From IMG/VR virus record IMGVR_UViG_3300010401_000061, positions 1-35,298 of that record: 35,298 nt of DNA, one strand, 5' to 3'. Below are positions 1 through 35,298 of the stretch, one piece after another. Position numbers and translations under genes: made by a program. Below the pieces are notes generated by a model. That model was not told the DNA's origin and did not search any database. It saw only the letters and a list, made by a program, of their open reading frames with translations. This DNA comes from a virus. Numbering within the stretch: the first letter of the stretch is position 1; each line of letters opens with the position of its first letter.

Positions 1-93
1 AACATCTTTTGGAAGTGTTGCGTTAAATGAACTTCCATTACCAATGCTTAAATGACAAATAGACACAATGATTTTTAACAGCTCTGTGTTCAT
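1..93 (-). CDS. N-terminal part of an early hypothetical protein, cut by the window edge
   Basis: 31 codons from an ATG at 91-93 run open to base 1. An AGAGG ribosome-binding site sits just upstream, which supports the start. The visible start (MNTELLKIIVSICHLS) matches nothing I know. The frame at base 1 is in phase with the minus-strand frame that enters at base 35298 (34936-35298), so the two pieces may be one 152-residue protein of a circular genome. It follows the 71-residue zinc-binding-like gene with a 2-bp gap, in the leftward early operon. Confidence 0.6.
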   Translation of the reverse strand, partial: MNTELLKIIVSICHLSIGNGSSFNATLPKDV

Positions 94-95
94 AA

Positions 96-311
96 CTACC
101 TCTCAACTTTCCACCCGCTTGGAACTACTCTTTCATTACAGAATTTACATTCCCAGTTTGTCGGAGACATCGGCTCGTGACTGCAGCTAACATCCCATCC
201 TTTAGAGACAAGCTTTAATCCACATGATTCACAAATGAAATGTGTTCTTGTTTGATCTTTGTAGATAGTTTCACCGTTCCATTTTGGAATATGTGGCGGA
301 CACTTTTTCAT
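96..311 (-). CDS. Small zinc-ribbon-like hypothetical protein
   Basis: 71 residues with paired cysteines: CESC near residues 27-30, CSH near 43-45 and CKFC near 55-58, the spacing expected of a small zinc ribbon. Tryptophans occur near each cysteine pair. Its start overlaps the stop of the upstream 58-residue gene (ATGA), so it is translationally coupled in the leftward early operon. The function is unknown; phage zinc ribbons of this size often bind nucleic acid or host proteins, but nothing here decides that. Confidence 0.65.
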   Translation of the reverse strand: MKKCPPHIPKWNGETIYKDQTRTHFICESCGLKLVSKGWDVSCSHEPMSPTNWECKFCNERVVPSGWKVER

Positions 312-484
312 AATTCTACAAACGAGTCTCCATAAGCTGCGTATTCATTATCAGTATCTATTCTTTTTTTCAAAGATTCTCGTAACTGTTTAATAGCATT
401 GTGAAATTTATCAGGTAATTCCATTGTTAAAATGACATTCAAATCATCATAAGCCTCTAATAGCTGGTCGATTTCTTGTCTCAT
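308..484 (-). CDS. Small acidic early protein (58 aa)
   Basis: An open frame from the ATG at 482-484 to the TGA at 308-310 encodes 58 residues beginning MRQEIDQLLEAYDDLN. It is highly charged and probably all-helical. Both ends overlap neighbours by ATGA, which argues strongly that it is real despite its length. Its coding sequence contains a 13-bp copy (328-340) of the sequence that covers the ribosome-binding site of the first gene of this operon (3048-3060). The function is unknown. Confidence 0.6.
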   Translation of the reverse strand: MRQEIDQLLEAYDDLNVILTMELPDKFHNAIKQLRESLKKRIDTDNEYAAYGDSFVEL

Positions 485-699
485 TTTTTATTTGGATACC
501 TCAGACAAAAGTCGGTTGGACGTTCATCTTTTGGGCGTTGAATCTTTTTGACTGCTAAATGATTTTTAACTAAGTATGCGGCCGTACTTTTTGGAATTGT
601 GTGGCGTCTTGAAATATCATTAAACGAATCGCCTCTTAGATATTCAGCGGACAACTGTTCAATAATTTCAGCTGGATACTTATTCTTTTGTTTTTTCAT
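481..699 (-). CDS. Small helix-turn-helix DNA-binding protein
   Basis: 72 residues, basic. The segment AEYLRGDSFNDISRRHTIPK around residues 18-37, followed by STAAYLVKNHL, has the resolvase/transposase-type helix-turn-helix pattern (short first helix, tight turn, recognition helix with Ser/Thr/Lys). It overlaps the exonuclease stop by ATGA. It could be a regulator of the early or control region or a small DNA-binding accessory; no effector domain is present. It is the best small regulator candidate in the window, but whether it binds the operator near 3282-3304 is not shown. Confidence 0.6.
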   Translation of the reverse strand: MKKQKNKYPAEIIEQLSAEYLRGDSFNDISRRHTIPKSTAAYLVKNHLAVKKIQRPKDERPTDFCLRYPNKK

Positions 700-1568
700 G
701 CGGTACCATCAACAGTAACTGTAGGAATTGTTTTAAGGCCTGGCGTTCTGTACTTTTCAGAATCAATGTTATTTTCTGAACAAAGCTTTTCATAATTGAT
801 TGGATTACGTTGTTTCTTGAAGTAGATGGAGATGCCGTGGCCGCGTGTTCTTTTGTTGTCAGCTTGTCTTATAAGCTCTAAACGAGCTCTTTTTAAGTTT
901 TCACTGACTTCCTCATAGAGTGAATGAATATCTAAATAATCGGTTGTTGCTGCTTTCCAAGCATCATCATTTCGTACGACATAGTCTTTTTCTGTAAGGG
1001 CAGGCGGAATTCTATTCTGTAAATTTGTATAAAAATCGAGCGCTGCTTTCTGTATTTTTGCAGAAACCGCCAAGTCTGGTAAAAGCCATGTGTGTTTAAT
1101 TTCATGATTGTCGTTAATTGTTGTGTAGAGTAATTTTTTTGCACCTGTGATAAAGAGCTGCATATGACACTGAAAGAAGTACTTTGATGGAATTCCTTTT
1201 GTTTCTGTTTCTGAATGCTCTTGTTTACCGGGCGCCTTATTCTCCCATACAATCTCTTGCCTTTTATCGAATCCATCTAAAGACGCCGCCAAATACGAAA
1301 TCTCATCATGCTCTACAACAAGGGGCTGTAAATCCAACTCGAAAGTCTTTGAAACTATCTGTCTCGCAATTGGCTCAAGTGCAAGCCCTCGTTGCATGGC
1401 AAAATTTGGAGGCTGCCCAAGCGAGTCTCCAATCATTTCTTCATAAACATCATTGGGCGTCTGATAAGGCGAAGTACCCATAATAGCGCCTATCTTACTT
1501 GCGGTAACTTTTGATTTTCTCCAATTGAGCCATTGGGTAGAACCCTGCTCAAGATTTATCACCTTCAT
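696..1568 (-). CDS. YqaJ/lambda-exonuclease-family recombination exonuclease
   Basis: 290 residues. The N-terminus carries the family signature QWLNWRKSKVTASKIGAIMG (residues 12-31). The PD-(D/E)xK core is visible as SLDGF with Asp98, then WENK with Glu109 and Lys111, and a downstream helix around YFFQCHMQLF. Members digest one strand of duplex DNA 5' to 3' to give 3' overhangs for an annealing protein. It shares an operon with a RecT-type annealing protein (2140-2679) and a DUF669-type ssDNA-binding protein, the usual phage two-component recombination set. A GGAGG motif precedes the ATG at 1568. Length and motifs look complete, so I expect an active enzyme. Confidence 0.9.
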   Translation of the reverse strand: MKVINLEQGSTQWLNWRKSKVTASKIGAIMGTSPYQTPNDVYEEMIGDSLGQPPNFAMQRGLALEPIARQIVSKTFELDLQPLVVEHDEISYLAASLDGFDKRQEIVWENKAPGKQEHSETETKGIPSKYFFQCHMQLFITGAKKLLYTTINDNHEIKHTWLLPDLAVSAKIQKAALDFYTNLQNRIPPALTEKDYVVRNDDAWKAATTDYLDIHSLYEEVSENLKRARLELIRQADNKRTRGHGISIYFKKQRNPINYEKLCSENNIDSEKYRTPGLKTIPTVTVDGTA

Positions 1569-1782
1569 TCTTTTGCCCTCCAGATTTTAGTTCTTTCATG
1601 ATCAAATTCGATAGTTCAGTTGCTCTTGACGCCAAATGATTAGGAATAATATTCGGATCGCCAGACAAAAGCCCGATAATAACTGCCTTAAGAATTTCAG
1701 AATGGCATATCTCCTGGTTTGTCGGCTGAGATGTTGTTTGTTTCAAGTTTTCTGTATTCTTTGATGATGTTTTTCGGCCCAA
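1549..1782 (-). CDS. Small early hypothetical protein, start uncertain
   Basis: The C-terminal half (HSEILKAVIIGLLSGDPN, then an Ala/Glu/Leu helix and a charged tail) reads like a genuine small phage protein. It overlaps the exonuclease start by 20 bp. The only ATG, at 1833, would force a 137-bp overlap with the upstream gene, and the residues it adds look like a frame shadow. A TTG at 1780-1782 is preceded by AAGGAG with a 6-nt spacer, so I take that as the start (77 residues). Translation from nearer the upstream stop at 1697 is also possible. Confidence 0.45.
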   Translation of the reverse strand: MGRKTSSKNTENLKQTTSQPTNQEICHSEILKAVIIGLLSGDPNIIPNHLASRATELSNLIMKELKSGGQKNEGDKS

Positions 1783-2143
1783 ACTGATCTCCTTTATCTT
1801 CAATGTCGACATCTGCAATAAATGTTTTTCCAATCAGATCTTCTGTTGTTTTGATGTATTCGTAATTTGGAAGTTGTGCCGCATAGGCAAGTGTCTTTAA
1901 TTCAGAGAGTCCAATTGATTGAGCTTTTAAGTTAGAATTTTCGATGTTGATATTATGCCAAAGAGAGCTTCCTTCGGTTGGACCAATGAGCGATCTGAAT
2001 TTCAATGTTAAGAATGAGCCGCTGCCACTTTTAGTAGCTTTCTTTTCAATGTGTTCAATTAGGAATTTGTATTCTCCTTGTGGAAAGATTGTTTTTTCTT
2101 TCATCATTTTAATGCCCTTTAGATTAATATTTAGGTCTGTCAT
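1697..2143 (-). CDS. DUF669-type phage single-stranded-DNA-binding protein
   Basis: 148 residues resembling the DUF669 family found beside phage RecT/exonuclease genes. The N-terminus (FPQGEYKFLIEHIEKKATKS) is followed by LTLKFRSLIGPTEGSSLWHN and a segment like LIGKTFIADVDIEDKGDQFG, consistent with a beta-barrel. The C-terminus ends in DKPGDMPF, which resembles the acidic Asp-x-Pro-Phe tip that bacterial SSB uses to recruit partners. It lies between the RecT-like gene and the exonuclease, overlaps the former by ATGA, and has a GGAG ribosome-binding site. Likely role: coating ssDNA during recombination or replication. Confidence 0.75.
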   Translation of the reverse strand: MTDLNINLKGIKMMKEKTIFPQGEYKFLIEHIEKKATKSGSGSFLTLKFRSLIGPTEGSSLWHNINIENSNLKAQSIGLSELKTLAYAAQLPNYEYIKTTEDLIGKTFIADVDIEDKGDQFGPKNIIKEYRKLETNNISADKPGDMPF

Positions 2144-2679
2144 TTTATTATCTCCATTTCTATGACTTTGCCTTCTTCGTCTACGTTTGCTCCAAGCTCT
2201 TCTGGTGTGTAAGAAATACCAGAGATCGCGTCAGGAAAGATGCCTCTTGCAACAGCAGAGATATTACGTGCACGGAGCATCGCTGCAGGGTATTTGCTCC
2301 ATGGCCCTCCTTCGCGCACAATTCCAGCTCTTTTAGCGTCCTCAATAGTGTATTCAAATACCGCCGTAGCTTCTCCAGGTCGTGCTGCTTCAATGACGCA
2401 TTTTTCATTTGTTGTTACCTTTATTGAAAACTTTCCACGAGGACAATTTTTATAAACTAAAGCAAGCATAAGCTCTGCTGATGCGCAGGGTTTTCCTTGA
2501 ATAATGTTAATTGATGAAATTGCTTGCATGAGAGGAATGCCAAGTTCTTTTCCTTTGAGTCCAATTGCAATTGCTTGTTCTTTTGTTTTAATTGAAGCTG
2601 GTAAAAATCCTGATTTAAGAAGTGTTTCTGCTTGTTCATTTAAAACATGCCATTCATCTTTAACAACTAAGTCTGTCAT
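2140..2679 (-). CDS. RecT-family single-strand annealing protein
   Basis: 179 residues. The segments LKGKELGIPLMQAISSIN, GKPCASAELMLALVY and PWSKYPAAMLRARNISAVAR are typical of the RecT superfamily; the last includes the usual Pro-Trp-x-x-Tyr then Met-x-x-(R/K)-R helix. The family anneals complementary single strands exposed by the exonuclease partner. It is shorter than classical RecT (about 270 residues) and lacks a long C-terminal tail. It overlaps both neighbours by ATGA and has a GGAG site. Confidence 0.8.
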   Translation of the reverse strand: MTDLVVKDEWHVLNEQAETLLKSGFLPASIKTKEQAIAIGLKGKELGIPLMQAISSINIIQGKPCASAELMLALVYKNCPRGKFSIKVTTNEKCVIEAARPGEATAVFEYTIEDAKRAGIVREGGPWSKYPAAMLRARNISAVARGIFPDAISGISYTPEELGANVDEEGKVIEMEIIK

Positions 2680-2930
2680 TTGTTCTCCAGTTCAATAAGC
2701 AAGGCGTCGACGTAACTCATAGTTCCGATTGCAATGTATGTTTCAAGGCTTACTTCTTTATCGGCAGCAAGCTGAATGAATTGTTCAAGATGCCTTTCGG
2801 CATTCATAATCATCGCCGGGATAATTTGGCTTGCAAAGTATTCTCGTTTTGTAATTCCAGGAGTCCATACAACAGCATCGTCTGGATTTCCTAAAGAGCA
2901 TGGAAATGCAGGAGTATCTTTAATCGTCAT
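2676..2930 (-). CDS. Conserved small phage protein of the 'TKREYFA' type
   Basis: 84 residues. The segment PGITKREYFASQIIPAMIMN recalls a widespread small phage protein usually found among early genes (consensus like G-(L/M)-T-x-R-(D/E)-Y-F-A). A Pro/Gly-rich N-terminus is followed by two predicted helices. No biochemical role is known to me. It is coupled by ATGA to the RecT-like gene and overlaps the preceding 40-residue gene by 11 bp. Confidence 0.7.
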   Translation of the reverse strand: MTIKDTPAFPCSLGNPDDAVVWTPGITKREYFASQIIPAMIMNAERHLEQFIQLAADKEVSLETYIAIGTMSYVDALLIELENK

Positions 2931-3042
2931 TTTTCATTGCCTTTTCTAAAGCTTCGAGAAGAGCTTTTAATGAACGTAGCTCATAATCTGTTTGTGCTTC
3001 TAGTTTTTCTAATTCTTCAAAAGAGAGTTCTTGAATTTCCAT
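2920..3042 (-). CDS. First gene of the leftward early operon, 40-aa coiled-coil-like protein
   Basis: The frame from the ATG at 3040-3042 to the TAA at 2920-2922 encodes 40 residues, almost all Glu/Leu/Lys/Ala and surely helical. A perfect GGAGG lies 4 nt before the ATG, the best ribosome-binding site in the operon. It is the promoter-proximal gene, with a leader of about 17 nt from the predicted start point. The Shine-Dalgarno sequence lies in a 10-bp segment that is exactly complementary to the candidate small RNA at 3123-3210, so it may act as the control point for the operon. Confidence 0.6.
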   Translation of the reverse strand: MEIQELSFEELEKLEAQTDYELRSLKALLEALEKAMKNDD

Positions 3043-3065
3043 GTGACCTCCATAAGCTGCTTTGG

Positions 3066-3094
3066 AAATTATTATTGATTGTTTTGTTTGTCAA
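3066..3094 (-). promoter_or_regulatory. Leftward early promoter
   Basis: On the minus strand a perfect -35 hexamer TTGACA (plus-strand 3089-3094) is followed after 17 nt by TAATTT (3066-3071). The predicted start near 3059 gives a 17-nt leader to the GGAGG/ATG of the 40-aa gene. The -10 box is weak (3 of 6), but the -35, spacing and position are good. Confidence 0.6.
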
Positions 3095-3116
3095 CATTCG
3101 AAAAGAGATTTATTTT
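3088..3116 (+). promoter_or_regulatory. Rightward promoter sharing its -35 box with the leftward early promoter
   Basis: TTGTCA (3088-3093) and TATTTT (3111-3116) are 17 nt apart, giving a predicted start near 3123. The -35 box overlaps that of the leftward promoter almost completely, because the sequence TTGTCAA reads as a -35 hexamer on both strands. Polymerase bound for one direction should exclude the other. The transcript would end at the intrinsic terminator at 3169-3210. Confidence 0.5.
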
Positions 3117-3122
3117 GTTTTT

Positions 3123-3210
3123 GAAATCGTGGGAGCATCAACAATTCTCCATAAGCACACGATGACGGCCGAGAGGTTGTGGAGTCTCCCTCCGCTCTTC
3201 TCGGTTTTTT
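3123..3210 (+). ncRNA. Candidate ~88-nt regulatory small RNA
   Basis: The segment lies between a plausible rightward promoter and a strong intrinsic terminator, and has no convincing reading frame. It folds into two hairpins: 3126-3131 with 3158-3163 (6 bp) capped by 3132-3135 with 3147-3150, and the terminator stem. Bases 3147-3156 (CTCCATAAGC) are perfectly complementary to the leftward early mRNA at 3048-3057, which includes its Shine-Dalgarno core; a G-U pair extends this to 11 bp. Half of the complementary tract (ATAAGC) lies in an unpaired side loop and could act as a seed. Inference: it represses translation of the early recombination operon. No expression evidence. Confidence 0.5.
3169..3210 (+). 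terminator. Strong intrinsic terminator, rightward
   Basis: The outer stem 3169-3176 / 3197-3204 (8 bp with one G-U) and inner stem 3179-3184 / 3090+100-3195, that is 3190-3195 (6 bp with one G-U), are followed at once by six T, one A and five T. On the opposite strand there is no U-tract, so it acts only rightward. It separates the small-RNA promoter from the promoter that drives the replication genes. Confidence 0.88.
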
Positions 3211-3232
3211 ATTTTTATCTTTGGAAAAAATT

Positions 3233-3304
3233 AAGCCCCTCAGCGAAATCGAATTGACAGGGAGAACGCCAAGGGGCTTTAGTCTTGAGCTAGGTATTCA
3301 AGAC
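3233..3304 (+). promoter_or_regulatory. Rightward replication promoter with overlapping operator-like inverted repeats
   Basis: A perfect -35 TTGACA (3254-3259) and TTTAGT (3278-3283) are spaced 18 nt, giving a start near 3290. A perfect 7-bp inverted repeat, GTCTTGA at 3282-3288 and TCAAGAC at 3298-3304, covers the end of the -10 box and the start point, the normal place for a repressor or autoregulator operator. A second 8-bp inverted repeat, AAGCCCCT (3233-3240) and AGGGGCTT (3272-3279), flanks the -35 box. The replication initiator starts at 3363 behind a GGAGG. Confidence 0.5.
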
Positions 3305-3362
3305 CCAGCGGGAATAATCTCTTATTCATGCTGCGTGGTCAACTTTTGTGTTTGGAGGCAGC

Positions 3363-3974
3363 ATGGAGATAGAGGTCATCAATTGGGAAAAATATAATCC
3401 TCGCAAAGATTATCATCAGCACTGGTTTCGACTGGATTCTAGTTTCTATTTAGATCCAAAATTTGCTCATTTTGATGCCAGCCACCTTGCGGTTTGGCTC
3501 ATTGTGTTATCGATGCAATGTCAGGCTCAAGGGAAGGCTTTTTACATCAATTTAGAGCTAATTTCATCGATCACGAAGCTCAAAAAAGCTCAAGTTTCAT
3601 CTATTTTGAAGAATCTTGAACAAATTCACATAGTACGGTGGTCCGGAGCAAATTGTGAGAGCACCGATTGCACTAACAGTACTAACGAACTAACGAACAA
3701 TCTTCCTCAACTAGATTTTGAGGCGCTGTATCAAAACTACCCAAGAAAAAGCGGAAAGGGGGCCGGCATGGAGGCTTGTAAGAAAAAGATTACAACTCTT
3801 GAATTGTATCTTCAGCTAGAGATAGCAATTAAAAATTATGCAGACCATTGCAGAGACAGAGAAAAAAAACATATCAAATATTTTTCGTCATTCATGAAAG
3901 ATTGGCGCGACTGGCTTGAAGTTGAACGAGAGGAAAAAATTAAATACATAAAGGTCACCGATGAAATTTTCTGA
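3363..3974 (+). CDS. Replication initiator / helicase-loader-like protein
   Basis: 203 residues. The start at 3363 has a GGAGG 4 nt upstream and is preferred over the in-frame GTG at 3348. The N-terminal half (EVINWEKYNPRKD, then HLAVWLIVLSMQCQAQGKAF and SSITKLKKAQVSSILKNLEQ) reads as a winged-helix DNA-binding domain. After a Ser/Thr/Asn linker, the C-terminal half (FEALYQNYPRKSGKGAGMEA ... YFSSFMKDWRDWLE) matches the tail found in phage replisome organisers that contact the helicase. It overlaps the DnaB-like helicase by 14 bp. Likely role: origin recognition and helicase loading; the origin may lie in or near this gene or in the inverted-repeat region upstream. Confidence 0.75.
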   Translation: MEIEVINWEKYNPRKDYHQHWFRLDSSFYLDPKFAHFDASHLAVWLIVLSMQCQAQGKAFYINLELISSITKLKKAQVSSILKNLEQIHIVRWSGANCESTDCTNSTNELTNNLPQLDFEALYQNYPRKSGKGAGMEACKKKITTLELYLQLEIAIKNYADHCRDREKKHIKYFSSFMKDWRDWLEVEREEKIKYIKVTDEIF

Positions 3975-5028
3975 AAAAGAAAACGCTTTGCTTGTTGAAG
4001 CTCGAAAAGACGCAAGTGAATTGCCTCATCCAACAACGATGCTTAGTTTTGCAGAGCGTGTTCCAAAAGCGCTAGAAGAAATTTTTTCTAGAAATTTGTG
4101 GGCGCTTGATTTTGGAATTTCATTTCTTGATAAATGCTTCACTTCAATTTCACGCTCCGATTTAATTTTAATTGGCGCTCCATCGGGAGCAGGCAAATCA
4201 GAACTGGTTACGCATATTGCAACTTCAAACGCAGAAAAAGGAAAACGAGTTTGTTTCTTTGCTCTTGAAGCAGAGAAAACAGAAATTGAAACAAGAATAA
4301 TTTACAAGAAGGCTGCTGATCTTTATTTCAAAGACCATAATCGACCAAAACTAAATATGAGTTATGAGAATTTTTATTGGAACAAACTAGGAGAAAAGTT
4401 TTTTCCATATGTGGAGGAATCAAGAAAACATTGTGTTAAAGATCTTGCGACTCTTTCAACTGTCTATCGGGGCAGTGAAAATTTTGATGTCAAAACGTTA
4501 GAAGACAATATTAATTTTATAAAACACGAAACGGATTTAATTATCATCGATCACCTTCACTATTTTGACATCGAAGGAAAAAATGAAAATTATGAAGTAA
4601 CTCAAATTGTAAAAAAGATAAGAGACTTGTCGTTGCTCAATGGCGTTCCAATTATTCTTGTGGCGCAGTTTAAAAAATCAGACAGAAAGAAAGAATTTAT
4701 TATTCCGTCTCTTGATGATTTTCATGGAACTTCAAATACTGTGAAGATGTGTACAAAAGCAATTATCATTGCGCCTGATCTTGAGCCACAGAACTTTTCT
4801 GTGAAGAAATTTGGTTCTTATATGCAGGCTGCTAAGTATCGTGTGAATGGTTCTAAAATGCGCTACGTTGCAAAAGTTTCATTTGATATTGAGACAAACA
4901 GGTATGACGATAGCTTTGTTCTTGGTGTTCTTAAGAAGGGCGGCACTGAGTTTTATCCTCTTGATAAACATGACTATCCTGACTGGGCAACAGGAAGACT
5001 CATGATCGATATGCCAGGTGTGGTTTAG
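3961..5028 (+). CDS. DnaB-like replicative DNA helicase
   Basis: 355 residues. The RecA-fold core shows Walker A GAPSGAGKSE (residues 72-81), a following FALEAEKTEIETR motif like the DnaB H1a region, Walker B IIIDHLHYFD (about 194-203), and a PIILVAQFKKSDR segment (H3) before DDFHGTSNTVKM. The N-terminal primase-interaction domain of cellular DnaB is missing or very short (about 55 residues), as in many phage helicases. It unwinds the fork 5' to 3' as a hexamer. The phage has no polymerase or primase gene in the window, so host replisome parts must be used. Confidence 0.85.
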   Translation: MKFSEKENALLVEARKDASELPHPTTMLSFAERVPKALEEIFSRNLWALDFGISFLDKCFTSISRSDLILIGAPSGAGKSELVTHIATSNAEKGKRVCFFALEAEKTEIETRIIYKKAADLYFKDHNRPKLNMSYENFYWNKLGEKFFPYVEESRKHCVKDLATLSTVYRGSENFDVKTLEDNINFIKHETDLIIIDHLHYFDIEGKNENYEVTQIVKKIRDLSLLNGVPIILVAQFKKSDRKKEFIIPSLDDFHGTSNTVKMCTKAIIIAPDLEPQNFSVKKFGSYMQAAKYRVNGSKMRYVAKVSFDIETNRYDDSFVLGVLKKGGTEFYPLDKHDYPDWATGRLMIDMPGVV

Positions 5029-5204
5029 AGCAAATCTGCAATTGTCTTTGTAATTAATTCATACACAAAAGATTTAAATCCTGAGTCAATTAAGCTTCGA
5101 AGATAAGAAAGAGCAACTTCCTGCATAACGCCATTGCCGTTTTCGTGAGCACAAACAGCAAGCTCAATGCTTTGACGAATTTGATGAATGCGAAGAGTTG
5201 TCAT
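5025..5204 (-). CDS. Small hypothetical protein (59 aa)
   Basis: I choose the ATG at 5204 because GAGG lies 6 nt upstream; an in-frame ATG at 5228 has no such site. The product begins MTTLRIHQIRQSIELAVCAH and is probably helical. Its stop overlaps the helicase stop on the other strand by 4 bp. It is last in the leftward cluster that starts near 5824. The function is unknown. Confidence 0.5.
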   Translation of the reverse strand: MTTLRIHQIRQSIELAVCAHENGNGVMQEVALSYLRSLIDSGFKSFVYELITKTIADLL

Positions 5205-5310
5205 TTGAAGCCTCTTTTGTGAAATCATGTGTTTTCTTTCGTGCTAAGCATTCATCAGAAAATTCATAACACTGAAACAAAAGCATAAAGATAAAAAATA
5301 TGTTTTTCAT
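5164..5310 (-). CDS. Tiny exported or membrane protein (48 aa)
   Basis: The frame from ATG 5308-5310 to TGA 5164-5166 encodes MKNIFFIFMLLFQCYEFSDE and a Ser/Asn/His-rich tail. A hydrophobic N-terminus followed by a cysteine suggests a signal peptide or membrane anchor. A purine-rich GGCGGGA lies upstream. It overlaps the downstream gene by 41 bp. Supported mainly by its place in a run of tightly packed small genes, so only moderately likely. Confidence 0.35.
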   Translation of the reverse strand: MKNIFFIFMLLFQCYEFSDECLARKKTHDFTKEASNDNSSHSSNSSKH

Positions 5311-5328
5311 ACGTCCCGCCTTTTTAGT

Positions 5329-5448
5329 TTAGAAATTTGTTTTCTTTTGAAAGCATGTATGTCTAAAAACAGCCCATGCAGTAATTGCAAATATTCCAAA
5401 TCCAAATCCTAATGCAAAAAATACAATCAAGTTTATTAGGTAGCTCAT
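5329..5448 (-). CDS. Single-pass small membrane protein (39 aa)
   Basis: The product MSYLINLIVFFALGFGFGIF continues through ITAWAVF to a short basic tail (RHTCFQKKTNF). One long hydrophobic segment covers residues 4-28, with positive charges after it. GAGG lies 7 nt before the ATG, and the start overlaps the stop of the 50-aa gene (ATGA). The role is unknown; it could be a small holin-like or inner-membrane effector, but there is no lysis gene next to it. Confidence 0.55.
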   Translation of the reverse strand: MSYLINLIVFFALGFGFGIFAITAWAVFRHTCFQKKTNF

Positions 5449-5597
5449 TTTGAAACCTCAATTAACTTTCTATTTATTTTCATACAAAGCTGACGAGCGC
5501 GGTATTGGATGAGCTTTAGTTGTGGCGCTTTTAGTTTTGAATCTAAAACTTTCTTCTCAAGCTTTCGCTGAGCTTTAAATATTTTGTCAGCTTTCAT
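5445..5597 (-). CDS. Small basic helical protein (50 aa)
   Basis: The frame from ATG 5595-5597 to TGA 5445-5447 begins MKADKIFKAQRKLEKKVLDS. It is very rich in Lys/Arg/Leu, predicted fully helical, and may bind nucleic acid. It overlaps both neighbours by ATGA, so coupled translation is likely. Confidence 0.5.
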   Translation of the reverse strand: MKADKIFKAQRKLEKKVLDSKLKAPQLKLIQYRARQLCMKINRKLIEVSK

Positions 5598-5824
5598 TGG
5601 TTCATCATTTCTTGAATTTTGTCTTCAGCTGCATCTACTGCTTTTTCTTTGATGTAATCCTCAAAAACTTGATCTTGTGCTGATTGGATTAAAAAGGGAC
5701 TTGCACCTTCAAAAGTTTGACCGATCAAATTTTGTTCGTAACGAACATCGTCAAGGTCGGTTGCTCGAGATGTTATCGAAACAAGTGTTAGCAGGAGCGT
5801 TAAAGCGAGGATTAAGCGTTTCAT
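5594..5824 (-). CDS. Exported small protein (76 aa)
   Basis: The ATG at 5824 has GGAGG 4 nt upstream; an in-frame ATG at 5854 would fall inside the predicted promoter, so the shorter start is right. The N-terminus MKRLILALTLLLTLVSITSR followed by ATD is a clear Sec signal peptide. The mature part (about 55 residues) is acidic and helical, ending in EDKIQEMMNQ. It is the first gene after the promoter at 5845-5873. The periplasmic role is unknown. Confidence 0.65.
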   Translation of the reverse strand: MKRLILALTLLLTLVSITSRATDLDDVRYEQNLIGQTFEGASPFLIQSAQDQVFEDYIKEKAVDAAEDKIQEMMNQ

Positions 5825-5844
5825 AAAACCTCCAATCTGATTAA

Positions 5845-5873
5845 ATCTTAACACGATGCGGCGTAGAAAGCAA
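5845..5873 (-). promoter_or_regulatory. Leftward promoter for the 5025-5824 small-gene cluster
   Basis: On the minus strand TTGCTT (plus 5868-5873) and TAAGAT (5845-5850) are 17 nt apart, and TG lies one base before the -10 box (extended -10). The start near 5838 leaves a short leader with the GGAGG of the exported 76-aa protein. Confidence 0.55.
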
Positions 5874-5893
5874 GGAAAATGGGTTTGCGAGCT

Positions 5894-5937
5894 GCTTTAA
5901 AAACGCCATTAGACGCGTTTTAAAGCTCAAGGTTGAG
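5894..5937. repeat. Inverted repeats upstream of the leftward cluster
   Basis: The arms 5894-5906 and 5915-5926 pair over 12 bp with a single bulged A around an 8-nt loop; next to it CTCAA-GG-TTGAG (5926-5937) is a perfect 5-bp palindrome. Neither strand has a T-tract after the stem, so it is not a normal terminator. It sits 20-90 bp upstream of the promoter at 5845-5873 and could be a regulator-binding site. Confidence 0.5.
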
Positions 5938-5956
5938 ATTAAGTGGTGTTTTGATA

Positions 5957-6307
5957 CTACGACTGCGGGGCAGGGTCTTTTAGGCCCTTTAAAACGGCGC
6001 GTCTGTCAGAATTCTCTGACTGTGTTTTTACCTTATGACACACCTTACAAAGAACCTGATATCCAGACTCATCGCAAAACAATCTTTCAATGAAACTATC
6101 CCATGTTGTAAATCCAGTTATTGGAACAACAGGTTCAATGTGATCAAGCGCCACATCTTTATGTCCAAAAAGCTCTTTGCATTTAGAACATAAATAACAA
6201 TTTCGTTCTAATTTATTATTCCTCAAAACTTGATGACGACGTTTGTCCCATTTATTAATTCGCCTCAATGCTGAGATGATGTAGTTCTTAGTTTTCTTAT
6301 CCAACAT
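5957..6307 (-). CDS. HNH endonuclease
   Basis: 116 residues. After a basic N-terminus (SALRRINKWDKRRHQVLR) come a CYLCSKC zinc pair (Cys40, Cys43), the catalytic DHIEPVVP (Asp55-His56) and the second pair CKVCHK (Cys87, Cys90). This is the compact HNH fold common in phages, where such proteins act either in packaging, next to terminase, or as free-standing homing nucleases. Here it is far from the terminase and on the other strand, favouring a homing or accessory role. It directly follows the 73-aa gene (TGA/ATG abut). Confidence 0.8.
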   Translation of the reverse strand: MLDKKTKNYIISALRRINKWDKRRHQVLRNNKLERNCYLCSKCKELFGHKDVALDHIEPVVPITGFTTWDSFIERLFCDESGYQVLCKVCHKVKTQSENSDRRAVLKGLKDPAPQS

Positions 6308-6529
6308 TCAGTGAATTCTGTGTGATTTATTTTCAAAGTAAACAAGTTGTCGACAGTGATTCAAAAAATTTGTCCCGTCGATAATTCCACATTTTTTAAG
6401 TTCAGCGGCGAGCACAATACTTAAATCATTCACAGAAGCACCTGTTAAATGTTCCATCGTCATCAAAAGCTTTTGCACAAAATCTACAACTTTTGAAACA
6501 TGGACATAGTTTTTATCGTTGTCGTCCAT
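6308..6529 (-). CDS. Hypothetical protein (73 aa) upstream of the HNH gene
   Basis: The product begins MDDNDKNYVHVSKVVDFVQK and continues as amphipathic helices, with a MTMEHLTGASVNDLSIVLA segment in the middle. No known family. There is no recognisable Shine-Dalgarno before its ATG, and only 23 bp separate it from the divergent gene at 6553; its message may be leaderless or nearly so. Confidence 0.55.
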   Translation of the reverse strand: MDDNDKNYVHVSKVVDFVQKLLMTMEHLTGASVNDLSIVLAAELKKCGIIDGTNFLNHCRQLVYFENKSHRIH

Positions 6530-6552
6530 TAAAAAAAGCGTAACATACTTTT

Positions 6553-6807
6553 ATGAGCTCTTTGGAATATCAAATTGCAACAGGGGATCCGGAATACATC
6601 ACAGGCTATGTTCCGAAAGTTGTAAACTATTCTGATGCAACTTATTCTTATACATGCTTAGGAAAACCCGGAACATCAATTACAGATGCAAAATGGCAAG
6701 TCTTTAGGACGAAGCTTTCAAATAATAATATTGAACATGTTGATTATGGTCGATTTTCACAGGTTGCAACTTCCTTAGCGGTTGTTGCGGCTATGACATA
6801 CGTTTAA
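6553..6807 (+). CDS. Small structural-module protein (84 aa)
   Basis: The product begins MSSLEYQIATGDPEYITGYV and has the look of a small beta-rich phage protein, with KPGTSITDAKWQVFRTKLS in the middle. It opens the 22-kb rightward late block and is followed directly by the fibre protein (TAA then ATG). No Shine-Dalgarno is visible; CATACT at 6544-6549 could be a -10 box, placing the start of the message at about the ATG. Probably a tail-fibre accessory, by position. Confidence 0.5.
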   Translation: MSSLEYQIATGDPEYITGYVPKVVNYSDATYSYTCLGKPGTSITDAKWQVFRTKLSNNNIEHVDYGRFSQVATSLAVVAAMTYV

Positions 6808-7953
6808 ATGGTTTCACCAGTATTAGTACATACAGTTCCACTTAATCATTCAGCTTCTGATGTTACTAATGATTCAAGTGTTTCAGGAACTACAGTTAAA
6901 GATGCCTTGAACACATTATCTTCAGGATCGTCCTCAGGGGATGTTGTTGGACCTTCGAGTTCTGTTGACAGTGATATTGTTTTATTTAACGGAACAACGG
7001 GAAAATTAATTAAAGATAGTGGGCAAACAATTGCTCAGATTCTTAGTCCCTATGTGCCTCAAACACGTACCATTTCAACAACGTCACCGATAACAGGCGG
7101 TGGAGATTTAAGTACAAATCGAACAATCGCCATCCCTGTAGCAACAACTTCAGCAGACGGGTATTTAAGTTCTATAGACTGGACAACATTTAATGGTAAG
7201 GCCGGATTATCATTTGTAACAGTATCAACGCCCGCCGGAACAAGTCCTGTTGCAGATGCCGCTTCAGATACCCTTACGTTGACAGCTTCTGATTCTAAAA
7301 TCACAATTACTGGAACAGCAGCTACAGACACAATAGATATAACCGCACCAACACTTGTTGTTGGACCCAGCTCAGCCACATCAACAGCAATTGCAATTTA
7401 TAATGGCACCACCGGAAAGATAATTCAGAATAGTACTGTTCTAATTAATGCCTCGTCAGGACAGTTATCTCTTGGGTCATCTTCAGCAAAAGAACTCAAT
7501 TTCGGATCATTTCGAATATTTCAGAACGGCAGCCAGCTACAATTTGAAAACATTTCAGCAGAATCAGGTTTCATTATCGCGAGTGACGGAAGCTGTACGT
7601 TCAGCGCGCCTAATTTTAGCGTGACAACAACTTCTGCGTTCCCACTCTATGACCCAGGGATTGCGGTTTCTGGCACAATTGACATGACAACAGCAGCAGC
7701 AAACATAAAGGTGTCACATGGCGGAAAGCTTACTGGAGATGCTACCACGGGATTTAAATTATTAGACAACACCGCACATAAACTCGGTTTCTGGAACGCC
7801 ACTCCAGTCGTTCAAAACACCGGCTGGGGCTCCATCACAAACGTCACGCCGGACAAAGCATACGACGCCAACGCAACAACAGTTGACGAGCTTGCCGACG
7901 TACTTGGCACACTCATCGCTCAACTTGTAACCTATGGGCTGCTCGGATCATGA
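6808..7953 (+). CDS. Tail-fibre-like structural protein
   Basis: 381 residues, rich in Ser/Thr/Gly and beta-strands, without charged domains. It has the phage fibre pattern PITGGGDLSTNRTIAIPVAT followed by SADGYLSSIDWTTFNGK. A repeat is visible: VVGPSSSVDSDIVLFNGTTG (46-65) and VVGPSSATSTAIAIYNGTTG (184-203). The C-terminus (LGFWNATPVVQNTGWGSITN ... VDELADVLGTLIAQL) resembles the conserved end of other phage fibres, where it trimerises or binds the tail. Likely a host-recognition fibre or appendage. Its start abuts the previous stop and its end overlaps the next gene by ATGA. Confidence 0.75.
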   Translation: MVSPVLVHTVPLNHSASDVTNDSSVSGTTVKDALNTLSSGSSSGDVVGPSSSVDSDIVLFNGTTGKLIKDSGQTIAQILSPYVPQTRTISTTSPITGGGDLSTNRTIAIPVATTSADGYLSSIDWTTFNGKAGLSFVTVSTPAGTSPVADAASDTLTLTASDSKITITGTAATDTIDITAPTLVVGPSSATSTAIAIYNGTTGKIIQNSTVLINASSGQLSLGSSSAKELNFGSFRIFQNGSQLQFENISAESGFIIASDGSCTFSAPNFSVTTTSAFPLYDPGIAVSGTIDMTTAAANIKVSHGGKLTGDATTGFKLLDNTAHKLGFWNATPVVQNTGWGSITNVTPDKAYDANATTVDELADVLGTLIAQLVTYGLLGS

Positions 7954-8294
7954 CAACACTAGGCTCAATTTTATCGACCCAGGAAATGGAATCGAGGGCT
8001 GTTAACACAGAGAGTGATGGTTCAACAGTAACGGTAGCCCTGTCTACCGATGCGCTCGTCAGAAAATGGACAACAACTCAAAATCACACGGTGAATATTT
8101 CTGGAACTCAAAAGGCCGGGCAGCTGCTGATTCTTCTAATCACAAACGACGCAACATTGCCAAGAGTCACAACGCTCGGCACTGGCTTTGTTGGAGTTGG
8201 AACTATTACCGGCGTCATAAGCAAAACATCGGCAGTAATGTTTATAAGTAATGGCACTAGCTTTTTTGAACTCTGTCGAACGGTGGGGATTTAA
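7950..8294 (+). CDS. Beta-rich structural protein next to the fibre gene
   Basis: 114 residues of alternating hydrophobic and Thr/Gly residues (for example TVNISGTQKAGQLLILLITN and GFVGVGTITGVISKTSAVMF). This is the pattern of a small jelly-roll-like fibre head or cap. It is coupled by ATGA to the fibre gene, suggesting a fibre tip or attachment partner. No family recognised. Confidence 0.55.
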   Translation: MTTLGSILSTQEMESRAVNTESDGSTVTVALSTDALVRKWTTTQNHTVNISGTQKAGQLLILLITNDATLPRVTTLGTGFVGVGTITGVISKTSAVMFISNGTSFFELCRTVGI

Positions 8295-8486
8295 ATGACC
8301 AAAGAAGAAATCGAACAAGCACTAAGATTTGAAAAAGAATTTCGTAGCTATGTGGTTAGTGTGCTCATGAGTGACCCGGGCTTCATGGCTACCGTTGATA
8401 AGCAGTTCGTTGATTCTCAAGTGGCTGCGCTTGAAAAAATTAAACTAGACTGCGATACTCAGATTGCTATATTAAAACCTGTATGA
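8295..8486 (+). CDS. Small helical hypothetical protein (63 aa)
   Basis: The product begins MTKEEIEQALRFEKEFRSYV and is predicted to be all-helical with a Cys near the end. It starts directly after the previous stop and overlaps the next gene by ATGA. Possibly a fibre chaperone or a small virion accessory, by position only. Confidence 0.55.
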   Translation: MTKEEIEQALRFEKEFRSYVVSVLMSDPGFMATVDKQFVDSQVAALEKIKLDCDTQIAILKPV

Positions 8487-8617
8487 AGCCATTAGAAGCT
8501 ATCCAAATAATTGAAGATGTTTTAGCGCAGTTGAAACTTTCAAAACAAGAACATGCTAAGCTTGATGCATGTCTAGAGGTGATAAAATCGAACCTCAAAC
8601 AACCTCAAACTCAATAA
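8483..8617 (+). CDS. Small helical protein (44 aa) overlapping the terminase-small-like gene
   Basis: The frame ATG 8483 to TAA 8615-8617 encodes MKPLEAIQIIEDVLAQLKLS and a Gln/Lys-rich tail. It overlaps the upstream gene by ATGA and the downstream gene by 49 bp in another frame. Its composition looks coding and helical. The function is unknown. Confidence 0.45.
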   Translation: MKPLEAIQIIEDVLAQLKLSKQEHAKLDACLEVIKSNLKQPQTQ

Positions 8618-9096
8618 CTAAAAAGCGTGGTCCGCCTTTTAAATTAGATATTGATGAAAATCTCATAAATCAAATAGAGACTCTCGCAGGGCTGGGATTA
8701 ACGCTGGAAGACATATCCTTAGTGCTTAAAATTAATGAGAGTTCTTTCCATAGATACAAAGATAGGTTTCCTCAAATTGTGCAAGCTGTCGAAAATGGAA
8801 GAGCCAAAGCTAAAGAAACTTCTGGAAAAGCGCTCATTAGAAAAGTTCAAGAAGGCGATCTTCCTTCTATTAAATGGTTTGAACAAACTAGATTTGGTTA
8901 TTCCGAAAAGATTAAAACTGAAAACGAACATACTGTAAAACATGAATCACTTGAAAATTATTTGAAACGAATGAAAGATGTTGGAAATGAAACACAAGTA
9001 TTACCTAGTAACGATTCTATTAGCGATTCTTTTTTGCCTGACAATTCAAATATTGAAAAGTCCACCGATGATAAAACTGAACCATCAAAAACTTGA
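8569..9096 (+). CDS. Terminase-small-subunit-like HTH protein
   Basis: 175 residues. A helix-turn-helix is clear at LAGLGLTLEDISLVLKINES (about 39-58), followed by FHRYKDRFPQIVQAVENGRA and the family-like stretch VQEGDLPSIKWFEQTRFGYS. This is the usual layout of phage small terminases of the DNA-binding 'helix-turn-helix then helical oligomerisation' type. The C-terminal 50 residues are polar and disordered. It lies 2 kb before the large subunit, separated by the RNA-like segment and the HNH gene. It probably recognises the packaging site. Confidence 0.65.
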   Translation: MSRGDKIEPQTTSNSITKKRGPPFKLDIDENLINQIETLAGLGLTLEDISLVLKINESSFHRYKDRFPQIVQAVENGRAKAKETSGKALIRKVQEGDLPSIKWFEQTRFGYSEKIKTENEHTVKHESLENYLKRMKDVGNETQVLPSNDSISDSFLPDNSNIEKSTDDKTEPSKT

Positions 9097-9110
9097 TAAT
9101 GGAGCACACT

Positions 9111-9254
9111 ATGGAACAAGCGGATTATTCCAAAAATAATATGTTACGCTTTAAAGAGTGGATCGATGGATCAAATCCGCGCTCTGGACTAGCGTCATTC
9201 TTCTTATTTGTAGTTTGTATATGTGCTTTCAGTTGTGGAATAAAATCAAAATAA
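9111..9254 (+). CDS. Tiny membrane protein (47 aa), first of an overlapping pair
   Basis: The ATG at 9111 has GGAG 6 nt upstream. The product begins MEQADYSKNNMLRFKEWIDG and ends in one hydrophobic segment FFLFVVCICAFSCG and a short basic tail. A second frame (9158-9316) overlaps it by 97 bp and also encodes one membrane segment at the same place, so one of the two may be a shadow, or both may be used as in nested phage membrane-protein pairs. Confidence 0.45.
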   Translation: MEQADYSKNNMLRFKEWIDGSNPRSGLASFFLFVVCICAFSCGIKSK

Positions 9255-9316
9255 TTGAACGAGACATTGATCATATGATCGGCACAACAAGTTATTGTGA
9301 ATGTGACTTTAGTTAG
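9158..9316 (+). CDS. Tiny membrane protein (52 aa), second of an overlapping pair
   Basis: A GTG at 9158 opens a frame with one membrane segment (ALWTSVILLICSLYMCFQLW) and a charged tail with ERDIDHMIG that ends in YCECDFS. An ATG at 9221 would give a shorter form without most of the segment. The ribosome-binding site is poor (AAAGAG touches the GTG). Its TAG (9314-9316) lies at the end of the 10-bp direct repeat that bounds the structured element. Confidence 0.35.
   Translation: MDRWIKSALWTSVILLICSLYMCFQLWNKIKIIERDIDHMIGTTSYCECDFS
9306..9315 (+). repeat. Left copy of a 10-bp direct repeat bounding the RNA-like element
   Basis: ACTTTAGTTA occurs here and at 9748-9757. The 442-bp interval between the starts of the two copies contains the whole structured segment. 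The shorter core TTTAGTTA occurs a third time at 9729-9736. Confidence 0.6.
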
Positions 9317-9710
9317 GCGAGCATGGCAGGTTTCCCACAGTCTGCCGACCCGTGCCGCAATCGTCTCAGGTTTGGTGAGGCCAAGGGAAACTATCCCAAG
9401 AGCGTTACCCTGTACTTTGATTACGGAACCACTCCCAACTTTTTGCCTCAACAAAAAGATGCTCTTTAAAAGAATAGCAAATATGCAGGCGAGGCGCGAC
9501 TCTCGCAAGGTGGACGATCTGCGCACACCATTCACCCTTAGGTTCTGTGCTGTTCCCGCGTGTCTCCAGTGGTTTTTCTTATCGTTCTCACAAGAAGGAC
9601 CACAGCTTCCCACGCCGCTGCATATTTATTATTCATATAGGATAAGCAGCAGAAGTTAAAAGTCTTTTGACCGCAAAGACAAAAGGCCTAACAAATGTGC
9701 TGCCTATCCC
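9317..9710 (+). ncRNA. Probable large structured non-coding RNA (~400 nt)
   Basis: There is no credible coding frame here, yet it is GC-rich (59 G+C in 9316-9415 by hand count) in an AT-rich genome and full of helices: 9317-9330 with 9341-9358 (13 bp, two bulges); 9367-9370/9409-9412 enclosing 9372-9375/9381-9384 and 9385-9388/9394-9397; a long-range 9425-9430/9541-9546 enclosing 9439-9445/9452-9458 (perfect 7 bp), 9489-9493/9502-9506 and 9507-9512/9533-9539; 9558-9562/9611-9615 enclosing a 12-bp stem 9569-9580/9592-9603; and 9640-9651/9698-9709 enclosing 9662-9667/9675-9680. Loops 9376-9380 (TGAGG) and 9446-9450 (CCTCA) could kiss. Several helices use G-U pairs that would be A-C on the other strand, favouring plus-strand transcription. 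It resembles no tmRNA, RNase P, group I or group II core I can recognise. Confidence 0.6.
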
Positions 9711-9747
9711 ATTTATTTAAGTAACACATTTAGTTATTTCCTTCCAA

Positions 9748-9757
9748 ACTTTAGTTA
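9748..9757 (+). repeat. Right copy of the 10-bp direct repeat
   Basis: This is the second ACTTTAGTTA, ending at the base before the TTG start of the HNH gene. It may be a target-site duplication or recombination scar, or chance in AT-rich flanks. Confidence 0.55.
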
Positions 9758-10120
9758 TTGGGAACTGCTACTTGCATAGAATGTGGGAAACGCGCTCAAT
9801 GTTTTCATCATATCGTGCCTAAAGTATTAGGCGGCACAAGAACCGTACCGCTTTGTAACATCTGTCATTCAAAAGTCCATGGACTTAACCACCGATTAAA
9901 CCATTCTGATCTCATTAAGAAGGGCCTTCATAAAGCAAGAGACGCAGGAGTTCGAATTGGACGTCCAAGATCCTGCACCCCTGACACTGAAGCTCTTGTG
10001 AAACGATTATTCGACGATCACCAAAACGTTCTTAAGGTTTGTTACCTCACCGGCATTCCCGAATCTACGGTCAGAGATATTTTAAAAAGGATAAAGGATG
10101 AAGATACCTTCAAAGATTGA
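9758..10120 (+). CDS. HNH endonuclease with C-terminal resolvase-type HTH
   Basis: 120 residues. The zinc/HNH part is complete: Cys6-x2-Cys9, the catalytic HHIVPKVLGG (His17-His18), Cys33-x2-Cys36-His37 and a following VHG. The C-terminal half (ARDAGVRIGRPRS then IPESTVRDILKR) is the linker and helix-turn-helix seen in serine recombinases, here presumably for target recognition. It must begin at TTG 9758, because a stop lies two codons upstream and no later ATG would keep the zinc site. There is no clear ribosome-binding site. The free-standing homing-type gene directly downstream of the structured segment suggests the two moved together or depend on each other. It overlaps the next gene by 23 bp. 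Confidence 0.8.
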   Translation: MGTATCIECGKRAQCFHHIVPKVLGGTRTVPLCNICHSKVHGLNHRLNHSDLIKKGLHKARDAGVRIGRPRSCTPDTEALVKRLFDDHQNVLKVCYLTGIPESTVRDILKRIKDEDTFKD

Positions 10121-10457
10121 TATCAAAGGTTCGTCATACAGAATTTTCCTGATTAAAAAAGAAGAGATGCCTGACAATGCCGCAGGTCTTTGTAACACTC
10201 AAAAGAAAGCAATTGCCTTGTCCAACGATCTAAAAGGTAAACAACTAGAACAAATCTTTCTTCATGAATTAATCCATGCAGTCACTGAAGAGGTGGGGCT
10301 AACTCAAGCAAGTATCTCTGATGATGCTTTTGAAATTATCTCTGAGGCGATTTCTACTTTTATAATCGACAGATTTGATTTACGGTTAAAGGATTATAAA
10401 GGAGGGATTAAAATGGCTAAATCAGGAAAAAAAGGCGGCGGAAAAAAAGGTAAATAA
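10098..10457 (+). CDS. Small HExxH metallopeptidase-like protein
   Basis: 119 residues. The motif FLHELIHAVTEEVG (about 54-67) is a classic zinc-peptidase HExxH, in a context like small ImmA/SprT-type phage proteins, and the following EIISEAISTFIIDRF supplies an acidic third-ligand candidate (Glu). The N-terminus (KIDIKGSSYRIFLIKKEEMP) is a short beta sheet typical of that group. The last 14 residues (MAKSGKKGGGKKGK) form a basic tail that has its own ribosome-binding site and ATG. It may be an anti-host or virion-processing protease; the substrate is unknown. Confidence 0.7.
   Translation: MKIPSKIDIKGSSYRIFLIKKEEMPDNAAGLCNTQKKAIALSNDLKGKQLEQIFLHELIHAVTEEVGLTQASISDDAFEIISEAISTFIIDRFDLRLKDYKGGIKMAKSGKKGGGKKGK
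10413..10457 (+). CDS. Possible internal start: 14-aa Lys/Gly peptide
   Basis: A perfect GGAGG (10401-10405) lies 7 nt before an in-frame ATG at 10413 near the end of the metallopeptidase gene. Initiation there would make MAKSGKKGGGKKGK separately. The two following genes also encode short lysine-rich proteins, so a set of basic peptides is plausible. The Shine-Dalgarno may also be a chance product of the Lys-Gly-Gly codons. Confidence 0.35.
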   Translation: MAKSGKKGGGKKGK

Positions 10458-10459
10458 TC

Positions 10460-10630
10460 ATGCCGTTGCTTAAAGGAAAGTCTCGGCATGTTGTCTCCCA
10501 AAACATCAAAACTGAAATTGCTAGTGGAAAACCGCAAAGACAAGCTGTTGCCATTGCTCTGTCAGAAGCCGGGCTTTCCAATAAGCAACAATCAGATAAA
10601 AAGAAACGCAAGAAAGCACTAGAGGGATAA
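10460..10630 (+). CDS. Small conserved phage protein of the 'MPLLKGKS' type (56 aa)
   Basis: The sequence from MPLLKGKSRHVVSQNIKTEI through KPQRQAVAIALSEAG is a pattern I recognise from many phages, usually beside terminase or DNA-packaging genes. It has a Lys/Arg-rich tail (KKKRKKALEG), suggesting DNA binding. It starts 2 nt after the previous stop and ends directly against the next start. The function is not known. Confidence 0.7.
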   Translation: MPLLKGKSRHVVSQNIKTEIASGKPQRQAVAIALSEAGLSNKQQSDKKKRKKALEG

Positions 10631-10816
10631 ATGCAACATCAGAAAAAGGGCTCTTATATCGGATTCACATCACTTGTTGAAAAGCTTAAGAAAAAAGGTG
10701 GAGTGAAGAATCCAAAAGCAGTTGCTGCCAGTATCGGCAGAAAGAAATTTGGTAAAGCTAAGTTTCAGAAAGCTGCCGCAGCTGGAAAAAAGATGAAAGG
10801 CATGAAGCCTAAGTAA
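10631..10816 (+). CDS. Small lysine-rich phage protein (61 aa)
   Basis: The product contains IGFTSLVEKLKKKGGVKNPK then VAASIGRKKFGKAKFQKAAA, a pattern found in many phage genomes (conserved G-(F/Y)-x-x-L ... GGV ... P-x-A-(V/L)-A-A-x-I-G-R-K-K-(F/Y)-G). It is very basic (over a quarter Lys). Probably DNA- or RNA-binding, perhaps packaged with DNA; this is inference from charge. It overlaps the next gene at TAATG. Confidence 0.7.
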   Translation: MQHQKKGSYIGFTSLVEKLKKKGGVKNPKAVAASIGRKKFGKAKFQKAAAAGKKMKGMKPK

Positions 10817-11064
10817 TGTCTGACAAGATGAAACCGTTCTTCTACGTATTCTTAGGATTATGCCTTACAATCTTTATTCTTATTGAAGGCACTCTAAATA
10901 GTTTTGAACACGGCGCATTTAAACAGCTTGTTAAATATGCTTTTAAACATCAGGATTTCAATGTGTGTTTTGAGATTGCAGGATATCCGAACTATAACGG
11001 TAAATATTGTATGTATTCTGTAACTGACACCAAACCAATCCCAACGGTTAAATGTGAAGAGTGA
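10816..11064 (+). CDS. Single-pass membrane protein (82 aa)
   Basis: A hydrophobic segment FFYVFLGLCLTIFILIEGTL occupies residues 8-27. The remaining part has three to four cysteines (VCFEIAGYPNYNGKYC, TVKCEE) and would lie in the periplasm if the N-terminus is inside, where disulfides could form. It overlaps the terminase start at GTGA. The role is unknown. Confidence 0.6.
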   Translation: MSDKMKPFFYVFLGLCLTIFILIEGTLNSFEHGAFKQLVKYAFKHQDFNVCFEIAGYPNYNGKYCMYSVTDTKPIPTVKCEE

Positions 11065-12677
11065 ACGATTTAATCTCTGATTATCAGAAGTATGCAAATT
11101 CGTTCCTTAGGATAACAACAAAGAATTCAAGTCTTATTCAGTTTAAGATGAATGGGTATCAGAGAAAACTTCTAGAGCTGATTCAATCAAAGCGCGAAGA
11201 AAAAAAGCCAATACGAATAATAATATTAAAAGCGCGACAAATGGGTATATCAACATTTTCAGCAGGCTACATCTTTCATAAGTCTGCTACTAACTTTTAT
11301 ACCAAATCGATGATTGTGGCCCATGATGCTGATTCTACAACGAACATCTTCAACATGGTCAAACGATATTATGATTTTCTTCCAGAAGAAATTAAACCAA
11401 TGAAGCGTTATTCTAACAGGAGAGAGTTAGTCTTTGAAAATCCTGACGAAAATGCACGAAGAGATGATTCCGGACTCCTTTCTTCTATTGAGGTTGAGAC
11501 AGCTAATAATATTAATGCCGGTAGATCTGGGACAATACATCATCTCCATATCTCGGAGCTCGCGTTCTGGTCTCATGCTCAACTACCGCTTAGTGGTTTA
11601 TTTCAGGCTGTTCCATCAAATCCCCAAACCTCCATCATCATTGAATCTACCGCCAACGGCATAACTGGTGATGGAAAAGTGTTCTACGATATGTGGCAAG
11701 CAGCATCCCAAGGATTAAATGACTTCACGCCATTCTTTATCCCTTGGTTTGAGAATGAAGATTATATCAAAAAAGATATTGTCTCCTTTGTTCCAACAGA
11801 GAAAGAGCGTGATCTTAAAAGACAGTTTGATTTATCGAATGAGCAGTTAGCGTGGCGAAGATATAAAATTAATAATGATTTAGGTGGCGATGAAACATTG
11901 TTTCGACAAGAGTTTCCAGCGTCTCCTGATGAAGCTTTTATCCTTTCAGGGCGCCCTGTCTTTGATTTAGCAAAGCTTCAAAAAGCTATCCATAATGCTT
12001 CAAATAGTTATGTGGAAAATGGATTTACTAGAATTTATTCGCCTCCCGAAGAAGGTCAAATATACTGTATAGGTGCAGACACTGCCGAAGGCTTGGAGAC
12101 AGGTGACTATAGCGCTGCGATGGTTCTTGATAAGAACTTTAATCAGTGTGCTCGTATTTACGGCCATCTTGATCCCGACAATTTTGGCAGGGCTCTTGTC
12201 GATATGGCATGCCTATATAACAAGGCTTTGGTTGCTCCAGAGATAAATTCCATGGGTTATGCTGTTCTTTCTAAGATCAAAGATTTAAATTATTCCAACA
12301 TTTATCAGCGCGAAGAATTAGATACTCATGAAGAAAAGTTTCAAAAGAAACTAGGTTGGAATACCAACATCAGAACAAAGCATTTAATGCTTTCTGAGTT
12401 TATTACAGCCTTCAACGATGAATCATTAAAGATAAATGACACTGAATTATTAAAAGAAATGATGACATTGTCTTATGAGCCTGACGGAAACGTTAATTTA
12501 AACGGAAAAGATTTAGTCGTAAGTGCATGTATTTCATTGCAAGCATTAAAACAAACTCCGAATTCAATTAATTACAAAGCGTTTAATCCTGAATTACATA
12601 AAGAAGAAAAACCACCTGAGACATTTCAACAAAGAATGAAACGATTAAATAAAGATGTTGACTCGTACTACGATTAA
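11061..12677 (+). CDS. Terminase large subunit
   Basis: 538 residues from a GTG start overlapping the previous stop. The ATPase has a Walker A variant LKARQMGIST (about 56-65), Walker B/catalytic glutamate HLHISELAFW (about 162-171) and motif III IIESTANG (about 193-200). The nuclease domain begins at YCIGADTAEGLETGDYSAAM (Asp in GAD about 339) with a second acidic cluster near APEINSMG. It pumps DNA into the prohead at the portal and cuts concatemers. Of the packaging genes it is the best preserved. The small-subunit-like gene is upstream at 8569, with the putative RNA and HNH between them. Confidence 0.92.
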   Translation: MNDLISDYQKYANSFLRITTKNSSLIQFKMNGYQRKLLELIQSKREEKKPIRIIILKARQMGISTFSAGYIFHKSATNFYTKSMIVAHDADSTTNIFNMVKRYYDFLPEEIKPMKRYSNRRELVFENPDENARRDDSGLLSSIEVETANNINAGRSGTIHHLHISELAFWSHAQLPLSGLFQAVPSNPQTSIIIESTANGITGDGKVFYDMWQAASQGLNDFTPFFIPWFENEDYIKKDIVSFVPTEKERDLKRQFDLSNEQLAWRRYKINNDLGGDETLFRQEFPASPDEAFILSGRPVFDLAKLQKAIHNASNSYVENGFTRIYSPPEEGQIYCIGADTAEGLETGDYSAAMVLDKNFNQCARIYGHLDPDNFGRALVDMACLYNKALVAPEINSMGYAVLSKIKDLNYSNIYQREELDTHEEKFQKKLGWNTNIRTKHLMLSEFITAFNDESLKINDTELLKEMMTLSYEPDGNVNLNGKDLVVSACISLQALKQTPNSINYKAFNPELHKEEKPPETFQQRMKRLNKDVDSYYD

Positions 12678-12692
12678 CTACAGGATTAATCT

Positions 12693-12920
12693 ATGGCAGA
12701 ACACGTTCCATTTATTCTTTTGTCATTGTCTATAACGGTTTTATTCCCAATATTAAGCATTCTTTGTTTTCTATTTGGAGTTCATTGTTCTTTCAAGAAG
12801 TACGAAGAGGAGCAACCTGAAGATAAATCAGGATATGTCCCTTATGTTGCTAAGAAAGAATCAGGATACAAAGCCTATATTCCTGGAAAAGATGAGCTCA
12901 ATGAGGAAATCGACGGATAA
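12693..12920 (+). CDS. Small membrane protein (75 aa)
   Basis: One long hydrophobic region (FILLSLSITVLFPILSILCF, residues 7-26, continuing LFGVHC) is followed by an acidic, Tyr/Gly/Lys-rich tail in which GYVPYVAKKESGYKAYIPGK shows a tandem-like repeat. AGGA lies upstream of the ATG. The gene lies between terminase and portal; no family is recognised. Confidence 0.6.
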   Translation: MAEHVPFILLSLSITVLFPILSILCFLFGVHCSFKKYEEEQPEDKSGYVPYVAKKESGYKAYIPGKDELNEEIDG

Positions 12921-13303
12921 TGCTATGGTTTCTATTTGAAGACGATGTGACTCCTTGGCGCTACGGCGGCTACCATTCGTCTTTTTCTGAAGCTGAAGAA
13001 TACGCTAAATCTAGGAATGCCCGCATTGTTAAAATGGGCAAACACTCACAACCTTTGAATGTTGATGGAACAGGATTTAAAGAACATTTCAATCATGGTT
13101 TAGGGATGTACATTTCTGACCGCAAACAATATCGAGACGAACTTAAGAAACGAAAACTGGTTGAATGCGGTAATGAACGTCCTGATTTCTCCTTCAAACC
13201 AACAAAGAAAGATTACACTGGAGATGATGTTTGTCATTATCTTTCTGAGCAACATAACTTCAAAGATTCAGACATCAAGGAATTAAAAGACAATGGGATA
13301 TGA
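12920..13303 (+). CDS. Hypothetical phage protein between terminase and portal (127 aa)
   Basis: The segment FNHGLGMYISDRKQYRDELK followed by VECGNERP resembles a protein that many podoviruses and siphoviruses encode just before the portal, sometimes near a zinc-ribbon domain. Here the N-terminal half (WRYGGYHSSFSEAEEYAKSR) shows no zinc cysteines. It overlaps the portal gene by 11 bp. Probably a minor packaging or virion accessory; not established. Confidence 0.55.
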   Translation: MLWFLFEDDVTPWRYGGYHSSFSEAEEYAKSRNARIVKMGKHSQPLNVDGTGFKEHFNHGLGMYISDRKQYRDELKKRKLVECGNERPDFSFKPTKKDYTGDDVCHYLSEQHNFKDSDIKELKDNGI

Positions 13304-15419
13304 TTCTGTAAAGTCTTCGTCTTCTCCTGATCCAATGAATCCTGAGTCAGTTGATACACTTGATGAATACGCTCTTTGTGAAGAGATTAAACATCTTTAT
13401 GAAGAGTCGTCTGACTTTCGAAAGAAGTTTGAACGTGATTGGAAAGAATACGAAGCTTTCTATGAAGGCCGTCATTGGAATACAGGTGAAAAGAAACCTA
13501 AAGTTAATTATGTTTTCTCAATCATTGAGTATGAAACGCCAATCTTAACTGACAGCCGTCCAGGCACTGACGTCATGGCTCTTCAAGATGATTTCATGGA
13601 TGACGCTAAGGTTTTAAAAGAAGCAATTGATTACGTCTACAATTACAACCACGTAAATCTAAAGGTTGCATCAGGCGTTCGAGAAGCATTGAAATCTACC
13701 AATCATTATCTTTATGTGGATTATGACCCAGATCTTGAGAGTGGTAATGGTCAAATAGTAATTCGTTCTCTTCCTTGGAGATATGTTTATCTTGATCCAA
13801 GTGAAGGCGATATCGATGACATGTCTTACATCATCATTAAACGCCCAGTTAAAATTAGTCTTTTAAAAAGACAATTTCCTTTTAAGGCTGACGAATTAGA
13901 ACCAGAAGATATTGAGATTGATGACGGCACTGAATCTACCATGTACGAGCTACAAGATAGATATCATGGCCCAAGACGCTCAACATCTGTCGGTAAATTT
14001 AAACCAACAGATATGGCGTATCTTTATGAATGCTGGCGTAAAGATTATTCGATGGATCCAATTCCTGACGATGAAACAATCATGCAGGCTCAAAATGAAA
14101 TCATGAGCGTCATTCAAGGAATGGTTCCTGAAGTGATGCGCTACTCAAATCATCAAAAGATTATTCAGCTGCTTCAATCAGAACAATCAAAGATTATTTC
14201 TGAATCACAGCTTCGTCAGATGCAAGTCAATGAAGCGGTCCATGATCCAAAGAATGCAGCCGCTGTTCAAGATGCTGCCCAAACATTTCAAACGGGTCAA
14301 CCTCATACTCAAGAAGGTGCTGCCACTGCCGTTCAATTAGCTCAACACGCACAAATGACTTCAGATGAATCTGTTGTTGTTCAGATGCTCGATGATTTAA
14401 TTAAACAGCATATGGTCATGATTGATCAGAACCCTGATGGCATGAAGCCCCGTTATCCAAACAACATGCGTCTTACAATTAAAGCCTGTGAGTCCATTCT
14501 TTATGATGGTGCATGTCCCGTTGATGATGGCAAATATCCAATCGCTCCAATTTATTGCTATAAGATTGATGGTCAGCCTTATTCAACAGGCGAACTAAAA
14601 AACATTATTGATGAACAACGAATCATGAATGAGCTCTTTTATGAAGAATATAAAGGGCTCAGGCTCGTAACAAATCCTGGTTGGATTAAAGATGACACAT
14701 CAAATGTTGATGACACCACATTAACCAATGATCCAGGGATTGTTGTCACAAAGAAACAAGGGACTGAAGTTACAAGATTGCCTCCTGGGCAAGTGAGTCC
14801 TCAATTAGAACAAAAGCAAATCATGCTCGCAAAGATTATGGAGCAGATTTCTGGGATTACAGAAGTAACGCAAGGCAAACGTCCTCAGGGTGTGAGCTCA
14901 GGCGTTGCTATTGAACAACTTCAAGATCAAGCGATTGGTCGCATCCGTCTCAAATCAAGAACACTAGAAGAATATACAATGCTTCGATTAGGAGAATTGG
15001 TTGCGGCCCGTATTGTTAAATATTGGACAGCTCCAAAGATTCTTAAGAATTACGATGATGACGGAAGAATCAAAACAATTCATTTTGATCCAAATCGTAT
15101 TGATCAATTGGATTACATTGTAAGAATGTCACCGGGCTCTACAGTTGGAATTAGTAAAGAAGGCATCATGAATGTTTCGAAAGAAATGGTTCTTGGTGGA
15201 CTGATTGATCCAAAGACATTCGTGATGATGAATGACATCCCATATAAAACTTTAGTATTATCAAGTATAGAAGCTCGTGATCAGTTGCAGCAGCAAGCGC
15301 AAGCACTACTGCAGCAAAATCAACAGTTGCAAATGGAACTACAGCAGTTACTTGGAGGAAAGCAGGGCAGCGCCAATGGCCAAAACCAAGCGCAAGCTCC
15401 CGCCGCTCCTACAAAGTAA
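13293..15419 (+). CDS. Portal protein (P22-like, large)
   Basis: 708 residues, the size of podovirus portals. The N-terminus has an acidic SSDFRKKFERDWKEYEAFYE region and KPKVNYVFSIIEYETPILTD, a typical portal entry. The middle carries WRYVYLDPSEGDIDD and long helices. Near 14590-14900, ELKNIIDEQRIMNELFYEEY and GITEVTQGKRPQGVSSGVAI match the stem/wing motifs shared by large portals. The C-terminus is a Gln-rich coiled coil (LQQQAQALLQQNQQLQMELQ) like the barrel. It forms the dodecameric ring for DNA entry, and its neighbours are terminase and scaffold as expected. Confidence 0.9.
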   Translation: MGYDSVKSSSSPDPMNPESVDTLDEYALCEEIKHLYEESSDFRKKFERDWKEYEAFYEGRHWNTGEKKPKVNYVFSIIEYETPILTDSRPGTDVMALQDDFMDDAKVLKEAIDYVYNYNHVNLKVASGVREALKSTNHYLYVDYDPDLESGNGQIVIRSLPWRYVYLDPSEGDIDDMSYIIIKRPVKISLLKRQFPFKADELEPEDIEIDDGTESTMYELQDRYHGPRRSTSVGKFKPTDMAYLYECWRKDYSMDPIPDDETIMQAQNEIMSVIQGMVPEVMRYSNHQKIIQLLQSEQSKIISESQLRQMQVNEAVHDPKNAAAVQDAAQTFQTGQPHTQEGAATAVQLAQHAQMTSDESVVVQMLDDLIKQHMVMIDQNPDGMKPRYPNNMRLTIKACESILYDGACPVDDGKYPIAPIYCYKIDGQPYSTGELKNIIDEQRIMNELFYEEYKGLRLVTNPGWIKDDTSNVDDTTLTNDPGIVVTKKQGTEVTRLPPGQVSPQLEQKQIMLAKIMEQISGITEVTQGKRPQGVSSGVAIEQLQDQAIGRIRLKSRTLEEYTMLRLGELVAARIVKYWTAPKILKNYDDDGRIKTIHFDPNRIDQLDYIVRMSPGSTVGISKEGIMNVSKEMVLGGLIDPKTFVMMNDIPYKTLVLSSIEARDQLQQQAQALLQQNQQLQMELQQLLGGKQGSANGQNQAQAPAAPTK

Positions 15420-15440
15420 CCAAGCAAAAGGAGATAAAGA

Positions 15441-16538
15441 ATGGAAGGGACCGTACAACAGTCAACAGTTCAAGAGACAGCTAACGTAGTTGCGCCGGCT
15501 GCCTCTAAAGCATCCGAAGATTATAATGTCAGTGATTCTGAATTATCAGAGCTTGGCATTGAAAGTTTATCGGATGACGATAATGTTGACGATTCAGGCT
15601 TTGAGTTTGGAAATGTTTCAGCAAATCCCAGATTAAAATCCGCCCAAGATGATGAATCAGGCGGAGAATCTGACGAAGATGACCTGAAATTATCGCCAGA
15701 CAAAGAGGATGAGTGGCTCAAGAGTCTTAAAAAAGATCTAGAGCTTGACGATGATTCTGAATCTTCCGAAGAAAACGCCTCTTCACAAGATCCGTTAGAG
15801 CTCAAAGAAGTTGAGATTGAAAGGTATGGAGTAAAACACAAATTTCCACTGAAGGAAGTTATTAAACTTGCTCAGCAAGGATTTGATTATACCCAGAAGA
15901 CTCAGTCTCATGCTGAAGAACGACGTAACAGTGAAATGCTGTTACAGAAGGAAAGAACGGATTTTGAGAATCATAGAGCTCAATTCCAACAACAATTAAA
16001 AGAGAAAGAACAGTTAGATTATTTTGTTGAAACTCTTCGTGTTCAAGATCCAGAGTTTTATTCTGAATTAGAAAAAAGAGCGTCTTCATTCAAACAACAA
16101 GCATCCAATCCATTCTTTGAACGTCAGATTCAAGAATTGAAAAGTATGCTTATGGAAGAGCGTAAAGACAAACAAGAGCGTCATACTCAAGAGTTGCGAA
16201 ACTCTTATTACAAAGAGTTTGAAGATCTTAAGTCGATGCATAATTCGAAGTATGCAAAGCTCGGCCTACGTATTGATGAAGAAGCTATTAAAAAACAATG
16301 GATTGATACTGGCGAGCCATTAAAGAGTATCTATAAGAAATTATACGCTGACAAAATTTTAAGTTTGGCCCAATCAAGAGGCTCTTTAGATAAAAAGATG
16401 AAGGCTGCATCTAATCGTGCTCCTACAATGGGACGCGTTAGATCTGCTCATCCTTCTAAAGAAGTTTCTAAAGGGCAGTTTAAGAAGATGTCTTATACTC
16501 AATTGGCTGATGCCGTCATGAAGGGGAAAATAAAATAA
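15441..16538 (+). CDS. Capsid scaffolding protein
   Basis: 365 residues from an ATG with AAGGAG 7 nt upstream. The first 120 residues are extremely acidic and Ser/Asp-rich, the middle is a long coiled coil (KERTDFENHRAQFQQQLKEK), and the C-terminus is basic (KEVSKGQFKKMSYTQLADAV followed by MKGKIK), the capsid-binding tail of scaffolds. It lies between portal and major capsid, the invariant place for this gene. No protease is fused to it. Confidence 0.82.
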   Translation: MEGTVQQSTVQETANVVAPAASKASEDYNVSDSELSELGIESLSDDDNVDDSGFEFGNVSANPRLKSAQDDESGGESDEDDLKLSPDKEDEWLKSLKKDLELDDDSESSEENASSQDPLELKEVEIERYGVKHKFPLKEVIKLAQQGFDYTQKTQSHAEERRNSEMLLQKERTDFENHRAQFQQQLKEKEQLDYFVETLRVQDPEFYSELEKRASSFKQQASNPFFERQIQELKSMLMEERKDKQERHTQELRNSYYKEFEDLKSMHNSKYAKLGLRIDEEAIKKQWIDTGEPLKSIYKKLYADKILSLAQSRGSLDKKMKAASNRAPTMGRVRSAHPSKEVSKGQFKKMSYTQLADAVMKGKIK

Positions 16539-16570
16539 GCTGGTGTTCTTTATTTTGGAGGTAAATAAAG

Positions 16571-17527
16571 ATGTCACTTACTTATGACCAAATTACCGCC
16601 ATTACGGAAAAATTCTTTGTCCCGAAATTCGTGGACAACGTTTATGGAAGTAATGCGCTTTTAGCAAGACTCTCACGCCCAGAACAAATGGAAACATTTG
16701 ATGGTGGTGAGCGTATTCTTGCTCCAGTTGTTTCTTCTAAACCAGGTTCAGGTGGTTATTTCACAGACTTCGAAGGACTTAATACGTCTCCGACGAGTGA
16801 TTTGACTGCAGCTGAATTCTTGATCAAACAACTTCAAGAACCAATAAAAATTTCGCGTCTTCAAGAATTGAAAAATTCTGGTAAGGCCGCAAAGTTGAAG
16901 CTTGTTGCAACCAAAATGGGTATTGCAGAGCTTAATATGAAAGAAAACTTGGCTCTTGGATTGTTTTCAGATGGAACGTCCTCGACGGGAGCTCTTTCTG
17001 CGAACCAAATTACAGGCCTTGCAGCACTTATGTCAGCAAGTTCTACATACGGCGGGATCGCTGTTGCAGATTTGTCGACATGGATTGCGGTTGTGAAGGA
17101 TAACTCAGCTGTAAATCGTGCTCTTAGCTTAAACCTTATGCAATCAAGCTGGGGAGCTGCTGCCTATGACAGCAAAGTTCCTTCAGTTTTGACTGCAAAT
17201 CAAAACATCGTTGATGTTTACTGGGGTCTTTTGCAGCCTCATCAACGCTTAGTGAGTGAAGAAATGCGTGGCATTGGATTCAATAACATTCTTGAATTCA
17301 ACGGCGCACCAGTTCTTGTTGATTCTCACCAAGCTGCAAACACGATGTACTTCATTAACGAAGAATTCGTGAAGCTCTACGTCCATAGCCAAGAAAACAT
17401 GCGCTTTGAGAAGATTACCCAAATCGAAGCTCAAGCCGCAACTCTTGGTCGAATCTATTGGGCGGGTAACCTTGTGTGTAACGGTCGTCGTTACAATGCA
17501 ATTCTTAAAGATCTATTAACGTCGTGA
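16571..17527 (+). CDS. Major capsid protein
   Basis: 318 residues with GGAGG 9 nt upstream. The N-terminus (AITEKFFVPKFVDNVYGSNA) has the usual arm, then GGERILAPVVSSKPGSGGYF and a loop FEGLNTSPTSDLTAAEFLIK like the E-loop of HK97-fold phage coat proteins. The end (QIEAQAATLGRIYWAGNLVC) matches the last strand of that group. The composition is balanced with many Ala, as for an abundant structural protein. I could not identify a scaffold-cleavage site. Confidence 0.85.
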   Translation: MSLTYDQITAITEKFFVPKFVDNVYGSNALLARLSRPEQMETFDGGERILAPVVSSKPGSGGYFTDFEGLNTSPTSDLTAAEFLIKQLQEPIKISRLQELKNSGKAAKLKLVATKMGIAELNMKENLALGLFSDGTSSTGALSANQITGLAALMSASSTYGGIAVADLSTWIAVVKDNSAVNRALSLNLMQSSWGAAAYDSKVPSVLTANQNIVDVYWGLLQPHQRLVSEEMRGIGFNNILEFNGAPVLVDSHQAANTMYFINEEFVKLYVHSQENMRFEKITQIEAQAATLGRIYWAGNLVCNGRRYNAILKDLLTS

Positions 17528-17553
17528 TAGGAATAGAAGGAAGGAGAAATAAC

Positions 17554-18021
17554 ATGAAGAAAATTGTATTGATTCTAGGAATGCTTGCTTCTGTTCCGTC
17601 GTTTGCTGTCATTCAACGGCTCGGAAGCTCACTTGACACTACAGATCCGGAGAAGGAGTTCATTAAGATTAAAAATACTGAAGCTTCTACTTCAATCGTT
17701 AGTGGAAACATGGTTTGTCTTGATACGTCAGCAGATGACGGTGTCAGCGCAAAACTATGTACGACAGGTGGCGCGCCTGCTCTTTGTGTCGGTATCGACA
17801 CAATCCTTGCTGGTGCTTACGGACGTTGTCAGATTTACGGATTTCATGCGGCAGTTCTTGTATCTGCAGCAGGAAATAACGTAACCGCTGGCGGACGTTT
17901 GGCTGTGTCGTCAGATGGAACAGCGTCAAAAGCAGATGGTAAGTCGACAGGCGATCTCGTTGGGATTGCCCTTGATTCAGCGTCTACTTCGACGACAGTT
18001 AAAGCGTTCATTAAACTTTGA
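17554..18021 (+). CDS. Capsid-decoration-like protein with a Sec signal peptide
   Basis: The ATG at 17554 follows AAGGAG; the ATG of MIGIEG lies 30 bases upstream, inside the end of the coat gene. The first 18 residues (MKKIVLILGMLASVPSFA) form a textbook Sec signal with an AxA-like c-region. The mature 137 residues match the pattern of small phage head-decoration proteins (DUF2190-like): SIVSGNMVCLDTSADDGVSA, GAYGRCQIYGFHAAVLV, VTAGGRLAVSSDGT, DLVGIALDSASTSTTVKAFI. Four cysteines are present. It directly follows the coat gene, the usual decoration-gene position. A capsid protein with an export signal is unusual: the protein might be used outside the cytoplasm, or the signal might be a hydrophobic arm. 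Confidence 0.7.
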   Translation: MKKIVLILGMLASVPSFAVIQRLGSSLDTTDPEKEFIKIKNTEASTSIVSGNMVCLDTSADDGVSAKLCTTGGAPALCVGIDTILAGAYGRCQIYGFHAAVLVSAAGNNVTAGGRLAVSSDGTASKADGKSTGDLVGIALDSASTSTTVKAFIKL

Positions 18022-18024
18022 TGA

Positions 18025-19122
18025 ATGACTGATTGGTTTTCAATCTACTGGGGAGTGGCAGCGATGCTGCTCCCCTTTTATGTCAGATTTAATGAACATA
18101 ATGACGTTAGGATTTGTAAAAACCTTTTTTTCTTCTTTTTAGTCTGTGTTTCTTTAATTGTTTTTGGTCTGGGAAAAAGAAAAGTATCATTAGGGTTAAA
18201 AACATCACTAGTTTTTTTAGCGATATTATCATTCTTTAATCATAAGAATCTTTATCTGAGTGCTGCAATAGAGCAAACGATAATTTTTAATATCTCCCTG
18301 GTGATTTTATATCAATTATTGACATTTAATCTAGATTTTGTCGTCATTGCGTTCTTCTTAAGAATTTCAGCACTCATTCAAGCTGTAATTTTCATTTTAA
18401 ACTACTATGGCGTAAATCCTTACAACTTATCTTTGCCGGCGCCCATCCCTTATGGAAGTTTTGGCCAGCAAACGCTAAGTGGAGCTCATATAGCAGTGTT
18501 ATTTCCACTGTTTCTACAGACATGGTGGTGGATGTTCATTCCCGTCCTTATTGTTGCGGTTTTTCTAGCAAAAAGCGCAATGGCTTGGGCGTCACTAGTC
18601 GCTGGAGTTGTTGTTTTTGGTTGTTACAAGCACATAAAACGCCCACTTTTCGTGTCTGGATGTTTTTGTTCAGCTTTAATTGCGTTCTTTTTAACAAAAA
18701 GTATCCCGTTCTTTTCTGATAACATGAGATATGTCACATGGAAAAAGCTCATGATTGAATTCTTTAATTGGAGATGGATTGAAGAGCTATTTGGTCGAGG
18801 CTTAGGCTGGCTTTTTCATAATTCTCGTCTTGAAGACGGTATTGGCGGAATATTTACCTATGCGCATAATGAAGCAATTGATTCTTTGTGGGCGTTTGGG
18901 ATTATTGGAACTTCTGTGATTGTTTATGTGCTTCTTAAAGCGCTTAAAAATATAAACGAAGGCTCACGAGTTTCATTGGCAATACTTGCAGCATTCATCT
19001 CTAATTCTTTTGGTAATTTTACATTTCATATTTCTGCTATTGCATTACCTGCAATGCTTGCTTACGCTTATTTGGTAACCAATAACGAGGAGAAAATAAA
19101 TTATGGCTACAACGGCTACTAA
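18025..19122 (+). CDS. O-antigen ligase/polymerase-like multi-pass membrane protein
   Basis: 365 residues with about ten hydrophobic segments. Near the end a periplasmic-loop region has GRGLGWLFHNSRLEDGIGGI then YAHNEAIDSLWAFGIIG: the His-Asn near residue 281 followed by (D/S)xxxxxGIIG matches the conserved motif of the WaaL/Wzy O-antigen ligase-polymerase family. Family members join or polymerise lipid-linked O-chains at the periplasmic face. It lies between decoration and tail genes, overlaps the next gene by 20 bp, and is transcribed as part of the late block. With the glycosyltransferase at 30011 it could alter the lipopolysaccharide to block superinfection or change host range. The precise reaction is not shown. 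Confidence 0.65.
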   Translation: MTDWFSIYWGVAAMLLPFYVRFNEHNDVRICKNLFFFFLVCVSLIVFGLGKRKVSLGLKTSLVFLAILSFFNHKNLYLSAAIEQTIIFNISLVILYQLLTFNLDFVVIAFFLRISALIQAVIFILNYYGVNPYNLSLPAPIPYGSFGQQTLSGAHIAVLFPLFLQTWWWMFIPVLIVAVFLAKSAMAWASLVAGVVVFGCYKHIKRPLFVSGCFCSALIAFFLTKSIPFFSDNMRYVTWKKLMIEFFNWRWIEELFGRGLGWLFHNSRLEDGIGGIFTYAHNEAIDSLWAFGIIGTSVIVYVLLKALKNINEGSRVSLAILAAFISNSFGNFTFHISAIALPAMLAYAYLVTNNEEKINYGYNGY

Positions 19123-19381
19123 ACGAGGACAAATTCCACTTGGTGGCGATCTTGGAAAACTTGCTGTATGGCGAGTTGCTGCAGGAGCGTCCGATACAAC
19201 TGCAACCTTTAAGACTGGTCTAAATAACGTTTGGGCAATTGTTGGAACGTCTCAAGATGACAGTTCTTTCGGTTCTGTTCCAAATAGTAATGATGGTACA
19301 GAAGGTTCTTCCAAGGGCGATGTCTATTTGACTGGCGTTATCAATAGCGCAAAAATTGATATTATTGTAATTGGAAACTAA
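19103..19381 (+). CDS. Small structural protein (92 aa)
   Basis: GAGGAG lies 11-12 nt upstream. The product begins MATTATKRGQIPLGGDLGKL and continues with WRVAAGASDTTATFKTGLNN, a Gly/Thr/Ser-rich beta pattern as in small tail or decoration proteins. Its end abuts the start of the adaptor gene. Probably a virion component by position and composition. Confidence 0.55.
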   Translation: MATTATKRGQIPLGGDLGKLAVWRVAAGASDTTATFKTGLNNVWAIVGTSQDDSSFGSVPNSNDGTEGSSKGDVYLTGVINSAKIDIIVIGN

Positions 19382-20365
19382 ATGGGCTCTTGGAATGGGG
19401 CGAGTTTAACAACTGAGTTTTCGGAAACTCTTGGCGACACGTCGACTGGATTTAAGGCTCGTGTTGTCAAATGGATGAACGATATTCAGGATGATATTTG
19501 CTCTAGATACCAATGGCCTTTTTTGCATTGTTTCGGCAAAAAGCTTTTGACTACTGGGACTGAATTTCAAACATTAACCCCATCTTCGGCGTCTGCCCCG
19601 TCAATCGTTACACAAAACGGCGGATCATTAACGAATGGTGCAACCTATTCAGTTTTGGTGACGTTCTATATGAGTAGCAATGGTTATGAAACGCCTGCAG
19701 ATGGCGCTTCAGCAGCTGTTGCGTGCAATACTCCAAATCTTCAGCTTTCTATTACTTCAATTCCAGTAAGTCAAGAAGCTCTTGTGACGTCTCGTCGCAT
19801 TTATCTCTCAAAGAATAGTGGTACTTATTATTTTTACTCTGAGATTTTAGATAACACGTCAACTTCGACAACAGTGTCGGCTGATGTAACGTCTACAAGA
19901 GAACCGCCTGATTATATCGGGATGAAACGGCTTGTTGGAAATCCTTGGCTTGAGTCGAATGGCATCTATCTAAATCACAGATCTGAAGATGAAATGAGGC
20001 AAATGTTCCCTGTTGTTTTTACTTCAGGAATCCCAGAGTTTTTTTGTTCCGTCGATTACAATCGAATTATCACGTATCCCATGCCATCATCGGCGCTCAC
20101 ATTAAAATTTAATTACTTTAAAATGCCAGCACGTATTTTTAATGATTCAACCATTCAGCCGGATATGCCGATTTGGATGAAGCAGGTTTTAGAAGCTGGT
20201 GTTCTGATGAAGGGCTACCAATATCGTGAGCGTGACATGGCGGTTACCTACAAACAACTTTATGAACAACTATTAATGCAGGCAATCTCAGAAAAATCTA
20301 GAAGCAGACAAGGCGCAACACGAGTACGAGATGTGGCTGGAGATAGTGATGGGTATGTCTTTTAA
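19382..20365 (+). CDS. Head-tail adaptor protein with inserted Ig/FN3-like domain
   Basis: 327 residues. The ends (GSWNGASLTTEFSETLGDTS, KARVVKWMNDIQDDICSRYQ and LEAGVLMKGYQYRERDMAVT, YEQLLMQAISEKSRSRQG) match the helical adaptor family of podoviruses (gp4-like position between portal and nozzle). Between roughly residues 57 and 165 there is a beta-rich insert (TYSVLVTFYMSSNGYETPAD, RRIYLSKNSGTYYFYSEILD) that looks like an Ig/FN3 domain and has a close relative in the next protein. It starts directly after the previous stop and ends at TAATG. Confidence 0.7.
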   Translation: MGSWNGASLTTEFSETLGDTSTGFKARVVKWMNDIQDDICSRYQWPFLHCFGKKLLTTGTEFQTLTPSSASAPSIVTQNGGSLTNGATYSVLVTFYMSSNGYETPADGASAAVACNTPNLQLSITSIPVSQEALVTSRRIYLSKNSGTYYFYSEILDNTSTSTTVSADVTSTREPPDYIGMKRLVGNPWLESNGIYLNHRSEDEMRQMFPVVFTSGIPEFFCSVDYNRIITYPMPSSALTLKFNYFKMPARIFNDSTIQPDMPIWMKQVLEAGVLMKGYQYRERDMAVTYKQLYEQLLMQAISEKSRSRQGATRVRDVAGDSDGYVF

Positions 20366-22308
20366 TGCCGCAAAGAGCACTACTTGTTAAAAAGCTCCCG
20401 TTCTTTAGAGCTGGTATTTCTTATCGCTCTGGAGAAATAGGCGAGAAACTTGTTGATGCTAGTAATGTTCTTTTAATAAACGGAAAATACACAACAAGAT
20501 ATGGATTAAAAGTATTCAATTCTGTATCGTTTTCTACAAATCCTTTATCGCTTAGTTTTTATCTTAAGTACGATGGTTCTACTCGAAAGATTATTGCAAA
20601 GGTTGATACAACACTTCAGGCAGCTGGCGAAGATGGTGTTTTTTCAACGATTAAATCGGGATTATCCTCATCAACTGTTCATAATGCAGTGACAATGGCA
20701 GGCCGACATATCATCGCATGTGGCAGCGATGGTTTGTTTAGTTATAACGGGACAACATTTGCTGACCTTGGTGTAACACCTCCATCAGCCCCTACAACAG
20801 CTGTTTTAGCTGGCGGTTCTTTGTCTGACAAAACATATACGGTGGCTTTAACTTATGTTTCTTCGTCAACTGGATTTGAATCAAACATTGGGTCTGCAAG
20901 TAATGCAACAGCTACAAACTCAGGTGGCGGAAATTCTGCTTTAACAGTTGCTAGTATTCCAACGTCATCAAACGCTCTTGTTGATAAAATTAATGTGTAT
21001 CTAAAAAATACGTCCGATGCTGGAAATAACTTATTAGTAAAACAAATTGATAATGGCACGAGCACAACTACTATAACTGCAAATCCGTCTGCTAATGCGG
21101 CCGTCCCGCCAACTGGAAAAGACGCCCCCGTTGCCGGTGGCGCTAAATATCTTGCAATTTATAACGGTCAAATTGTATCTGCTGGGAACTCGTCATTTCA
21201 GAGTGATGTATTTTTCAGTAATGCTGATGAACCTGACGGCTGGTCAACAACAAATACATTGGTTCACGCTAAAGGTGACGGTCCTATCACCGGTTTAGCT
21301 GTGGGTAATTTTGATGCCCACGAAGTGACCCAATACTTAGTAATATTTAAGCGTCATAGTATTACACTTTATTTTCAGGATATCACTGGAGCTTCTAATG
21401 ATTCTGAAACATTTATTCCTGGAACTGGATGTGTATCGCACAAGTCGATTAGAATTAAAGACGGGAATATTTACTTTTTATCTGATTTTGGTTGGCGCGT
21501 AATTTCTCAAGGAAGACTTGTTAAAGATAACCTTGGTAAGGGCGATGTGGATGATATTTTTAATATTAACGGCTGGGTGTATGGTTTAAATAAGACCAAC
21601 ATTTCAAATGCGTTTTCTGTTTATTATTCTGAATTAGATTCATATATGTCATGGGTTGCAGAGGGCGCTAGCACCAACTTTGATAAGTGCTACAACTATG
21701 GAATTTCAAGTGGCCAGTTCATGCCTCTTTCTTTTGGAAGCTGCACTTGTGCTTGTACTGGTGAAGACACTAATGGAAATGAAGTTGTTTACATCGGAAA
21801 AGCTGATCAGAATATCTATTCCTATTCCATCAGAAATCCATTTTATGACGAAACCTCAACTGGATTTATACTAGATGTAAATCGACTTGATGTAGATAAG
21901 CTTCAAACGGCAGGAACTATTGCTATTCCAATTAACCTTGTTTTTAACTGGTTTCCAAATGAAAACTATGACGCAACATTCAATTTCAGGAATTTATTCT
22001 TAGAGGCAATCTCAGACACTTCAACGTCTCTTTCAACTATTAATTTGCAGGCCTTTGTTAACTTCTCACGCAGTACGCCATATGCTTATAGTTATAACTT
22101 TCAAGCTTCTGAAGGATTTCAACTAGATGTGTCAATGCTTGATGTGGGCGTTTTGGGTGATGATAGGTCCCGCTCACGAATCGTGAGTGATATCAATTTA
22201 ACTGGACGAAATATTCTTATCCAAATTCAACAAAGTGTCTTAGGGGCTCATTTCCAATTGCTCTCTTCTCAACTAAACTATAGTAGAAATGGGAATTTCA
22301 ATATATGA
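20365..22308 (+). CDS. Tail nozzle/stabilisation-type protein (647 aa)
   Basis: The N-terminus (FRAGISYRSGEIGEKLVDAS followed by NVLLINGKYTTRYGLKVF) is the beginning of podovirus nozzle or 'stabilisation' proteins. About residues 137-250 form an Ig/FN3-like insert (TYTVALTYVSSSTGFESNIG) very like that in the adaptor. The rest is beta-rich with blade-like segments (YLAIYNGQIVSAGNSSFQSD, GNIYFLSDFGWRVISQGRLV), and the C-terminal part has two GFxLDV-type copies. It closes the tail tube below the adaptor, where fibres attach. Confidence 0.75.
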   Translation: MPQRALLVKKLPFFRAGISYRSGEIGEKLVDASNVLLINGKYTTRYGLKVFNSVSFSTNPLSLSFYLKYDGSTRKIIAKVDTTLQAAGEDGVFSTIKSGLSSSTVHNAVTMAGRHIIACGSDGLFSYNGTTFADLGVTPPSAPTTAVLAGGSLSDKTYTVALTYVSSSTGFESNIGSASNATATNSGGGNSALTVASIPTSSNALVDKINVYLKNTSDAGNNLLVKQIDNGTSTTTITANPSANAAVPPTGKDAPVAGGAKYLAIYNGQIVSAGNSSFQSDVFFSNADEPDGWSTTNTLVHAKGDGPITGLAVGNFDAHEVTQYLVIFKRHSITLYFQDITGASNDSETFIPGTGCVSHKSIRIKDGNIYFLSDFGWRVISQGRLVKDNLGKGDVDDIFNINGWVYGLNKTNISNAFSVYYSELDSYMSWVAEGASTNFDKCYNYGISSGQFMPLSFGSCTCACTGEDTNGNEVVYIGKADQNIYSYSIRNPFYDETSTGFILDVNRLDVDKLQTAGTIAIPINLVFNWFPNENYDATFNFRNLFLEAISDTSTSLSTINLQAFVNFSRSTPYAYSYNFQASEGFQLDVSMLDVGVLGDDRSRSRIVSDINLTGRNILIQIQQSVLGAHFQLLSSQLNYSRNGNFNI

Positions 22309-22316
22309 GGACAAAA

Positions 22317-23348
22317 ATGAAATTTATTAAACTAATGATCATCCTTTCAGCTTTTGTGTTTGTGAATCGTGCAAATGCAGGAACCTGTACTTCTATTACA
22401 AGATCAAATGCTGCAGCAAACTCAATTCTAACTTCGACTCAATACAACAATGATTTAAATACTGTTTACAACTTTACAAATGCCTATGATGGCGGATGCA
22501 TTTCTTCAGGAACGGTTGAGTCTGATTCGTTGAATACAACTCAATTTGCAGTTGTGCTAAATGGAATTAAAGAAGGCTGTACATTAACAAATACGGATTC
22601 AAATACAATTTCTGTTGATCGGTGCATGATTTCGGTGAATGGAAACTTTGTAAGAACAGTTGTTGCTACAACCGTGACCTGGGGATGTACATCGTGTTCT
22701 TCTGAAGCATCCTCTACTGAGTATTATGTTTATGCAAAAGCTGCCTCAACAGGCGCAACGCTTTCTCTTCTTATTTCAACGACAGCCCCAAACGGTGATG
22801 GTTACGATGCGAGTTCAAACAAAGCTCTCGGTAGATTTTTTAACGATGGATCATCAAATATCATGGCCGTTGAAAACTGGGTAAGCGGTCGTTTTGGAAC
22901 ACCACGAAGTTTAGTTAGAGTTCATACTGCAGACACGTATCCAGGAACCGTTGAAACAAAAATTCCGCGCTTTACGACAATTGTAAAAAACGTTGGTCCT
23001 GATATTACATATAGTGCCGGGAGCTCAAGCCAAGGAGCTCGTTTTACCGTTAATAGTGACGGCATCTATGCAATTACTTTTTGTTGGAGTTCAGCAACAA
23101 GTGCGGGGCTCACAATGGCAATTACATTAAATGACACAGACTTAACTTCAGCCGTTTCCAGCGTAACTGCTGCAAATAGATTAGCCTATAGCTTTTCTCC
23201 TGCTGTTTCTGGAGATGGAAGTGCGCCGTGTCCAAGCTGGACAGGACCTCTTTCTTCAGGAGACATCATCCGACCACACACTGGAGGCGAAGTTCCAGGA
23301 ACTGCGGCCAATGGAACAGTGTTTTCAATAGCGAAAGTGAGCCCGTGA
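22317..23348 (+). CDS. Tail-fibre/spike-like protein with a Sec signal peptide
   Basis: The ATG at 22317 has GAGG 6 nt upstream; the earlier ATG at 22305 is less well placed. Residues 1-22 (MKFIKLMIILSAFVFVNRAN followed by AG) form a signal peptide. The following SITRSNAAANSILTSTQYNN and DLNTVYNFTNAYDGGCISSG are the same pattern as the N-termini of many tail-attached phage fibres, which normally lack signals. Eight or so cysteines occur, in pairs (CTSCSS, and FCW/PC near the end), fitting oxidation. It lies after the nozzle gene. If exported, it would act outside the cytoplasm; see findings. Confidence 0.65.
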   Translation: MKFIKLMIILSAFVFVNRANAGTCTSITRSNAAANSILTSTQYNNDLNTVYNFTNAYDGGCISSGTVESDSLNTTQFAVVLNGIKEGCTLTNTDSNTISVDRCMISVNGNFVRTVVATTVTWGCTSCSSEASSTEYYVYAKAASTGATLSLLISTTAPNGDGYDASSNKALGRFFNDGSSNIMAVENWVSGRFGTPRSLVRVHTADTYPGTVETKIPRFTTIVKNVGPDITYSAGSSSQGARFTVNSDGIYAITFCWSSATSAGLTMAITLNDTDLTSAVSSVTAANRLAYSFSPAVSGDGSAPCPSWTGPLSSGDIIRPHTGGEVPGTAANGTVFSIAKVSP

Positions 23349-23791
23349 CAATTTCTCTTTCATTTCTTGATGGCCACGAATTTTATAAAGACGAAAAATG
23401 TATTTCTATGTGGTTTGATTATGTAAATGAAATTTTTGATAATTACAAAGACAAAGACTGTGAAGATTTTCTAAATAGTAACAAAGCCTTCTTAGTGAAT
23501 GACGATAAAGAAACAATTGGCTTTGGTATTTATCATAATGAAGAGAATAAGACTGAGAACATTCGTGCAATGATTTTATTGGAATTTTATACAAAACCAG
23601 AATTTCGTTCTATTAAACGATTTTTAGAAACATCAAAAGTTATTAAAAAATTATTATCAGGAAGACATTTCAATAGATGGTATTGTGGTGTTGCAACCTC
23701 TCAAAAAAGAAAAATTAATGCCTACACATATTTAGGATTTGTTCCTTTTAAAGAAATAAAGGAATTTACTATTATGGAAATGGAAATTTAA
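23345..23791 (+). CDS. GNAT-like acetyltransferase fold protein
   Basis: The GTG at 23345 overlaps the previous stop (GTGA), giving 148 residues beginning TISLSFLDGHEFYK. The pattern KAFLVNDDKETIGFGIYHNE (beta4-like), AMILLEFYTKPEFRSIKRFL (acceptor/cofactor region), WYCGVATSQKRKINAYTYLG and FVPFKEIKEF is that of GNAT proteins. The cofactor loop (R/Q-x-x-G-x-G/A) is poorly conserved, so enzymatic activity is uncertain. Related proteins near the tail/internal-virion genes of podoviruses are usually of unknown function and may be structural. Confidence 0.55.
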   Translation: MTISLSFLDGHEFYKDEKCISMWFDYVNEIFDNYKDKDCEDFLNSNKAFLVNDDKETIGFGIYHNEENKTENIRAMILLEFYTKPEFRSIKRFLETSKVIKKLLSGRHFNRWYCGVATSQKRKINAYTYLGFVPFKEIKEFTIMEMEI

Positions 23792-23792
23792 T

Positions 23793-24518
23793 ATGGGAAT
23801 GGGAAAAGCTCTTATACCGATGGCCGAATGGACGACTAGCAAAGGTCGTTCAATGATGCTTGGAAAAGGTGCTGAGGCGCCGCAGTATGTTGATCCAGAG
23901 ATTGCTCAAATCAATCAAGAGAATGCTGTTAATAGTGCCAAAGTAGCAAGGTCTTTGTTGGGCGATGTTACTACGCAATTAGGAACTGTAAAAAATCAAT
24001 TTAATGATTTACAGAGTCAAAGTCCTGAGCAACTAGCAAATGCTGAAATTGAAAGAAATCGTAGGGCGCTAAGCCTTGGTCAAGACCAAATGGAAAATAA
24101 GATTAATATGGGTGTTGCTAAGCGCGGCCTTGGAGACAGTGCGGCAGGATTATTTGCAAGCCTCAATAATCAAAATAATTATCAGAACAAGCTTAATGAT
24201 CTAGAATCGAGTCGTTTTGGATTACAGCGCTCTATTTTTGGTCAAAATATAGGATTACAGAATGCCCTTATTAGTCAACAAGGAGCTTTAGCTGGCCAAA
24301 TACAAATGCCTGGTACTCAATATATGACTGGCGGTTCAGAAGCTAAAAAAGGAATTCTTCCTGGTGTTCTTTCCGCCGTAGGTGGAATTTTTGGTGGAAT
24401 GTTTGGTGGCCCAGCCGGAGCAGCTGGTGGATCTGCTGCAGGAGGCGCTATCGGCGGCGGGATATCTCAAGGCTTCCAAAAACAAGGCAAAAGCCTCGGT
24501 GGCTACGGGACTTATTAG
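23793..24518 (+). CDS. Internal virion (ejection) protein A
   Basis: 241 residues: a Gln/Asn/Ala-rich helical part (LANAEIERNRRALSLGQDQM) and a C-terminal Gly/Ala zipper (GVLSAVGGIFGGMFGGPAGA and on). Such proteins are injected with the DNA and insert into the host envelope. It precedes two other ejection-type genes. Weak ribosome-binding site (GGAAAT). Confidence 0.65.
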   Translation: MGMGKALIPMAEWTTSKGRSMMLGKGAEAPQYVDPEIAQINQENAVNSAKVARSLLGDVTTQLGTVKNQFNDLQSQSPEQLANAEIERNRRALSLGQDQMENKINMGVAKRGLGDSAAGLFASLNNQNNYQNKLNDLESSRFGLQRSIFGQNIGLQNALISQQGALAGQIQMPGTQYMTGGSEAKKGILPGVLSAVGGIFGGMFGGPAGAAGGSAAGGAIGGGISQGFQKQGKSLGGYGTY

Positions 24519-24527
24519 GAGTTAAAG

Positions 24528-25649
24528 ATGACTTATGTAGATATTGGTGCACAGGCAGCCCGTCAGAAAGCGCTTCTGCCTGCAGCAGGTTCAGACCCTC
24601 AAAGTCAGTTTGCGACAGGCATCGAAAAAGCTGTCAACACTGGCGTTAATGTTTACATGCAAAGAAAACAACAGCAGGCAAATCAAGATTATTTAAAACA
24701 AAAAGAAGACAGACAGAATGCTGTTGCTCTAACTGAAAAAGGCTTTATGCCTGCTACTCAAGATGAGGTTCAGTCTATTGTTCCGCAAGATGATGGGACA
24801 GGAAACGTTGTTGTTCCTGCTAATGCTGCCAACATCTTTCAAATTCCTGGAAGTCCTGGTTTAGGTTATTGGAAGGCTCCTCAACCCAGTGAAAAAGAAC
24901 AAGCAGATGTAAATTTAAAGAATGCTCAGGCTACTTTTTATAAACAAAAGCAACCTCAGGGAGAGACTACTCCATATCAACAAAGGCGCCTTGATCTTCA
25001 AGATAAAAAATACATTGGCAGTACTATAATGAAAGCTCAAACAGAGCCTTTGGCACAAAAGATTGATCAAGGTATTTTTGCTGCAGACAAAGGTATTGGC
25101 ATTGCGAATAATAAAGACATCCAATTCACACCTCAAATAGCAACAGACATGGAAAACGATGTAACTTCTATGTTGTCTGCGGCACGAGGAACAAATGCTC
25201 TTGCTGATCGTGAAAAACAAGAACTTGATTCTTATCAGCGTCAGTTTACTCAATTGATGCAAAAAGTTCGAAATAAACCACAAGAATGGCAAGCTCCAGA
25301 ATACAAAGCGCAGCTTGTAAAAGTGTTTACTGATTTAAAATCATCGTCTCAGAAAGCACGAATTGCTCGTTTTGATAAAATTACTAGTCATTTGAAACGT
25401 CAGTATCAAGGCAATCAGGATGCACTTGATACAATTCAGGCTGGAAGAGATAGCCTCGGCTCTACTGAGCCTTCTCAGGAAACTGCTCCTCCTGTTGCTG
25501 GCGCTTCTAGCCAACCAGTCCCAACATCATCCGGAGTTACTATTAATCCTTCTGCTGCTGAAGGCGGATTTAATCCAGGAATGAGTAGATCACAGGCCGC
25601 GCAAGAAATTTTAAAGCAAAGAGGAATTCAGTTAAATGGCCCACGATGA
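24528..25649 (+). CDS. Internal virion (ejection) protein B
   Basis: 373 residues with AGGAG 7 nt before the ATG. It is Gln/Lys/Ala-rich with long helices (NVYMQRKQQQANQDYLKQKE, QELDSYQRQFTQLMQKVRNK) and a Pro/Ser-rich C-terminus with QAAQEILKQRGIQLNG. No catalytic motif is visible. Composition and position fit a soluble ejection protein that forms part of the trans-envelope channel. Confidence 0.6.
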   Translation: MTYVDIGAQAARQKALLPAAGSDPQSQFATGIEKAVNTGVNVYMQRKQQQANQDYLKQKEDRQNAVALTEKGFMPATQDEVQSIVPQDDGTGNVVVPANAANIFQIPGSPGLGYWKAPQPSEKEQADVNLKNAQATFYKQKQPQGETTPYQQRRLDLQDKKYIGSTIMKAQTEPLAQKIDQGIFAADKGIGIANNKDIQFTPQIATDMENDVTSMLSAARGTNALADREKQELDSYQRQFTQLMQKVRNKPQEWQAPEYKAQLVKVFTDLKSSSQKARIARFDKITSHLKRQYQGNQDALDTIQAGRDSLGSTEPSQETAPPVAGASSQPVPTSSGVTINPSAAEGGFNPGMSRSQAAQEILKQRGIQLNGPR

Positions 25650-26388
25650 TTTAAGTTCATTAAGCAATGATGAGCTTATGAAAATTGCGCAGCAGCCTGA
25701 AGATCATTCGGATTTACATTCTATGAGCAATGAAGACTTAATGAAAGTTGCTAAGCCCATGTCTCAAGACGAAGTTAATCAATATTTTGGACCTTCATCG
25801 TCGCCATATGCTGTTGGAAATCAGTTTGTAAGAAAAGTTTTATCTGGAGCTACTTATGGCGCTTCAGATCCATTTGTTCAAGCGCTAATTACAAAACAAG
25901 ATCCAGAAAAAATGGCAGAAGATGTTAAACAGGTTAAGGTTTTTGAACAAACATCTCCTGAATTAGCAACCGCTGGAACGGTTACTGGTGCTTTTATTCC
26001 AGGAAGTGGTCCAAGCATGGTTGCTGAAGGTCTTTCGGCTGGTGCAACCGCTGCGGGTAAATATGTCTCAGGCGCTCTTTCAGAAAATGCCGCTAATTTT
26101 GCTGGAAAGCTTGCTTCTGAAGGAGCTAAAGCGGCACCATTTCTTTCTGCTGGAGTTGGTTTTGCTTCTGGGAATGGCTTAGAAGATCGTTTAACAAGAG
26201 CAGCAAAAGGCTTGGCCTTTTCTATGGGATTAAAGGCTGCAGGAAATTATGCTCCTATGATAATGGAAAATGTTCCTAAAATTATAGAAAACATTCCATA
26301 TTCTGGTGTTTCAAAAGCAGTTATTCCTGCTGTTTCTGGGATTGCTACAAACGAAATTGAAAAACGAAGAAAGGCAGTCGGACAATGA
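25636..26388 (+). CDS. Internal virion (ejection) protein C with repeat N-terminus
   Basis: 250 residues overlapping the previous gene by 14 bp. The N-terminus has two copies of a short motif, LSNDELMKIA and MSNEDLMKVA, that I recognise from many ejection proteins. The rest is Ala/Gly-rich amphipathic helix (GLSAGATAAGKYVSGALSEN; FLSAGVGFASGNG), fitting membrane insertion. The third and last of the ejection group; it is coupled by ATGA to the next gene. Confidence 0.65.
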   Translation: MAHDDLSSLSNDELMKIAQQPEDHSDLHSMSNEDLMKVAKPMSQDEVNQYFGPSSSPYAVGNQFVRKVLSGATYGASDPFVQALITKQDPEKMAEDVKQVKVFEQTSPELATAGTVTGAFIPGSGPSMVAEGLSAGATAAGKYVSGALSENAANFAGKLASEGAKAAPFLSAGVGFASGNGLEDRLTRAAKGLAFSMGLKAAGNYAPMIMENVPKIIENIPYSGVSKAVIPAVSGIATNEIEKRRKAVGQ

Positions 26389-26561
26389 GTGGTTTTGATG
26401 ATCCAGAATATATGAAAAGAGTACGAGAAGAGGTTTCTGATTATTTTGGAGGCAATCAACAGTCTTCAGAAGACGAAGGTCTTTCTCCACAAGAACGAAA
26501 AAAGAAACGTGATATACAATTTATGCAAGGATTGCGTCGTCAAGCAGTAGAAGGGAATTAA
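26385..26561 (+). CDS. Small acidic protein (58 aa)
   Basis: The frame ATG 26385 to TAA 26559-26561 encodes MSGFDDPEYMKRVREEVSDY and a charged tail. It overlaps the ejection protein by ATGA and ends one base before the next ATG. Possibly a helper of ejection or tail proteins; the function is unknown. Confidence 0.5.
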   Translation: MSGFDDPEYMKRVREEVSDYFGGNQQSSEDEGLSPQERKKKRDIQFMQGLRRQAVEGN

Positions 26562-26562
26562 C

Positions 26563-26916
26563 ATGACTGTTTTTATTCAAAACTTTAGACAAGTTCAGTT
26601 TGATAATGGAGAAGCGTTTCAGGGCGCTGTATGTCCAGCCGCTCCTTCTGTCACTTACAACACAGGATCGATCAGTGCTTCTACTGATCCATTTACGAGT
26701 AAAACTAATAAGTATGCTGAAAGTAAAATTGTAAGAATTATTGGAACAGCAGCAGGACATGTAAAATTTGATGGTCCTTCTACAACGGCCACAACAAATG
26801 ATTATTACATTGCTGCAAATGTTGAATACTTTTTTGTGATTGCTGTGGGAGCAGAATACATGCGCGTTATTCCAACAACGGGCTCTGCAACTTATTACGT
26901 CACTGAGATTTACTAA
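26563..26916 (+). CDS. Beta-rich structural protein (117 aa)
   Basis: The product begins MTVFIQNFRQVQFDNGEAFQ and continues with alternating strands (ESKIVRIIGTAAGHVKFDGP; YFFVIAVGAEYMRVIPTTGS), like small phage decoration or tail-tip domains. AAGGGA lies before the ATG. It overlaps the next gene at TAATG. Confidence 0.55.
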   Translation: MTVFIQNFRQVQFDNGEAFQGAVCPAAPSVTYNTGSISASTDPFTSKTNKYAESKIVRIIGTAAGHVKFDGPSTTATTNDYYIAANVEYFFVIAVGAEYMRVIPTTGSATYYVTEIY

Positions 26917-27236
26917 TGACTAATTTTATTCGTGGATTTTATGTAACAGACATGGGGATTATTCAGCATAAATGGATTAACCCTGACCATATTAAAGACA
27001 TGGAGCCTCCTACTGCTATTGTTGTTTATGACAGCAAAGGAAATTCTGAAACTCGTTTTCCATCCGTTTGTAAGATACGATCAGATAATGAGTTTGTAGG
27101 CTATGTCGATGTTTCAAAACCTATTGAGAAAAAGTCTTTAGAAGATTTTGTAACTCCTATTGTAGAGCCAAAGAATGAAGTTCGAAGAGGAAGGCCGCCA
27201 AAGAATGTCCACGTCGGACAGCACGGTTACCGTTAA
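26916..27236 (+). CDS. Hypothetical protein with C-terminal AT-hook-like motif (106 aa)
   Basis: The N-terminal 85 residues look like a mixed alpha/beta domain (FIRGFYVTDMGIIQHKWINP), after which EVRRGRPPKNVH contains the core RGRPP of an AT-hook, a minor-groove binding element. It could bind phage or host DNA, or be a virion DNA-binding protein, but a single hook does not prove it. It overlaps the next gene by 32 bp in another frame. Confidence 0.5.
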   Translation: MTNFIRGFYVTDMGIIQHKWINPDHIKDMEPPTAIVVYDSKGNSETRFPSVCKIRSDNEFVGYVDVSKPIEKKSLEDFVTPIVEPKNEVRRGRPPKNVHVGQHGYR

Positions 27237-27462
27237 GGGCTCATATATCAACTTTCTTCAGCTTGCGATAGCTGGAGCTGTTGGTGTGGGTTCGTTCTTA
27301 GCTTATTCAGAGTCGAAGTACGCCTCAAGAGAGATGCTTACAATAGAAGTTGAGCAACGAAAATCAGACATTAGAGACATCAAAGATCTCATTAACATTC
27401 AGAACAAGAAACTTGATAGAATTTATGAAATAATCGTTATGGAGGAAAAACATGGAAAGTAA
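27205..27462 (+). CDS. Membrane-anchored coiled-coil protein, lysis-module candidate
   Basis: I place the start at 27205 (MSTSDSTVTVKGSYINFLQL), since the ATG at 27175 adds only residues from the overlap. A membrane segment (INFLQLAIAGAVGVGSFLAY) is followed by a coiled coil (EMLTIEVEQRKSDIRDIKDL), the layout of XhlA-like proteins or inner-membrane spanins. It directly precedes the holin-like gene (11-bp overlap), so a lysis role is likely. Confidence 0.55.
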   Translation: MSTSDSTVTVKGSYINFLQLAIAGAVGVGSFLAYSESKYASREMLTIEVEQRKSDIRDIKDLINIQNKKLDRIYEIIVMEEKHGK

Positions 27463-27634
27463 ACCAGTATATCTAAGTAAAACTGTTTGGATTAATTTAG
27501 TGATGGCAGTTTCTGTATTTGTTCCTATTGTGAATTCTTATTTGGTGGCTCATCCAGAATCTTTTGTTGTTGTTTTTACTGTTGTGAATGTGATCTTAAG
27601 GCTTGTTTCTCATGGAAAGCTTGAGCTTTCATAA
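27452..27634 (+). CDS. Holin-like small membrane protein (60 aa)
   Basis: GGAGG lies 5 nt before the ATG. The sequence (SKTVWINLVMAVSVFVPIVN, FVVVFTVVNVILRLVSHG) resembles a small two-segment phage protein found near endolysins and often annotated as a holin. The two hydrophobic stretches (residues 11-32 and 38-53) fit a hairpin of membrane helices. It stands three genes before the transglycosylase. Holin function is inferred. Confidence 0.6.
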   Translation: MESKPVYLSKTVWINLVMAVSVFVPIVNSYLVAHPESFVVVFTVVNVILRLVSHGKLELS

Positions 27635-27816
27635 TGCCTTCTTGGTTAGCATTTTTACAACCCATTCTTGATGCAATAAAGCCCGTGTTTGAATTTCTAA
27701 ATAAGTTGTTTGCTAAAAAACCTGCTGAGCAATCAAGTGAAGAAGTTCAAAAGAAACGAAATGACGAGTTAAATAAGGAAATTGAAGATGCGAAAAACCG
27801 CCATAAGCCTAATTAG
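27634..27816 (+). CDS. Small hydrophobic/helical protein (60 aa)
   Basis: The N-terminal part (PSWLAFLQPILDAIKPVFEF) is an amphipathic or weakly membrane-associated helix and the C-terminal part is a charged helix (SSEEVQKKRNDELNKEIEDA). It overlaps the holin-like gene at TAATG and the next gene by 29 bp. A possible lysis accessory or inner-membrane spanin piece. Confidence 0.5.
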   Translation: MPSWLAFLQPILDAIKPVFEFLNKLFAKKPAEQSSEEVQKKRNDELNKEIEDAKNRHKPN

Positions 27817-28051
27817 CGTTTTAATGTTTTCTTGTTGTGATGCTCCTCAAAGGCCGTGGGATAAAGATATCTATTATCTAGATTACAAAGATCAATATTG
27901 CAGCAATTTGAAAGATCGCTCTGGGCGAAGTGATATAAAGCTTTCTGATTGTGATGGATTCTTATGTGAGTCCATTCAAACGTATCAAACAATTGATAAT
28001 GCTTTAACTGCATGCCAAGAAGCGCTCAAACAGTGTCAGGGCAGTCATTGA
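27788..28051 (+). CDS. Lipoprotein-like exported protein, possible outer spanin
   Basis: The ATG at 27788 gives MRKTAISLISVLMFSCCDAP, a signal ending in FSC; the lipobox is imperfect (Met-Phe-Ser-Cys). The mature part (about 70 residues) has five more cysteines (YCSNL, DCDG, FLCES, ACQEAL, QCQG). The frame overlaps both the upstream gene and the transglycosylase (40 bp), like nested Rz/Rz1-type lysis genes. A spanin role is plausible but is not proved by sequence, because Pro content is low. Confidence 0.5.
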   Translation: MRKTAISLISVLMFSCCDAPQRPWDKDIYYLDYKDQYCSNLKDRSGRSDIKLSDCDGFLCESIQTYQTIDNALTACQEALKQCQGSH

Positions 28052-28536
28052 GCATTCCTGATTGGCTGTTGCTTCTGCCTTGGGACACAATCACGCAAGT
28101 TTCTAATGATTACAAATTAGACAGAAAATTCATTGGCGCTGTTTGCTATCATGAGAGTCTTGGAATTCCATCAATGACCCGCTTTGAATCTACTTATCGA
28201 TATCTCTATTTTCCTGAAAGATATGCTGAAGCCTTGTTTATCACGGAGGCGACGGAAACGAATGCACAAAAAACAAGCTACGGATTGTGCCAAATTATGG
28301 GGGCTGTTGCTCGTGAATTGGGATACGCAGATCATTTGTCCCGGCTGTCAGAACCACGGCTTGGACTTGATTTCGGTTGCAGAAAGATGGCTGAGCTTAA
28401 ACAAAAGTATGGTGGCGAATTGTCAGAAATGGCCGCAGCTTATAATTCTGGAAACGTTTTACGACTAACCTCAGGAATGTACTTCAATCAAAAATACGTC
28501 GATGCGGTCATGGGCTTATATAGAGAACTAATTTAA
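28012..28536 (+). CDS. Lytic transglycosylase-type endolysin
   Basis: 174 residues. Catalytic Glu48 is in AVCYHESLG, and the SLT signatures SYGLCQIMGAVARELGY (89-105) and AAAYNSGN (141-148) follow at the usual spacing. The enzyme cuts the glycan strand of peptidoglycan to give 1,6-anhydro products. No signal peptide is visible, so a holin would be needed for it to reach the wall. It lies at the end of the late block after the holin-like and lipoprotein genes. The start at 28012 lies in the upstream gene; GTG at 28036 is an alternative. Confidence 0.85.
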   Translation: MPRSAQTVSGQSLSIPDWLLLLPWDTITQVSNDYKLDRKFIGAVCYHESLGIPSMTRFESTYRYLYFPERYAEALFITEATETNAQKTSYGLCQIMGAVARELGYADHLSRLSEPRLGLDFGCRKMAELKQKYGGELSEMAAAYNSGNVLRLTSGMYFNQKYVDAVMGLYRELI

Positions 28537-28907
28537 AACGGAATGACGTTACTGCACGCTGTTGCCATAATTAACTTAAGCGCATCTACTCCAACGCCTT
28601 GGCCACTACATTGCCATTTTGAAGGAACGCCGTGAGAAAGAACAAGATCAACCGCAGAATTCACAACCGTATTACAAATGAGCCCATGAATTTGCGCGGT
28701 CCCTGTTGCAGGAGCTTGGCCCTGACACACCGGAATTTTAGCAAACATGGCGGCGACATCGGCATGAACACTAGCTGGAGACGCACAGTTAAGTGTGCTC
28801 GAAAGAACTTGAGAGAGTGTGTCGACAGCTTTTCCTTCTAAAGAACATGTTGACGTTGATGTGCATGCAGAAAATAAAACAAGTGCTGAGATGATAAATT
28901 TATTCAT
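28533..28907 (-). CDS. Cysteine-rich lipoprotein on the opposite strand
   Basis: The ATG at 28907 has GGAGG 5 nt upstream (better than the ATG at 28919). The N-terminus MNKFIISALVLFSACTSTST has a clear lipobox (F-S-A-C), with Thr/Ser at +2, so outer-membrane sorting is likely. The mature 110 residues hold seven cysteines or so in a predicted small helical fold. The gene is opposed to the lysis genes and shares 4 bp with the endolysin end. Lipoproteins at such places in phages often exclude superinfecting phage; that is an inference here. Confidence 0.6.
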   Translation of the reverse strand: MNKFIISALVLFSACTSTSTCSLEGKAVDTLSQVLSSTLNCASPASVHADVAAMFAKIPVCQGQAPATGTAQIHGLICNTVVNSAVDLVLSHGVPSKWQCSGQGVGVDALKLIMATACSNVIPF

Positions 28908-28953
28908 TTTTTCCTCCAATGATTTCTCAATCTAAGCATGACACTTTTCATTG

Positions 28954-28962
28954 TGCTATACT
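28954..28962 (+). promoter_or_regulatory. Extended -10 promoter for the exported 252-aa protein
   Basis: TGC-TATACT (28954-28962) is an extended -10 box with 5 of 6 matches. No good -35 box is seen at 17 nt, which extended -10 promoters tolerate. A start near 28969 leads to GGGGG (28973-28977) and the ATG at 28985. This gene is therefore probably expressed separately from the late block. Confidence 0.5.
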
Positions 28963-28984
28963 TTTTTATGACGGGGGTATTCAA

Positions 28985-29743
28985 ATGAAACATTTTTTAA
29001 TTTTATTGTCACTTTTGTCTACGGCTTCTTTTGCTGGAAAAGATTTTCATGGATCTGAATTTGAGAACATTAAAAATCAATATGGAAATGGTTTAACTGT
29101 TAAAGATAAAACGTTTGTGATGAATCAAACGAAGGCTTTGACGACATCTTTAGCAAATCATGCTGTGTCTGGAACGCCTGCGGTTTTGGAGAAGAAATTT
29201 CTTGATGGCGTTTATACAGAAGCTGACAAGAAGAACTGGATCATGGGTTGGCTTTGGGCGATTCATAAAGAAGCTGTTTATCGTGTGGTTTACGGCAAAG
29301 TAGATCAGCTCATGGTGACAAGCCCTGGCCAAATTGGAGCGCATAATCCGCATACTCAAGATCCAACGGATGTCGGCAAATGGCTCTTGGATAAATACAT
29401 TCAAAGCTTCGATTATAAGGGCAACCTAGATAAGCTCGTGGCTGCCATTATGCGGTTTGAACAAGGGATATGTACGGGAGCTCCTGATGCTAGGGACACT
29501 TATACGGATGGTACAGAGATCGTTGGTGGCGTTGTTGGTTGGGTTATTGCTACTGCGGTTGCACTTCCAAATGACCCAAGCTTTGGGGTTCTTACCCTCT
29601 TTGTTGCTCAGCCTGCTGGTTTTATTATTGGTGATTTTATCGGTCTTAAAGTAGGCGAAGTTATTTACGACAACAAATGTGTCACGCTGCACGATGCATC
29701 CCAAGAACAAGCTGAACTAGACGAGTTGATTAACGCCCACTAG
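28985..29743 (+). CDS. Exported accessory protein with hydrophobic C-terminal segments
   Basis: 252 residues from ATG 28985. The first 18 (MKHFLILLSLLSTASFAGKD) hold a Sec signal with AxA site. The central part has a Trp/His-rich stretch (KNWIMGWLWAIHKEAVYRVV). Toward the end are two Gly-rich hydrophobic stretches (GVVGWVIATAVALP and QPAGFIIGDFIGLKVGEVIY) that could insert in a membrane. It has its own promoter and faces the cysteine-rich lipoprotein, which fits a 'moron' unit. No family recognised. Confidence 0.6.
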   Translation: MKHFLILLSLLSTASFAGKDFHGSEFENIKNQYGNGLTVKDKTFVMNQTKALTTSLANHAVSGTPAVLEKKFLDGVYTEADKKNWIMGWLWAIHKEAVYRVVYGKVDQLMVTSPGQIGAHNPHTQDPTDVGKWLLDKYIQSFDYKGNLDKLVAAIMRFEQGICTGAPDARDTYTDGTEIVGGVVGWVIATAVALPNDPSFGVLTLFVAQPAGFIIGDFIGLKVGEVIYDNKCVTLHDASQEQAELDELINAH

Positions 29744-29798
29744 ACACAAAGACTTTTTTCATTTGTAATAAAGACAACTTATCAGGAGATAAATACCT

Positions 29799-30011
29799 AT
29801 GGCAGATGAGGCAACCGTTTCAAAAATAATCGCGGATGCAAAACAGGCAATTGCAGATTTCCATCAAGAGCGCCAACTTCCTCTTGTGCTTTCAAATCCA
29901 CAATCTGTAAGTGCCGTTTTAGCTGATGTTGCAGCTTACGTTCTTGCTCACAAATCAGCAGCAGAAAATTTAGAAGCAAAGATTCTACTCATTGAGCAAG
30001 AACTGGGCTAA
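29799..30011 (+). CDS. Small helical protein (70 aa) before the glycosyltransferase
   Basis: AGGAG lies 10 nt upstream of the ATG. The product (MADEATVSKIIADAKQAIAD, then a helical tail) is alanine-rich and helical, like a small bundle. It overlaps the glycosyltransferase gene at TAATG, so the two are translated together; a partner or regulator role is possible but unproved. Confidence 0.5.
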   Translation: MADEATVSKIIADAKQAIADFHQERQLPLVLSNPQSVSAVLADVAAYVLAHKSAAENLEAKILLIEQELG

Positions 30012-30991
30012 TGCACAATCACATTGTCAATCATATCAATAACGATCAACTCGTTAGAGATTCAACTCTTCATGTGGTTGGCGTTGTCACAAATCCTTCA
30101 AGATTTCATAGTAGATATCGTTTATTCCGTGAATGGTATGAACGAATGCAAAAAACTCCTAATGTTAAAGTTTACGTTGTTGAAGCTGCAATGGGGGATC
30201 ATCATTTTGAATGTACCGAGCGCGGTAATCCCAATCATCTCCAATTAAGAACAAGGCATCATCTTTGGTTTAAAGAGAACATGATTAACATAGGTGTGCG
30301 GACACTTCTTCCATTTAATTGGAAGTATCTCGCGTGGTGTGACACTGATGTTACTTTTACACGTGATGACTGGGCTTTGCGTTCATTACACAAGCTTCAA
30401 GACTATCCATTAATTCAGCCCTGGAGCGAAGCTGTTGATCTTGGTGCAAATTATAATGGCATGCAAACGTTTGAATCATTTTGCAAACTTGTTTACAAAG
30501 GAATTCCGCTTCGTCATCCGCAGGGAGATCCTTATCAATGTGGAAAACGATTTGGTCATTCGGGCTATGTCTGGGCTTGCACGCGTAATTTTTATGAAAA
30601 TACGTGTGGCCTGTATGACAAGGCGATTTTGGGATCAGGCGATCACAATATGGCTTTTGCTGCTATTGGAAAATATGAATGGTCTGTACATCGGCACATG
30701 GGCGAAGGATACAGGCGCTCATTAAGAGAATGGCAAGATAAAGCTTTTCGTTCAACTCATGGTCATCTTGCTTATGTTCCAGGACTTATTCATCATCATT
30801 TTCATGGTCCTAAGGGAAAACGCTTTTACGTTTCTCGTTGGCAGATTTTAATGAAGAATCATTACGATCCATATAAAGATTTAAGATATGACGACCAAGG
30901 AATGCTTTTCATTCATGGAAAGCCACACCTAGAAAATGATATTAGACGTTACTTCCACTCTCGCATGGAAGATTCGATTGAAGAAGTTTAA
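30011..30991 (+). CDS. Glycosyltransferase-like protein (GT-A, DxD motif)
   Basis: 326 residues. The motif YLAWCDTDVTF places a DxD at Asp111-Thr-Asp113 after a hydrophobic strand, the divalent metal/nucleotide-sugar site of GT-A enzymes. A second conserved piece, RFGHSGYVWACTRNFYENTC then GLYDKAILGSGDHNMAFAAI, looks like the acceptor half with Gly-Ser-Gly-Asp-His-Asn-Met. I recall relatives in many phages, called glycosyltransferase-family protein. Substrate unknown: it might modify capsid proteins, DNA or host O-antigen. The late position and the O-antigen-ligase-like gene favour a surface role. It overlaps the opposing 87-aa gene by 50 bp. Confidence 0.7.
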   Translation: MHNHIVNHINNDQLVRDSTLHVVGVVTNPSRFHSRYRLFREWYERMQKTPNVKVYVVEAAMGDHHFECTERGNPNHLQLRTRHHLWFKENMINIGVRTLLPFNWKYLAWCDTDVTFTRDDWALRSLHKLQDYPLIQPWSEAVDLGANYNGMQTFESFCKLVYKGIPLRHPQGDPYQCGKRFGHSGYVWACTRNFYENTCGLYDKAILGSGDHNMAFAAIGKYEWSVHRHMGEGYRRSLREWQDKAFRSTHGHLAYVPGLIHHHFHGPKGKRFYVSRWQILMKNHYDPYKDLRYDDQGMLFIHGKPHLENDIRRYFHSRMEDSIEEV

Positions 30992-31205
30992 TCATTTCTA
31001 AAGTAGTTGTCGGATCAACAAGCGCAACATACGCCACATTTGCAGGACCGTTCTCGCCATCAAAGGTTGCTAAGTAGTCAGTATCCGGTTCTCCGCCCTC
31101 ATCATTTAAGGGGTTCCACCATGCAAGCTGAACCTGATTCGCAGCCCAAGGCCCTTTAGTTGCCTTTTCTGCAGCTTCCTTTATTTTATTTAAATCTATC
31201 CCCAT
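30942..31205 (-). CDS. Ea22-like early phage protein, copy 1
   Basis: 87 residues. The N-terminus (LNKIKEAAEKATKGPWAANQ) followed by a block ending in VAYVALVDPTTTLEMIKLL is the pattern of Ea22/Ead-like early phage proteins. It overlaps the upstream 99-aa gene and converges with the glycosyltransferase. A paralogue lies at 33486-33854. The function of the family is poorly known. Confidence 0.65.
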   Translation of the reverse strand: MGIDLNKIKEAAEKATKGPWAANQVQLAWWNPLNDEGGEPDTDYLATFDGENGPANVAYVALVDPTTTLEMIKLLQSNLPCESGSNV

Positions 31206-31495
31206 TCTCGTTCTTCTCCATATCCAGCTTCTGTGGTTATTGAATCAAAGTTAATTCCAGAGGCGGCCATACTAAGATACTTAATAAAGTTGTCTCGTGA
31301 TATGAGACGTTCGTTGTAGTCAATGATTTGTGCTCGTCTAAGTCCATTACATCTAGGATTAAAGGGTGGGCCTTCATTAAATGGAGGATATTTATATGCT
31401 CGGTAGAAGGGCCCGTCTTTTTGTGCAAATGGAAAACCGAACCGTTTAACCTCAGGCAAAACTGTTGACACATAAAAATATTTAAATTCACTCAT
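31196..31495 (-). CDS. Hypothetical early protein (99 aa)
   Basis: The product begins MSEFKYFYVSTVLPEVKRFG and is rich in Phe, Tyr, Pro and Arg (AYKYPPFNEGPPFNPRCNGL). No family recognised. It overlaps the upstream HTH/cysteine-repeat gene by ATGA and the downstream Ea22-like gene by 10 bp. Confidence 0.55.
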   Translation of the reverse strand: MSEFKYFYVSTVLPEVKRFGFPFAQKDGPFYRAYKYPPFNEGPPFNPRCNGLRRAQIIDYNERLISRDNFIKYLSMAASGINFDSITTEAGYGEEREWG

Positions 31496-32223
31496 GGCGT
31501 AGTTAACCAGCCCTTAACATAGCAATCGTTCTCTTTGCATCTTGAAATAATAATCTGACCTTGCGGTGTTTGAAGCCATTGTCCATTATGCTCGCAATCA
31601 CCTGCAATGCAGTGAACTTGAATTGCCTGATTTCCAGGCATCATGAGCGTCCATCCGTTTGTCATGCAATCGCCGTCTAGGCAGTAGGCGCTTATGGAAG
31701 GCCCATTAGAATAAGTATTGTCCCAGCCGCTAACAAAACAACTCGGAACACGGCATGAGGTGGTCGATGTTGCTCCGAAGCTGCTCCTAGTAGAAAAGCC
31801 AACGTTCCAACAATCAGATTGAGTGCAAGTAACATCGTCCTCTTGTCCATTTCCAATCTCCGTCCATCCCTTAGTTTTACAATCATCTTGTGTGCACCAT
31901 GCTTCACTTGAACAATTGGCCTTTACTGAAAACAAGGCTAAAAACACAATTACAGATTTAATTAAAACTCCACGCTTTTTAAAGTTTGATACCCATTGAC
32001 GTAAAGTTCTTGGTGAAACGCCGAGTGATGCCGCTGTAATTGTTTTATTGTAATTGCATAAAATTAAACGAGTGAAAATAACTTGTTCAATGATGTAATT
32101 TAATTTTGGAAGATAATGCCCTAAAATATCTTTTGGCATATCAGGATGGAATTTATGATCAGATTGTTCTTTTAGTTTCATTCCTCTGTACATTCTTTCA
32201 TGGTCCTGTGTAAGTGACAACAT
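31492..32223 (-). CDS. HTH domain fused to a membrane/signal segment and six cysteine repeats
   Basis: 243 residues in one open frame. Residues 50-85 contain a Fis/NtrC-tail-like helix-turn-helix (LCNYNKTITAASLGVSPRTL). Residues 87-103 are a hydrophobic segment (LIKSVIVFLALFSVKA) that reads as a signal peptide or transmembrane anchor. From residue 110 the rest is six copies of a repeat with period 23-24: cysteine pairs C-x4-C at 110/115, 133/138, 157/162, 181/186, 205/210 and 229/234, most followed by xxxGW. Two readings exist: a membrane-spanning DNA-binding protein with a disulfide-laddered periplasmic sensor, or two products, because GGAG (31968-31971) lies 5 nt before an ATT codon at 31960-31962 that could start the exported part. 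Confidence 0.65.
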   Translation of the reverse strand: MLSLTQDHERMYRGMKLKEQSDHKFHPDMPKDILGHYLPKLNYIIEQVIFTRLILCNYNKTITAASLGVSPRTLRQWVSNFKKRGVLIKSVIVFLALFSVKANCSSEAWCTQDDCKTKGWTEIGNGQEDDVTCTQSDCWNVGFSTRSSFGATSTTSCRVPSCFVSGWDNTYSNGPSISAYCLDGDCMTNGWTLMMPGNQAIQVHCIAGDCEHNGQWLQTPQGQIIISRCKENDCYVKGWLTTP

Positions 32224-33349
32224 TGCCTGGGCGAGCAGATCCTTGATTCATCACACGAACATTTGGACCAAAACGCACAAACTGTCCATTCCATTTCCAT
32301 GATTGTTGTAAATAGTAAGGAAGTGATCTGACAATAGCATCAAAGTAAACAGTGTTACCTTCATCAAAATATTCAAACTTTTGAGAGAGCATAAAGATTG
32401 GAGATTCTCCACCAACCTTTGTCCATGTCTTATTAACCGCATCATAAGCTTTCACACGAAAACGTCCACGCACAATGGCCGCATTACTTGGAACACCAAC
32501 AGATGAATAGTCGAAATACATGCAATAAAGCTTGCCGTTAGTTACAAAGACGTGCGATTTCACGCCATCATGTCCATAAGTATCTTGAATAGAGTCTGTA
32601 AGCGTATTCCATGTTGTGCCATCATATGAAATGATGCGTGTCTTATCTTTTGTTTCCTGCCAGCTAACTGCACCTTTGTTGTAGTAGTCGTAAGCAATTA
32701 CAGGCTGACCGTTCCACATGGTCATGTCTGTATAGAGTGTTGATTCAATGTCATTGCTTGGAATTGCAGAAAACGGCTGAACATCATCATTAAAAACTTC
32801 CCATAGCTCAACCTTTGGCTCGCCATAAAGGACAAAAGCGCGGGAGGTTGCCGGATAAGAATATACAGCAGGATGCCTTACTGGACCTGGCGCGTTTTCC
32901 ATAAACGCATTCGTTGCCCATGTAGCACCATCTAAAATATCAAGTGTTGTTGAATGATAATTATTTACAACTATTTGAAGAGGGGCTGTCAAAAATGAAA
33001 TAAAGGCGCCACTCACATCAAATTGAGCATAGGGATAGTTCGGTGCTGTATCACTTGCAAATGTTCCCATGTCAACCCAATCAGGCTTTACATATTTACG
33101 TACAAGTAACTCCCATTCAGGACTATTTGGACATTTGCTGACAACGGCATAAAGCTCTGTGGTGCTGTCATTTGTGATAAGTGATGTGTAGCCGTAATGA
33201 ATTGGAGTAATGTCATTACACTTATTATCATTTGCAGTTAAGTTTCCACGCTGTGTCCATACGTTACTTACGAGACACATTGCTTGTGTGTCTTTAAATG
33301 TAGATGTTGGAGTGCAGTGAAGCGCTAAAAGCAGAGTTAGTGAGAACAT
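32198..33349 (-). CDS. Exported beta-propeller-like protein
   Basis: 383 residues with GGAG before the ATG at 33349. A short hydrophobic start (MFSLTLLLALHCTPTSTFKD) suggests a signal, perhaps a lipoprotein signal with a weak lipobox. Repeated blade-like segments rich in Trp and Tyr follow (RIISYDGTTWNTLTD, RVKAYDAVNKTWTKVGG, LQQSWKWNGQFVRFG), like a kelch-type propeller. It overlaps the HTH/cysteine-repeat gene by 26 bp, so the two are coexpressed. It probably acts in the periplasm or at the surface; the ligand is unknown. Confidence 0.6.
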   Translation of the reverse strand: MFSLTLLLALHCTPTSTFKDTQAMCLVSNVWTQRGNLTANDNKCNDITPIHYGYTSLITNDSTTELYAVVSKCPNSPEWELLVRKYVKPDWVDMGTFASDTAPNYPYAQFDVSGAFISFLTAPLQIVVNNYHSTTLDILDGATWATNAFMENAPGPVRHPAVYSYPATSRAFVLYGEPKVELWEVFNDDVQPFSAIPSNDIESTLYTDMTMWNGQPVIAYDYYNKGAVSWQETKDKTRIISYDGTTWNTLTDSIQDTYGHDGVKSHVFVTNGKLYCMYFDYSSVGVPSNAAIVRGRFRVKAYDAVNKTWTKVGGESPIFMLSQKFEYFDEGNTVYFDAIVRSLPYYLQQSWKWNGQFVRFGPNVRVMNQGSARPGNVVTYTGP

Positions 33350-33489
33350 CGTTTCTCCTCTGAAGTTACTTTAGCAATCAATCTTGCTGCCTTTGAAATA
33401 TACTCTTGATTGTATGGTTCTTTGGATTCTTTTGCTAATAGTTCCCGCCGTAAGACGTAGCGGACAAAGGCCATGAGCTCTTCGGTCAT
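33337..33489 (-). CDS. Small basic early protein (50 aa)
   Basis: The frame ATG 33487-33489 to TAA 33337-33339 encodes MTEELMAFVRYVLRRELLAK and a basic helix ending KVTSEEKRCSH. It overlaps the upstream Ea22-like gene by ATGA and the next start by 13 bp. The sequence supplies the GGAG ribosome-binding site of the propeller gene. The function is unknown. Confidence 0.5.
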   Translation of the reverse strand: MTEELMAFVRYVLRRELLAKESKEPYNQEYISKAARLIAKVTSEEKRCSH

Positions 33490-33854
33490 TCAATCTCCGC
33501 GATGACCGCATCTGCGCGTGTAAGGCCATACGTAGCTGCAGCAATGGCCTCTGTTAATTTATCGTGAATCGTAGTTCGTAATCCTGAGATTTCTTTTATT
33601 ATTGTGCATACCTCCCGCAGAAGCTCACGCTCTTTTAAAAGAGCCAAGATTGTAGACGGGTTTGCGAGGGCGATGTACATGCCGTCAATTTCTGTTTGCT
33701 TATAGTTTTTAGTCTTATCTACGGCCAGCCAAATAGTGTACTGACGATCGAAAAGCTGAACCTCACAGCCGTTTGACTGGAGAAGATTGATCCATGACTT
33801 TCCAGGCGTTGCCCTCTCGGCCGCCTCGCGGAGTTTTTCGATGTCGATGGTCAT
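33486..33854 (-). CDS. Ea22-like early phage protein, copy 2
   Basis: 122 residues beginning MTIDIEKLREAAERATPGKS, the same start as the shorter copy at 30942-31205. The DGMYIALANPSTILALLKER block is also shared. This copy is longer by a C-terminal helical region (GLRTTIHDKLTEAIAAATYG). Two paralogues in one early operon suggest duplication. Confidence 0.65.
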   Translation of the reverse strand: MTIDIEKLREAAERATPGKSWINLLQSNGCEVQLFDRQYTIWLAVDKTKNYKQTEIDGMYIALANPSTILALLKERELLREVCTIIKEISGLRTTIHDKLTEAIAAATYGLTRADAVIAEIE

Positions 33855-34009
33855 AACAAACCAAGGTACTCGTATTGCTTAAGATTGTGTGCTCTTAACC
33901 AAAGATCGTAAGCATAATTAATAACCCAGTATCGTCTACCGTTCATATATACATTTTGAGCAACATAAAGTTCTCCAGAGGCTTTGTGCATCCAAACTCG
34001 TTCTCTCAT
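33851..34009 (-). CDS. Small early protein (52 aa)
   Basis: The frame ATG 34007-34009 to TGA 33851-33853 encodes MRERVWMHKASGELYVAQNV and an aromatic-rich C-terminus (YWVINYAYDLWLRAHN). It overlaps both neighbours by ATGA, which supports it. No family recognised. Confidence 0.5.
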   Translation of the reverse strand: MRERVWMHKASGELYVAQNVYMNGRRYWVINYAYDLWLRAHNLKQYEYLGLL

Positions 34010-34275
34010 TCCGTCTCCTCGTCGAGCGACGCTAGGGCTTCACGAGCAACATCACCAATAATAGATTCAAAGCTGCCCATTGTTCGGTAAGGCGATGTTC
34101 CAAAATCACTCAGCTTTGTCAGCGCCTTTTTCATCTTTTCGTTCTGGCGCCATGCGAGGTGGAGTTCGTTAAGAACGAACATGATATCTAGGTCTGGTTC
34201 TTGCCGAAGCATTCTCCACATTTCACGATGATGCTTCTCAATCTCTTCGAGGCGCTTTTGTTTCTGTTCGTTCAT
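34006..34275 (-). CDS. Early coiled-coil protein (89 aa)
   Basis: It begins MNEQKQKRLEEIEKHHREMW and is helical and Lys/Glu-rich, with a Gly/Ser/Phe linker in the middle (GTSPYRTMGSFESI). It overlaps both neighbours by ATGA. The function is unknown; small coiled-coil early proteins often bind host factors. Confidence 0.6.
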   Translation of the reverse strand: MNEQKQKRLEEIEKHHREMWRMLRQEPDLDIMFVLNELHLAWRQNEKMKKALTKLSDFGTSPYRTMGSFESIIGDVAREALASLDEETE

Positions 34276-34448
34276 AATTTACCTATATAAACAAATCCGC
34301 GTTTTTTTAATTCTTTTAATCGTCCTACATAGGATCCGACACCGTAGTGGTTGTTCGTGAAGTGATATATGTATTCTTCTTTCACAACTAAATACAGTTG
34401 CGGTTCAAAATACCCAAAATAGTTTTCGTGATACCAAACCGTTTTCAT
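34272..34448 (-). CDS. Small aromatic-rich early protein (58 aa)
   Basis: The frame ATG 34446-34448 to TGA 34272-34274 encodes MKTVWYHENYFGYFEPQLYL and ends in KELKKRGFVYIGKL. The pattern resembles a small beta-sheet with a basic end. Its start abuts the stop of the upstream gene, and it overlaps the next gene by ATGA. The function is unknown. Confidence 0.5.
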   Translation of the reverse strand: MKTVWYHENYFGYFEPQLYLVVKEEYIYHFTNNHYGVGSYVGRLKELKKRGFVYIGKL

Positions 34449-34748
34449 TCACTCATCCTTCACGCCGAACTCAGCGTCGTATTCTGCGAGCGCCCGCCTA
34501 AAATCACCATAAGCATCATGTGATTGCATAATGCTCGCTAGTCCTTGATATCTATGTGCAGCTTCAATTACTTTCCTCGCGGCTATTAATTCTTTGAGTA
34601 TAGACAGTTGCTTGATTTTCCCAACATGCGCCTTAACTCTTTCAAATTCCTCTTCTGAATCTTGAGGGTAAAGAAAATGATAACGGACATCAAAATTAAT
34701 TGTGTCTTCGAGCTGCTGCTTCAATTCTTCATCTGAGATTCGAGTCAT
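34449..34748 (-). CDS. Early helical protein (99 aa)
   Basis: I start this at ATG 34748 (MTRISDEELKQQLEDTINFD), which overlaps the upstream stop by ATGA. A longer frame with ATG at 34880 would overlap the 64-aa membrane gene almost completely and reads as a shadow there. The product is helical and acidic (EEEFERVKAHVGKIKQLS). The function is unknown. Confidence 0.6.
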   Translation of the reverse strand: MTRISDEELKQQLEDTINFDVRYHFLYPQDSEEEFERVKAHVGKIKQLSILKELIAARKVIEAAHRYQGLASIMQSHDAYGDFRRALAEYDAEFGVKDE

Positions 34749-34939
34749 CTTATTAACCATCCAATGAAGCCGCCTAAAATAATTGCAAGACACGCAAATA
34801 CCCAAAGATTTTTTCCCATGAATCCACCGAACGGATTTATAGGCGTCGTCAGCTCTATTAGTTGGCGTCGCTTCTCGCACATCAACATTTCCACTTTGTG
34901 CATGCGCTGAAGCTGTTCAATTTCTTCTTGTGGAGTCAT
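34745..34939 (-). CDS. Early tail-anchored membrane protein (64 aa)
   Basis: The N-terminal 40 residues are a charged helix (MTPQEEIEQLQRMHKVEMLM), and the end is one hydrophobic segment LWVFACLAIILGGFIGWLIR (45-64). With this arrangement the protein would sit in the inner membrane with its bulk in the cytoplasm, as in some superinfection-exclusion proteins. It overlaps both neighbours by ATGA. Confidence 0.55.
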   Translation of the reverse strand: MTPQEEIEQLQRMHKVEMLMCEKRRQLIELTTPINPFGGFMGKNLWVFACLAIILGGFIGWLIR

Positions 34940-35298
34940 TCAATAGTCTCCCAAGCCGTGGCTTTGATTTTGACGCTGCAATGTCTGCACGTTATTTGTC
35001 TGTCATCAAATCCTAGATATGCTTGCCTGTTCTTTAGATCAGCTATTCTCTGAACAGTCACGTCGTCTATGTAACAAATAGGACTGTGCACACAAGGCTT
35101 TTTCTCGATCTCTTCGATTTCGACTACGAAACCTTGATAAACAGAGTATTGCATCTGCGCGTCCGTCCATGCTTCATTAAACTCATTTTTAGTAGCAAGT
35201 CGGTGATTTCCTGGAACAGTATAAACACGACGCCCGTGTTTTTTGAGATAATTGTCGTAGATTTGCTGGGCTATTTCGTGGGGCGGCCGATGATCAGA
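34936..35298 (-). CDS. C-terminal part of an early protein, cut by the window edge
   Basis: The frame is open from the right edge to the TGA at 34936, giving 120 visible residues, not just the 72 after the ATG at 35154: the upstream codons (HEIAQQIYDNYLKKHGRRVY, then TVPGNHRLATKNEFNEAWTD) are coding-like and in phase. A CRHC pair lies near the end (ITCRHCSVKI). The frame at 35298 continues in phase into the ATG-headed fragment at 1-93 if the genome is circular, giving one 151-residue protein. The function is unknown. Confidence 0.55.
   Translation of the reverse strand, partial: SDHRPPHEIAQQIYDNYLKKHGRRVYTVPGNHRLATKNEFNEAWTDAQMQYSVYQGFVVEIEEIEKKPCVHSPICYIDDVTVQRIADLKNRQAYLGFDDRQITCRHCSVKIKATAWETIE

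Follow-up and report, generated by a model that had tools for sequence, protein, structure and literature searches.

What occupies positions 9317-9710 of IMG/VR record IMGVR_UViG_3300010401_000061, a phage sequence of 35,298 bases that is analysed here over its full length (the window)? An earlier note on this DNA had described the interval as a large structured RNA, without a plausible protein, between the genes for the two terminase subunits. The interval and the features around it are as follows.

8569-9096, + strand: TerS (terminase small subunit; phrog_309, 4e-13)
9111-9254, + strand: small ORF (47 aa, partly hydrophobic), in the gap between TerS and the RNA (ORF call, without family match)
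9317-9710, + strand: candidate structured RNA of three domains (fold z -4.4, well-defined ensemble, no protein)
9758-10120, + strand: ORF with an HNH-type N terminus and an invertase-like HTH, TTG start (phrog_125, 1.8e-4; HTH_29, weak)
10098-10457, + strand: SprT-like metallopeptidase (phrog_1233, 5.3e-17)
11061-12677, + strand: TerL (terminase large subunit; phrog_2, 3.1e-29)

The candidate RNA shares its strand with the surrounding genes and lies 48 nt from the start of the HNH-HTH ORF, with TerL 1.35 kb downstream; its location between the terminase genes holds only loosely, since the HNH-HTH ORF, the metallopeptidase and small ORFs separate it from TerL. PHROG and Pfam scans of the phage also recognise a portal resembling that of SU10, as well as a major capsid protein, whose nearest named relatives are those of Myxococcus phages Mx9 and Mx8 (32-33% identity). 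Elsewhere in the virion region, two proteins open by eye with Gram-negative-like signal peptides, MKKIVLILGMLASVPSFA and MKFIKLMIILSAFVFVNRANA (17554-18018, no family; 22305-23345, weak Mtd_2nd match), and a 365-aa hydrophobic polytopic protein encoded within the structural gene block (18025-19122) looks like an O-antigen polymerase or ligase by eye, with no Pfam match.

Two frames are open across the interval, one of 120 codons on the + strand (9297-9656) and one of 162 codons on the - strand (9128-9613). Neither yields a match worth the name in Pfam, PHROG or NCBIfam, nor a credible relative by tblastn against 50,697 phage records; the interval thus contains no recognisable protein, as had been claimed. 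Its GC content (49%) is likewise above that of its flanks (about 30-44%), with a step at the edges.

The + strand folds with an MFE of -127.9 kcal/mol, whereas dinucleotide shuffles give -103.2 +/- 5.6 and none of the 100 does as well (z -4.4), and its ensemble has a mean pair distance of 54, against 100 +/- 19 in shuffles (0 of 25 as low). Given these calculations, we accept that the predicted fold is stable and well defined. When all same-length (394-nt) + strand frames of the phage were ranked by z, using 24 shuffles per frame, the one at 9317 (z -3.8 in this comparison) came third out of 88, so that energy alone is not decisive. Two of the 87 other frames reach z -4.3 to -4.4, one in a coding region at 17591 and the other at 3013, where the signal is explained by two ordinary back-to-back intrinsic terminators at 3160-3290 (CCGAGA..TCTCGG plus a T run on the + strand and AAGCCCC..GGGGCTT plus a T run on the - strand, with divergent flanking genes). 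Perfect complementary 7-mers within 9317-9710 number 7 where 4.9 are expected, a chance level that removes the perfect 7-bp stems from the support once listed for the structure. Taken together with the rank of the frame and the two long open frames, this count would fit a non-functional interval, be it a diverged or decayed coding sequence or a neutral GC-rich spacer that folds well by chance; we nevertheless hold such an origin to be rather improbable, given that neither long frame has a relative, no shuffle matches the fold and ensemble diversity falls far under that of the shuffles.

The predicted structure divides into three domains, whose individual z values are somewhat flattered because the domain boundaries came from the fold itself.

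9319-9464, + strand: domain 1, with a GAGCAT/ATGCTC closing stem, a GGCAG hairpin and a CTTTTTG/CAAAAAG hairpin (z -2.3 for 9317-9466; the weakest domain)
9471-9636, + strand: domain 2, with a long closing stem GAATAG-AAATATGCAG/CTGCATATTT-TTATTC and a 12-bp stem, 9569-9580/9592-9603 (z -4.6 for 9466-9640)
9637-9712, + strand: domain 3, an extended, irregular hairpin GGATAAGCAGCA..TGCTGCCTATCC and then an AT-rich tract (z -4.9 for 9637-9712)

Domains 2 and 3 are the most convincing of the predicted three, and pair probabilities of about 0.8-1.0, mostly above 0.93, are calculated for the helices 9479-9488/9618-9627, 9569-9580/9592-9603, 9640-9658/9689-9709 and 9662-9669/9680-9687. The kissing loop that the earlier note proposed between TGAGG and CCTCA fared less well: the pair is absent from the MFE structure, in which GTGA at 9375-9378 instead pairs with 9405-9408 (P 0.94), opening both loops would cost 5.9 kcal/mol, and a 5-nt loop-loop match is present in 12% of shuffles; this specific tertiary contact is therefore not accepted.

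The - strand of the interval also folds well (z -3.15), and both strands show roughly half the ensemble diversity of their shuffles. G-U pairs, once taken to indicate transcription of the + strand, account for 12 of 126 pairs on + and 14 of 128 on -, and do not settle the strand. We lean towards +, because its predicted excess stability over shuffles is larger (-24.8 against -16.9 kcal/mol) and two G-U pairs fall in the 12-bp stem. What stands of the original observation is thus a non-coding, GC-rich interval with an unusually strong fold, several of the details adduced in its support having failed.

A pair of direct repeats flanks the structure.

9306-9315, + strand: ACTTTAGTTA, first copy, just 5' of the RNA (exact, 10 bp)
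9748-9757, + strand: ACTTTAGTTA, second copy, just before the start of the HNH ORF (exact, 10 bp)

A shared 10-mer between shuffled flanks is expected with a probability of 0.003, and the two copies would suit an insertion or, alternatively, two sites for protein binding. No terminal inverted repeats were found at the edges of the repeats, and there is no second copy of the element within the phage. A further repeat, TTTAGTTATT, occurs at 9729-9738 and 9750-9759, just before the HNH start; its copies are 21 bp apart, or two helical turns, and could be operator-like.

The terminase regions of related phages bear on both ways of reading the direct repeats. In eight loci whose TerL is 36-41% identical in tblastn matches (L007, L009-L012, L014, L016 and L017), the ORF before TerL is always a terminase small subunit by PHROG, most often overlapping TerL or sitting within about 50 bases of it, and the element is absent from all eight. 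The RNA and HNH block would thus be, as far as can be seen from these loci, specific to the lineage of the present phage, and a conserved role in packaging, such as had been suggested for the element, is unlikely. The order of genes also varies: the phrog_1233 peptidase follows TerS here but precedes it in L007 and L010. Moreover, the TerS of the present phage belongs to phrog_309 and those of the phages with the nearest TerL (L007, L009-L012) to phrog_2538, on which grounds its TerS and TerL seem to differ in their history.

Absence from these relatives, together with the exact repeats and the step in GC at the edges, would suit a small inserted element of about 442 bp with a 10-bp target duplication, or its remnant, whose folding simply reflects foreign GC-rich sequence; against this speak the missing terminal inverted repeats and the lack of a second copy in the phage or any copy in the collections searched, and we consider such an element doubtful. 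A site acting at the DNA level in packaging, replication or recombination, with the hairpins and ACTTTAGTTA repeats bound by, for example, TerS or the HNH protein, would explain why both strands fold well between flanking repeats and next to the genes for both proteins. The excess of stability on the + strand argues the other way, as does the fact that relatives with a similar TerL have nothing of the kind between TerS and TerL, and this possibility, too, is a slim one.

Searches for the element itself were made at several levels. Against phage, plasmid and E. coli sequences blastn gave no relative, and exact 18-20-mers gave none in IMG/VR. A gapped motif of the loop pair gave 95 chance-level matches in IMG/VR, 80 of which were checked with R1, one of two single-sequence covariance models of the element (R1 and R2), with none significant (best E 0.29). 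More than 200 loci reached through TerL and the major capsid protein by profile scans of IMG/VR and genomes contained no relative by blastn, nhmmer, R1 or R2, and about 1,400 genomes of four phyla, to which TerL relatives had led, yielded no credible one when searched with the DNA. Two AT-rich matches were judged to be due to chance: one of 44 nt in G1184 (E 2e-5), from the search of about 1,400 genomes, and another of the same kind in G010 (E 0.001). On these searches, whose collections may lack its closest kin, the element is an orphan prediction in a phage without close sequenced relatives.

Orphan status could mean that the element founds a new family of stand-alone, processed non-coding phage RNAs, acting as a trans-acting regulator, a decoy or a particle component. 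A length near 0.4 kb, the division into three compact domains, a defined ensemble and the lack of a known family are in keeping with this; yet no promoter-like site near the candidate RNA rises above expectation and no clear terminator of its own was found, in addition to which it has neither relatives nor the tRNA neighbours of ROOL and GOLLD (the 35,298-base window contains no tRNA gene). An independent RNA of this sort is, in our estimation, unlikely.

The reading that we prefer, tentatively and at less than even confidence, is that of a structured, untranslated + strand RNA within the transcript of the packaging region, acquired in this lineage with or next to the HNH-HTH gene and acting in cis as a leader; transcription, + strand origin and cis action are all inferred. 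The ORF that it precedes has a poor start, TTG 9758, without a Shine-Dalgarno sequence, and TAG 9752 blocks any in-frame reading from farther upstream. A folded leader that ends 48 nt before this start, itself within an AT-rich tract, is what suggests that the HNH gene may be controlled or insulated in cis. The RNA would have entered the space separating TerS from TerL in this phage lineage, either with the HNH-HTH gene or beside it; 9317-9710 would be transcribed from the + strand within the packaging-region transcript and left untranslated; the folded intergenic leader would insulate or control the downstream ORF; and domain 3, a 70-nt hairpin followed by AT-rich sequence, may provide a natural processing or stop point. 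This leader is supported by the lack of a protein family, the z of -4.4, the defined ensemble, the + strand excess of stability, the strand shared with neighbouring genes, the poor start of the HNH ORF that follows, the lack of an Rfam match and the absence from the eight relatives, whereas the lack of a homologue and of a promoter-like site, the two other frames with similar z and a minus strand that folds nearly as well count against it.

Finally, how does the element compare to described RNAs? Rfam 15 returned nothing at gathering thresholds or at E<=5 over 701 bases, and only chance-level matches over 406 bases at E 10. The models for HEARO, for group I introns and for ROOL were silent as well when run singly, and the element, which the earlier note could not assign to a known class, still matches none. 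A structured non-coding element of no described class is, accordingly, what survived every test run. That it is the first known representative of a new, multi-domain class of phage RNA of about 400 nt, tied to a packaging-region HNH-HTH gene and unrelated to Rfam families, is a fairly long shot; if real, such a class would lengthen the short list of large phage RNAs and provide a small system in which to study their function next to genes for packaging.

Like a group I intron with an HNH homing endonuclease, the candidate RNA is a folded RNA adjoining a phage HNH-HTH gene. The group I model (RF00028) has no match at E 10, however, and no interrupted gene was found at the element edges; in a group I/II splice reading by eye, a stop lies directly before TTG 9758 in the two forms read, unspliced and repeat-joined alike. 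Like HEARO or omega RNA with IscB, the candidate immediately precedes an ORF with an HNH part that is read in the same direction, but the HEARO model (RF02033) is empty even at E 10, although it detects 26 of 299 Bacillota genomes as a positive control, and real HEARO loci fetched from genomes have no similarity to the candidate. The 120-aa HNH ORF scores 13 bits against NCBIfam guided_IscB, far under the cut-off of 175, its weak HlpB and IscB HNH matches also being below cut-off, and no IscB-type RuvC-HNH protein follows downstream.

ROOL (RF03087) and GOLLD (RF02032), with which the earlier note had compared the element, are larger, often near tRNA islands, and have covariation-backed kissing loops, GOLLD often exceeding 800 nt (PMC12286853). 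Their size and setting (about 550-900 nt, with tRNA genes often adjacent; the ROOL covariance model has 574 positions) differ from those of the candidate, which measures about 394 nt, lacks tRNA neighbours and has a weak kissing pair. The ROOL model has no match in the window, whether run with all of Rfam or alone, the 14 genomes of the single-model run having included no positive control; the GOLLD model has none either in the Rfam runs. What is thus retained of the earlier interpretation is that the element is structured, non-coding and outside the known classes, and the kinship with ROOL and GOLLD, for which no support was found, is given up together with the general packaging role and the kissing loop. 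What the candidate RNA does have in common with ROOL and GOLLD is that it is non-coding, structured, phage-encoded and built of several domains.
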